A stretch of 42,625 nt of DNA, taken from NCBI GenBank assembly GCA_015494075.1, contig WGBX01000149.1, positions 1 through 42,625 of the forward strand, in the 5' to 3' direction. This stretch comes from Flavobacteriaceae bacterium (GTDB lineage Bacteria; Bacteroidota; Bacteroidia; Flavobacteriales; Flavobacteriaceae). Of this stretch, positions 1 through 42,625 are shown piece after piece (the stretch's first letter is position 1; every line of letters starts with the position of its first letter). The notes beneath the pieces were generated by a model. That model made no database searches and was not told where the DNA came from. It saw only the letters and a program-made list of their open reading frames with translations. Position numbers and translations under genes: made by a program.

Positions 1-132
1 ATATAATACTCCTTTATGACCTGTATCTATAGTTGTCATAGATGAAAGAAATAAAATGAGTAAAATAAATAAAATTAATCCGGATGTAAGACCTATTTTT
101 AATTTACGGTCATTCTTTTGGTAATTTTCCAT
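1..132 (-). CDS. Prohibitin/SPFH-like membrane protein, N-terminal part only
   Basis: The frame runs from an ATG at 132 to the left edge of the window, so only the first 44 residues are seen. The protein starts with a short charged stretch, MENYQKNDRKLK, followed by one hydrophobic membrane segment (about residues 13-31). The motif TIDTGHKGVLY then resembles the start of the SPFH domain in bacterial prohibitin homologues, where a glycine-rich V/I-x-x-G-x-x-G-V motif follows the anchor. Prohibitin-like proteins form membrane-associated ring scaffolds. It is divergent from the next gene, with about 200 bases between. The family call rests on a short stretch and is moderate. Confidence 0.55.
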   Translation of the reverse strand, partial: MENYQKNDRKLKIGLTSGLILFILLILFLSSMTTIDTGHKGVLY

Positions 133-253
133 GTTTTTAATTTAAAATTTTAGTAAAAATACAAAAAAGAATGCGCTTTAAGAAAAGTTTTGTAAAAATT
201 AACCTCTAATATTGGTTTGTTTGTCCCATCTTTACATTTAAGAAAAAAAATTG

Positions 254-261
254 TAGTTTTG
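254..261 (+). promoter_or_regulatory. Candidate -7 box (TAGTTTTG) for the ceramide cluster
   Basis: TAGTTTTG fits the Bacteroidota -7 consensus TAnnTTTG and lies 69 bases before the serine palmitoyltransferase start. No clear TTG sits at the proper -33 distance, so this is a half-match. The predicted leader then holds a small hairpin (CTACTT at 262-267 with AAGTAG at 273-278) and an inverted repeat at 291-312. Confidence 0.35.
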
Positions 262-290
262 CTACTTGTTTTAAGTAGTAAAAAAACGAA

Positions 291-312
291 TTGAAATTGA
301 CATAAATTTCAA
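291..312. repeat. Operator-like inverted repeat before serine palmitoyltransferase
   Basis: TTGAAATT (291-298) and AATTTCAA (305-312) form a perfect 8-base inverted repeat around a 6-base spacer, 18 bases before the start codon. It could be a regulator binding site or an RNA hairpin close to the start. The function is inferred only from position. Confidence 0.35.
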
Positions 313-330
313 ACAACTAGAATAAAATTT

Positions 331-1506
331 ATGAAGCCATTAGAAAAAAAATTAGCAGAATACCGCATTCCACAAATGTTTATGGAGCAAGGGATTTATC
401 CTTTTTATCATCCGATAGAAACAGGACAAGATACTGAAGTTATTTTGCGCGGAAAAAAAACTTTAATGTTTGGCTCAAACAGTTATTTGGGACTAACGCA
501 ACATCCAGAAATTATAGAAGCTGGTAAAAAAGCCTTAGACAAATATGGTACAGGAGCTTCCGGATCACGTTTAATGAATGGAAATTTGGATTTGCATGAA
601 AAATTAGAACAAGAGTTAGCTGATTTTGTAGGTAAAGAAGCTGCTACGGTTTTTAGTACGGGATTTCAATCAAATCTGGGTAGTATAGCTGCTTTGGCCG
701 GTCGGAATGATTATATATTGTTAGACGAAAAAAATCACGCATCTATCATTGAAGGTACTCGCCTGTCTTTTGCCAGAGTACTGAAATACAAGCATAATGA
801 TATGCAAGATTTAGAGAAAAAACTCCAATCGTTAGATCAAGATCGTATTATTTTGATTGTAATGGACGGTATTTTCAGCATGGAAGGTGATATTGCACCT
901 TTAGATCAAATTACCGATTTGGCAGACAAGTATAATGCGTCTGTTTATGTTGACGATGCGCATGCATTAGGCGTTTTGGGTAAAAGTGGCGCAGGCACAG
1001 CTGAACATTTTGGTGTTACCGACAAAGTTGACATTATCATGGGAACCTTTAGTAAATCATTAGCCTCATTAGGAGGGTTTGTTGCCGGTAGTAGAGATGC
1101 TATTAATTATTTAAAACACAACGCCCGAGCATTACTTTTTAGTGCTAGTATTCCACCGGCGTCGGCAGCTACAGTTTTAAAAGCTCTTGAAATTATCAAA
1201 CGTGAACCCGAACGCATTGGTCGTTTATGGGAAAATACCAATTATGCTAAAAAATTATTAGTTGACAATGGATTTGATATAGGTGAAAGCACAACACCCA
1301 TAATTCCTATTCATGTTGGTGATGATATTAAAACATATCAGTTAGCCACCTTAATGCTTCAAGATGGTGTGTATGTCAATCCGGTAGTTCATCCGGCTGT
1401 TGAAAAGGGAAAAGCTATCTTGCGATATTCATTAATGGCAACGCATACCAAGGCGCAGATAGACCGCTCTATTGATAGTTTGATCAGATCAAGTAAAAAG
1501 TTGTAA
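331..1506 (+). CDS. spt: Serine palmitoyltransferase (alpha-oxoamine synthase)
   Basis: This PLP enzyme condenses serine with a long-chain acyl thioester to 3-ketosphinganine, the first step of sphingolipid synthesis. The 391 residues match the soluble bacterial enzyme (about 400). Visible landmarks are MFGSNSYLGL (46-55), H136 that would stack on PLP, D208 and H211 in VDDAH, and the Schiff-base lysine K242 in GTFSKSLASLGG. The spacings H136-D208-K242 (72 and 34 residues) equal those I know for the Sphingomonas enzyme (H159, D231, K265). From memory the sequence is closest to the Sphingobacterium multivorum enzyme, for example GTFSKSLASLGGFVAG followed by FLKHNAR-like residues. It heads a five-gene cluster. 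A different oxoamine synthase could not be excluded by motifs alone, but the overall match and the neighbours favour this call. Confidence 0.9.
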   Translation: MKPLEKKLAEYRIPQMFMEQGIYPFYHPIETGQDTEVILRGKKTLMFGSNSYLGLTQHPEIIEAGKKALDKYGTGASGSRLMNGNLDLHEKLEQELADFVGKEAATVFSTGFQSNLGSIAALAGRNDYILLDEKNHASIIEGTRLSFARVLKYKHNDMQDLEKKLQSLDQDRIILIVMDGIFSMEGDIAPLDQITDLADKYNASVYVDDAHALGVLGKSGAGTAEHFGVTDKVDIIMGTFSKSLASLGGFVAGSRDAINYLKHNARALLFSASIPPASAATVLKALEIIKREPERIGRLWENTNYAKKLLVDNGFDIGESTTPIIPIHVGDDIKTYQLATLMLQDGVYVNPVVHPAVEKGKAILRYSLMATHTKAQIDRSIDSLIRSSKKL

Positions 1507-1527
1507 TTTTTTATTAAAAACAGGCCT

Positions 1528-2655
1528 ATGGCATCCATCGAAATTAAAGAAGTTCAATCTAAAAAAGATTTAAAAAAGTTTATTTCTTTTCCAGACCAAC
1601 TTTATAAAGATAATCCTTATCGGGTGCCACCCTTGCATACCTTTGAATATTCAACTTTAGACAAAACCAAAAATCCGGCTTTTGAATTTTGCGATGCTAA
1701 ATATTGGCTAGCTTACCGTGATGGTGAAATCGTTGGCCGTGTTGCCGGTATTATTAATCATAAATCCAATGAAATATGGAATGAAAAAAATGTCCGTTTC
1801 GGATGGATAGATTTTATAGAAGACCAGACAGTAGCCGAAGCATTGTTGAATAAAGTAACTGAATGGGGAAAATCGCAAGGGATGTCAGGTATTCATGGCC
1901 CTTTGGGTTTTTCGGATATGGATCTGGAAGGTATGTTAGTTGAAGGTTTTGATGAGCTATCAACACAAGCCGAAATATATAATTATCCGTATTATCCTAA
2001 ATTTATGGAAAATTTAAATTTCCATAAAGATACAGATTGGTTGCAAATGGAGTTAGAACTGCATATGAATGAAGTCCCGCCTAAAATAAGACGAATTTCA
2101 AAATTGGTTCAACAAAAATATGGTTTAAGATATAAGAATTTTAAAAGCGCCAAACAAATAAAACCTTATGTACAACAACTATTTGAACTGCTTAACCTAT
2201 CTTATAAAGATTTGTATGGGTTTGTTCCGTTAAGCCAAAAACAAATAGATTATTTTACCAAAATGTATTTTGATATGGTCAACCCTAAATATGTTGGAAT
2301 GGTGGTTGATAAAGATGATAAATTAGTCGGATTTGGTTTAGGCATTCTGTCCTTATCAAAAGCTATGCAAAAAGCCAAAGGCAAAATGTTACCTTTTGGT
2401 TGGTTTTATTTACTTAAGGCAATGTATTACAACGATACCATAGATCTGCTTTTACATGCCGTTCATCCGGATTACCAAGGTAAAGGTGTGCCTGCTATAT
2501 TTTATGAAAATATGACCCAAGCTTGTATTGATAATGGCGTTACTAAAGCTATTACCAGCCATATTTTGGAAGACAATAAACCCTCATTACAAATGTTTAA
2601 GAATTTTAAACACCGTCAGCATATGCGCCGAAGAATCTATGCCAAAGAAATTTAA
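1528..2655 (+). CDS. Two-part GNAT-like acyltransferase; candidate bacterial ceramide synthase
   Basis: The 375-residue protein has two GNAT-like halves. The first (about 1-180) contains YWLAYRDGEIVGRVAGI and the conserved stretch GIHGPLGFSDMDLEG. The second (about 200-375) holds the acyl-CoA loop HPDYQGKGVPAIFYE, with QGKG at 317-320. It starts 21 bases after the serine palmitoyltransferase gene. In Caulobacter a GNAT-fold protein encoded near spt (bCerS) N-acylates the sphingoid base. The same role is inferred here from fold and neighbourhood, not from a sequence match I can demonstrate. Homologues are often annotated only as GNAT N-acetyltransferase. Confidence 0.65.
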   Translation: MASIEIKEVQSKKDLKKFISFPDQLYKDNPYRVPPLHTFEYSTLDKTKNPAFEFCDAKYWLAYRDGEIVGRVAGIINHKSNEIWNEKNVRFGWIDFIEDQTVAEALLNKVTEWGKSQGMSGIHGPLGFSDMDLEGMLVEGFDELSTQAEIYNYPYYPKFMENLNFHKDTDWLQMELELHMNEVPPKIRRISKLVQQKYGLRYKNFKSAKQIKPYVQQLFELLNLSYKDLYGFVPLSQKQIDYFTKMYFDMVNPKYVGMVVDKDDKLVGFGLGILSLSKAMQKAKGKMLPFGWFYLLKAMYYNDTIDLLLHAVHPDYQGKGVPAIFYENMTQACIDNGVTKAITSHILEDNKPSLQMFKNFKHRQHMRRRIYAKEI

Positions 2656-2669
2656 GTTGAAGGAAAAAA

Positions 2670-3572
2670 ATGATGACATTTTATAAAAAATTGAGCTTAG
2701 TGGACGTGGTTAACTTAATTTTTTGGTTAGCCATTTTCATTTTTTATATCATTAGTTTTAACCAATCCGCTTACAAATTACATGGTTTTTTGTTATTAGC
2801 CGGTTTGGCTTTTTTTTTAGGAGCGGTTATAAAACTTAGATCTAAAAAACAATTAAATAAAGCCGAAAAATATCTTTTGTTATTTTATCCGGCCATTTTT
2901 TTAATAATGATATTCGATGGTATTCATTTGGTTTTACCATATATTAATTCAAATGTATATGATAAAGAATTATACCAAATTGATTATAGGTTACTAGGAG
3001 TTAATCCTACGGTTTGGATTGAAAATTTTATCAATCCTTATTTGACAGAATTTATGTACCTCTTATATTTTTTCTATTTTCCTATGCCTTTAATTATTTT
3101 GGGATATTTATACAAAACCAAAAAATATAAAGCTTTAGACAAAGCATTAGTGTTTTTGTTTGTAACATATTATGGTGCGTATTTGATGTATTTTTTGGTG
3201 CCGGCTCTCGGTCCGAGATTTTATCCTGAATTAGTATCGCAGCAAAAGGTATCTTTGAATGGTTTATGGTTAACGGATCTTATTCGTAATACAATTAGCT
3301 CATTAGAACATAACAAATTTGATGCTTTTCCAAGTTTACATGCAGCTATTACCTTGGCAACAGTCATTATTGTAGCCCAATATAAAAAAAAATGGTTATG
3401 GTTTTTTGTACCTGTACTTATCGGTATTTTTATATCTTTGATTTATTGTCGCTATCATTATTTTATCGATATGATTGCGGGAGTAATTTGGACGTTAATT
3501 GCTTTTTGGTTAACTGAAAAATTTTATGATAAACTGTATCAAAAATATTTTGTCAGTTTTATTCATGATTAA
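2670..3572 (+). CDS. PAP2-family membrane enzyme, Aur1-like; candidate phosphosphingolipid head-group enzyme
   Basis: An integral membrane protein of 300 residues with about six hydrophobic segments. The PAP2 active-site elements are readable: GPRFYP (181-186), FPSLHA with PSLH at 221-224, and CRYHYFID, giving R261, H263 and D267 (HxxxD). The PSLH form instead of PSGH is typical of the Aur1/PAP2_3 group, which includes inositol-phosphoceramide synthases. It lies 14 bases downstream of the GNAT gene. It could transfer a phospho-head-group to ceramide or dephosphorylate a lipid phosphate; the choice is not settled by sequence. The ORF begins ATGATG; the second ATG at 2673 is an equally possible start. 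Confidence 0.7.
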   Translation: MMTFYKKLSLVDVVNLIFWLAIFIFYIISFNQSAYKLHGFLLLAGLAFFLGAVIKLRSKKQLNKAEKYLLLFYPAIFLIMIFDGIHLVLPYINSNVYDKELYQIDYRLLGVNPTVWIENFINPYLTEFMYLLYFFYFPMPLIILGYLYKTKKYKALDKALVFLFVTYYGAYLMYFLVPALGPRFYPELVSQQKVSLNGLWLTDLIRNTISSLEHNKFDAFPSLHAAITLATVIIVAQYKKKWLWFFVPVLIGIFISLIYCRYHYFIDMIAGVIWTLIAFWLTEKFYDKLYQKYFVSFIHD

Positions 3573-3593
3573 TTTAATAAAAGCTTAGTACAT

Positions 3594-4298
3594 ATGAAAA
3601 AAAAATGGTTTCAGTGGTTAGATTTTGACCGGCAAGATATTCATATCTATATAATTTTACTTAGCGCACCTGTTTTATTAACCATTTATCGTTATCATGC
3701 TTATCCCGGTTTTTTCACGCCTAATATAGATTTTATTTCAGTTGCTGACCAAAATTTGAGTATCAATCAATTTTTTCGCTTTTTTGGGCTATTCTTTGTT
3801 TTGCCTGCACTTTATATCAAATTCTTTATGCATAAGTCTTTGAAAGATTTCGGGCTGGGATTAGGCGATATTAAAATGGGTTTAAAAATTTTAAGTTTCT
3901 TCATTCCTTTGGTGGTTATTACCATTTATTATGCTGCTAAAATGCCGGATTTGCGCACGGAATATCCATTAGCCAAATCTTTATTGACAAATCAATCTCA
4001 TTTGGGAGTTTATGAGTTATTTTACATTCTTTTTTACTACATTGCTTGGGAATTTTACTTTCGTGGGTTTCTACTCTTTGGACTCAAAGATCGTTTTGGC
4101 GCTTTTAATGCAGTACTGATTCAGACCATTTCATCTTGCTTGGTACATATAGGAAAACCCGAAGGGGAAATTATCGGTTCTATTATAGCAGGCGTTATTT
4201 TTGGTCTGATTGCTTTACGCACCAAATCTATTTGGTATGTATTTATCATCCATGCTTTAATTGGAGTATTAACGGATTTATATATAATTTATACATAA
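3594..4298 (+). CDS. CPBP-family (CAAX-like) intramembrane protease homologue
   Basis: A 234-residue membrane protein with about six hydrophobic segments. The CPBP motifs are present: E153-x-x-x-R157 within WEFYFRGFL, H185 in CLVHIG, and a late HALIG with H221. The usual double glutamate EExxxR is reduced to a single one, WExxxR, as occurs in some subgroups. The family includes Rce1-like prenyl-protein proteases and bacteriocin immunity proteins. It sits between the PAP2 enzyme and the reductase with gaps of 21 and 13 bases, so it is likely co-transcribed. What it does in a lipid gene cluster is unknown. Confidence 0.7.
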   Translation: MKKKWFQWLDFDRQDIHIYIILLSAPVLLTIYRYHAYPGFFTPNIDFISVADQNLSINQFFRFFGLFFVLPALYIKFFMHKSLKDFGLGLGDIKMGLKILSFFIPLVVITIYYAAKMPDLRTEYPLAKSLLTNQSHLGVYELFYILFYYIAWEFYFRGFLLFGLKDRFGAFNAVLIQTISSCLVHIGKPEGEIIGSIIAGVIFGLIALRTKSIWYVFIIHALIGVLTDLYIIYT

Positions 4299-4311
4299 AA
4301 AAATACCTTTC

Positions 4312-5298
4312 ATGAATATACTGGTAACCGGCGCCAATGGTTTTATTGGTAGCAATTTGGTAAAACGTCTTGTGTCAGAAGGACATACCGTGAAGAGTTT
4401 GGTGAGAAAAACCTCAGATTTAAGTTATTTGAAGGGTGTTTCTACTGAAATAGTATATGGTGATATTGTCAATACTGATAGTTTAAATGCCGCCTTGCAA
4501 GATGTTGAGCAAGTATTTCATGTAGCCGGATTGGCAGCAGACTGGGGACCGTATGAACTTTTTTATCATATAAACTTTGTAGGAACTAAAAATGTAGCGG
4601 AAGCAGCTGCCAATTGTGGTGTTAGTAAAATGATTTATATAAGTACGGTGGCTTTTCATGGTTTTGGTAAAACCAATATGACAGAGACATCGCCTATCGC
4701 TAAAAAATTGATTCCATATGCTCAAACCAAATATATGGCAGAACAATGGCTTTGGCATTTCCAACAACAAACAAATTTAAAAATTACAGCGGTACGCCCC
4801 GGTAATGTGTATGGGGTTAATGATCGTACTTTTATGCTTAAATATTTAGAAGCTATGCAAACCGGAAAATTTATGGAAATTAATAAAGGAAGAAGTAAAA
4901 CTTGTCCGGTTTTTATCGATAATTTGATTGATATTATTACTTTGGTCAGTCGTGATGATAAAGCTAATGGTCAAGCGTTTATAGCTACGGATGGATTGGA
5001 TATTAATTGGCATACATTTAATTCGAAATTAGCTGATGCCATGAAACTGAAATTACCAAAAGTATCTATCCCTTATTCAGTAGCTTATTCAATTGCAAAA
5101 ATCTATTATGGCATTCACAAAACTTTAGGCCTAAAATCTGAACCTTTTTTAACCCCTTATCGTATTAATAATGGCGGGAAAGACTATCATTTTAGTATTC
5201 AAAAATTACAAGAATATTTTGATTACAAGCCACAAACAGATTTAGATACCGCCATACAAAAAACGGTTAGGTGGTATAAGTCTATACCTCAAATATAA
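4312..5298 (+). CDS. NAD(P)-dependent epimerase/3-beta-HSD-like reductase; candidate ceramide reductase (CerR-like)
   Basis: An extended short-chain dehydrogenase of 328 residues. It has an N-terminal Rossmann motif TGANGFIGS (6-14), an active-site serine near S111 and the catalytic pair Y136-x-x-x-K140 in YAQTK. The middle part (VRPGNVYG, then PVFIDNLID) matches the 3-beta-HSD/nucleoside-diphosphate-sugar epimerase branch. Caulobacter CerR, which reduces the 3-keto group of the sphingoid product, belongs to this branch. Position as the last gene of the cluster supports the same job here. A sugar-modifying role cannot be excluded. Confidence 0.7.
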   Translation: MNILVTGANGFIGSNLVKRLVSEGHTVKSLVRKTSDLSYLKGVSTEIVYGDIVNTDSLNAALQDVEQVFHVAGLAADWGPYELFYHINFVGTKNVAEAAANCGVSKMIYISTVAFHGFGKTNMTETSPIAKKLIPYAQTKYMAEQWLWHFQQQTNLKITAVRPGNVYGVNDRTFMLKYLEAMQTGKFMEINKGRSKTCPVFIDNLIDIITLVSRDDKANGQAFIATDGLDINWHTFNSKLADAMKLKLPKVSIPYSVAYSIAKIYYGIHKTLGLKSEPFLTPYRINNGGKDYHFSIQKLQEYFDYKPQTDLDTAIQKTVRWYKSIPQI

Positions 5299-5312
5299 TT
5301 TAAAATCTTTTT

Positions 5313-5348
5313 TACTTAATAAGATTGATGATAACTATTTATTAAGTA
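5313..5348. repeat. 10-base inverted repeat abutting the mutL-operon promoter
   Basis: TACTTAATAA (5313-5322) and TTATTAAGTA (5339-5348) are exact reverse complements with a 16-base spacer. The right arm ends two bases before the -33 TTG. There is no T-run, so it fits an upstream operator better than a terminator for the preceding cluster. The function is inferred. Confidence 0.35.
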
Positions 5349-5349
5349 C

Positions 5350-5381
5350 TTGACACAATCGGCTTATCTTTTGTATTTTTG
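5350..5381 (+). promoter_or_regulatory. Bacteroidota-type promoter of the small membrane protein-mutL operon
   Basis: TTG at 5350-5352 and TATTTTTG at 5374-5381 are separated by 21 bases and match TTG-N17-23-TAnnTTTG. Transcription would start near 5388, giving a very short leader before the ATG at 5396. Confidence 0.7.
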
Positions 5382-5395
5382 TAAAAAGCCGAATC

Positions 5396-5665
5396 ATGAG
5401 TTCATTTTTTAAATTAAACAGAAATAAAAAATTTTCTTATACGCCTCGTTACTATGACGAACGTAAAGAAAGATTGGAAAACCTCAAAAAACAATACGGT
5501 GAGGAAGAGACAACCGCCGAACAACGTATTCGCGGCAAATTTAAGCGCCCGCGTAAACAAACTATGCCGGGAATTTTTTCAGGTGCTACTTTGCGGACCT
5601 TTTTAATCTTAGGCATCCTCGTTTTGGTTGTTTATTATTTATTACGTAAATATGATTTAATTTAA
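5396..5665 (+). CDS. Small conserved membrane protein upstream of mutL
   Basis: An 89-residue protein with a highly charged, basic N-terminal two thirds and one hydrophobic membrane segment near the C-terminus (about 65-84), ending with a short basic tail. Its stop overlaps the mutL start (TAATG), so the two are translationally linked. A protein like this commonly precedes mutL in Bacteroidota. No function is known to me. Confidence 0.75.
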   Translation: MSSFFKLNRNKKFSYTPRYYDERKERLENLKKQYGEEETTAEQRIRGKFKRPRKQTMPGIFSGATLRTFLILGILVLVVYYLLRKYDLI

Positions 5666-7500
5666 TGGATGCGGGAAGAATAAAACTTTTACCAGACCAT
5701 GTAGCCAACCAAATAGCTGCTGGCGAAGTGGTTCAAAGACCTGCATCTGTGGTTAAAGAATTAATGGAAAACGCTTTGGATGCCGGTGCTGATCACATTA
5801 AACTCATAATTAAAGATGGTGGTAAAAGCCTGATACAAGTAGTCGATAACGGTATGGGTATGAACCCTATTGATGCTCGTATGGCTTTTGAAAGACATGC
5901 AACCAGCAAAATAGCAAATGCAACAGATTTGTTTCAGCTTCAAACCAAAGGGTTTAGAGGTGAAGCCTTAGCATCAATAGCAGCCGTAGCGCATGTTGAA
6001 ATGAAAACCAAAACGACAAATGAAGCATTAGGTACATACCTAAAAATAGAAGGTAGTAAAATTATAAAACAAGAACCCGTTGCAACGCAAGAAGGAACTT
6101 CAATAGCTGTAAAAAATTTATTTTATAATATTCCGGCACGGCGTAAATTCTTGAAATCTATACAAGTTGAAATGCGGCATGTGAATGAAGAGTTTTACCG
6201 CTTAGCACTAGCACATCCGAACATTGCTTTTACCTTAATACATAATGGGCAAATCATATATCAACTTCCTCTATCAAACCGGTTACAGCGAATTAGCAAT
6301 TTATTTGGTCATAAACTACAAGCACAATTAGTACCACTAAAAGAAGAAACGGATTATATTAAAATAGAGGGCTTTATTGGTAAACCCGAATTTGCTAAGC
6401 GCAAAAGAGGCTTACAATATTTTTTTGTCAATAACAGGTATATCAAAAGTTCATATCTTAATCATGCACTTTTAACTGCTTATGAAGGTTTGATTAAAGA
6501 GAAATCTTATCCACCATATTTCATTTACTTCGACATAGCACCCAAACATATTGATGTAAATATTCATCCAACTAAAACTGAAGTAAAGTTCGATGATGAA
6601 CAAACAGTTTATTCAATTTTAAAGGTAGCCGCTAAACATAGTCTGGGGCAATTTAACTTATCACCTTCTATGGATTTTGATAGTCGGCCGGATTTGGAAG
6701 TGCCTTATGATTTTAAAAACAAAGCACCAAAAATTCCGGCTATTAATGTCGATCCGGAATTTAACCCTTTTAAAGATGTTGATGAAGGTTTGCCGGCCAA
6801 AATAAGGCCGCAAAAAATTGAAAAAAATTTGGCTTATTGGGATGCTTTTATGAAAGAAACCGACCAGTTGTCTCAAAACTTGTCAGATTTTCAATCTGTT
6901 TCTTCCGGTAATTTATCCTTAGATATTGAAAGCAGCCTCAACCAGCAGGCATTTCAGTTTAAGCAAAAATATATTATTACTTCCAAAGATCAGCAATTAC
7001 TGATTGTACATCAACATAGAGCACATGCTTTAGTCTTATTTCATAAATTGCTACAACAATTAAAACATGAGTCTATTCCATCACAGCAGCTTATTTTTCC
7101 GGTAGAAATACAATTATTGCCGCACGAGCTTAATTTATTAAAAACTAATATTGACAAAATAATCCAAATGGGTTTTGACCTGAGTTTTTTCCAAGATGCA
7201 GTCTTAGTCAAAGGTGTGCCTATGCAACTCAAAACAATGGCAATAACACATATATTTGAAGATATTTTGCAAGAATTGGATCTAACTAATCCGGATAGCT
7301 TAAACCAAATTGAAGAAAAAATAGCTTTGATTATTGCAGAAAAATCCGCAGTTAAATCCGGACAAAAATTAGAATCGGCAACCATGCAAACTTTGCTGCA
7401 AGATTTATTTCAATTACCAGAACCGGCTTGGACATTAAAAGGAAAAAAAGTTTTTACAACTATAAGTTCCAAACAAATTGATTTAAAATTCGATTTATAA
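5665..7500 (+). CDS. mutL: DNA mismatch repair protein MutL
   Basis: 611 residues, normal for the family. The N-terminal GHKL ATPase is intact: VANQIAAGEVVQRPASVVKE, MENALDAGA, DNGMGM, HATSKI and GFRGEALASIA. The C-terminal dimerisation domain is recognisable, but the endonuclease motifs are degenerate. The DQHAxxExxE region reads HQHRAHALVLFH (H449 in place of Asp, no glutamates). The cysteine of the ACKSAIK-like motif is replaced in AEKSAVK (558-564). The last CPHGRP-like motif is absent. It therefore probably works as a non-nicking MutL. It starts inside the stop of the upstream small gene. Confidence 0.95.
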   Translation: MDAGRIKLLPDHVANQIAAGEVVQRPASVVKELMENALDAGADHIKLIIKDGGKSLIQVVDNGMGMNPIDARMAFERHATSKIANATDLFQLQTKGFRGEALASIAAVAHVEMKTKTTNEALGTYLKIEGSKIIKQEPVATQEGTSIAVKNLFYNIPARRKFLKSIQVEMRHVNEEFYRLALAHPNIAFTLIHNGQIIYQLPLSNRLQRISNLFGHKLQAQLVPLKEETDYIKIEGFIGKPEFAKRKRGLQYFFVNNRYIKSSYLNHALLTAYEGLIKEKSYPPYFIYFDIAPKHIDVNIHPTKTEVKFDDEQTVYSILKVAAKHSLGQFNLSPSMDFDSRPDLEVPYDFKNKAPKIPAINVDPEFNPFKDVDEGLPAKIRPQKIEKNLAYWDAFMKETDQLSQNLSDFQSVSSGNLSLDIESSLNQQAFQFKQKYIITSKDQQLLIVHQHRAHALVLFHKLLQQLKHESIPSQQLIFPVEIQLLPHELNLLKTNIDKIIQMGFDLSFFQDAVLVKGVPMQLKTMAITHIFEDILQELDLTNPDSLNQIEEKIALIIAEKSAVKSGQKLESATMQTLLQDLFQLPEPAWTLKGKKVFTTISSKQIDLKFDL

Positions 7501-7545
7501 GAATAAAATGTTATTGCGCGCTATTATATATTAAAGTCAGTTTAT

Positions 7546-8559
7546 ATGAAAGAAGTTCAAAATATAATTCATAGTATAAAACAAGGTGATTATAAACCTG
7601 TGTATTTTCTAGCTGGTGAAGAAACATTTTTTATAGACCAGATTAGTCATTATATAGAGCAATATGTTTTACCTGATGAAGCCAAAGGTTTTGATCAGAT
7701 GGTAGTTTACGGATTAGATGTCAATTTACCCGACCTGGTTTTGCAAGCCAGAAGATTTCCAATGATAGGAGACAAGCAAGTAATTATTGTTAAAGAAGCA
7801 CAGCATTTATTTAAGAAAAAAACCGATCATGAAGCACTGGAAGCTTATCTTAACCAGCCGTCAGATACAACCATTTTAGTTTTCAATTATAAATACAAAA
7901 AGTTAGATAAGAGAAAAAAAATATATAAGTTGTTGATTAAGAAAGGAATATATTTTGAAAGTAAAAAACTCTATGAGTCTGACATACTTAATTGGATTAT
8001 TCATACAGTGAAGCATATGGGGCATAGTATTGATTTGAAAAGTGCGCAAATGCTTATGGATTTTTTAGGAACAGATTTGTCAAAAATAAATAACGAATTA
8101 ACTAAATTACAGATTGTTTTAGAAGGCCAAACAGCGATAACTCCTGAGATTATTGAAGAAAACATCGGAATCAGCAAGGATTACAACAATTTTGAATTAA
8201 AATCTGCCGTAGCTGCCGGAAATTATATAAAAGCCCAAAAAATAATTAATTACTTTACAGCTAATCCGAAAGAACATCCTATGGTATTAACCATAAGTGT
8301 TTTGTATAATTTTTTTAGAGATCTGTTTATTTATCATAGTCTTAATGATCAGTCGCCCTATGCAGCAGCTAAAGCTATAGGCGTAAATCCATATTTTATT
8401 AAAGAATATAAATCGGGGGCTCATAAATATCCCATGAAAAAGGTTACCCAAAATATAGCAGCCTTGCAAGAAGCCGATTTGAAAAGCAAAGGTGTTATGG
8501 CAGGAAGTATTACCTCTAAAGATATTTTAAATGAATTGTTATTCAAAATCATGCATTGA
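7546..8559 (+). CDS. holA: DNA polymerase III subunit delta (clamp-loader)
   Basis: A 337-residue protein with the delta-type opening, KPVYFLAGEETFFIDQ, then the region ARRFPMIGDKQVIIVKEAQ and a DILNWI segment typical of the second domain. The C-terminal collar domain follows (NFELKSAVAAGNYIKAQ, then the LKSKG region). The delta subunit opens the sliding clamp for loading at primed DNA. It lies 45 bases after mutL on the same strand and may share its transcript. Confidence 0.92.
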   Translation: MKEVQNIIHSIKQGDYKPVYFLAGEETFFIDQISHYIEQYVLPDEAKGFDQMVVYGLDVNLPDLVLQARRFPMIGDKQVIIVKEAQHLFKKKTDHEALEAYLNQPSDTTILVFNYKYKKLDKRKKIYKLLIKKGIYFESKKLYESDILNWIIHTVKHMGHSIDLKSAQMLMDFLGTDLSKINNELTKLQIVLEGQTAITPEIIEENIGISKDYNNFELKSAVAAGNYIKAQKIINYFTANPKEHPMVLTISVLYNFFRDLFIYHSLNDQSPYAAAKAIGVNPYFIKEYKSGAHKYPMKKVTQNIAALQEADLKSKGVMAGSITSKDILNELLFKIMH

Positions 8560-8638
8560 TAGTTTTTAATACACAAAAGGTGATTTTATAAGATTAATAA
8601 TTTATGTATAAAAAGTCTTTATTATGCTGATAAATTCT

Positions 8639-8646
8639 TATTTTTG
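8639..8646 (+). promoter_or_regulatory. Candidate -7 box (TATTTTTG) upstream of rocD
   Basis: TATTTTTG matches TAnnTTTG and lies 20 bases before the rocD start. No TTG is seen at the expected -33 distance, so confidence is limited. Confidence 0.4.
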
Positions 8647-8666
8647 AATCTAAAAAATAATAAAAA

Positions 8667-9926
8667 ATGAATCAAACCATCAAACAATCTTTATCTAAAG
8701 AACAAGCCATCGCATATGAAGATAAATATGGCGCACATAACTATCATCCATTGCCCGTAGTCTTAACAAAAGGAAAAGGCGTTTATGTTTGGGACGTGGA
8801 TGACAATAAATATTTTGATTTTTTATCTGCTTATTCTGCTGTAAATCAAGGTCATGGACATCCCAAGATCGTTAATGCCTTAACAGAACAAGCAAAACGC
8901 TTAGCTTTAACTTCTCGGGCTTTCTATAATGATAAATTAGGTCAATATGAAAAGTTTGCTACCGAGTATTTTGGTTTTGATAAGCTTTTGCCTATGAATA
9001 CCGGAGCAGAAGCTGTAGAAACCGCTATTAAATTAGCTAGAAAATGGGCTTACGAAAAAAAGGGAATTCGTGAAAATTCGGCTAATATAATTGTGGCCAA
9101 AGGTAATTTTCATGGTCGTACAACTACAATTGTATCATTTTCCAATGATCCGGAAGCTCGTGATAATTTTGGCCCTTTTACCCCCGGATTTACCAAAATC
9201 CCATATGACGATTTGCAGGCTTTAGAAGAAGCTATTAAAGCAAATCCTAATACGATTGCTTTCTTAGTAGAACCGATTCAAGGTGAAGCCGGCGTTTATG
9301 TCCCCAGCGAAGGATATTTAAAAGGTGCAAAAGAAATTTGTGATAAATATGGCTGTTTGTTTATAGCTGATGAAGTTCAAACAGGTATTGCTCGTACAGG
9401 CAAATTGTTAGCTGTTGATCATGAAAATGTAAAACCGGACATTTTAATTTTAGGTAAAGCTTTATCTGGCGGTGTATATCCGGTTTCAGCAGTTTTGGCC
9501 AATGATGATATAATGTTGTCTATCAAACCCGGTCAGCATGGTTCTACCTTTGGCGGCAATCCTATTGCTGCAAACGTGGCTATTGCTGCTTTAACGGTGG
9601 TAAAAGAAGAAAATTTAGCAGACAATGCTGAAAAAATGGGAATTATCTTCCGTGATGAAATACAAAAACTTGTAAATCAATCCAAATTTGTTAAGCAAGT
9701 CAGAGGAAAAGGCTTGTTAAATGCTGTTGTAATAGACGATACCGAAGATAGCGATACGGCATGGAATATTTGCCTTAAATTGGCTGATAATGGTTTGCTG
9801 GCAAAACCAACACATGGTAATATCATCCGTTTTGCGCCTCCATTGGTAATAAATGAAACGCAACTGCGAGAGGCATTAGATATTATCAAAAAAACTATTG
9901 CTGATTATGAGCAAGAAAACTTATAA
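8667..9926 (+). CDS. rocD: Ornithine aminotransferase (ornithine-oxo-acid transaminase)
   Basis: A 419-residue class-III PLP aminotransferase that moves the delta-amino group of ornithine to 2-oxoglutarate, giving glutamate semialdehyde. Landmarks are [13 protein letters not shown] near the N-terminus, the cofactor loop [28 protein letters not shown], the DEVQTG motif and the PLP lysine K264 in [11 protein letters not shown]. The length and motif order fit RocD better than acetylornithine aminotransferase. The downstream small gene starts within its last 20 bases. Confidence 0.92.
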
Positions 9927-10218
9927 TAAACCCAAACGCACACAATTTTTGTACTTCCTCCTGTTTTTTATTTCAGGAGGGGTACTTTTTTATATTAAAA
10001 CTTTACCTGATGAAGATCAAAGTCTAGGTTTGATGTTGGCTTTGTTAATTATTTTAATGTATAGTTTGCTGAAATCAACTAGAAATTGGGCCTATGACAA
10101 TCCTAAACCCAAAGAAGAGGAAACCGAATCCGATAAGCTGGTTTATAAAGAGAAAAATATTCCCTCATTAGAAGATATGGCAAAAAAATTGCGAGATAAT
10201 AAGGCTCAAAAATCTTAA
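9907..10218 (+). CDS. Small two-segment membrane protein
   Basis: I place the start at the ATG at 9907 (103 residues, [13 protein letters not shown]), which overlaps the end of rocD by 20 bases. An upstream TTG at 9898 is possible but less likely. There are two hydrophobic segments (about 13-29 and 40-56) and then a charged, soluble C-terminus rich in Lys and Glu. The next gene begins two bases after its stop, so the three genes from rocD on look co-transcribed. I do not recognise a functional family; similar small proteins are common in Bacteroidota. Confidence 0.7.
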
Positions 10219-10219
10219 T

Positions 10220-10720
10220 ATGAAAATTGGTGACAAAGTTTCGGTTATTGATGATAATTTAGAAGGTATTGTAACGCATGTTAATGAAAATACGGTGTTT
10301 TTTACCAGTTCAGAAGGGTTTTCGTATCAGTATCCTAAGCACAAACTGGTGAGTCTTACCGATGAATTAGCCGAAAATATTCAGCAAAAATTTTTAATTA
10401 ACAAAGCATCTAAAAAACCTATCCATTTACAGCGGTTAAACCCAAAGACGCCGCCGGTTTATGATCTACATATTGAAAAATTAATCAAAAATCACCGGCA
10501 TTTGCCATCCGGACAAAAACTGGCAATTCAGCTTAAAGAAGTTGACAATATTCTAAATAGGTTTAAACGACAACACTATAAAGAACTGGTTCTAATCCAT
10601 GGAGATGGTAAAGGTGTGTTGAGAAAAGAAATAGAAAAAATATTGCGTTATAAAGGTTTTAATTTTACTGATGCTTCTTATCAAAAATATGCCAATGGTG
10701 CAATTTTGGTATTAAAATAA
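10220..10720 (+). CDS. Smr-domain protein with N-terminal SH3-like domain
   Basis: A 166-residue protein. The first 50 residues (IGDKVSVIDDNLEGIVTHVN) look like a small beta-barrel. The C-terminal half is an Smr domain, with VYDLHIEKL near 80-88 and the LVLIHGDGKGVLRKEI motif near 127-142. Smr domains occur at the end of MutS2 and as stand-alone nucleases or nucleic-acid binders. The combination is widespread in Bacteroidota (DUF2027-like). It converges with mfd, with only 15 bases between the stops. Confidence 0.85.
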   Translation: MKIGDKVSVIDDNLEGIVTHVNENTVFFTSSEGFSYQYPKHKLVSLTDELAENIQQKFLINKASKKPIHLQRLNPKTPPVYDLHIEKLIKNHRHLPSGQKLAIQLKEVDNILNRFKRQHYKELVLIHGDGKGVLRKEIEKILRYKGFNFTDASYQKYANGAILVLK

Positions 10721-10735
10721 ATGGACTAGCTTAGT

Positions 10736-13700
10736 TTATATTTCCAATTGTTTTAAACTACTAATAGCGCTTTCTACATTATGATTTTTTTCAAATACTA
10801 AATACAACCGTTCTGTATTTTGTATTTTTTTTTCTTTAAACTTGCAACAATTAGTTTGCTGTACTTTTTGTAAAATACGATGAAAGATGCCTGTTTGATA
10901 ATAGGGAGCATCCGGATTTGAGACAAAATAAGCCAACATTTTTCCTTTTTTAATAGTTATTTTTTCAAACCCGAGTTTTTGGGCTTGCCATTTTAGCTTA
11001 ACAGACTTCAATAACTCTAAACTTGCAGGTGGTAATGGTCCAAAGCGGTCTTCTAGTTTGTGTTTAAAAGTTTCTAAGTCGGTTATTGTATTGAGGTTGG
11101 CCAATTCATTATACAAGTTTAGTCGTTCGCTGGAAACATTTATGTAATCATGAGGAAATAAAATTTCAAAATCGGTTTCTACTTGTGTTTCAATTTGATA
11201 GTTGATAGTTTTTCCTTCTTGTTTAAACAAATGCTTAAATTCATTTTGTTCCAACTCAGCAATAGCTTCTTTTAAAATTTTTTGATAAGTATCAAAACCC
11301 ATTTCATTGATAAAACCACTTTGCTCTGCACCCAACAAATCGCCGGCACCTCTAATTTCTAAATCTTTCATTGCAATTTGAAACCCACTACCCAGTTCGG
11401 TATAAGTTTCTATGGCTTCCATACGTTTGCGAGCATCATAGGTGAGGCTTGAATAAGGCGGTGTTATAAAATAACAGAAAGCTTTTTTATTACTACGTCC
11501 GACACGGCCACGCATTTGATGCAAATCGGCTAAGCCAAATTGGTGTGCATTATTGATAAAAATAGTATTAGCATTGGGGACGTCCAAACCATTTTCAATA
11601 ATTGTTGTAGCAACTAAAATGTCAAATTCTCCATTGATAAAATCAAGCATAATCCGTTCTAATTTTTTACCTTCCATTTGGCCGTGTCCTATACCAACAC
11701 GGGCATCGGGGACTAAGCGTTGCAGCATTCCGGCAACTTCTTTAATATTATCAATACGATTATGAATAAAAAATATTTGTCCTTTTCGCTGAATTTCATA
11801 ACTAATGGCATCTCTAATTATTTCTTCATTAAAACGAACAACTTGCGTCTCAATAGGATGGCGGTTAGGTGGCGGTGTATTAATAACAGATAAATCTCTT
11901 TCATTAATTAATGAAAATTGTAGGGTTCGCGGAATAGGTGTTGCTGTTAAGGTTAATGTGTCAATATTTTTGCGTATAATCTTTAATTTTTCTTTGACCG
12001 AAACACCAAACTTTTGCTCTTCATCAATAATCATTAAGCCCAAATCCTTATACTTAATTTTATCGCTTACTAAGGCATGCGTGCCAATAATTATATCAAT
12101 TTTACCTTCGGTTAAGTCCTTTTTAATTTGCGTTTTTTCCTTAGCTGTTCTAAAACGGTTAAGATAGTCCACTACAACCGGAAAATTTTTTAGCCGTTCG
12201 CTAAAAGTTTTGTAATGTTGAAAAGCTAAAATAGTTGTCGGCACCAATACAGCTACTTGTTTACCATTATCAACCGCTTTAAATGCTGCTCTAATAGCAA
12301 TTTCTGTTTTGCCGAATCCTACATCTCCGCACACCAAACGATCCATAGTTTTATCACTTTCCATGTCGGCTTTAACGTCTTGAGTTGCTTTATACTGATC
12401 CGGCGTGTCTTCATATATAAAAGAAGCTTCCAGCTCATTTTGCAAATAACTGTCCGGAGCATATTGTGTGCCTTTTTCCAATTTGCGTTCAGCATACAAT
12501 TTAATAATGTCAAAAGCCAGTTCTTTAAGACGTTTTTTAGTTTTTTGTTTTAATAATTTCCATGCACCACTTCCTAATTTGCTGATTTTTGGTTCCCTGC
12601 CATCTTTGGCATTATATTTACTAATTTTGTGTAAACTATGAATACTGACAAACAAACGATCGCCATTTTTATAAATAATTTCAATAACTTCTTGTTCTTT
12701 ACCATTTCGTTCTATGGTTTGTAATCCACCAAATTGACCAATACCATGATCAATATGAGAGACATAATCACCTTCTTTAAGACTGGTTAATTCTTTTAAA
12801 GTAACAGACTGTTGTTTGGCCGATTGCCGTTTAATTTTAAAACGATGATAACGCTCAAAAATTTGATGGTCGGTATAAGCTGCCAATTGATGTGTGCGGT
12901 CAATAAAACCGCTATATAGTGGTAAAATTAATGTTGTAAAGGCCACCTCAGTTTCCATATCATCAAATATAGCATGCAGGCGACGGGCTTGTTGATCATT
13001 AGAACAAAAAATTATATTTTTTAAGCCTTCCAATGTGTTTTGTTTTAGATTTTTGGTCAATAAATCAAAACTTTTATTAAAAGCCGGTTGCGGTTGAATT
13101 TTAAAATCAATAGCCGTTGATGAATTAGTCGTATTTTCAAGGACTTGAAAATCGGCTAGTTTTTTTTCAAAATTTTGAGATTGGCAAAATAAATCATTTG
13201 GTTTTAAATGTTGGGTTTCAGTATTTAAATTATCAAATTGATGAAGAGCTTTTTCGTAAAGCTTTTCTAAATCAGACAAACATACCGTTCTGTTTTTAAG
13301 GTAAATAATACTGCCTTTTTTTATATAATCTAAAAAGCTTTGTCTTTTTTGAACCAATGTTTTATTAGATAAATTAGGAACTATTTGAACAGCTTTGAGC
13401 TTACTATTTGACAGTTGTGTATCTATATCAAAACGCCGGATGCTTTCTATAGTGTCGCCTGCCAGTTCTATCCGGTATGGTTCATCATCACCAAAAGAAT
13501 AAACATCTAATATTCCGCCACGTATAGAAAACTCTCCGGGTTGTGTCACAAAATCGACTTGTTCAAACCGGTATTCAAACATAACATCATATAAAAAATC
13601 CATCGACAATTGGTCACCGGTTTTGATTTTAAGTGTGTGATTTGCCAATTCTTTTTTAACGACAACTTTTTCAAATAATGCTGCCGGATAGGTGATAATA

Positions 13701-14074
13701 ATCTGTGGTTTTTGCCTTGATTGCAAATGACTTAACACTTTTGCGCGCTGTAAAACATTTGCATTGTCAGTTTCTTCAATTTGATAAGCTCGCCGGTATG
13801 ACTCGGGGTAAAATAAAACTTTATTTTCACCGGCTAATGTTTGAAAATCATTATAGAAATAGGCTGCTTCTTCTTTATTATCCAAAATAAGTAACAAAGT
13901 TTTATTTTGTTTTTGATGCAGGGCTGTCAAAACAAAGCTCAAAGCAGATTCTCTCAAATTTTGCAGAGTTGTTAGTTGATGTGAGTTTACATATTCTGAC
14001 AGTTTTTGAATTATGGCGCTTTGCTGATAAATTTCTAAAAGACTTTCTTTTTTCAAGGATAATATTTTTGACAA
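10736..14074 (-). CDS. mfd: Transcription-repair coupling factor Mfd
   Basis: About 1112 residues. Mfd removes stalled RNA polymerase and recruits the UvrABC excision system. The order of parts is: a UvrB-like N-terminal region; an RNA-polymerase-interaction domain (YVSHIDHGIGQFGG, around 435); the translocase with Walker A GDVGFGKTE (around 580), DEEQ (around 684) and GRVGR; then a C-terminal TRCF domain. There is no in-frame ATG before the family-like region. The start is either TTG at 14074 or TTG at 14056, since an in-frame TGA lies just upstream. A -7-like TATATTTG overlaps 14072-14079, which would favour the later TTG if it is real. Confidence 0.95.
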   Translation of the reverse strand: MSKILSLKKESLLEIYQQSAIIQKLSEYVNSHQLTTLQNLRESALSFVLTALHQKQNKTLLLILDNKEEAAYFYNDFQTLAGENKVLFYPESYRRAYQIEETDNANVLQRAKVLSHLQSRQKPQIIITYPAALFEKVVVKKELANHTLKIKTGDQLSMDFLYDVMFEYRFEQVDFVTQPGEFSIRGGILDVYSFGDDEPYRIELAGDTIESIRRFDIDTQLSNSKLKAVQIVPNLSNKTLVQKRQSFLDYIKKGSIIYLKNRTVCLSDLEKLYEKALHQFDNLNTETQHLKPNDLFCQSQNFEKKLADFQVLENTTNSSTAIDFKIQPQPAFNKSFDLLTKNLKQNTLEGLKNIIFCSNDQQARRLHAIFDDMETEVAFTTLILPLYSGFIDRTHQLAAYTDHQIFERYHRFKIKRQSAKQQSVTLKELTSLKEGDYVSHIDHGIGQFGGLQTIERNGKEQEVIEIIYKNGDRLFVSIHSLHKISKYNAKDGREPKISKLGSGAWKLLKQKTKKRLKELAFDIIKLYAERKLEKGTQYAPDSYLQNELEASFIYEDTPDQYKATQDVKADMESDKTMDRLVCGDVGFGKTEIAIRAAFKAVDNGKQVAVLVPTTILAFQHYKTFSERLKNFPVVVDYLNRFRTAKEKTQIKKDLTEGKIDIIIGTHALVSDKIKYKDLGLMIIDEEQKFGVSVKEKLKIIRKNIDTLTLTATPIPRTLQFSLINERDLSVINTPPPNRHPIETQVVRFNEEIIRDAISYEIQRKGQIFFIHNRIDNIKEVAGMLQRLVPDARVGIGHGQMEGKKLERIMLDFINGEFDILVATTIIENGLDVPNANTIFINNAHQFGLADLHQMRGRVGRSNKKAFCYFITPPYSSLTYDARKRMEAIETYTELGSGFQIAMKDLEIRGAGDLLGAEQSGFINEMGFDTYQKILKEAIAELEQNEFKHLFKQEGKTINYQIETQVETDFEILFPHDYINVSSERLNLYNELANLNTITDLETFKHKLEDRFGPLPPASLELLKSVKLKWQAQKLGFEKITIKKGKMLAYFVSNPDAPYYQTGIFHRILQKVQQTNCCKFKEKKIQNTERLYLVFEKNHNVESAISSLKQLEI

Positions 14075-14193
14075 ATATAAGGTGCTTCATTCAAACTTAA
14101 AAACCCTGATTTTGCTTTGATAATATGTTTTTATATATGATAATGTTTTAGTAAAAATCCTTAAATTCGCACACACACAAAAAAAATATATCA

Positions 14194-15141
14194 ATGGATA
14201 AAAAATTAATCATCATTGCTTTAGGTGGAAATGCACTTTTAAAAAATAGCCAAAAAGGCACAATTGACGAGCAAAATATGAATGTGCGTCAAACTTTAAA
14301 AAAGTTATTTCCATTGATACAACAAGGTCATAATCTAATTATTACACATGGCAATGGACCGCAAGTAGGATATATATTACTAAAAAATGATGCCGGAGAA
14401 CAAATATATAATGTTCCACAAGTACCACTTGATGTTGCAGTAGCCGATACTCAAAGTGAAATCGGATATTTGATCCAAAGTGAATTGGCTAGTTTGCTTA
14501 ACAAATTTCATATCAACCGTGAGATACTCTCGACTAATACGATGGTAGAAGTAGATGCTAATGATCCGGCATTTAAAAATCCGACTAAAAGAATTGGAAA
14601 AACTTATTATGACAAGACTGAAGTTGAAAAATTAAGAAAAGATAAAGGTTGGATTTTTAAAGAAGAAACAAAAAATGGCCAAACCGGATGGCGACGTGTA
14701 GTGCCATCACCTAAACCGGTGGACATATTGAGTAAAAACACCATTAAAAATTTGGCTACATTTGGTACTATAGTAATTGCCGTAGGTGGCGGCGGCGTTC
14801 CGGTAACCATAAAAGATGGTGTTGTATATGGTTCAGAAGCTGTTATCGATAAAGATTTGGCCAGCGCTTTATTAGCACAACAAATCAATGCCGATCAATT
14901 TATAATTTTAACTGACGTCCCTTATGTTTATATAGATTACGGCACTGCCGCGCAAAAACCATTAGAAACTATTACAGTAAAAGAGGCCAAAAAATATATG
15001 TATGAACATAAATTCGGAGAAGGAAATATGGCCCCTAAAATTCAAGCAGCTATAAACTTTATTGAAGCAGGAGGGAAGGAAGTTCTGATTACGGATTTAA
15101 ATGGACTTAAGAATCAAAAAGGCACAAAAATAGTGGCTTAA
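14194..15141 (+). CDS. arcC: Carbamate kinase
   Basis: 315 residues, usual for the family. It interconverts carbamoyl phosphate plus ADP with carbamate plus ATP. The amino-acid-kinase fold is clear: IIALGGNALLK at the N-terminus, THGNGPQVGYIL near 50, a glycine-rich VGGGGVPV and the DKDLASALLA segment. No arginine deiminase or ornithine carbamoyltransferase gene is adjacent, so its pathway partner is not visible. It is divergent from mfd. Confidence 0.92.
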   Translation: MDKKLIIIALGGNALLKNSQKGTIDEQNMNVRQTLKKLFPLIQQGHNLIITHGNGPQVGYILLKNDAGEQIYNVPQVPLDVAVADTQSEIGYLIQSELASLLNKFHINREILSTNTMVEVDANDPAFKNPTKRIGKTYYDKTEVEKLRKDKGWIFKEETKNGQTGWRRVVPSPKPVDILSKNTIKNLATFGTIVIAVGGGGVPVTIKDGVVYGSEAVIDKDLASALLAQQINADQFIILTDVPYVYIDYGTAAQKPLETITVKEAKKYMYEHKFGEGNMAPKIQAAINFIEAGGKEVLITDLNGLKNQKGTKIVA

Positions 15142-15161
15142 TTTTTGATTATATAAATTTA

Positions 15162-15169
15162 TATATTTG
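15162..15169 (+). promoter_or_regulatory. Candidate -7 box (TATATTTG)
   Basis: TATATTTG fits TAnnTTTG and lies 50 bases before the next gene. The only nearby TTG (15145-15147) leaves just 14 bases of spacing, which is short, so the match is partial. Confidence 0.35.
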
Positions 15170-15219
15170 TAACACATTGACTTTATTAGTTTTCTCTAAT
15201 AATTAATTCTAACATATTT

Positions 15220-15558
15220 ATGACGAATTTTGAGCAGCGATGGCATAAGGTTTTAAATTTTTTTAAAAAGAAATTTACCGATGGAGAAGAGCCTGATATT
15301 GATACGATACTTTTTTTGATTGGAATTCAAGAATTAGGAATGATTAAGCCTAAATTTACAAAAGATGAAAAAGTTAATTTGATGCATATTGCAACTTGCA
15401 AGATTTTAGAACCTTACGGATACTATGAGTTTTCACATCTAGATGAAGAGGCTTGGCCGCACTATAAACGCATCAAAAATCTTGAAGCCGACACGGATCA
15501 AGAAACATTAATTAAAGAAGCCATTATTAATTATTTTGATGATCAAGATCTTATTTAA
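15220..15558 (+). CDS. Conserved protein of unknown function, acidic, 112 residues
   Basis: A small soluble protein with an acidic C-terminus and no signal peptide. Readable features are TILFLIGIQELG and KVNLMHIATCKILEPYGYYE. The sequence resembles a short protein found across Bacteroidota, but I know no function. It is followed three bases later by a secreted protein gene, so the two are probably one transcript. Confidence 0.7.
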   Translation: MTNFEQRWHKVLNFFKKKFTDGEEPDIDTILFLIGIQELGMIKPKFTKDEKVNLMHIATCKILEPYGYYEFSHLDEEAWPHYKRIKNLEADTDQETLIKEAIINYFDDQDLI

Positions 15559-15561
15559 CTT

Positions 15562-16467
15562 ATGACAAAATTTTACATTATAAGTATTTTACTTTCTTTT
15601 AGTATGCTTTCTACGGCTCAGAATTACAAAAAACGTTTGGAAGCCGGAGAAAATTTTTGGAAGCGTGTACCGGTACGAGAAGTTTTAGATACGATGCTTT
15701 GGCCAAGAGAAACCGCTATTTTTCATCAAACGGAAAAACTTTTTAAACAAAATGGTTTAGATATTAATAAAGACCATGATTATGATTTTTTTCAGTCACG
15801 TTTGATGCATCAATTTTTGTTTTCAAAACGTTATATCATAAAGCAAGTTGAATACCATTATAAACATCTGCCATATGACCAGCTAATTGCTTACAATAAA
15901 GCCTTAAAAAAAGGCCAATTACAAAAAGTAATTTATCAATCGGGGCTTTATGCGATGTTAAATCGCCTACTTGATGAAGAACTAACACAGGTGCAAGAGC
16001 GAACCATACCAAAATATATAGAATTTTTAGTAAGAAAACACAAACCGGTGCCTTTAAAAATTACGCATAACGGTCATTTGGCGAAAAGTCAAGATCTACC
16101 ATTAAATATTTATGTAGAAACTAACAATGCCGATTATAAAAAAGTATCTATTTTAGACAAAAAAAATAGTCAAATTTTAAAACCGGAGGGATATACTTAT
16201 GATCAGATTCAAAAAATTGTTATAGAGTATAAAGGTAAAAAGTTTGAATTTAAGCCAGATAAGGCTATTGATTTATATCCACATCAATTTAAAGAAGTCA
16301 ATAGTATGGTTTCAGAATATAGTTTTAATCAAATACCGGTTTGGCAATTAGAAATTCTTGAACACAACCAAACTATTGGAATTAAGCTTACCAACGTAGT
16401 TGAGTCTAAGCTTATTAAAACACAATCTGCCAAAAGACAAATAAATGACACGTCAAAAATAGATTAA
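15562..16467 (+). CDS. Secreted protein of unknown function
   Basis: 301 residues with an N-terminal signal peptide (hydrophobic about 5-17, cleavage probably after STAQ). The mature part is basic and rich in Tyr, Lys and Gln, with a helical first half and a beta-rich second half (around 165-235). No motif points to a family. It converges with the symporter gene, with two bases between the stops. Confidence 0.65.
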   Translation: MTKFYIISILLSFSMLSTAQNYKKRLEAGENFWKRVPVREVLDTMLWPRETAIFHQTEKLFKQNGLDINKDHDYDFFQSRLMHQFLFSKRYIIKQVEYHYKHLPYDQLIAYNKALKKGQLQKVIYQSGLYAMLNRLLDEELTQVQERTIPKYIEFLVRKHKPVPLKITHNGHLAKSQDLPLNIYVETNNADYKKVSILDKKNSQILKPEGYTYDQIQKIVIEYKGKKFEFKPDKAIDLYPHQFKEVNSMVSEYSFNQIPVWQLEILEHNQTIGIKLTNVVESKLIKTQSAKRQINDTSKID

Positions 16468-16469
16468 TT

Positions 16470-18311
16470 TTATTCTGCTAATTTTTTCCAACCTATTTTT
16501 CTCATATTTCGTGTGATTAAGATTCCGGCAATAGCGGCAACCACAAAATAAAAAATGGCCCAATTATAATTTTTAAAAATTAATTTACCAATACCAAATA
16601 AAGTAAAAATAACCATCAAACTACCTAAAAACCAATTGGCAAACATTAATACAAAACCTTGGTCACCTTTTACTAAAGGTAATTTTTTGGCAATAGGTTC
16701 CCAACCAATGCCGCCCGGATGCACTTTGGTGTAAAATGCCTTTAGTTTACTTTCAGAGGTAGGTTTAGTTTTAAATGTAATCAATAGCCACCAAAAAGTT
16801 GACCATGCCACAACACTGAGCAAAATTACCGGATAATCATCACTTAAATTTAAGCCTAAACCAAATTTTGTACTGATTAAAAAGGGCAATAAGAAATATG
16901 GTGCGATCATGGCTGTTATTTCACTCCAAGCATTGATACGCCACCAAAACCATCTTAAAATTAAGACCAATCCGATACCGCCGCTAGCTACTAAAATAAA
17001 TTGCCAAGCGGCACTAATTTGTGTGATTTGCGTAGTTATAATTAAAGCTATAAACATTAAAATAAAGGTAGTAATTCGCGATATCTTTACATAATATTTT
17101 TCAGATGCATGAGGTTTGACAAAGGGTTTGAATAAATCATTAACCATATATGATGTTCCCCAAACCGTTTGAGAAGCTATTGTAGACATATATGCAGCAA
17201 AAAAAGCAGCCAGCATCAAACCTAATAAACCACTTGGTAGCAAGTCTCTAATCAACATAACATATGTAGCACCTTTATCTTGCGCTTCAGGATATAACAC
17301 TAAGGCAACCATAGCTGCCAATATCCAAGGCCAAGGCCTAAGTGCGTAGTGTGCAATATTAAACCATAATGTGGCAAATAAAGAATGTTTTTCATCTTTT
17401 GCAGACATCATGCGTTGTGCTATATAGCCACCGCCACCGGGCTCGGCACCCGGATACCAACTAGCCCACCACTGTACACCCAAATAGGTAAACAAGGCTG
17501 TTAAACTCAATTTTAACACCCCATGGTTGGCAGCGTTCTCAGCCGTTTGTATATTATCGGAGTTATTTCTAACATCTGGAATAAAATCAAAAATCCATTT
17601 TTGGTTACTCAAACTATCCTTTAATCCATCGATACCTCCAACATGTTTAACTGCATAATAGGCAAGGGCTATACTTCCGGTCATAGCCATAATAAATTGG
17701 AAACTATCAGTAATGGAAACCCCCATTAATCCGGACATGGAAGCGTAAATAGCCACAAAAAACATCATTAACCCAACATAAATCAAATGAGCAGAAAAAT
17801 GTAAGCCTAATATATTAAATTCATGTAAGCCGAAAATGGTTAAATCGGGAAACATTACTTTTAAGATTTTTACCATTGCTAAATTAACCCAAGCAATAAC
17901 GATTGCATTCATCAAAATTCCGATATAAACAGCTCTAAAACCGCGCAAAAATTTAGCCGGTTTACCTTCATAACGAATATCGACAAATTCGGCATCAGTT
18001 AGAATATTGGCACGCCTCCATAATCTGGCAAAAAAGAACACTGTTAAAATACCTCCAAAAACCATATTCCACCATAGCCAATTACCAGCAATTCCGTTTT
18101 TAGAAACTAATTCTGTAACAGCCAAAGGCGTATCTGCTGCAAATGTTGTGGCCACCATACTGGTACCTGCAATCCACCATGGTAAGCTTCTCCCGCTAAG
18201 AAAAAAATTACTGGTGTCTTTGCCTGCTTTTTTAGAAAAGTAAAAAGAAATGGCAAAACTTAAAATAAAATATGAAATAATGATAATCCAATCTAAATTT
18301 GAGACATGCAT
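16470..18311 (-). CDS. Sodium:solute symporter (SSS family)
   Basis: A 613-residue polytopic membrane protein with about 13-15 hydrophobic segments. It has the SSS-type start (WIIIISYFILSFAISFYFSKKA, then SGRSLPWWIAGTSM), the TTFAADTPLAV segment, and AAFFAAYMSTIASQTVWGTSYMV around the central helices. This large Trp-rich subgroup is widespread in Bacteroidota, often without a known substrate. A match to the consensus promoter lies on this strand at 18338-18368, leaving a leader of about 20 bases. Confidence 0.88.
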   Translation of the reverse strand: MHVSNLDWIIIISYFILSFAISFYFSKKAGKDTSNFFLSGRSLPWWIAGTSMVATTFAADTPLAVTELVSKNGIAGNWLWWNMVFGGILTVFFFARLWRRANILTDAEFVDIRYEGKPAKFLRGFRAVYIGILMNAIVIAWVNLAMVKILKVMFPDLTIFGLHEFNILGLHFSAHLIYVGLMMFFVAIYASMSGLMGVSITDSFQFIMAMTGSIALAYYAVKHVGGIDGLKDSLSNQKWIFDFIPDVRNNSDNIQTAENAANHGVLKLSLTALFTYLGVQWWASWYPGAEPGGGGYIAQRMMSAKDEKHSLFATLWFNIAHYALRPWPWILAAMVALVLYPEAQDKGATYVMLIRDLLPSGLLGLMLAAFFAAYMSTIASQTVWGTSYMVNDLFKPFVKPHASEKYYVKISRITTFILMFIALIITTQITQISAAWQFILVASGGIGLVLILRWFWWRINAWSEITAMIAPYFLLPFLISTKFGLGLNLSDDYPVILLSVVAWSTFWWLLITFKTKPTSESKLKAFYTKVHPGGIGWEPIAKKLPLVKGDQGFVLMFANWFLGSLMVIFTLFGIGKLIFKNYNWAIFYFVVAAIAGILITRNMRKIGWKKLAE

Positions 18312-18337
18312 AAAAAGTATTTTTTAATTTCAGTTTT

Positions 18338-18368
18338 CAAATGTAGCAAATATGTTAGAAGACCACAA
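18338..18368 (-). promoter_or_regulatory. Promoter of the sodium:solute symporter gene
   Basis: Read on the minus strand, TTG (18368-18366) and TACATTTG (18345-18338) are 20 bases apart, a full match to the Bacteroidota consensus. It lies 27 bases before the start. Confidence 0.65.
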
Positions 18369-18433
18369 TTTTTTTTGAAGTCACTTACGATTTATTTGAT
18401 CAAATGTTAAATTAAAAAAAATATAAACTTTTC

Positions 18434-18465
18434 TTGACTTCGGTTATTTTTTTGTTGTATATTTG
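18434..18465 (+). promoter_or_regulatory. Promoter of the initiator tRNA gene
   Basis: TTG at 18434-18436 (within TTGAC) and TATATTTG at 18458-18465 are spaced by 21 bases, a full consensus match. Transcription would start about 5 bases before the mature tRNA. Confidence 0.75.
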
Positions 18466-18476
18466 CACCACAATAT

Positions 18477-18549
<73 letters not shown>

Positions 18550-18551
18550 CT

Positions 18552-18589
18552 AAAAAAAAACTAAAATATTAATATTTTAGTTTTTTTTT
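18552..18589 (+). terminator. Terminator of the initiator tRNA
   Basis: A perfect palindrome with two 19-base arms (18552-18570 and 18571-18589) that begins with an A-run and ends with a nine-T run. It starts three bases after the tRNA and should work on both strands. Confidence 0.85.
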
Positions 18590-18625
18590 ATGTCTAAATT
18601 TATTATTAATTTAAAAATGCAATAT

Positions 18626-19231
18626 ATGAAAAGAATTATTTTTTTATTACTGGTAGGATTAAGTTTTAGTCTTTATGCACAAAATCATTTGGCAAAAGTA
18701 TATAAAATCAATGGTATTGATGTATATATCCTGAATGAGCCACTTAGAGAATATGAGGTTGTATATGATAAAGGAACAGGTTTAAATTTTGGAAGCTATT
18801 TGACAGGTGGTTTATTTAATAAAAGTGTTTCTGGTAAAGTAACCAAATTTGTTAAAGGTGTTTCTAAAAAAGCAAAAAATGAGGAAAAACAAATTGATGC
18901 TATTATATATTCCGGTGGAAAAATTGTTATCGCTGTTAAATATATAGATCAACCAAATAAAGAAACAGATAGAATAGCACAAGTTCAAAGACTTAATGGT
19001 ATTCCAATGTATGCCATGTGTGAGCCCATAAGAAATTTTAAAACAGTCGAAACAAAAGGAGGAGGCATTAAATGGAAATCGGCTGTAACCGGCGGTGTTA
19101 TAAATAATAGTATTGAAGAAGATCTTGCTAAATTTGCTAGAAAATTTAAAAAGCTTTATAATAAAGAAAAAATAGACGCTTTACTTTATACCGGAGGCAA
19201 AACTTGTGACGGTATCAAATTTAAAGATTAA
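18626..19231 (+). CDS. Secreted protein with internal duplication, unknown function
   Basis: I choose the ATG at 18626 (201 residues) because it directly precedes a clean signal peptide (MKRIIFLLLVGLSFSLYAQ). An earlier in-frame ATG at 18590 abuts the tRNA terminator and would spoil the signal. The mature part is two related copies of about 80 residues. Each has a NGI-x-x-Y-x-x-x-EP-[LI]-R motif, then a TGG-[LV]-[FI]-N-[KN]-S motif, and ends with KxIDA-[IL]-[IL]-Y-[ST]-GGK and a terminal D. No cysteine pattern or known motif is obvious. The name stays open. Confidence 0.7.
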   Translation: MKRIIFLLLVGLSFSLYAQNHLAKVYKINGIDVYILNEPLREYEVVYDKGTGLNFGSYLTGGLFNKSVSGKVTKFVKGVSKKAKNEEKQIDAIIYSGGKIVIAVKYIDQPNKETDRIAQVQRLNGIPMYAMCEPIRNFKTVETKGGGIKWKSAVTGGVINNSIEEDLAKFARKFKKLYNKEKIDALLYTGGKTCDGIKFKD

Positions 19232-19308
19232 ACAAAGGAGATAGTTAACTTTTACAAATATAAGTGATGCTTTTAAATTTATCACTCCCAACTCTTTTTT
19301 CTACATTA

Positions 19309-19334
19309 AAGTCGGTATTTTAACCGGCTTTTTT
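19309..19334 (+). terminator. Terminator after the duplicated secreted protein
   Basis: AAGTCGGT (19309-19316) pairs with ACCGGCTT (19323-19330) with one G-T pair and a six-base loop, followed by a T-run to 19334. Confidence 0.75.
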
Positions 19335-19394
19335 ATGTATGAAAATTCATTTAAAAAAAATAAACTTACTATTAATAATTAATAAGAAATTTAT

Positions 19395-19402
19395 TAATTT
19401 TG
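19395..19402 (+). promoter_or_regulatory. Candidate -7 box (TAATTTTG) of rpsA
   Basis: TAATTTTG fits TAnnTTTG and would give a leader of roughly 110 bases before rpsA. No TTG is seen at the proper distance; the upstream DNA is very A/T-rich. Confidence 0.4.
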
Positions 19403-19491
19403 CAGGCGCTATCTGCAGGACGGAAAAGGATAGTAAACAAATTGATTTTCAAAGTTTAACAACTTTCATTTTAATTTGCCTTAGTTTTCCG
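19401..19491 (+). promoter_or_regulatory. Structured 5' leader of rpsA, possible autoregulatory element
   Basis: Three helices can be drawn by eye: TGCAG (19401-19405) with CTGCA (19413-19417); a long-range pair CGGAAAA (19421-19427) with TTTTCCG (19485-19491); and inside it AAAGTT (19451-19456) with AACTTT (19461-19466), closed by a four-base loop. The structure ends 30 bases before the start codon. Ribosomal protein S1 controls its own translation in other bacteria; the same here is inferred. Confidence 0.35.
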
Positions 19492-19521
19492 GTTAAAATG
19501 AAATACAAAAAAGAAATCAGC

Positions 19522-21360
19522 ATGTCTGAAGAAAAACAAAAACAAGAAGCCTTAACGCAAGAAGCTGCAGTTCAAAATGAAACAAAAGAAGTGCAAGCGC
19601 AAGAAGTTGAGGAAGTTAAGGAACAAGATCCGCAACAATTTTTAGAAAACTTTAATTGGGAAGCCTATGAAGAAGGTATTGAGCCCATTAAAGATGACAA
19701 ACTTGTAGAGTTTGAAAAATTAGTTGAAGAAAAAATTAAGGTGCTTGACGAAAATGAAGTAATTGAAGGTACTGTAACTGCAATTACTGATCGCGATGTT
19801 ATTATTGACATTAATTCAAAATCAGAAGGTGTATTACCTCGTAACGAATTTCGTTACAATCCGGACTTAAAAGTTGGTGATAAAGTTGAGGTAATGGTGG
19901 TCCGTAAAGAAGATAAAAACGGCCAATTGGTATTGTCACATAAACGTGCCCGTCAATTAAAAGCTTGGGAACGTGTTAACGAAGCGCTTGAAAAAGACGA
20001 AATTGTCAAAGGTTATGTCAAAGCGCGTACCAAAGGTGGTATGATTGTCGACGTATTTGGTATCGAAGCTTTCTTGCCGGGATCTCAAATTGATGTAAAA
20101 CCTATCAGAGATTACGATCAATATGTAGGCAAAACCATGGAATTCAAAATCGTAAAAATTAACCCCGAATTCAAAAACGTAGTCGTTTCTCATAAAGCCC
20201 TTATCGAAGCTGACCTAGAAGAACAAAAACGTGAAATTATTTCGCAACTTGAAAAAGGTCAAGTTATAGAAGGCGTTGTTAAAAATATCACTTCTTATGG
20301 TGTATTTGTTGACTTAGGAGGTATCGATGGATTAATACACATTACTGATTTAGCATGGAAACGCATTAACCATCCTAGTGAAGTTGTCAATTTAGATGAT
20401 ACTTTAAAAGTGGTAATTTTAGATTTTGATGAGAAAAAATCAAGAATTCAGTTAGGCTTAAAACAATTGGAACCGCATCCTTGGGACAATTTAGATGAAA
20501 ATCTTAAAGTTGGAGACAAAGTTAAAGGAAAAGTTTCTGTCATTGCCGATTATGGTGCTTTTGTAGAAGTTGAACCGGGCGTTGAAGGCTTAATCCACGT
20601 TTCTGAAATGTCATGGAGTACACATTTGCGCTCTGCACAAGACTTTGTAAAAGAAGGAGAAGAAGTAGAAGCAGTAGTTTTATCCCTAGATCGTGAAGAA
20701 CGCAAAATGTCATTAGGAATGAAACAATTAACTCCTGATCCTTGGGCAGATATTGAGAAAAAATATCCTGTCGGATCTAAACACAAAGGTGTTGTTAGAA
20801 ACTTTACCAATTTTGGTGCTTTTGTAGAATTGGAAGAAGGGGTAGATGGGTTAATTTATATCTCAGATTTAACTTGGAACAAACGCGTTAAACATCCTTC
20901 TGATGTTTTAAATATTGGTGATGAAGTAGAAGTAATTGTACTTGATGTTGATAAAGACGGCCGTAAATTAAGTTTAGGCTTAAAACAATTACAAGAAAAT
21001 GTTTGGGATACTTATGCTGATAAATATGGTGTTGGTACAGAACATGAAGGTGAAGTAAAAGAAGCTGCCGGAAAAGGGGCGACCATCTTATTAGATGGAG
21101 AAGTAGAAGCCTTTGCTCCTGGACGATTAATGATGAAAGAAGATGGTACTAAACTTAAGAAAGGAGAGAAAGCAAAATTCAAAGTTATTGAATTTGATAA
21201 AGATGCTCAAAAAATAGTTGTATCACATACAGCAACTTATAAAGAAGAAGAAGCACGAATTGTGAAAGAAAACAAAGCTAAAATGGAGAGTGAGCAAAAA
21301 GCCACTTTAGGTGATTTAGATGCTTTGGCACAGTTAAAAAAGGATATGGAAAAAAAATAA
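19522..21360 (+). CDS. rpsA: 30S ribosomal protein S1
   Basis: I start at ATG 19522 (612 residues, MSEEKQKQ). The in-frame extension back to 19339 would run through the leader and does not resemble S1. After an acidic N-terminal region of about 70 residues come six S1 RNA-binding repeats. They begin at VIEGTVTAITDRDVIID, IVKGYVKARTKGGMIVD, VIEGVVKNITSYGVFVD, KVKGKVSVIADYGAFVE, KHKGVVRNFTNFGAFVE and EHEGEVKEAAGKGATIL. Repeats 3-5 have the classic GLIHxxxxSW-like ending. S1 brings mRNA to the ribosome. This matters more in Bacteroidota, where Shine-Dalgarno sites are scarce. Confidence 0.95.
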   Translation: MSEEKQKQEALTQEAAVQNETKEVQAQEVEEVKEQDPQQFLENFNWEAYEEGIEPIKDDKLVEFEKLVEEKIKVLDENEVIEGTVTAITDRDVIIDINSKSEGVLPRNEFRYNPDLKVGDKVEVMVVRKEDKNGQLVLSHKRARQLKAWERVNEALEKDEIVKGYVKARTKGGMIVDVFGIEAFLPGSQIDVKPIRDYDQYVGKTMEFKIVKINPEFKNVVVSHKALIEADLEEQKREIISQLEKGQVIEGVVKNITSYGVFVDLGGIDGLIHITDLAWKRINHPSEVVNLDDTLKVVILDFDEKKSRIQLGLKQLEPHPWDNLDENLKVGDKVKGKVSVIADYGAFVEVEPGVEGLIHVSEMSWSTHLRSAQDFVKEGEEVEAVVLSLDREERKMSLGMKQLTPDPWADIEKKYPVGSKHKGVVRNFTNFGAFVELEEGVDGLIYISDLTWNKRVKHPSDVLNIGDEVEVIVLDVDKDGRKLSLGLKQLQENVWDTYADKYGVGTEHEGEVKEAAGKGATILLDGEVEAFAPGRLMMKEDGTKLKKGEKAKFKVIEFDKDAQKIVVSHTATYKEEEARIVKENKAKMESEQKATLGDLDALAQLKKDMEKK

Positions 21361-21383
21361 ATAAGTTTTTTCCATAATATAAA

Positions 21384-21420
21384 TTAAAGCCGGTTGATTT
21401 TTAAATCAACCGGCTTTTAA
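21384..21420. terminator. Terminator of rpsA, bidirectional form
   Basis: A 15-base perfect stem (21386-21400 with 21403-21417) with a GCCGGTTGATTT core, flanked by A-rich and T-rich ends, 25 bases after the rpsA stop. Confidence 0.85.
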
Positions 21421-21431
21421 TATTCATTAAT

Positions 21432-21461
21432 ATAAAAAAGCGACTCATAAAAAGGTCGCTT
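21432..21461 (-). terminator. Terminator of ndk
   Basis: On the minus strand, AAGCGAC (21461-21455) pairs with GTCGCTT (21444-21438), with a ten-base loop followed by a T-run. It lies about 30 bases after the ndk stop. Confidence 0.75.
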
Positions 21462-21488
21462 AGAATTAAATTTGTCTTTTAAAGAAAC

Positions 21489-21911
21489 TTATTCAAAGAT
21501 TTCTCTACCGGCAAAATGAAAAGAAGCTTCAATAATGGCATTTTCATCACTATCAGAACCATGGATGGCATTTTCGCCTATAGAAGTTGCATACAAATTT
21601 CTTATGGTACCCGGAGCTGCCTCGGCCGGATTGGTAGAACCGATAAATGAACGAAAATCTTCGACAGCATTTTCTTTTTGTAATACAGCTGCAACAATAG
21701 GACCACGTGTCATAAATTGAACTAATTCACCAAAAAAAGGACGGTCTTTATGAATAGCATAAAATTTTTCAGCATCATGTTTAGATAATTGCGTCATTTT
21801 CATGGCAATAATTTTAAAACCTGCCTGATTGATTTTATCTAAAATAGCCCCAATGTGGCCATTCTCAACAGCGTCGGGTTTAATCATGGTAAAGGTTATG
21901 TTTCCTGACAT
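21489..21911 (-). CDS. ndk: Nucleoside diphosphate kinase
   Basis: 140 residues, usual length. It transfers a phosphate from ATP to other nucleoside diphosphates through a phospho-histidine, H117 in [12 protein letters not shown]. Other family marks are [16 protein letters not shown] at the N-terminus, the ATS segment, and [14 protein letters not shown]. It faces rpsA, each with its own terminator. A -7-like TATATTTG lies on this strand at 21942-21935, with no good -33 partner. Confidence 0.95.
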
Positions 21912-21985
21912 ATTTTGTTTGTTTTAAATTTTTGCAAATATACTAAATAATTTATAAGGAGTATGGTACTCTGAAATCTTATCCT

Positions 21986-21993
21986 TATTTTTG
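21986..21993 (+). promoter_or_regulatory. Candidate -7 box (TATTTTTG) for the GAF-protein gene
   Basis: TATTTTTG matches TAnnTTTG and lies 17 bases before the ATG at 22010. No TTG is seen at the right spacing. Confidence 0.4.
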
Positions 21994-22009
21994 GGTTTTT
22001 ACAAAAAAA

Positions 22010-22498
22010 ATGAATATGATTCCCTCAAAAAAACAATTATTTGATAAAATAAAACCTGTCATAAAAGATATTTTAAATCAACAGGCAACACAATCGGAAA
22101 AATTGCAACAAATTTGCGATTTTTTGCAACAAAATATACCCTATTATGATTGGGTCGGATTCTATTTTGCCAATTTGCCTGAGCAAAAATTATACTTGCA
22201 AGAATATGCCGGTGATGAAACAGATCATAAAATAATTCCTTTTGGAAAAGGTATTTGTGGTCAAGTAGCACTTTCTAATCAAAATTTTGTGGTGCCTGAT
22301 GTTAAAGCACAAGATAATTATATAGCATGTAGTTTGGCGGTAAAGTCAGAAATAGTTATTCCGTTATTTGTCAATGGGCAAAATATAGGTCAAATAGACA
22401 TAGATTCACATACGCCCAATGCCTTTTCAAAAGAAGATGAAACTTTTTTGGGTTGGTTAAATGATCAAGTTGCACAAAAAGCTTTGTTAAAATCATAA
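22010..22498 (+). CDS. GAF-domain protein, likely free methionine-(R)-sulfoxide reductase-like
   Basis: A single GAF domain of 162 residues. The pattern PYYDWVGFYF, IPFGKGICGQVA, VVPDVKAQDNYIACS, KSEIVIPLF and GQIDIDS follows the fRMsr family, which reduces free methionine sulfoxide. C83 and C107 correspond to Cys94 and the catalytic Cys118 of the E. coli enzyme, and E114 and the DID acidic residues are kept. The position of E. coli Cys84 is not a cysteine here (H73 by my alignment), so the resolving step would differ. A start at the second ATG, 22016, is also possible. The activity is inferred. Confidence 0.65.
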   Translation: MNMIPSKKQLFDKIKPVIKDILNQQATQSEKLQQICDFLQQNIPYYDWVGFYFANLPEQKLYLQEYAGDETDHKIIPFGKGICGQVALSNQNFVVPDVKAQDNYIACSLAVKSEIVIPLFVNGQNIGQIDIDSHTPNAFSKEDETFLGWLNDQVAQKALLKS

Positions 22499-22542
22499 GC
22501 AACCAAGCTTTTTTATTATTTTTGTTTAAAATTAACCTACAT

Positions 22543-23571
22543 ATGCAGCATACGCTCCAAGCATTTAAGCCTTTATTAAGCAAACCGGCAAATATTGCTA
22601 TTATTATTCATCGAAATCCGGATGGTGACGCCATTGGATCCGGATTGGCTTTACAAGCATTTTTAGAAAAAACAGGACACAAAGCCGATCTGATATCTCC
22701 CAATGAAATTCCAAATTATTTAAAATGGTTACCAAGTACCGACCGGATTACAATTTTTGAAGAACAAGTTGCTGAGGCGCAAAAAATATTAAAAAAAGCT
22801 GATATTATATTTACATTAGATTTTAATGATTTATCCCGCCTGGGAGGTGCTTTTACAGATTTTCTCAAACAGATTGTCAAACAAAAAATTATGGTGATGA
22901 TCGATCATCATTTAGAACCTTCCGATTATGCACATTTTCAATTTTCAAATTCAAATAAAAGCTCAACTAGTGAAATGGTTTACGACTTTATAGTCGATAT
23001 GGGCTTTAAAGATTTGATTGATAAAAATATGGCAACTGATTTATATACCGGTATTATGACCGATACAGGATCTTTTAAATTTCCCAATACCACGCCACAT
23101 ACTATGTGTGTTGCAGCAGATTTAATGTCTCGAGGTATAAATCATAATCAAATACAAATAAAAATTTACGATTCATTTTCTTTAGATAAATTGCATTTGT
23201 TAGGAGAAGCTTTAAACAAATTAGTATTTTTACCACAATTTAAAACAGCTTATATTGCATTAAGTAAAGCTGATTTAAGGAAATATAACTACCAAAAAGG
23301 AGATACGGAAGGTTTTGTTAACTATGGCCTAGCCTTAGAAGACGCTAATTTTGCGGCCTTATTTTTAGAAAATGATGATGAAGGTGTCCGCATTTCGTTC
23401 AGATCTAAAGGAAATGTGCCGGCTAATGAATTTGCTAAAAAATACTTTAATGGCGGTGGCCATAAAAATGCAGCAGGCGGCCGAACTAAGAAAAGTTTGG
23501 CAGAAGCAGTGGCTTTATTTTTAGAAAAATTACCTGAATTCAAGTCTAAACTTATTCAAGCCAATGTTTAA
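22543..23571 (+). CDS. DHH-family phosphoesterase (NrnA-like oligoribonuclease/pAp phosphatase)
   Basis: I use the ATG at 22543 (342 residues). The DHH active-site motifs are complete: HRNPDGDAIGSG near 25-36, FTLDFND, MIDHHLEPSDYAHF and TDTGSFKF. The DHHA1 domain ends with FNGGGHKNAAGG. NrnA-type enzymes degrade very short RNAs and 3'-phosphoadenosine 5'-phosphate. A TATTTTTG box at 22517-22524 may add a promoter. The next gene, gldI, starts eight bases before its stop, a common arrangement in flavobacteria. Confidence 0.85.
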   Translation: MQHTLQAFKPLLSKPANIAIIIHRNPDGDAIGSGLALQAFLEKTGHKADLISPNEIPNYLKWLPSTDRITIFEEQVAEAQKILKKADIIFTLDFNDLSRLGGAFTDFLKQIVKQKIMVMIDHHLEPSDYAHFQFSNSNKSSTSEMVYDFIVDMGFKDLIDKNMATDLYTGIMTDTGSFKFPNTTPHTMCVAADLMSRGINHNQIQIKIYDSFSLDKLHLLGEALNKLVFLPQFKTAYIALSKADLRKYNYQKGDTEGFVNYGLALEDANFAALFLENDDEGVRISFRSKGNVPANEFAKKYFNGGGHKNAAGGRTKKSLAEAVALFLEKLPEFKSKLIQANV

Positions 23572-24112
23572 ATTATTTTCATACACAATTTTATTTTTTA
23601 TGTTGCTGTCTTGTAAAAATAACAGGCAAACAGTAAGAGAACCGATCTCACATAGCCGGCAAATGATTGACATGCACTCAGTTAATCAAAACAAATTGTT
23701 AAATCAGCGTGAAGAGGCTTATATTGTTAAAATGATAGCCAAAGATACTTTACACCATTACATAAATTCAGGACATGGGTTTTGGTATTATTATATACAA
23801 TCCAATCCCAAAGGGCAGCAAGTGCAAACAGGAGATCATCTAACATTAAATTATAGCATTAAAGATTTAAGCGGTAATAATATATATACTGCTGATGAAA
23901 TAGGAAAAAAAAACTATTGGGTTGATCATGAAAATTATTTTCGAGGTTTTCATGAAGCTGTAAAACTGCTTAAAGAAGGCGAAGCAGCTGTCTTTATTTT
24001 CCCTTCAAATGCCGCTTACGGTTATCATGGCGACGAAAAGAAAATCGGCTCCAATATACCATTAATAGTTCAGCTTAAAATTTTAAAAATAAATAAACAT
24101 AAAAAAGCATAA
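23564..24112 (+). CDS. gldI: Gliding motility-associated lipoprotein GldI (FKBP-type peptidyl-prolyl isomerase)
   Basis: 182 residues with a lipobox FFMLLSC (lipidated C17). An FKBP-like domain follows: TGDHLTLNYSIKDLSG, then NYFRGFHEAVKLLKEGEAAVFIFPSNAAYGYHG and PLIVQLKILKI. The canonical FKBP residues are only partly kept. GldI is a periplasmic, outer-membrane-facing folding factor needed for gliding in Flavobacterium johnsoniae. Overlap with the DHH gene and proximity to a second isomerase gene (two bases downstream) support the name. No other gld gene lies in the window, so whether the organism glides is not shown. Confidence 0.8.
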   Translation: MFKLFSYTILFFMLLSCKNNRQTVREPISHSRQMIDMHSVNQNKLLNQREEAYIVKMIAKDTLHHYINSGHGFWYYYIQSNPKGQQVQTGDHLTLNYSIKDLSGNNIYTADEIGKKNYWVDHENYFRGFHEAVKLLKEGEAAVFIFPSNAAYGYHGDEKKIGSNIPLIVQLKILKINKHKKA

Positions 24113-24114
24113 TT

Positions 24115-25152
24115 ATGAAAAAAATTAATTTAATTTTAATTTTACTCACATTGGGATTTATTGGTTGCAAATCATCTAAATACCCTGACTTGAAAGAAGG
24201 TTTATATGCCGAATTGCAAACCGATAAAGGAGATATTTTATTACAGCTGCGACCGGATAAAGCACCGGTAACCGTGGCCAATTTTGTTAGTTTGGCAGAA
24301 GGTACAAATCCTTATGTGTCAGAGAAATATAAAGGCAAACCTTTTTATGATGGTTTAACTTTTCATCGTGTGGTAAGCAAAGCAACTGGTGCTCAAAGTG
24401 ATTTTGTTATCCAAGGTGGTGACCCTTTGGGAACCGGAGAAGGAGGTCCGGGCTATCAATTTAAAAACGAAATTTCAGATTTAAAACATACCAAAGGCGC
24501 TTTATCTATGGCGCGCGAACCAAAACCGGATACCAATGGCAGTCAGTTTTTTATAACATTGGCTGACACCCCGTTTTTAGATGGTAAATACAGTGTTTTT
24601 GGCTATACCGTAAAAGGCTATGACGTAGAGCAAAAAATTAGAAAAGGTGATACAATTAAGAAAGTGACCATTATTAGGAAAGGCAAAGAAGCTAAAAAAT
24701 TTGATGCGGTTAAGGTCTTTAATGACTATATGAAAGAAAAAGTTGCTCAAGATCAAGAAAAAGAAGCTGCTCAGAAAAAATTAGCAGAAGATTTGGCTGC
24801 TAAGAAAAAAATGGCTCAAGCTGATGATTCCGGTTTAAAAATTTTGATAGAAAAAGAGGGAAACGGCAGAAAACCCAAAGCCGGAGAATGGGTAACAGTA
24901 GATTATACCGGATATTTGCCAGACGGGACTATGTTTGATAGTTCCAAAGGAAGACAACCTATTAAATTTACGGTTGGTAAAGGTCGTGTTATTGCCGGGT
25001 GGGATAAAGGAATTATGCAACTTAAGGAAGGTACAGAAGCAATATTATTTATTCCACCTTATCTGGGTTATGGCGAGCGCGGCGCCGGTGGTGTTATCCC
25101 ACCAAATTCAGACCTAATTTTTAAGGTAAAATTAGTCAAAGTAGGAAAATAA
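24115..25152 (+). CDS. Cyclophilin-FKBP fusion lipoprotein (dual-family peptidyl-prolyl isomerase)
   Basis: 345 residues with lipobox LTLGFIGC (C18). Residues about 30-195 form a cyclophilin domain: APVTVANFVSLAEG, FHRVV, VIQGGDPLGTG, NGSQFFITLADTP and FLDGKYSVFG. A charged, helical linker of about 40 residues rich in Lys, Glu, Gln and Ala follows. An FKBP domain ends the protein: VTVDYTGYLPDGTMFDSS, VIAGWDKGIMQLKEG, YGERGAGGVIPPNSDLIF. Fusions of these two unrelated isomerase families have been described in flavobacteria as dual-family immunophilins. It likely helps fold surface or periplasmic proteins together with the adjacent gldI product. Confidence 0.88.
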   Translation: MKKINLILILLTLGFIGCKSSKYPDLKEGLYAELQTDKGDILLQLRPDKAPVTVANFVSLAEGTNPYVSEKYKGKPFYDGLTFHRVVSKATGAQSDFVIQGGDPLGTGEGGPGYQFKNEISDLKHTKGALSMAREPKPDTNGSQFFITLADTPFLDGKYSVFGYTVKGYDVEQKIRKGDTIKKVTIIRKGKEAKKFDAVKVFNDYMKEKVAQDQEKEAAQKKLAEDLAAKKKMAQADDSGLKILIEKEGNGRKPKAGEWVTVDYTGYLPDGTMFDSSKGRQPIKFTVGKGRVIAGWDKGIMQLKEGTEAILFIPPYLGYGERGAGGVIPPNSDLIFKVKLVKVGK

Positions 25153-25218
25153 TTTTTTAATTATTGCAAAAAAAGTTATAACTTTATACAAATAAATAAC
25201 CACTAAAAACTTGGGATT

Positions 25219-25605
25219 ATGGAGCAAAAAGTGAATTATCTGAGTGACTTAGAGTTCAACTTGGATACTTGGAAAAGAGAGTTAAAATTTCATAGAGATG
25301 AGATGGACACCTTTCAAGAAAAATTAGACGAAGTTGCCGCCAGAAAAAATTTAGATAAGCAAGCCTTAATTGAATTGGAAGGATTTCAAAATAAGGTTTT
25401 AAGAGAAAGAAAAGTCATTTCAGATCTCTTGCATAAAATCAAACAAAAGCGCTTTGGGTTAAAAACTGCTGATATTAGTGAACCCTTAGATGGTCGTTTA
25501 TACCGCGACCAAATTCCACTTCGAGATGAGATGCGTACTTACATTCGTTTACATTATGATTTAAAAGAATCTATGATGGATTTCTTTACGCATTGGTTAG
25601 ATTAA
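25219..25605 (+). CDS. Coiled-coil protein of unknown function, 128 residues
   Basis: A soluble protein made mostly of long charged helices, including ELKFHRDEMDTFQEKLDEVAAR and LHKIKQKRFG, consistent with a coiled coil. There is no signal peptide or membrane segment. It lies 66 bases after the isomerase gene and has its own terminator. Similar proteins occur across Bacteroidota; I know no function. Confidence 0.7.
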   Translation: MEQKVNYLSDLEFNLDTWKRELKFHRDEMDTFQEKLDEVAARKNLDKQALIELEGFQNKVLRERKVISDLLHKIKQKRFGLKTADISEPLDGRLYRDQIPLRDEMRTYIRLHYDLKESMMDFFTHWLD

Positions 25606-25629
25606 TTAAGAATATATAAAACATACATG

Positions 25630-25653
25630 CCCCGTATTTAACGGGGTTTTTTT
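25630..25653 (+). terminator. Terminator after the coiled-coil gene
   Basis: CCCCGT (25630-25635) pairs with ACGGGG (25641-25646) around a five-base loop, with a seven-T tail. Confidence 0.85.
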
Positions 25654-25670
25654 ATAAGTAGTTTTGAAAT

Positions 25671-25702
25671 AAAAAAAACCGACTCTCAAATGAGTCGGTT
25701 TT
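25671..25702 (-). terminator. Terminator downstream of the second alpha-oxoamine synthase
   Basis: AAAACCGACTC (25675-25685) pairs with GAGTCGGTTTT (25692-25702). On the minus strand it is followed by a T-run, fitting the end of the 25788-27047 transcript. Confidence 0.75.
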
Positions 25703-25787
25703 GATAATGTGTGTTGTTAACCTAAAATTCACATTATGAAAATATGTTTTTCGCAATACTTTCAATACAAAGGTAAGAAAAAAAATG

Positions 25788-27047
25788 TTATCCCCGCATT
25801 TTTTTTATAAATTCTTCACCAATTCTTTTATAAACTCCGCTTTCTAATTTTTGTCTGATTTCAGAAAAAGCTTTTACGGTTATATCAATATCTTCTTGTG
25901 TATGTACAGCCGTTGGAATTAAACGTAAGAGAATCATTCCTTTAGGTATTACCGGATAAATAACGATAGAGGTAAATACGTTATATTTTTCACGTAAATC
26001 TTTAACCATAACCATGGCTTCGGGAACACTTCCTTGTAAATATACCGGCGTAATTACAGTATTGGTAGAGCCTAAATCAAAGCCGGCATCACGCAAACCT
26101 TTTTGTAAACTAGTCGCGATAGCCCATAATTTTTCTTTTAATTCGGGGCGCGTTTTTAATAATTCTAATCTTTTTAAAGCTCCTTCAACCATAGGCATAG
26201 GTAACGATTTGGCAAAGACTTGCGAACGCATATTGTATTTTAAATACTGAATAAGATCTTTGTCTCCTGCAACAAATGCACCGATTCCGGCCATCGATTT
26301 TGCAAAGGTGGCAAAATAAATATCAATATCATCTTGTATACCTTGCTCTTCACCTGCACCTGCACCCGTTTTGCCTAGGGTGCCAAATCCGTGCGCATCA
26401 TCTACTAACAAACGAAAATTATATTGCTCTTTTAAAGCAACAATTTCTTTGAGTTTGCCTTGTTCTCCACGCATGCCAAAAACACCTTCTGTAATAACTA
26501 AAATACCACCACCATTTTTTTTAGCAACATTAGTAGCACGTTCTAACATTTTTTCTAAACTTTCAACATCATTGTGTTGAAAAGTAAAGCGTTTGCCTTG
26601 ATGTAAACGGCAGCCATCAATAATGCTGGCATGAGAATCGCTGTCATAAACAATAACATCTGATTTATTAACCAAACTATCTATTATAGAAACATTTCCT
26701 TGATATCCAAAGTTAAGTAAATAGGCAGCTTCTTTATTGACAAAATCAGCCAGTTCTTTTTCTAATTGCTCATGTTTTTCAGTTTGTCCAGACATTGCCC
26801 GGGCCCCCATAGGATAAGCCATTCCCCATTTGGTTGCCGATGCAGCATCGGTCTTTTTGACTTCAGGATGGTTGGCAAGGCCTAAATAATTATTGATACT
26901 CCAAGTAATCATTTCCTTACCATTAAATTTCATTCTATTTGATATCTGTCCTTCAAATTTAGGAAAAACAAAATAGCCTTCGGCGACGTCAGCATAATTT
27001 CCTAAAGGACCTTTATCGTTTTTAAACTTTTCAAATAAATCTTTCAT
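25788..27047 (-). CDS. Alpha-oxoamine synthase family enzyme (cysteate- or serine-acyltransferase type)
   Basis: A 419-residue fold-type-I PLP enzyme. Landmarks are WSINNYLGLANHPEV, H139 in DSHASIIDG, D216 and H219 in LVDDAHGFG, and the PLP lysine K250 in FATFAKSMAGIGAF. The family makes 2-amino-3-oxo acids from an amino acid and an acyl thioester. It is clearly different from the serine palmitoyltransferase at 331, with TFAKSMAGIG instead of TFSKSLASLG. A close homologue is common in flavobacteria. In Flavobacterium johnsoniae a member of this family was shown to be the cysteate-fatty acyltransferase for capnine (sulfonolipid) synthesis; this is one likely role. Glycine acetyltransferase is another option. 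I cannot decide the substrate from motifs. Confidence 0.8.
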   Translation of the reverse strand: MKDLFEKFKNDKGPLGNYADVAEGYFVFPKFEGQISNRMKFNGKEMITWSINNYLGLANHPEVKKTDAASATKWGMAYPMGARAMSGQTEKHEQLEKELADFVNKEAAYLLNFGYQGNVSIIDSLVNKSDVIVYDSDSHASIIDGCRLHQGKRFTFQHNDVESLEKMLERATNVAKKNGGGILVITEGVFGMRGEQGKLKEIVALKEQYNFRLLVDDAHGFGTLGKTGAGAGEEQGIQDDIDIYFATFAKSMAGIGAFVAGDKDLIQYLKYNMRSQVFAKSLPMPMVEGALKRLELLKTRPELKEKLWAIATSLQKGLRDAGFDLGSTNTVITPVYLQGSVPEAMVMVKDLREKYNVFTSIVIYPVIPKGMILLRLIPTAVHTQEDIDITVKAFSEIRQKLESGVYKRIGEEFIKKMRG

Positions 27048-27075
27048 TATAATATATGTAAAAATTTTGCTGCTG

Positions 27076-27110
27076 CAAATGTAAGAATATTTTATCTATT
27101 TGTTAGGCAA
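27076..27110 (-). promoter_or_regulatory. Candidate promoter of the second alpha-oxoamine synthase
   Basis: On the minus strand TACATTTG (27083-27076) fits the -7 box; a TTG (27110-27108) lies 24 bases upstream, slightly too far. It is 29 bases before the start codon. Confidence 0.4.
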
Positions 27111-27262
27111 GCATAATAACAACCTTAGTTATTTTTGAGGTATTTTATGTTTTAGGTCATTTTTGTTAAGTAAAATCATTAAATTTTAAGTTTTTAAGTA
27201 CATACAACAATATATTTATTTTGTTTTTGAGGTTTAGCTAATTTTAGTGGTGTTTTTTTTTA

Positions 27263-27270
27263 TATTTTTG
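27263..27270 (+). promoter_or_regulatory. Candidate -7 box (TATTTTTG) for the M3 peptidase gene
   Basis: TATTTTTG matches TAnnTTTG and lies 17 bases before the start at 27288. There is no good -33 partner. Confidence 0.4.
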
Positions 27271-27287
27271 ATGAAAAATTTATAATT

Positions 27288-29423
27288 ATGAAGCGATATC
27301 TTTATTTAAGTGCTTTTCTAATTTTATTTTATACTTCTTGTGTAAATAATTCCAATTCTAATAAACAATCTGTTGATATGAGTTCTGAAACCTCAAAAAA
27401 TATTTTATTGCAAGATTGGGGGACTCCATTTGGTACACCACCTTTTGACCAAATTAAAAGTGAAGATTATTTGCCTGCTTTCGAAGCAGCTTTAAAAATA
27501 CATGATCAAGAAATTGCTGAAATTATAAATAACCCTTCACCTGCCAATTTTAAGAATACTATTGTCGCTTTAGAACTAAGCGGACAAAAACTCAAACGCC
27601 TACAACACCTTTTTAGTGCTGTTGAATCTGCCAATACAGATGATACTTTAAAAGCGACTTCTAAAAAAATACAACCCGAACTAGCTGCGCATTATGATAA
27701 AATAACGATGAATCAAAAACTATTTGATAGAATCAATAGTGTGTATCAGCAAAAAGAGGCGCTACAATTAGATGCCGAAGATCAAAAATTATTGGCAGAA
27801 ACTTATAAAAATTTTGTACGTTCAGGAGTTAATTTGCCCAAAGATAAGCAAGATAGGTTAAAAGAAATTAATAAATCATTAGCAAGTTTACAGCAAACAT
27901 TTAATGATAACCTTTTGGCCGAAACCAATGATTTTGAACTTTATGTTACAGATAAAAAAGATTTGGGTAATATGCCGAAACAGGCCATAGATGCCGCTGC
28001 CGAAGAAGCTCAAAAGCGTGGCCATAAAACCGGTTGGTCTTTTACTTTGCAACGCCCGAGTATTTATCCGTTTTTAGACTATTCGCCCAATCGAGCGCTA
28101 CGCGAAAAAATTTTTAACGGCTATGCTAACAGGGGCAATAACAACAATGCACACGATAATAAAAAGGTTTTGGAAAAAATAGTACAATTGCGTACAGAAA
28201 AAGCACATTTGCTCGGTTATGACAATTTTGCCCAATATGTTTTGACCGAAAATATGGCAGAAAAACCGGAAAATGTTTATAAGTTACTTAATCAAATTTG
28301 GGAACCTGCCTTAAAAACTGCTAAAAAGGATAAAAATGATTTGGCTCAGACCATGAAAAATGATGGTGTAAATGACGAATTTCAGGCTTCTGATTGGCGA
28401 TATTATGTCAGAAAAATCCGTGAACAGAAATATAACTTTGATGAAAATGTAACCAAGCCGTATTTTGAGGTTAATGCCGTTAGAGATGGTGCTTTTTTAC
28501 TGGCACATAAACTTTTTGGACTTAAATTCAAAAAAATGAATCTTGCTACTTGGCATAATGACCAACAGGTTTTTGAGGTAACCGATACGACCGGTAAACA
28601 TATTGGCATACTTTACATGGACTTTTTTGCACGTCCCAGCAAGCGTGGTGGTGCTTGGATGAATGAACTGCGGATGCAGTCTAACGTTGACAATAAATTT
28701 GTATCACCTATTGTTACTACCAATTTTAATTTTCCGGCTCCTACTAAATCTATGCCGAGTTTGTTGAGTTTTTCGCAAGCACAAACCGTCTTTCATGAAT
28801 TTGGGCATGCCCTACACGGTTTATTATCCAATGTCAAATATGCATCGTTGTCAGGAACCAATGTGCCGAGAGATTTTGTAGAATTCCCGTCACAAGTTAT
28901 GGAAAATTGGATGAGTCATCCCGATATGTTAAAGTTGTATGCTAAGCATTACAAAACAGGAAAAATTATTCCACAAGACTTGATTGATAAAATGAATGCT
29001 GCCAATGGTTTTAACGAAGGATTTAGAAGTGTCGAATATTTAGCGGCATCGTTTTTAGATATGGATTGGCATACGCTTAATGATACATTGCCGCGAAAAA
29101 CTTTGGATTTTGAAAAACAAGCCATGCAAAAAATCGGTTTGATTAAAGAAATTATTCCGCGCTATCGTTCTACCTATTATGCGCATATTTTCGGTGGGGG
29201 ATATGCTGCCGGCTATTACAGTTATTTATGGTCAGAAGTTTTAGATGCCGATACCTTTGATGCATTTGTCAAGTCCGGCGATGTGTTTAATCCGGAATTA
29301 GCCCGCCGGTATAAGCAACTCGTTAGTAGCGGGGGCACCAAACCGGCTATGCAATTATATAAAGAATTTTTAGGACGAGAGCCAAAAATAGATGCCTTAT
29401 TGAAGAAAAAAGGTTTTGATTAG
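27288..29423 (+). CDS. M3-family metallopeptidase lipoprotein (peptidyl-dipeptidase Dcp-like)
   Basis: 711 residues, with a lipobox LILFYTSC (C18), so it is exported and lipid-anchored. Cytoplasmic Dcp is slightly shorter and lacks the lipobox. The zinc motif is H503-E-F-G-H in VFHEFGHALHG. The preceding TTNFNFPAPTKSMPSLLS and the later AHIFGGGYAAGYYSYLWSEVLDADTF are typical of the M3A Dcp branch. It would trim dipeptides from the C-termini of peptides in the periplasm. It is a single-gene unit between two minus-strand genes. Confidence 0.9.
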   Translation: MKRYLYLSAFLILFYTSCVNNSNSNKQSVDMSSETSKNILLQDWGTPFGTPPFDQIKSEDYLPAFEAALKIHDQEIAEIINNPSPANFKNTIVALELSGQKLKRLQHLFSAVESANTDDTLKATSKKIQPELAAHYDKITMNQKLFDRINSVYQQKEALQLDAEDQKLLAETYKNFVRSGVNLPKDKQDRLKEINKSLASLQQTFNDNLLAETNDFELYVTDKKDLGNMPKQAIDAAAEEAQKRGHKTGWSFTLQRPSIYPFLDYSPNRALREKIFNGYANRGNNNNAHDNKKVLEKIVQLRTEKAHLLGYDNFAQYVLTENMAEKPENVYKLLNQIWEPALKTAKKDKNDLAQTMKNDGVNDEFQASDWRYYVRKIREQKYNFDENVTKPYFEVNAVRDGAFLLAHKLFGLKFKKMNLATWHNDQQVFEVTDTTGKHIGILYMDFFARPSKRGGAWMNELRMQSNVDNKFVSPIVTTNFNFPAPTKSMPSLLSFSQAQTVFHEFGHALHGLLSNVKYASLSGTNVPRDFVEFPSQVMENWMSHPDMLKLYAKHYKTGKIIPQDLIDKMNAANGFNEGFRSVEYLAASFLDMDWHTLNDTLPRKTLDFEKQAMQKIGLIKEIIPRYRSTYYAHIFGGGYAAGYYSYLWSEVLDADTFDAFVKSGDVFNPELARRYKQLVSSGGTKPAMQLYKEFLGREPKIDALLKKKGFD

Positions 29424-29571
29424 TGTCAAGTATTAGTGTAATTGAAACTGTAATTTTTATCAAAAATATAATGCTATAATCTCGATGTTATATAGCGGTG
29501 TGACAATAATATGATTGGCATGATACTAGGTCTGTTTCAATTTTGGCAATCAATATTTTCTTTTTTTTACC
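29424..29571. other. Intergenic stretch after the M3 peptidase gene
   Basis: A/T-rich DNA without a complete gene, terminator or known RNA. The minus-strand frame of the neighbouring decayed element stays open for about 33 further codons here, down to a TAA near 29490, which suggests the remnant may have been longer. Confidence 0.4.
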
Positions 29572-29820
29572 CTAAAAGAATCGCAAAATTTCACTGTAAT
29601 GATTGTTTTTATTCAATAGTTTAAAAATGTAGTAAAACTGAACTATTCCATCTGCTGCAATCAGAGCTGTAAATTTAAAAAAGTGTAGTTGTTGGGAAAC
29701 AAACTCATTAATAACTTTATCCGGATATTTTCATAAATCTTTTAGATCCATTTTGTGTGATTTACTTCTTAAATATCCAAAATATACAGGCGGTTTTTTA
29801 TCAAATAATCCGTTTGACAT
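29572..29820 (-). pseudogene. Possible decayed reading frame overlapping the end of the NlpC/P60 gene
   Basis: From an ATG at 29820 the minus-strand frame encodes 29 residues (start MSNGLFDKKPPVYFGYL), meets one TGA at 29733-29731, and then continues for 52 more residues to a TAG at 29574-29572. The second half contains NEFVSQQLHFFKFTALIAAD and GIVQFYYIFKLL, which look protein-like in composition. Only one stop in 82 codons of A/T-rich DNA is unusual. It shares 20 bases with the NlpC gene in another frame. I do not recognise the family. Either a small gene was broken by a point mutation, or the open frame is chance. Confidence 0.35.
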
Positions 29821-30571
29821 CACTCAACCGGTGTGAATAGCGTTGAAATTTCCGGCTCCAAATTCCTTTGTCGTCGATATCATCTATATGCGCATTGCCG
29901 TGTGAGTGGAAAATAGTGCCGTCTCCCAATAAAAACCCGACATGAATCACTTTACCGTTGTCATTGGTAAAAAATGCCAAGTCGCCGGGTTCGGCTTCCG
30001 ATAATTTGATAGAAACACCTTGTGTAGCTTGGTCTTTGGCGTTGCGAAGCAAGTGATGGCCGCAGATTTTATAAGCCATTTGGGTTAAGCCGCTGCAATC
30101 CAGCCCGAAATGTGTTTTACCGCCCCACAGATAAGGACTGTTTTCATACGTAAAAGCAAAATCCAAAACTTGTGCTTTATCGTGTTTGCCGGTAATATAG
30201 TTACCGGTAAAGACGCCGGTTTCATTGCCTATTTTTAAGGTTAAGTTTTCAGGATTAAAATTAGGCAAAATACTTCCCATCGGTAGCAAAAATCTACCCG
30301 ATTGCGGAAAAATCACTTCACTGACTATATCGGTAGTGTAGTAGGCTGGTTTTTTGTTAAGCGCATCAAATGCTTCATCGGTTAGTTCAAATATTACTTT
30401 TTCATCAATCCAACCTTCGTATTGGTCGTATGCGGTTTTGATGTATTTCCATTGTTTGTAGGTCTCTAATATTTCAAACGTATCACCAAAGAGCATTTGG
30501 GTCATAATTTCGGCTTCGTCTGCATGATTGGCACGAATGGGAACTATTGTGGCAAAGTTGAGGGCTTTCAT
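29801..30571 (-). CDS. NlpC/P60 (C40) peptidase with N-terminal SH3-like domains
   Basis: 256 residues. The first 60 residues and roughly 70-130 look like bacterial SH3 modules. The C-terminal NlpC/P60 domain has the triad C159 in LDCSGLTQ, H210 in KVIHVGF and H222 in IFHSHG. This arrangement is like YkfC-type gamma-D-glutamyl-L-diamino acid endopeptidases that act on released murein peptides. There is no signal peptide, so a cytoplasmic recycling role is likely. It lies downstream of the thiolase gene on the same strand, separated by a REP-like hairpin. Confidence 0.85.
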   Translation of the reverse strand: MKALNFATIVPIRANHADEAEIMTQMLFGDTFEILETYKQWKYIKTAYDQYEGWIDEKVIFELTDEAFDALNKKPAYYTTDIVSEVIFPQSGRFLLPMGSILPNFNPENLTLKIGNETGVFTGNYITGKHDKAQVLDFAFTYENSPYLWGGKTHFGLDCSGLTQMAYKICGHHLLRNAKDQATQGVSIKLSEAEPGDLAFFTNDNGKVIHVGFLLGDGTIFHSHGNAHIDDIDDKGIWSRKFQRYSHRLSDVKRII

Positions 30572-30610
30572 AGGGTAGTTAAAAGTTAAAAGTAATTAGT
30601 ATTACATATC

Positions 30611-30700
30611 AAGTGCTGCTGTCATTTCGAACGTAGTGAGAAATCTCTTATTTTGATTACTCATCCGACTATGGTCGGAATCTAAATGACAGCAGTACTT
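30611..30700. repeat. REP-like long palindromic element
   Basis: The outer arms of 17 bases (30611-30627 and 30684-30700) pair with a single G-T wobble. An inner hairpin CCGAC-TATG-GTCGG lies at 30665-30678. The left part contains a GTCATTTCGAACGTAGTGAG-type core, which I know as a recurring intergenic repeat in Bacteroidota genomes. It sits between two minus-strand genes and may end or stabilise the upstream thiolase transcript. Confidence 0.65.
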
Positions 30701-30714
30701 AAAACCAAGATTTT

Positions 30715-31899
30715 TTATTCATTTTCAATAATCATAGTGCCGGCACCACCGCCACCGTTACAGATACCTGCTGCGCCGTATTTGGCGTTGTTGCGTTTTA
30801 AAGCATTGATCAGTGCCATGATGATACGAGCGCCACTCACGCCAAGCGGGTGTCCGAGTGATACAGCGCCACCATAAATATTACATTTTTCGGGGTCTAA
30901 GTTCATCAACTCTATATTTACCAATCCTACAACGGAAAAAGCTTCGTTCAGTTCAAAATAATCGATATCGTCAAGGCTCAATCCTGCTTTTTTAAGCGCT
31001 TTAGGAATGGCTTTTGCCGGTGCTGTTGTAAACCATTCAGGTTCGTGAGCGGCATCGGCATAAGAAACAATTTTGGCTAAAGGTTTTAAGCCTAATTCAT
31101 CAGCTTTTTGGCGGGTCATTAAAACTAACGCTGCGCCTCCGTCGTTAATGGTTGAGGCATTAGCTGCGGTGACAGTTCCTTCTTTGGTAAAAACAGGCTT
31201 GAGAAGCGGAATTTTTTCAAAACGCACATTTTTATATTCTTCATCTTCTGCGAAAACAATAGGATCGCCTTTGCGTTGCGGTATTTCTACGGGTACAACT
31301 TCATCGGCAAACATACCGTTTTTCCATGCTTCTGCTGAACGTTGGTATGATTTGATAGCAAAAGCATCTTGCGCTTCGCGACTGATATCATATTTTGTTG
31401 CACATAAATCCGCAAAAACACCCATATGTTGTTGCGAATAAACATCTAATAAACCATCGAGAATCAGGCCGTCTTTAAGAGTAATATCGCCAAGTTTTAC
31501 ACCTTTTCGACCTTTAAGATAATGCGGTGCTTGTGACATGTTTTCCATGCCGCCGGCTACTATAATTTCAGCATCGCCTGCTTTTAGGGCTTGTGCGGCC
31601 ATACTAACGGCTTTCATTCCCGATGCACAAACTTTATTGACAGTTGTGGCAGGAACGGTGTTAGGAATTCCCGAAAAAATACTGGCTTGACGGGCAGGTG
31701 CTTGGCCTTCACCGGCTTGTAAAACATTTCCCATATAGACTTCGTCTACCAATGTGGGATCTAATTTTATTTTGTTTATAGCGCCTTTGATGGCAATAGC
31801 ACCTAATTTGGGCGCTGGAATATTGGCTAATGTGCCGTTAAAACTACCAATGGGTGTCCTGGCATAGGATACAATAACTATATCTTGAGGTGATTTCAT
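30715..31899 (-). CDS. Acetyl-CoA C-acyltransferase (thiolase)
   Basis: 394 residues, the usual size. The catalytic residues are all present: nucleophile C91 in NKVCASGMKAV, H350 in GGAVSLGHPLGVSG and C380 in GICNGGGGAGT. The family either makes acetoacetyl-CoA or cleaves 3-ketoacyl-CoA. The overall form (PIGSFNG start, NVLQAGEGQAPARQ) is closest to biosynthetic acetyl-CoA acetyltransferases. No beta-oxidation partner is adjacent. Confidence 0.9.
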   Translation of the reverse strand: MKSPQDIVIVSYARTPIGSFNGTLANIPAPKLGAIAIKGAINKIKLDPTLVDEVYMGNVLQAGEGQAPARQASIFSGIPNTVPATTVNKVCASGMKAVSMAAQALKAGDAEIIVAGGMENMSQAPHYLKGRKGVKLGDITLKDGLILDGLLDVYSQQHMGVFADLCATKYDISREAQDAFAIKSYQRSAEAWKNGMFADEVVPVEIPQRKGDPIVFAEDEEYKNVRFEKIPLLKPVFTKEGTVTAANASTINDGGAALVLMTRQKADELGLKPLAKIVSYADAAHEPEWFTTAPAKAIPKALKKAGLSLDDIDYFELNEAFSVVGLVNIELMNLDPEKCNIYGGAVSLGHPLGVSGARIIMALINALKRNNAKYGAAGICNGGGGAGTMIIENE

Positions 31900-31974
31900 A
31901 ATTATTAATTTTTTAAATTGCCTAAAATTACAAATATTTCAAATACCTGCCGGAGGTTTATAAGAAAAATATCT

Positions 31975-31982
31975 TAATTTTG
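31975..31982 (+). promoter_or_regulatory. Candidate -7 box (TAATTTTG) for the 7TM-HD gene
   Basis: TAATTTTG matches TAnnTTTG, 30 bases before the start at 32013. No TTG is seen at the -33 distance. Confidence 0.35.
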
Positions 31983-32012
31983 AGCTTATTAATCTGACTT
32001 AAGTACACTTGA

Positions 32013-34040
32013 ATGAAAAATTTATTAAATTTTTTTTATCGCAATTCAACTTCTATATATAAAGCATTGATTTTTGGCACTGCTTTAATATGGATAGTTT
32101 ATTTTTTTGCACAAAATGGTCAGTTTCAATATGATTTTTCGCCAAATAAAGTATGGGCTTATAAAGATTTAAAGGCGCCTTTTGATTTTACGGTGCGTAA
32201 AACTGATAAAGTTATTCAGAGAGAAAAGGATTCCATAAAAAGTCATACACCTATTTTTTTAGAAAAGCAAAAAATTAATACAAATAAATTGGTTCATCAA
32301 TTGAACCGTGCGTTTATTCAGTTTAACCTTTCTGCTACCGATTATCAAAATATTAAACATATCAATCAAATTGTAATACCTAAGGTTTATAAGGTTGGGT
32401 TAATTGATAGTTTGCCTAAAAATGCAGATTTGCTTGCCGTTATTGAAGATAATCATCTAAAATATATTTCTAAGCAAAGTGTTTATACCAAAGAAAAGTT
32501 AAAAAAGTTACTTGATGCTTACTTTGTAAATAGGCCTGATTTAGAAAAAATAGTTATAAAAACTTATGAACGTAATTTGCCGTCTAATTTAATGATAAAT
32601 CAGGATTTCAGGCAATCGTTTGTCAACCAAAAAATAAGTGAAATAAGTATTAATAAAGGTTTAATTAGAAAAGGCCAAGTTATTATTAAAAAGGGCGAAC
32701 GTATCTCTCCGAAAAAATATGAAATATTATGGTCTTTAAAACAATCGACGCAAGGGTATTCTAATAATAAAGTAAAACGGTATTGGGTGTTTTTAGGTTA
32801 TGGCATATTAGTGGCAATGGTTTTGTTTATGCTTTTGTTATTTTTAAAGAAATACCGTCCGTCCATATATGAAAATAATATAAAAATCAGCTTGATATTA
32901 TTTAATATGCTGCTGGTTATTATGCTTACCAGTTTTACAATTCGGCATTATCCGGCTTATGTTTTTGTTGTTCCGCTAATTATTTTACCTCTAATATTAA
33001 AAGCTTTTTTTGATGCTAGAGTGGCATTATTTGTTCATCTACTTACTATATTATTATTAGGTTTTGTCGTTGCTAATAGCTTTGAATTTATATATTTACA
33101 AATGATGACCGGCATTGTAAGCATTTTAACAGTTTCGGAATTGACCAAACGATCTAATTTATTTACCTCAGTAGGAAGTATTGTGTTGGTATATATTATT
33201 GGTTATCTTTCTTTTCATTTAATTTATGAAGGTAATTTATCGGCTATAAATTACAATGTGCTATTGCAATTTTTATTAAACGGCTTATTTGCAATTGCAT
33301 TATCACACCAGTTGATTTTATTTTATGAAAAACTTTTCGGGTTGGTTTCTGATGTATCCTTATTAGAGTGGTCAAATACCAATACTAAACTTTTAAAACG
33401 TTTGGCAGACAAAGCCCCCGGCACTTTTAATCATTCTATGCAGGTGGCTAATTTGGCCGAAGCCGCTGCTAATGAAATTAATGCTAATGCTTTATTGGTT
33501 AGGGCAGGTGCTTTATATCATGATATAGGAAAAATGTTAAATCCGTTTTACTTTACCGAAAATCAGACCTCCGGTGTAAATTATCATGATGATCTGGATC
33601 CAGAAGAAAGTGCCAAAATTATTATTCAACATGTTTTTGACGGTATAGAGCTGGCTCGAAAAAACAATTTGCCGGATAGGATTATAGATTTTATCAGAAC
33701 CCATCATGGTCAAGGTTTGGTGCAATATTTTTATAAGAAAGCTCAAGAGCAAAATCCGGATGTAGATCCTAATAAGTTTAAATATCCCGGACCAAATCCT
33801 TTTTCAAAGGAAACCGCTATTTTAATGATGGCCGATTCAGTTGAAGCTGCTTCTAAAAGCTTGCGCGAACCAACAGCCGAAAAAATAGATCATTTTGTTG
33901 ATAAGATTATTGACCATCAATTACATACAGGATTATTGGATAATGCTAACATTACTTTAAAGGAAATTACGACCATAAAAAAACTATTTAAAAAGAAGCT
34001 TAAAAACATATATCATTTACGTATTGAATACCCGGAATAA
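32013..34040 (+). CDS. 7TM-HD phosphodiesterase (PgpH/YqfF-like)
   Basis: 675 residues. The order is an N-terminal membrane anchor (about 17-35), an extracytoplasmic 7TMR-HDED domain to about 255, seven hydrophobic segments (about 260-450) and a C-terminal HD domain. The HD dyad is H503-D504 in ALYHDIGKMLNPFYF, preceded by the KAPGTFNHSMQVANLAE helix and followed by THHGQGLVQYFY and the MADSVEAASKSL segment. Proteins of this design in Firmicutes (PgpH) hydrolyse cyclic di-AMP. The same substrate is likely but not shown here. It is a single-gene unit. Confidence 0.88.
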   Translation: MKNLLNFFYRNSTSIYKALIFGTALIWIVYFFAQNGQFQYDFSPNKVWAYKDLKAPFDFTVRKTDKVIQREKDSIKSHTPIFLEKQKINTNKLVHQLNRAFIQFNLSATDYQNIKHINQIVIPKVYKVGLIDSLPKNADLLAVIEDNHLKYISKQSVYTKEKLKKLLDAYFVNRPDLEKIVIKTYERNLPSNLMINQDFRQSFVNQKISEISINKGLIRKGQVIIKKGERISPKKYEILWSLKQSTQGYSNNKVKRYWVFLGYGILVAMVLFMLLLFLKKYRPSIYENNIKISLILFNMLLVIMLTSFTIRHYPAYVFVVPLIILPLILKAFFDARVALFVHLLTILLLGFVVANSFEFIYLQMMTGIVSILTVSELTKRSNLFTSVGSIVLVYIIGYLSFHLIYEGNLSAINYNVLLQFLLNGLFAIALSHQLILFYEKLFGLVSDVSLLEWSNTNTKLLKRLADKAPGTFNHSMQVANLAEAAANEINANALLVRAGALYHDIGKMLNPFYFTENQTSGVNYHDDLDPEESAKIIIQHVFDGIELARKNNLPDRIIDFIRTHHGQGLVQYFYKKAQEQNPDVDPNKFKYPGPNPFSKETAILMMADSVEAASKSLREPTAEKIDHFVDKIIDHQLHTGLLDNANITLKEITTIKKLFKKKLKNIYHLRIEYPE

Positions 34041-34123
34041 GGACAGATGTTTTAAGTAAGTACTTGATATGATTTTATTTATAAAAACACACAGTGGATT
34101 TTATCAAAAAAAAATTTTTTTTC

Positions 34124-34154
34124 TTGTTTAATTAAATTTAGGGTGTTATCTTTG
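34124..34154 (+). promoter_or_regulatory. Promoter of the four-tRNA cluster
   Basis: TTG (34124-34126) and TATCTTTG (34147-34154) are 20 bases apart, a full consensus match, 37 bases before the first tRNA. Confidence 0.75.
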
Positions 34155-34191
34155 CACTCGCAATTCAGAATTAGTTTGTTGAATTTGCAAC

Positions 34192-34275
34192 GGAGAGGTG
34201 CCGGAGTGGTAACGGAGCAGATTGCTAATCTGTCATCGCGCAAGCGATGCCAGGGTTCGAATCCCTGTCTCTCCG
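34192..34275 (+). tRNA. tRNA-Ser (GCT)
   Basis: A class II tRNA with a long variable arm (hairpin CATCGC-GCAA-GCGATG). The anticodon loop gives GCT in the CAGATT-GCT-AATCTG arm. The T-arm CAGGG-TTCGAAT-CCCTG and acceptor stem GGAGAGG/TCTCTCC (last pair G-T) are good; the discriminator is G. CCA is not encoded. Confidence 0.93.
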
Positions 34276-34283
34276 CACAATTT

Positions 34284-34361
34284 CGGGGTATAGCGAAGCC
34301 CGGTTATCGCGCCTGCTTTGGGAGCAGGAGATCGCAGGTTCGAATCCTGCTACCCCGACCA
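34284..34361 (+). tRNA. tRNA-Pro (TGG)
   Basis: A full cloverleaf with anticodon stem CCTGC/GCAGG and loop TTTGGGA. The acceptor stem CGGGGTA/TACCCCG starts with the C-G pair usual for tRNA-Pro. The 3' CCA is encoded and included in the coordinates. Confidence 0.93.
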
Positions 34362-34414
34362 ATGTAACAAAGTATCATGGCTGTTTATGTATTTGATGCT
34401 TTTTCGACAGGATT

Positions 34415-34488
34415 GGTCGCGTAGCTCAGCTGGATAGAGCATCTGCCTTCTAAGCAGACGGTCACAGGTTCGAATCCTGTCGCGATCA
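34415..34488 (+). tRNA. tRNA-Arg (TCT)
   Basis: Anticodon stem TCTGC/GCAGA with loop CTTCTAA gives TCT. The acceptor stem GGTCGCG/CGCGATC has one G-T pair; discriminator A. The D- and T-arms are regular. CCA is not encoded. Confidence 0.92.
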
Positions 34489-34504
34489 CAATATAAAACA
34501 TAAT

Positions 34505-34581
34505 GGCTCCGTGGCGCAACTGAATAGCGCATCTGATTACGGCTCAGAAGGTTACAGGTTTGAATCCTGTCGGAGTCACCA
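34505..34581 (+). tRNA. tRNA-Arg (ACG)
   Basis: Anticodon stem TCTGA/TCAGA with loop TTACGGC gives ACG, expected to be read as ICG. The acceptor stem GGCTCCG/CGGAGTC has one G-T pair. The 3' CCA is encoded and included in the coordinates. Confidence 0.92.
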
Positions 34582-34586
34582 TTTAT

Positions 34587-34623
34587 AAAAGCAACTTATT
34601 GATATTCAATGAGTTGCTTTTTT
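34587..34623 (+). terminator. Terminator of the tRNA cluster
   Basis: A 16-base stem with one G-T pair (AAAAGCAACT with AGTTGCTTTT as the base) around a TAT loop, followed by T's. The four A's on the left may give weak function for hsdR on the other strand. Confidence 0.85.
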
Positions 34624-34633
34624 GTTTGACGTG

Positions 34634-34654
34634 ATTTAGACCGTATTTAGACCG
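34634..34654. repeat. Tandem 11-base repeat at the tRNA/restriction-locus boundary
   Basis: ATTTAGACCG occurs twice, at 34634-34643 and 34645-34654, in an 11-base period. It lies between the tRNA terminator and the hsdR stop. It could be a relic of an integration site or an arm-type recombinase site; no integrase is in the window. Confidence 0.35.
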
Positions 34655-34674
34655 CAAAGGGTGTTTTTTTGACT

Positions 34675-37600
34675 TTAATATTCTTTACTAAACATTTCAG
34701 CTAAGGCTTCTCCTTGTCTTAAAACTCTGTCCGCTTCCATTTTTGCCAAGTCCGGTGGATAACCATATCGCATTAATATTTTCTTTACTGTTAATCTTAA
34801 TTTTGCTCTTACATCATCTCTTTTGCTCCAATCAACAGTTGCATTTTTTCGGATTACATCAACAATTGTATGAATTAGTTCTTTCATTTTATCATCATCT
34901 AAAAAACTGGTTGATTCATTTTCACTTAATACGCTGTAAAAAGCGTATTCTTCGGGTGTAAGTCCAAGTTCTTCCGATTTAAAATCCTCCAAACGCATCT
35001 CTTTTGCAATCTCTGATAATTCTTGCAATACTTGTGCAGAATCAATTTGATTGTTATGATAGCGTTTAACAACTCTTTCCAACATTTCAGAAAACTTTTT
35101 GCCTTGAACTAAATTTTTTGTTTTGCGAACTCTTACTTCATCACTTAATAGCTTTTTCAATAGTTCAAAAGCAACATTCTTCTGTTGCATATTCTTAACT
35201 TCCAATAAAAACTCATCTGATAAAATACTTACCGAAGGCTTGTCTATTCCTGCGGCTTCAAATATATCAATTACACCATCGCTTGAAAGTGCATCATCTA
35301 CAATTTGTTTTATGGCTGTTTCTACTTCGTAATCTGATTTTATTCCGTTGTTGGAAAATTTATTTATCCTTGCTTTTACAGCTTGAAAAAATGCAACTTC
35401 ATCTTTTATCGCTTCTACATCAGGACTTGGAGTTGACATCGCGAAAAGCTTCGATAATGTAGTTACTTCTTTTAAAAATCTGTCTTTGAGTTTAACATCA
35501 GATAGAATAAAGTTTTGAGCACCGAGTAATACTTGTAATTTTTGAGCTGTATCAACTTTAAAATAGGATTTATAATCAAAACCATTGAACATTTGTTCTA
35601 CAATTTCAAATTTCTCTTTCATTCCGGCAATAGCTTCTTTTATATCTACAATTGGTGTTCCTTCGCCACCGCTTTGCAGATAAGTTGCCATTGCATTTCT
35701 AAGGTCTTGACCAATTCCAATATAATCGACAACCAAACCGCCCGGTTTATCTTTATAAACACGGTTTACTCTTGCAATTGCTTGCATTAAATTATGCCCT
35801 TGCATTTTTTTGTCCACATACAAAGTGTGCATACTTGGTGCATCAAAACCTGTAAGCCACATATCACGAACAATGACCAATTTTAATTCATCATTCGGGT
35901 CTTTCATTCGTATTGCTAAATCTTTTCTCTGCTGTTTTGTGGTATGGTGCGGTTGAAACAGTTCGGGGTCGTCTGTTGAACTTGTCATTACAACTTTAAT
36001 GGTTCCTTTGTTTATATCATCACTATGCCATTCAGGTTTTAAGGCGACTATTTCATTATATAAACGCACACAAATATTTCGTGTCATTCCTACAATCATT
36101 GCTTTTCCTTCAAAAACTTTTTGCCTTGCTTCAAAGTGCATTACAATATCTTTGGCAATATCTTTTAATCTGTCAGGGTGTCCAACTACTGCATCTATTG
36201 TAGCGGTTTTCTTTTTGGCTTTTTCTATTTGTTCTTCCGTAGCATCAGAAATATCATTAATTTCTTCATCTAACTTCTTGGCTGTTTCCTCATCTAATTT
36301 TATTTTTACCAAACGAGATTCGTAACTAATGGGAACAGTCGCTCCATCATCAACAGCTTGTTTAATGTCGTAAACATCAATATAATCTCCAAAAACTGCG
36401 GGTGTTGATTTATCCTCTTTTTCTATTGGTGTTCCTGTAAAGCCAATGTAAGAAGCATTTGGCAAAGCATCACGTAAATATTTAGCATTTCCGTATCTTA
36501 TCTCAGAACCTTCGTCTGTCTCCACAACACGCCCCGTAAAACCATATTGGCTACGGTGTGCTTCATCTGCAACAACCACAATATTGGTGCGTTCTGATAA
36601 TGTTTCGTAAATATTTCCTTCTTGTGGTGCAAATTTTTGAATGGTAGTAAATATTACGCCACCACCCGAAACTTTTAATAACTCTTTTAAATGTTCCCGA
36701 CTATTGGCTTGCACAGGTGTTTGTCGTAACAGTTGCTTACAGTTTCCGAAAGTGCCAAAAAGTTGGTCATCTAAGTCGTTACGGTCGGTAAGCATTACAA
36801 TAGTCGGATTTCCCATTTTAGGGTGCGTAATTATTTGACCTGCAAAAAAAACCATTGATAAAGACTTTCCCGAACCTTGCGTATGCCAAACTACACCGAT
36901 TTTACGGTCGCCTTCTTTTGAATTTGTGGCTCTTAAAGTTTGTTCAACTGCCTTTTGAACAGCATAATATTGATGATAAGCAGCTACTTTTTTAATCTTA
37001 ACTTGAAAAACCAAGCCCGTTTTTTCGTCTTTTTTTTCTTCTTGTTCAAAAACAGTATTGTATCTTATTAACTCAACCAATGTTTTTTTATTGAGCATAT
37101 ATTCTGTTAAAATCTGCAATTCTGTTCTCGGGTCATTTTCTATCTTTTCGAGTGATTTCCACGATAAAAAACGAGTAAAAGGGGCTGATATGCTTGATGT
37201 TTTTGCTTCTATTCCATCGGAAATTACACAAATAGCATTATAGTAAAAAATACTTGGAACCGCTTTTTTATAATTTTGAATTTGCGTGTAAGCTTTGCGA
37301 AGTGTTGCCTTTTCGTCTGTGGCAGATTTTAACTCTACAAATACCAACGGCAAACCATTGACAAAAATAACTACATCAAATCGTTTTTCATTGTTGTTTT
37401 CTTTAACTACCAATTGATTGACTACCCAAAAACTGTTATTTTCAGGATTTCCTACGTCTAAAAGCCTTACATTTATACCTTTTGTTCTGCCGTCTTTGGT
37501 ATATTCAACGGTTACACCATTGGTGAGCAAGTTATGGAAACGCTCATTATTTTCCATTATATCATCTGTGCCAAGATTGATAACTTTTTGATAGGCTTCA

Positions 37601-37797
37601 ACTCGTGCAGATTCGGGTAATGTTGGATTTAATTTTTTTAGCGACTGTTTAAAATGCTTTTCTAAGATTACCGATGCAAAACTTTCTCGCTGTGGATTCT
37701 CTCCTATTGGCGAAATATCTTTACCGTAAAAATAGGTATATCCTTGACTAACTAATTGGTCAATAAATGATTGTTCTATGGTGTTTTCAGTTAACAT
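34675..37797 (-). CDS. hsdR: Type I restriction enzyme, restriction/translocase subunit HsdR
   Basis: 1040 residues, normal length. The N-terminal nuclease has the PD-(D/E)xK set D141, E155 and K157 in VFVELKS. The SF2 translocase has Walker A TQGSGKS (306-312), a TDRNDLDDQL motif, DEAH (411-414) and a late motif VI region, QAIARVNRVYKDKPGG. A C-terminal helical region would bind the methyltransferase core. It is the last gene of the locus, 18 bases after the GxxExxY gene. It looks intact, but it depends on HsdM and HsdS for function, and HsdM here is frameshifted. Confidence 0.93.
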   Translation of the reverse strand: MLTENTIEQSFIDQLVSQGYTYFYGKDISPIGENPQRESFASVILEKHFKQSLKKLNPTLPESARVEAYQKVINLGTDDIMENNERFHNLLTNGVTVEYTKDGRTKGINVRLLDVGNPENNSFWVVNQLVVKENNNEKRFDVVIFVNGLPLVFVELKSATDEKATLRKAYTQIQNYKKAVPSIFYYNAICVISDGIEAKTSSISAPFTRFLSWKSLEKIENDPRTELQILTEYMLNKKTLVELIRYNTVFEQEEKKDEKTGLVFQVKIKKVAAYHQYYAVQKAVEQTLRATNSKEGDRKIGVVWHTQGSGKSLSMVFFAGQIITHPKMGNPTIVMLTDRNDLDDQLFGTFGNCKQLLRQTPVQANSREHLKELLKVSGGGVIFTTIQKFAPQEGNIYETLSERTNIVVVADEAHRSQYGFTGRVVETDEGSEIRYGNAKYLRDALPNASYIGFTGTPIEKEDKSTPAVFGDYIDVYDIKQAVDDGATVPISYESRLVKIKLDEETAKKLDEEINDISDATEEQIEKAKKKTATIDAVVGHPDRLKDIAKDIVMHFEARQKVFEGKAMIVGMTRNICVRLYNEIVALKPEWHSDDINKGTIKVVMTSSTDDPELFQPHHTTKQQRKDLAIRMKDPNDELKLVIVRDMWLTGFDAPSMHTLYVDKKMQGHNLMQAIARVNRVYKDKPGGLVVDYIGIGQDLRNAMATYLQSGGEGTPIVDIKEAIAGMKEKFEIVEQMFNGFDYKSYFKVDTAQKLQVLLGAQNFILSDVKLKDRFLKEVTTLSKLFAMSTPSPDVEAIKDEVAFFQAVKARINKFSNNGIKSDYEVETAIKQIVDDALSSDGVIDIFEAAGIDKPSVSILSDEFLLEVKNMQQKNVAFELLKKLLSDEVRVRKTKNLVQGKKFSEMLERVVKRYHNNQIDSAQVLQELSEIAKEMRLEDFKSEELGLTPEEYAFYSVLSENESTSFLDDDKMKELIHTIVDVIRKNATVDWSKRDDVRAKLRLTVKKILMRYGYPPDLAKMEADRVLRQGEALAEMFSKEY

Positions 37798-37815
37798 ATT
37801 GTCTAAACTATGATT

Positions 37816-38235
37816 TTATTTGATTTTTGGATTGCCTTGATTTTTTTGTTTAAACGATTTATTGCTAATTCGTTTAAATTGCAAACTTTTTGCTCCGAAA
37901 TTGATGAGTAAGCCAACTTCTAAATCATAAGCTTCTAAATAATTTATTGCTTGGGCAAGATGTACGTCTTGTAATTCAATAATTGCTTTTAGTTCGACAG
38001 AAACTACATTTTCTACTAAAAAATCTACTCTACGCAAGCCAATTTGTTGATTTTTATAAAATACCGGCATTTCGTGTTCTCTGGAAAATGAAATACTATT
38101 GTTGATAAATTCTATTTCTAAGGCACGTTGATAAATAACTTCCTGAAACCCATTACCTAATTGTCGGTGTACTTCCATAGCTAAGCCAATGATTTTAGAA
38201 GTTAAATCTGAATATTTATACTTTTCATTTATCAT
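37816..38235 (-). CDS. GxxExxY protein (small PD-(D/E)XK nuclease-like)
   Basis: 139 residues. The name-giving motif is G29-x-x-E32-x-x-Y35 in GFQEVIYQRALE, and the nuclease-like core is D71 in RVDFLVE and E81-x-K83 in VSVELKAI. These proteins are frequent in Bacteroidota and cyanobacteria, of unknown role, and often stand alone. Here the gene lies between hsdS and hsdR on the same strand, which suggests co-transfer or a link to the restriction system. The C-terminus is a basic tail rich in Lys and Gln. Confidence 0.85.
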   Translation of the reverse strand: MINEKYKYSDLTSKIIGLAMEVHRQLGNGFQEVIYQRALEIEFINNSISFSREHEMPVFYKNQQIGLRRVDFLVENVVSVELKAIIELQDVHLAQAINYLEAYDLEVGLLINFGAKSLQFKRISNKSFKQKNQGNPKIK

Positions 38236-38279
38236 ATATTTTTTCTTTTTTAATCACTTTAATCAAATAATCATTAAAA

Positions 38280-39554
38280 TCATAGTTCAGACATTTTCAC
38301 TCTTAACTGCCCGCTCATTAGTTTGGGTAATAGAGTATCGCGGGTTTGTTTTAGGGTTTGGATTTGATTATGATTAATTTCTAATTTACGGTAAATTGGT
38401 TTTATTAATTCTTTCCATTTATTTAAAGTTGTAATATCTGGAATATTAATTATAAGATTGTTTAAAACCGTAAGGCTAACATTTGCTTGAACTCCTTGTA
38501 CAATATTGTTATTTATTTCATTTTGAATTTCTTTACTTTTTAACCATAAATGAACATATTCTCTAAATGAAGCTTTATCTTTTAGTCTAATAAATGCTAA
38601 TGCTTGATTACAATTTGAGTTATTTAATTCATCATCAACTATTGCAACCCTTCCAATTGTACCAGCAATAGAGAATAAAATATCATTTGTTTTTAATATT
38701 GAACGTTGTAATTGCCTAATGTGTACTTCTTTGGGAATTAATTCTAAATTACTTTTAGATATTAACCCTTCATTAGAAATATCTTTAACTTTTAAAAAAG
38801 GAATTTCAACAGATAATCCTTCTAAATCTTTTTTTCTTGGTGTTGTTCCTTTTGAAATTTTCAAAGCCAATTCCCCCAACTTTCCAACACGCCACCCCTC
38901 AGGCAACTCACCTGCCTTGTCGGCAGACAGGTCGCCAATTTGATATTTTCCAAACCACTCTTTAAAAATGGTTTGTGCTATGCTCTCTAAGGTTTTGTTT
39001 TGGGCTTGTAGCAGTTCTATTTTATCATCAAAGGCGGTTAGTATTTTGGCTATGGCGGTTTGTTCTTCTGGTGAAGGAAGTATGATTGGAATAGTTCTTA
39101 ACCCTGCGATAGTTAATGCACTTTGTGTTGAACCAATCGTAATCTTTTTTAATCCTTCTTTTCCTATGGGTGATAAAAACCAATTATAAAGGTATATTGG
39201 GTCAACTCCATTATAATTTCTAAACCAAGTTAAATTTCCATCTTTGAAGTAGAATTTTTCTTTTTCTTGAACAAGATATGGAATTCCAAGTGTGCCAACA
39301 GAAGTTAATAAAATGTCATTTTGTTTTGGTGCTCCAAATTGAGCTTCAATTTGGTTATACTTTTCTTCTGTGATAAATAATTTTGTTGAAATATTATTAC
39401 CCTTTTGCTTTTCAATAATTTCTTTTGACCTGTAAAAAGGAACCCCTTTATCCACATAATCGGAAAAAAATATCCTTTTACTTGACCCAATTAAAGATAT
39501 TTTCCCCAAAGTAGTTTCCACCCAACCTTTTGGTATATTATTATCTACACTCAT
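38280..39554 (-). CDS. hsdS: Type I restriction enzyme specificity subunit HsdS
   Basis: 424 residues with the usual two-target-domain layout: a first recognition domain (about 1-155, [15 protein letters not shown]), a conserved helix with [26 protein letters not shown], a second recognition domain (about 215-385, [20 protein letters not shown]) and a closing helix with [21 protein letters not shown]. The start ATG overlaps the hsdM stop (ATGA). The linker before the second domain carries a palindromic DNA insertion ([10 protein letters not shown], from 38932 down to 38910). Confidence 0.92.
38910..38932. repeat. Palindromic element inserted in frame in hsdS
   Basis: The arms CTGCC/GGCAG and the overlapping ACCTG/CAGGT form a short imperfect palindrome. 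Its core is like the ACCTGCC...GGCAGACAGGT repeats seen between genes in Bacteroidota. Here it is translated as part of the HsdS linker and keeps the frame. Confidence 0.5.
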
Positions 39555-41060
39555 AAGCTAAACCCAATTTTAGAAAGTTGTGTTGCAATTTCTTGGTTTA
39601 GTTCGGCTTCCTTGTCCATTTGCTCTTTTAGCTTAGCTGTTAAATCTGCCATTTTATCTTCAAATGGTATTCCGTCATCTTCTTCATCGGGTATGCCTAC
39701 ATAACGCCCCGGTGTGAGTACGTGAGAATGTTTGCGTATATCTTCAAGTGTAGCCGATTTACAAAAACCTTTTATATCTTCATAGTTTTCGTCATTTCGC
39801 CAATTGTGATAAGTATCTTTAATTTTATCAATATCTTCTTCCGATAAATCTCTATGCACACGGTCTTTCATAAAGCCCATTTCGGAAGCGTCAATAAATA
39901 GAATTTCATTGTTACGGCTGTTTTTTTCTCTACGCAAAAACCAAATACACGCAGGAATGCCTGTATTGTAAAACAATTGTTTTGGCAGGGCTACAATACA
40001 TTCTACTAAATCAGCTTCCACAAAGTTTTTACGAATTTCGCCTTCTCCCGAAGTATTGGAACTCAACGACCCGTTAGACAAAACTGTTGCCATTACACCT
40101 CTTGGCGATAAATGATACAACATATGTTGCATCCAAGCAAAATTGGCGTTTCCGTTTGGTGGTGTACCGTATTTCCAGCGTGCATCATCTTGCAAAATAT
40201 CAGCTCCCCAATCTTTTTGGTTGAATGGCGGATTTGCTAAAACAAAATCGGCTTTTAAGTCTGGGTGGGCATCTTTTAAAAATGACCCCTCGGTATTCCA
40301 AACTACAAATTTTGAATTGATATTGCGAATGGCTAAATTCATTTTAGAAAGTTTCCAAGTGGTTTGGTTGCTTTCTTGTCCGTAAACGGTAATATCTTTA
40401 ATATTTCCTTGATGTTCGGTTACAAACTTTTCACTCATTACGAACATACCACCGCTACCACTCGCAGGGTCATAAACTCTGCCTTTGTAGGGTTCTATCA
40501 TTTCAACCATCAGTTTTACAATAGCTTTTGGGGTGTAGAATTGTCCGCCCTTTTTTCCTTCGGCATTGGCAAATTCTCCAAGAAAATATTCATACACTCT
40601 ACCAAAAAGGTCTTTTGAGTTTTCATTTTCAGCTTGTAGCTCTGTGTTAGAAATTAAATCGATCAGTTCACCCAAAGAAGTTTTATCTAAATTCGCTTTT
40701 CCATAAACTTGTGGTAATACATTTTTGAGTTCTTTGTTTTCCTTTTCGATTAATTCCATTGCTTCATCAATGGTTTGCCCAATGGTTGGCAATTTTGCTT
40801 GTGCGTGTATATGTTTCCCAACGAGCCAACTTTGGTACAAAAAAGACATTTTCAGCAATGTATTCATCTCTGTCTTCCGGGTCGCTCCATTCGTCCGCTT
40901 CGAGTTTTTTATATAACTCGGTAAATGATTCAGAGATATATTTAAGGAATACCAATCCCAATACAACGTGTTTGTATTCGGCTGCATCAATGTTTTTTCT
41001 CAGCTTGTCAGCTGCTTTAAAAAGTTTTTGTTCAAAACTGCTGTTATCTTTTTTTGCCAT
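39551..41060 (-). pseudogene. hsdM: Type I DNA methyltransferase subunit HsdM, interrupted by a one-base frameshift
   Basis: The first frame starts at ATG 41060 (MAKKDNSSFEQKLFKAADKL, then [17 protein letters not shown]) and ends after 97 residues at 40767. The rest is in another frame and continues to 39551. It holds the N6-adenine methyltransferase motifs [10 protein letters not shown] and [12 protein letters not shown], plus [21 protein letters not shown]. The break lies in the AAA (plus-strand TTT at 40814-40816). Removing one base there joins ARWE to [12 protein letters not shown], which fits the family, and gives a normal 502-residue protein. If the base is real the locus cannot methylate normally; a sequencing error is also possible. 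Confidence 0.88.
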
Positions 41061-41074
41061 ATATTTTAATTTCC

Positions 41075-41218
41075 TTATTCTTTTTCAAAGATACTATTTT
41101 CTGTATCTAAGGTTACTTGTAATAGTAAACTATTTATTATTTCGGGTGTTAAATTGTTTAAACCACCGGTTGCTAGCCAAAGAAAGCCGGGATAGAAGAA
41201 ACTGTTTGTTTTGGTCAA
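41075..41218 (-). CDS. Short reading frame between the DUF5687 gene and hsdM (doubtful)
   Basis: After the TAG of the DUF5687 gene the same frame stays open for about 50 codons, to a TAA just before hsdM. With TTG 41218 as start it gives 47 residues, including FFYPGFLWLATGGLNN and LTPEIINSLLLQVTLD. There is no ATG. It is in frame with the upstream gene and could be an extension left by a new stop, a remnant, or a real small gene. I recognise no family. Confidence 0.25.
   Translation of the reverse strand: MTKTNSFFYPGFLWLATGGLNNLTPEIINSLLLQVTLDTENSIFEKE
41086..41093 (-). promoter_or_regulatory. Candidate -7 box (TATCTTTG) for the restriction locus
   Basis: On the minus strand TATCTTTG fits TAnnTTTG, about 26 bases before the hsdM start. 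There is no TTG at the right distance upstream. Confidence 0.35.
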
Positions 41219-41224
41219 ATCAGA

Positions 41225-42625
41225 CTATTCTTCTATTTTTTTAAATCCTTCCAAGGTTATATATTTCCGCTGAATATAAAGCCGGCTCAAACGATCTAAA
41301 AACCAATTTTTGCTCAAAAGTCCAATTAAGCCTAAAATAAATAAGAAAATAATACCATACAGATAGCCTGCATAATTTTTAATTAAAATAAATATAATAA
41401 TAGGCACAAATAATTTAAGTATAGCAAAAGTAAAAGATTTAATTTTAAAACTTTCACGATTTTGAAATGCCTTTACTTTTTCATTTAACTTTATAGGTGT
41501 TTGGCGATAAGCGCCTGTCAAAAGTGTAAGAGGCAAATTAACACCTAAATTAAAAATTGCTAAGGCTAATATTAATACATAAACTTGCCAACTTATAAAT
41601 AAAAAAGGAAGTGCTAAAATGCTAATGACTAAAATTGACACGGCCATCAACCACCACTTAGCCTCCAGGTATTGACGATAGCTAATACTTTGCGACATTA
41701 ATAAAGGGTAATATTCACTATCCCAAGCAGGGATAAAATTACCAAATTGAATTACAAAAAAACCTGTTAACATTAATAAAAATAATACTTTATTAAAATC
41801 AGGTTGTTGGAAATGTTGTCCATATTTACTAAACATAAAAAAAACCATTACATAAAAAATAAAAAATCCGGGAAGTGCTTGCCGTGGTCTTATATTACGC
41901 CAAATTAAACGGACGTCATTGCGAACAAAACTGCCGATCAAACCGTATTTTTCTGTCCATGATAAATTTAAAGATTTAACTTTTTGTTTTTTTTGTTTTT
42001 TTATAGCGTCATCTAAATAAAAGTGATGCTTTAAATAATAATATAAAAAGGCGATGGCGCTTACAAAAAATATTAGCGGCCAAATAATCAAATACGGATC
42101 AGTATAAATTTTATAAAAAAATGCGCCTATAAAGCCTAAATGTTCGGACAGCCATTGCATTTTATAAATTATAACAAAAATCATTAACCCCATCAAAACA
42201 TTAAAAAAACTATTGCGACTGCTAAAAAATAAAATTATTTCTATAAAAAAGGTGGTTAATAAAACAGATAAATACCAAGCCGTCAATCCGAATATGGAAG
42301 AATGCGGATTATAGACCAATATCAGTAATATTAGCAGCATCAGACTAAAAACCACATTAATAGGATGTACAATTATTTTGATAATTTGAAACAAAACAAT
42401 TTTACTTTTTTTTAAGGGTAAAATCATAAAAGGTTTAACCTGCATTGAATCAAAACTCAAATACATCATCGTATAAAAAACAATAAAAAAATATACAAAA
42501 AGAAAAGTGTTTGATTTTTGAAAAACATCAACTTCGGGAAATTTCTTTTTAATTACAAAATATAGCAAAAAAGGTAGGATAAACATATATAAAGCAAAGA
42601 GTAAATACCCAAAAATAGATAATAT
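41225..42625 (-). CDS. DUF5687-family membrane protein (ABC-2 permease-like), N-terminus outside the window
   Basis: The frame is open to the right edge, giving at least 467 residues; the Met at 42586 is probably internal, since the 13 codons before it are hydrophobic and stop-free. There are about 12 membrane segments. Family-like stretches are MQVKPFMILPLKKSKIV near the N-terminus, YGLIGSFVRNDVRLIWRNIRPRQALP in the middle and NFIPAWDSEYYPLLMSQSISYRQYLEAKWW. DUF5687 proteins look like ABC exporter permeases and usually sit beside an ATP-binding subunit, which is not in view. Confidence 0.85.
   Translation of the reverse strand: MLSIFGYLLFALYMFILPFLLYFVIKKKFPEVDVFQKSNTFLFVYFFIVFYTMMYLSFDSMQVKPFMILPLKKSKIVLFQIIKIIVHPINVVFSLMLLILLILVYNPHSSIFGLTAWYLSVLLTTFFIEIILFFSSRNSFFNVLMGLMIFVIIYKMQWLSEHLGFIGAFFYKIYTDPYLIIWPLIFFVSAIAFLYYYLKHHFYLDDAIKKQKKQKVKSLNLSWTEKYGLIGSFVRNDVRLIWRNIRPRQALPGFFIFYVMVFFMFSKYGQHFQQPDFNKVLFLLMLTGFFVIQFGNFIPAWDSEYYPLLMSQSISYRQYLEAKWWLMAVSILVISILALPFLFISWQVYVLILALAIFNLGVNLPLTLLTGAYRQTPIKLNEKVKAFQNRESFKIKSFTFAILKLFVPIIIFILIKNYAGYLYGIIFLFILGLIGLLSKNWFLDRLSRLYIQRKYITLEGFKKIEE

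Follow-up and report, generated by a model that had tools for sequence, protein, structure and literature searches.

A probable five-gene operon for phosphate-head-group ceramides in a Flavobacteriales genome, with a recurrent PAP2-CPBP-SDR cassette

Five open reading frames lie on the plus strand at positions 331–5298 of the window, the whole 42,625-nucleotide stretch of DNA analyzed here, which belongs to a metagenome-assembled genome (MAG) of a Flavobacteriales genus. They encode, in this order, a serine palmitoyltransferase (SPT), a tandem-GNAT N-acyltransferase, an Aur1-like PAP2 membrane protein, a CPBP (Rce1-like) membrane protein and an extended SDR. All five frames are open and are separated by spacers of 21, 14, 21, and 13 bp, and each product exceeds the curated cut-off of a Pfam family (Aminotran_1_2, Acetyltransf_1, PAP2_3, Rce1-like (CPBP), and Epimerase, respectively), which confirms the compact cluster named in a preliminary description of this DNA. 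A gap of 97 bp separates the SDR gene from the next ORF (5396–5665), which is followed by mutL. Within this gap, at 5350–5381 on the plus strand, lies a promoter-like match to the consensus TTG-N-TAnnTTTG, from which transcription of the following unit (ORF 5396–5665 and mutL) possibly starts; as two matches were found in the 8.8 kb scanned against about one expected by chance, only its position speaks for it.

SPT joins L-serine to a fatty acyl thioester to give 3-ketosphinganine. The best PDB matches of the first protein (331–1506, 391 aa) are the SPTs 3a2b and 8guh (E about 4e-150), which bears out the identity first proposed for it. Against NF047600, the curated SPT equivalog, it scores 628.5 bits over residues 2–390, nearly its full length, and thus lies 11.5 bits under the cut-off of 640. 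When PDB sequences are compared, it is closer to a solved SPT (503.6 bits to 3a2b) than to KBL, BioF, or cysteate acyltransferase; the next family scores 314.8 bits (8s1y), and the cysteate acyltransferase 28eh 257.1 bits (E 3.1e-75). Residues H136, D208, H211, and K242 are invariant across the 13 rows of alignment A1, and presumably represent the PLP lysine and the active-site His/Asp pattern of alpha-oxoamine synthases. Matches longer than 350 aa and without internal stops formed the rows of the SPT tree. SPT is rare in the phylum sample, being found in 19 of 392 genomes at E <= 1e-125, a threshold that would overlook weaker SPT genes. On plasmids, SPT had matches below 60% identity only, and these were left unused.

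The second protein (1528–2655, 375 aa) matches PF00583 (5.9e-12), and its structural model (pLDDT 90.9) has tandem-repeat GNATs as its best PDB matches, the closest structures being acetyltransferases with 12–13% identity. Of 79 named Bacteroidota loci, 46 have SPT adjoining a member of this GNAT family, and 34 of these also have a reductase nearby; the 79 loci derive from the best 80 of 594 confirmed SPT matches, one of which was dropped for too little flank, and so represent the closest SPT genes rather than a random draw. In trees of members longer than 300 aa from 40 loci, together with the window and 10 selected genus copies, the window GNAT is homologous to these SPT-adjacent proteins and shares a similar adjacency. 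The earlier assignment as a GNAT-like acyltransferase is supported by this recurrent adjacency, and the protein probably carries out the ceramide synthase step of the route. A related GNAT paralogue is present on another contig (C139) of the window genome. The cysteate enzyme described below was considered as an explanation of this paralogue and was dropped, since its presence in nearly every genome of a class sample provides no contrast.

A second pathway is represented in the window by a cysteate C-fatty acyltransferase, the entry enzyme of sulfonolipid synthesis (25788–27047, minus strand), which matches 28eh at 8.8e-195 and 7u7h at 2.9e-171, vs. 7.4e-70 for the SPT 3a2b. This gene lies about 20 kb from the cluster, and PAP2-GNAT pairs without SPT at the locus are found in other genomes of the order; together with the paralogue on C139, these observations would fit a cluster devoted to sulfonolipids or another aminolipid rather than to ceramides. 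We give this reading a very small chance, however, as the first enzyme of the cluster is of the SPT type by the scores given above. Furthermore, the class sample has the cysteate enzyme in nearly all of its genomes (107 of 119), a distribution so different from that of SPT that the cluster is not tied to it.

The third protein (2670–3572, 300 aa) matches PF14378 (4.3e-23), and its P221-S222-x-H224 and H263-Y264-x-x-D267 motifs (PSxH and HYxxD) are invariant in the 14 rows of alignment A2. The AUR1 structures 9vj4 and 9ivc (inositol phosphorylceramide synthase) rank first and second against its model (pLDDT 87; TM 0.56–0.71), and the Aur1-like fold claimed for it is thereby supported; since three of the 14 rows in the alignment behind the model are inositol-ceramide synthases, the AUR1 fold may be favored there. 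The protein might instead be a phosphatase acting on ceramide- or sphinganine-phosphate, because the motifs of the PAP2 superfamily are common to phosphatases, and because its model also has LpxE (6ebu) and further PAP2 phosphatases among its structural matches, with E values of 0.07 and worse. This appears unlikely, as the two AUR1 structures are the only ones of 83 structural matches with E <= 0.001, and as the Pfam scan revealed no lipid-kinase-like gene in the cluster, whereas such genes adjoin SPT, or lie one small ORF away, in five other loci (family assigned from L056 and L081). The protein is therefore probably a transferase that places a phospho-head group on (dihydro)ceramide. By sequence, the PAP2 protein is not an inositol-ceramide synthase: it scores 40.7 bits against the phosphoinositol dihydroceramide synthase model NF052609 (cut-off 480), vs. 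319.7 and 332.2 bits, likewise under the cut-off, for two PAP2 proteins from inositol clusters, and it stands on another branch than the inositol type in a tree with few well-supported inner branches. INO1 was detected in 2 of the 13 genomes of the genus, and most relatives probably use a head group other than inositol. Phosphoethanolamine or phosphoglycerol appears more likely than phosphoinositol in most of the genus.

The complete arrangement is repeated in one relative, G654 (locus L089). SPT-GNAT-PAP2 occurs in 10 of the 13 genus genomes, with the window counted and two copies cut by contig ends, and CPBP comes next in seven. All 11 genus genomes with a GNAT of the cluster type have it next to SPT, and in 10 of them PAP2 comes after it; the genomes are 68 to 99% complete, so that absences in these counts may reflect incompleteness. 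Outside the genus, one genome with the full cassette was found, the distant MAG SZUA-53 (locus L181), which carries GNAT-PAP2-CPBP-SDR in the window order, divergent from SPT. Its PAP2, CPBP, and SDR proteins are 42, 64, and 60% identical to those of the window. The L181 SDR belongs to the window's SDR clade (10 rows, SH-aLRT 99), and its GNAT to the other GNAT clade (13 rows, SH-aLRT 100). The arrangement is thus not due to chance, as it recurs in G654, in the genus, and in L181. Conservation of gene order in relatives, which had been put forward as a check, holds fully for G654 and from GNAT onward for L181, but the SDR gene is apart from the cluster in six of the nine SDR-carrying genus genomes, where it lies beside a ribonucleotide reductase gene (named by Pfam from one copy).

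The fifth protein (4312–5298, 328 aa) matches PF01370 (1e-37) and PF01073 (3.8e-31). Its T6-G7, G10, G13, S111, Y136, and K140 are invariant in the 10 rows of alignment A4, and we read them as the signature residues of extended SDRs (TGxxGxxG and Ser-Tyr-Lys). It had been called a CerR-like reductase; membership of the extended SDRs stands, but the trees do not place it in the SPT-linked reductase clade of Bacteroidota. It falls on the other side of a split supported at 97/98, and remains outside this clade when L181 is added (SH-aLRT 98). An orthologous relationship with the SPT-linked reductase was considered, and is ruled out by both trees. A member of this clade of 15 is present in the window genome itself, on contig C159, in an inositol-sphingolipid cluster where its neighbors encode INO1, PgpA, GtrA, DUF5686, and CDP-alcohol transferase proteins. 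Contig C159 could be misbinned; its composition neither proves nor excludes this, with a G+C of 0.306 vs. 0.314–0.356 and a word-usage distance of 0.0054 vs. 0.0021–0.0053 in slices of other contigs, which were favored over C159 by belonging to the reference pool.

These observations bear on whether the window SDR takes part in ceramide synthesis at all. The C159 enzyme may be the reductase of the organism, and the window SDR may act on another 3-oxo lipid in an OleD-like manner: its best NCBIfam models are indeed 2-alkyl-3-oxoalkanoate reductases of the OleD type (154 and 151.9 bits; cut-off 580), and its frequent separation from the cluster in the genus agrees with this. Such a role outside the pathway is nevertheless improbable in our judgment, as, among the 11 genus genomes with SPT-GNAT, seven carry the window-type SDR but lack a C159 reductase match at E <= 1e-30, the level at which absence was called, and as the SDR of the distant L181 lies in one run with GNAT-PAP2-CPBP. 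Two of the other four carry the clade-type reductase only, one carries both, and one neither; in the 13 genomes overall, the window type occurs in nine and the clade type in three. This complementary pattern is statistically weak, because an overlap of at most one genome would arise by chance with a probability of 25/165 = 0.15, and because the genomes are related to one another. The window genome has both reductases and the inositol cluster, so that the window SDR may be redundant there. Although it is outside the SPT-linked clade, the window SDR is the probable 3-keto reductase of the ceramide route, and this step can apparently be filled by a different SDR lineage. Of two genomes with lone SPT genes, G071 has a reductase of 40% identity some 40 kb away from the GNAT, and G031 showed none in roughly 100 kb examined. 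A plasmid search revealed no SDR homologues at E <= 1e-40.

The fourth protein (3594–4298, 234 aa) matches PF02517 (1.7e-11; 44.7 bits, above the Pfam cut-off of 22.4), and reaches 78.7 bits against the archaeomyxosortase MrtA model NF040590 (cut-off 200). It shares the fold family of myxosortase MrtX (PMC11980579) and LnsB (PMC7387801), and is distantly MrtA-like by the NCBIfam score. E153, R157, H185, and H220 are invariant in the eight rows of alignment A3, L181 included. The EExxxR and HxxxN motifs of MrtX/Rce1-type proteases are incomplete, being EFYFR and HALIG in the window protein; it retains the first Glu, the Arg, and both His, and lacks counterparts of two published catalytic residues. 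This protein had been listed as an addition to the cluster, and the alignment with the L181 copy establishes it as a conserved cassette member, not a chance neighbor. Among the 80 named loci (best 80 of 594), a match to it was present in two, L181 and the genus relative L126. A crude filter for C-terminal sorting tails, as possible targets, gave no hit among 391 ORFs taken from the window and from genus loci L089–L120, some of which overlap; ORFs that were shorter than 150 aa or ran off a contig end were skipped. No CPBP homologue was found in the plasmid search at E <= 1e-10, and none of the literature-search matches listed joined CPBP or CAAX protease with sphingolipids. A CPBP membrane protein is now tied to a probable sphingolipid operon, where, as a guess, it would act as a membrane hydrolase or carry out a transfer step, with either the product or a protein partner as its substrate.

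The excess of the window-type SDR over the clade type in the genus, together with the repeat in L181, makes PAP2-CPBP-SDR look like a cassette that brings in a CPBP protein along with an alternative reductase. It behaves as a unit accompanying SPT and GNATs from each of two clades; within the genus, it mostly sits where the usual SPT-linked reductase is missing. In a bolder version, to which we attach very little probability, the cassette is mobile, replaces the ordinary ceramide reductase and contributes a novel final step, and the CPBP protein anchors or processes a surface molecule via the head group of the newly made ceramide, in a manner loosely resembling eukaryotic GPI anchoring. The CPBP protein is related in score to protein-sorting CPBP enzymes.

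Taken together, the cluster is likely to be an operon that builds a (dihydro)ceramide with a phosphate head group de novo. SPT would couple serine and a fatty acyl thioester; attachment of the amide-linked acyl chain would fall to the GNAT protein, reduction of the 3-keto group to the SDR, and transfer of a phospho-head group from a glycerophospholipid to ceramide to the PAP2 protein. Gene content, order, recurrence, and clade membership were observed directly, and folds were predicted; the reactions, their order, and the head group are what we infer from them. The claim that the whole route from serine to a head-group-bearing ceramide is encoded here is plausible in this sense, as a predicted pathway.

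The same set of three activities is known from Caulobacter as spt, bCerS, and cerR, and is predicted in the window; acylation precedes reduction in the published model, and CerR is described as NDUFA9-like and periplasmic (PMC11087976). In Bacteroides thetaiotaomicron, the inositol sphingolipid cluster BT_1522–BT_1526 is accompanied by the SPT BT_0870, and an AUR1-like PAP2 protein puts the phospho-head group on ceramide from an SPT-initiated route (PMC9246714); the corresponding role in the window is predicted. A set like BT_1522–BT_1526 is held by C159 of the window genome, whereas the window cluster has SPT, GNAT, and SDR in place of the inositol genes, and its PAP2 protein differs in model score and branch as described above. 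PE-dihydroceramide is reported to be unaltered in the BT_1522 deletion strain (PMC9246714), which implies another enzyme for the PE step, and the cassette is a candidate for such a non-inositol head-group step. P. gingivalis PG1348 was also considered as a PAP2 protein, and was rejected because it is described as a dihydrosphingosine kinase.

The loci of Mucilaginibacter, Pedobacter, Dyadobacter, Sphingobacterium, Taibaiella, and other named organisms have the form SPT-GNAT-reductase(-INO1-PgpA-DUF5686-PAP2). As in the window, SPT precedes a GNAT from the same broad family in these loci, often together with a reductase that belongs to the extended-SDR superfamily; unlike them, the window has a reductase from another clade and a PAP2 protein not of the inositol type. 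To judge from the gene products, the cluster is a variant of the known ceramide pathway, and departs from the usual Bacteroidota version in its reductase, which is a different one, and in the unexpected membrane protein that accompanies it. It has been stated, as passed on in PMC11334938, that sphingolipid-producing Bacteroidota do not have the three genes close together. Many Bacteroidota loci with SPT, GNAT, and SDR genes as neighbors are added here, and if they are functional counterparts, they limit that statement.

The cluster in question comprises five forward-strand open reading frames, for serine palmitoyltransferase (SPT; 331-1506), a tandem-GNAT N-acyltransferase (1528-2655), a PAP2 enzyme (2670-3572), a CPBP protein (3594-4298) and an SDR reductase (4312-5298). 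All are open and spaced by 21, 14, 21 and 13 bp, and each passes a Pfam cut-off (Aminotran_1_2, Acetyltransf_1, PAP2_3, Rce1-like and Epimerase, respectively), so that the compact five-gene cluster of the preliminary description stands. On its 3′ side, a 97-bp gap separates the cluster from a small ORF, beyond which come mutL and the gene for DNA polymerase III delta, both identified by Pfam; the contig, C149, is one of 187 in a 2.16-Mb genome. As a whole pathway, the cluster is quite probably a genuine, variant-type operon for ceramide synthesis, and confidence in its single steps is lower. The first steps are the known part; the variant part consists of a CPBP partner, a reductase from a different lineage and an Aur1-like transferase of non-inositol type.

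The window SPT reaches 628.5 bits on the curated model for SPTs of Bacteroidota, 11.5 below the cut-off. Its best relatives of solved structure are SPTs (about 4e-150; next family, 9.3e-93), and the catalytic positions are invariant in 13/13 aligned rows. At E <= 1e-125, SPT is rare, being found in 2/196 genomes of the order sample and 19/392 of the phylum sample, the window's own included in both. Since the closest SPT outside the genus among the matches listed belongs to a Bacteroidales MAG (L127; 70% identical, support 99 in a quick tree), horizontal transfer of this gene is suggested. Elsewhere, a lipid-kinase-like gene (cluster c10), possibly of the dihydrosphingosine kinase type, lies beside a lone SPT gene at five loci (L056, L057, L060, L061 and L062).

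The GNAT model is of high confidence (pLDDT 90.9) and it most resembles the structures of tandem-repeat GNATs; with an identity of 12-13%, these matches do not settle the substrate of the modeled protein, and genomic context says more. Among the best 80 of 594 confirmed SPT matches, 79 named loci have enough flank. Of these 79, 46 have a GNAT of the window family no more than 400 bp from SPT, 36 have a reductase no more than 6.5 kb away, and 34 have both; 31, including the Bacteroides-titled loci L187, L191, L194 and L203, show neither within these distances. Passages of PMC11334938 state that the three ceramide genes are often clustered in bacteria, and repeat that they are not near each other in sphingolipid-producing Bacteroidota. 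In the present loci, SPT, a GNAT and an SDR are frequently close together in other Bacteroidota, provided that these are the functional counterparts. Two GNAT clades hold SPT-adjacent members, the window GNAT falling in the larger, mixed one. A paralog sharing about 38% identity with the GNAT of the cluster is encoded on another contig of the same genome (C139, locus L077, 2655-3758), and such paralogs are present in 11 of the 13 genomes of the genus sample. In fetched loci of 10 relatives, the paralog adjoins an ORF of 640-660 aa, which in the one copy scanned is a T9SS-tailed M1 peptidase. A Bacteroidota-like SPT-GNAT-reductase-inositol locus also occurs in a MAG titled Williamsia sp. (L142), where the label is probably wrong or the contig misbinned.

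The main correction concerns the reductase, previously described as CerR-like. The window SDR and eight genus copies form a clade (100/99) that, with two other genus SDRs, is separated by a 97/98 split from the SPT-GNAT-adjacent SDRs of other Bacteroidia; a reductase on another contig of the same genome (C159, 5816-6799) groups with the latter. Window-type SDRs (76-100% identical) are present in 9/13 genus genomes and the C159 type in 3/13, while some weaker SDR match exists in all 13. Among the 11 genus genomes with SPT-GNAT, seven have the window type only, two the C159 type only (G661 and G662), the window's own has both, and one (G657, 83% complete) neither. The arithmetic chance of so little overlap is 0.15; with so few genomes, and related ones, this complementarity is a pattern, not a proof.

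The C159 reductase lies in an inositol-sphingolipid cluster of the BT_1522-1526 kind (L097, 273-7353), encoding by Pfam a CDP-alcohol transferase, myo-inositol-phosphate synthase, PgpA, GtrA and DUF5686 proteins, a set matching the Bacteroides thetaiotaomicron inositol lipid cluster described in PMC9246714. The contig ends within a gene whose first 102 residues resemble, and cluster with, an inositol-ceramide synthase (L098; 319.7 bits on the corresponding model). The G+C of C159 is slightly lower, and the contig could be misbinned. DUF5686 proteins frequently adjoin inositol-sphingolipid genes (L048-L053 and L097), and may help to carry lipids to the outer membrane.

The best matches of the window PAP2 model (pLDDT 87; alignment of 14 rows, three of them inositol-type) are the AUR1 inositol phosphorylceramide synthases 9vj4 and 9ivc, which alone among 83 matches have E <= 0.001. 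By sequence the protein is far from inositol-type enzymes (20-23% identity; 40.7 bits on the inositol-ceramide synthase model), and the myo-inositol-phosphate synthase gene INO1 is found in two genus genomes and unmatched in the other 11 of 13, some of which are incomplete. On these grounds, most members of the genus are best read as using a head group other than inositol; in the genome of the window itself, INO1 is present provided that C159 is part of that genome. Five genomes of the order carry PAP2-GNAT gene pairs at loci lacking SPT (L078-L082). In another genome (G071; L206, 8066-10032), an SPT-clade-like reductase gene about 40 kb from GNAT overlaps a PAP2 gene for a candidate head-group enzyme, which matches the window PAP2 at E <= 1e-6 but gives no such match to the inositol type.

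In L181, from the MAG Bacteroidetes bacterium SZUA-53 and the only case outside the genus among the matches listed, GNAT-PAP2-CPBP-SDR keep their order on one strand, divergent from SPT, with 42% (PAP2), 64% (CPBP), 60% (SDR) and only 28% (GNAT) identity to the window. In quick trees, its SDR falls inside the window clade (a clade of 10 rows, SH-aLRT 99) and its GNAT inside the other GNAT clade (13 rows, SH-aLRT 100), so that PAP2, CPBP and SDR have moved as one set, with a GNAT of another clade. Within the genus, SDR adjoins CPBP in three of the nine genomes carrying it (the window's, G654 and G652); in the other six its neighbor is a ribonucleotide reductase gene, with about 7 kb separating SDR from CPBP in G651 and G655 and SDR on another contig in G656, G658, G659 and G660, which speaks against a strict operon. 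PAP2 lacks a following CPBP in G660, and GNAT a following PAP2 in G661.

Of the catalytic residues published for the family, the window CPBP protein retains the Arg, both His and the first Glu; its second Glu is replaced by Phe and its Asn by Gly. Among other such proteins, LnsB shows that a CPBP-like protein with degenerate motifs can serve lipid acylation (PMC7387801), and MrtX shows a sorting role (PMC11980579). A literature search for CPBP/CAAX proteases and sphingolipids gave no paper joining both among the 10 listed of 56 matches, which is weak evidence of absence because subscription journals were mostly uncovered.

At a distance of about 20 kb from the cluster, the reverse strand (25788-27047) encodes by sequence a cysteate C-fatty acyltransferase (28eh, 8.8e-195), the entry enzyme for sulfonolipids, which is present in 107/119 genomes of the class sample and 10/13 of the genus. 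Sulfonolipids and sphingolipids are both probable products of this organism.
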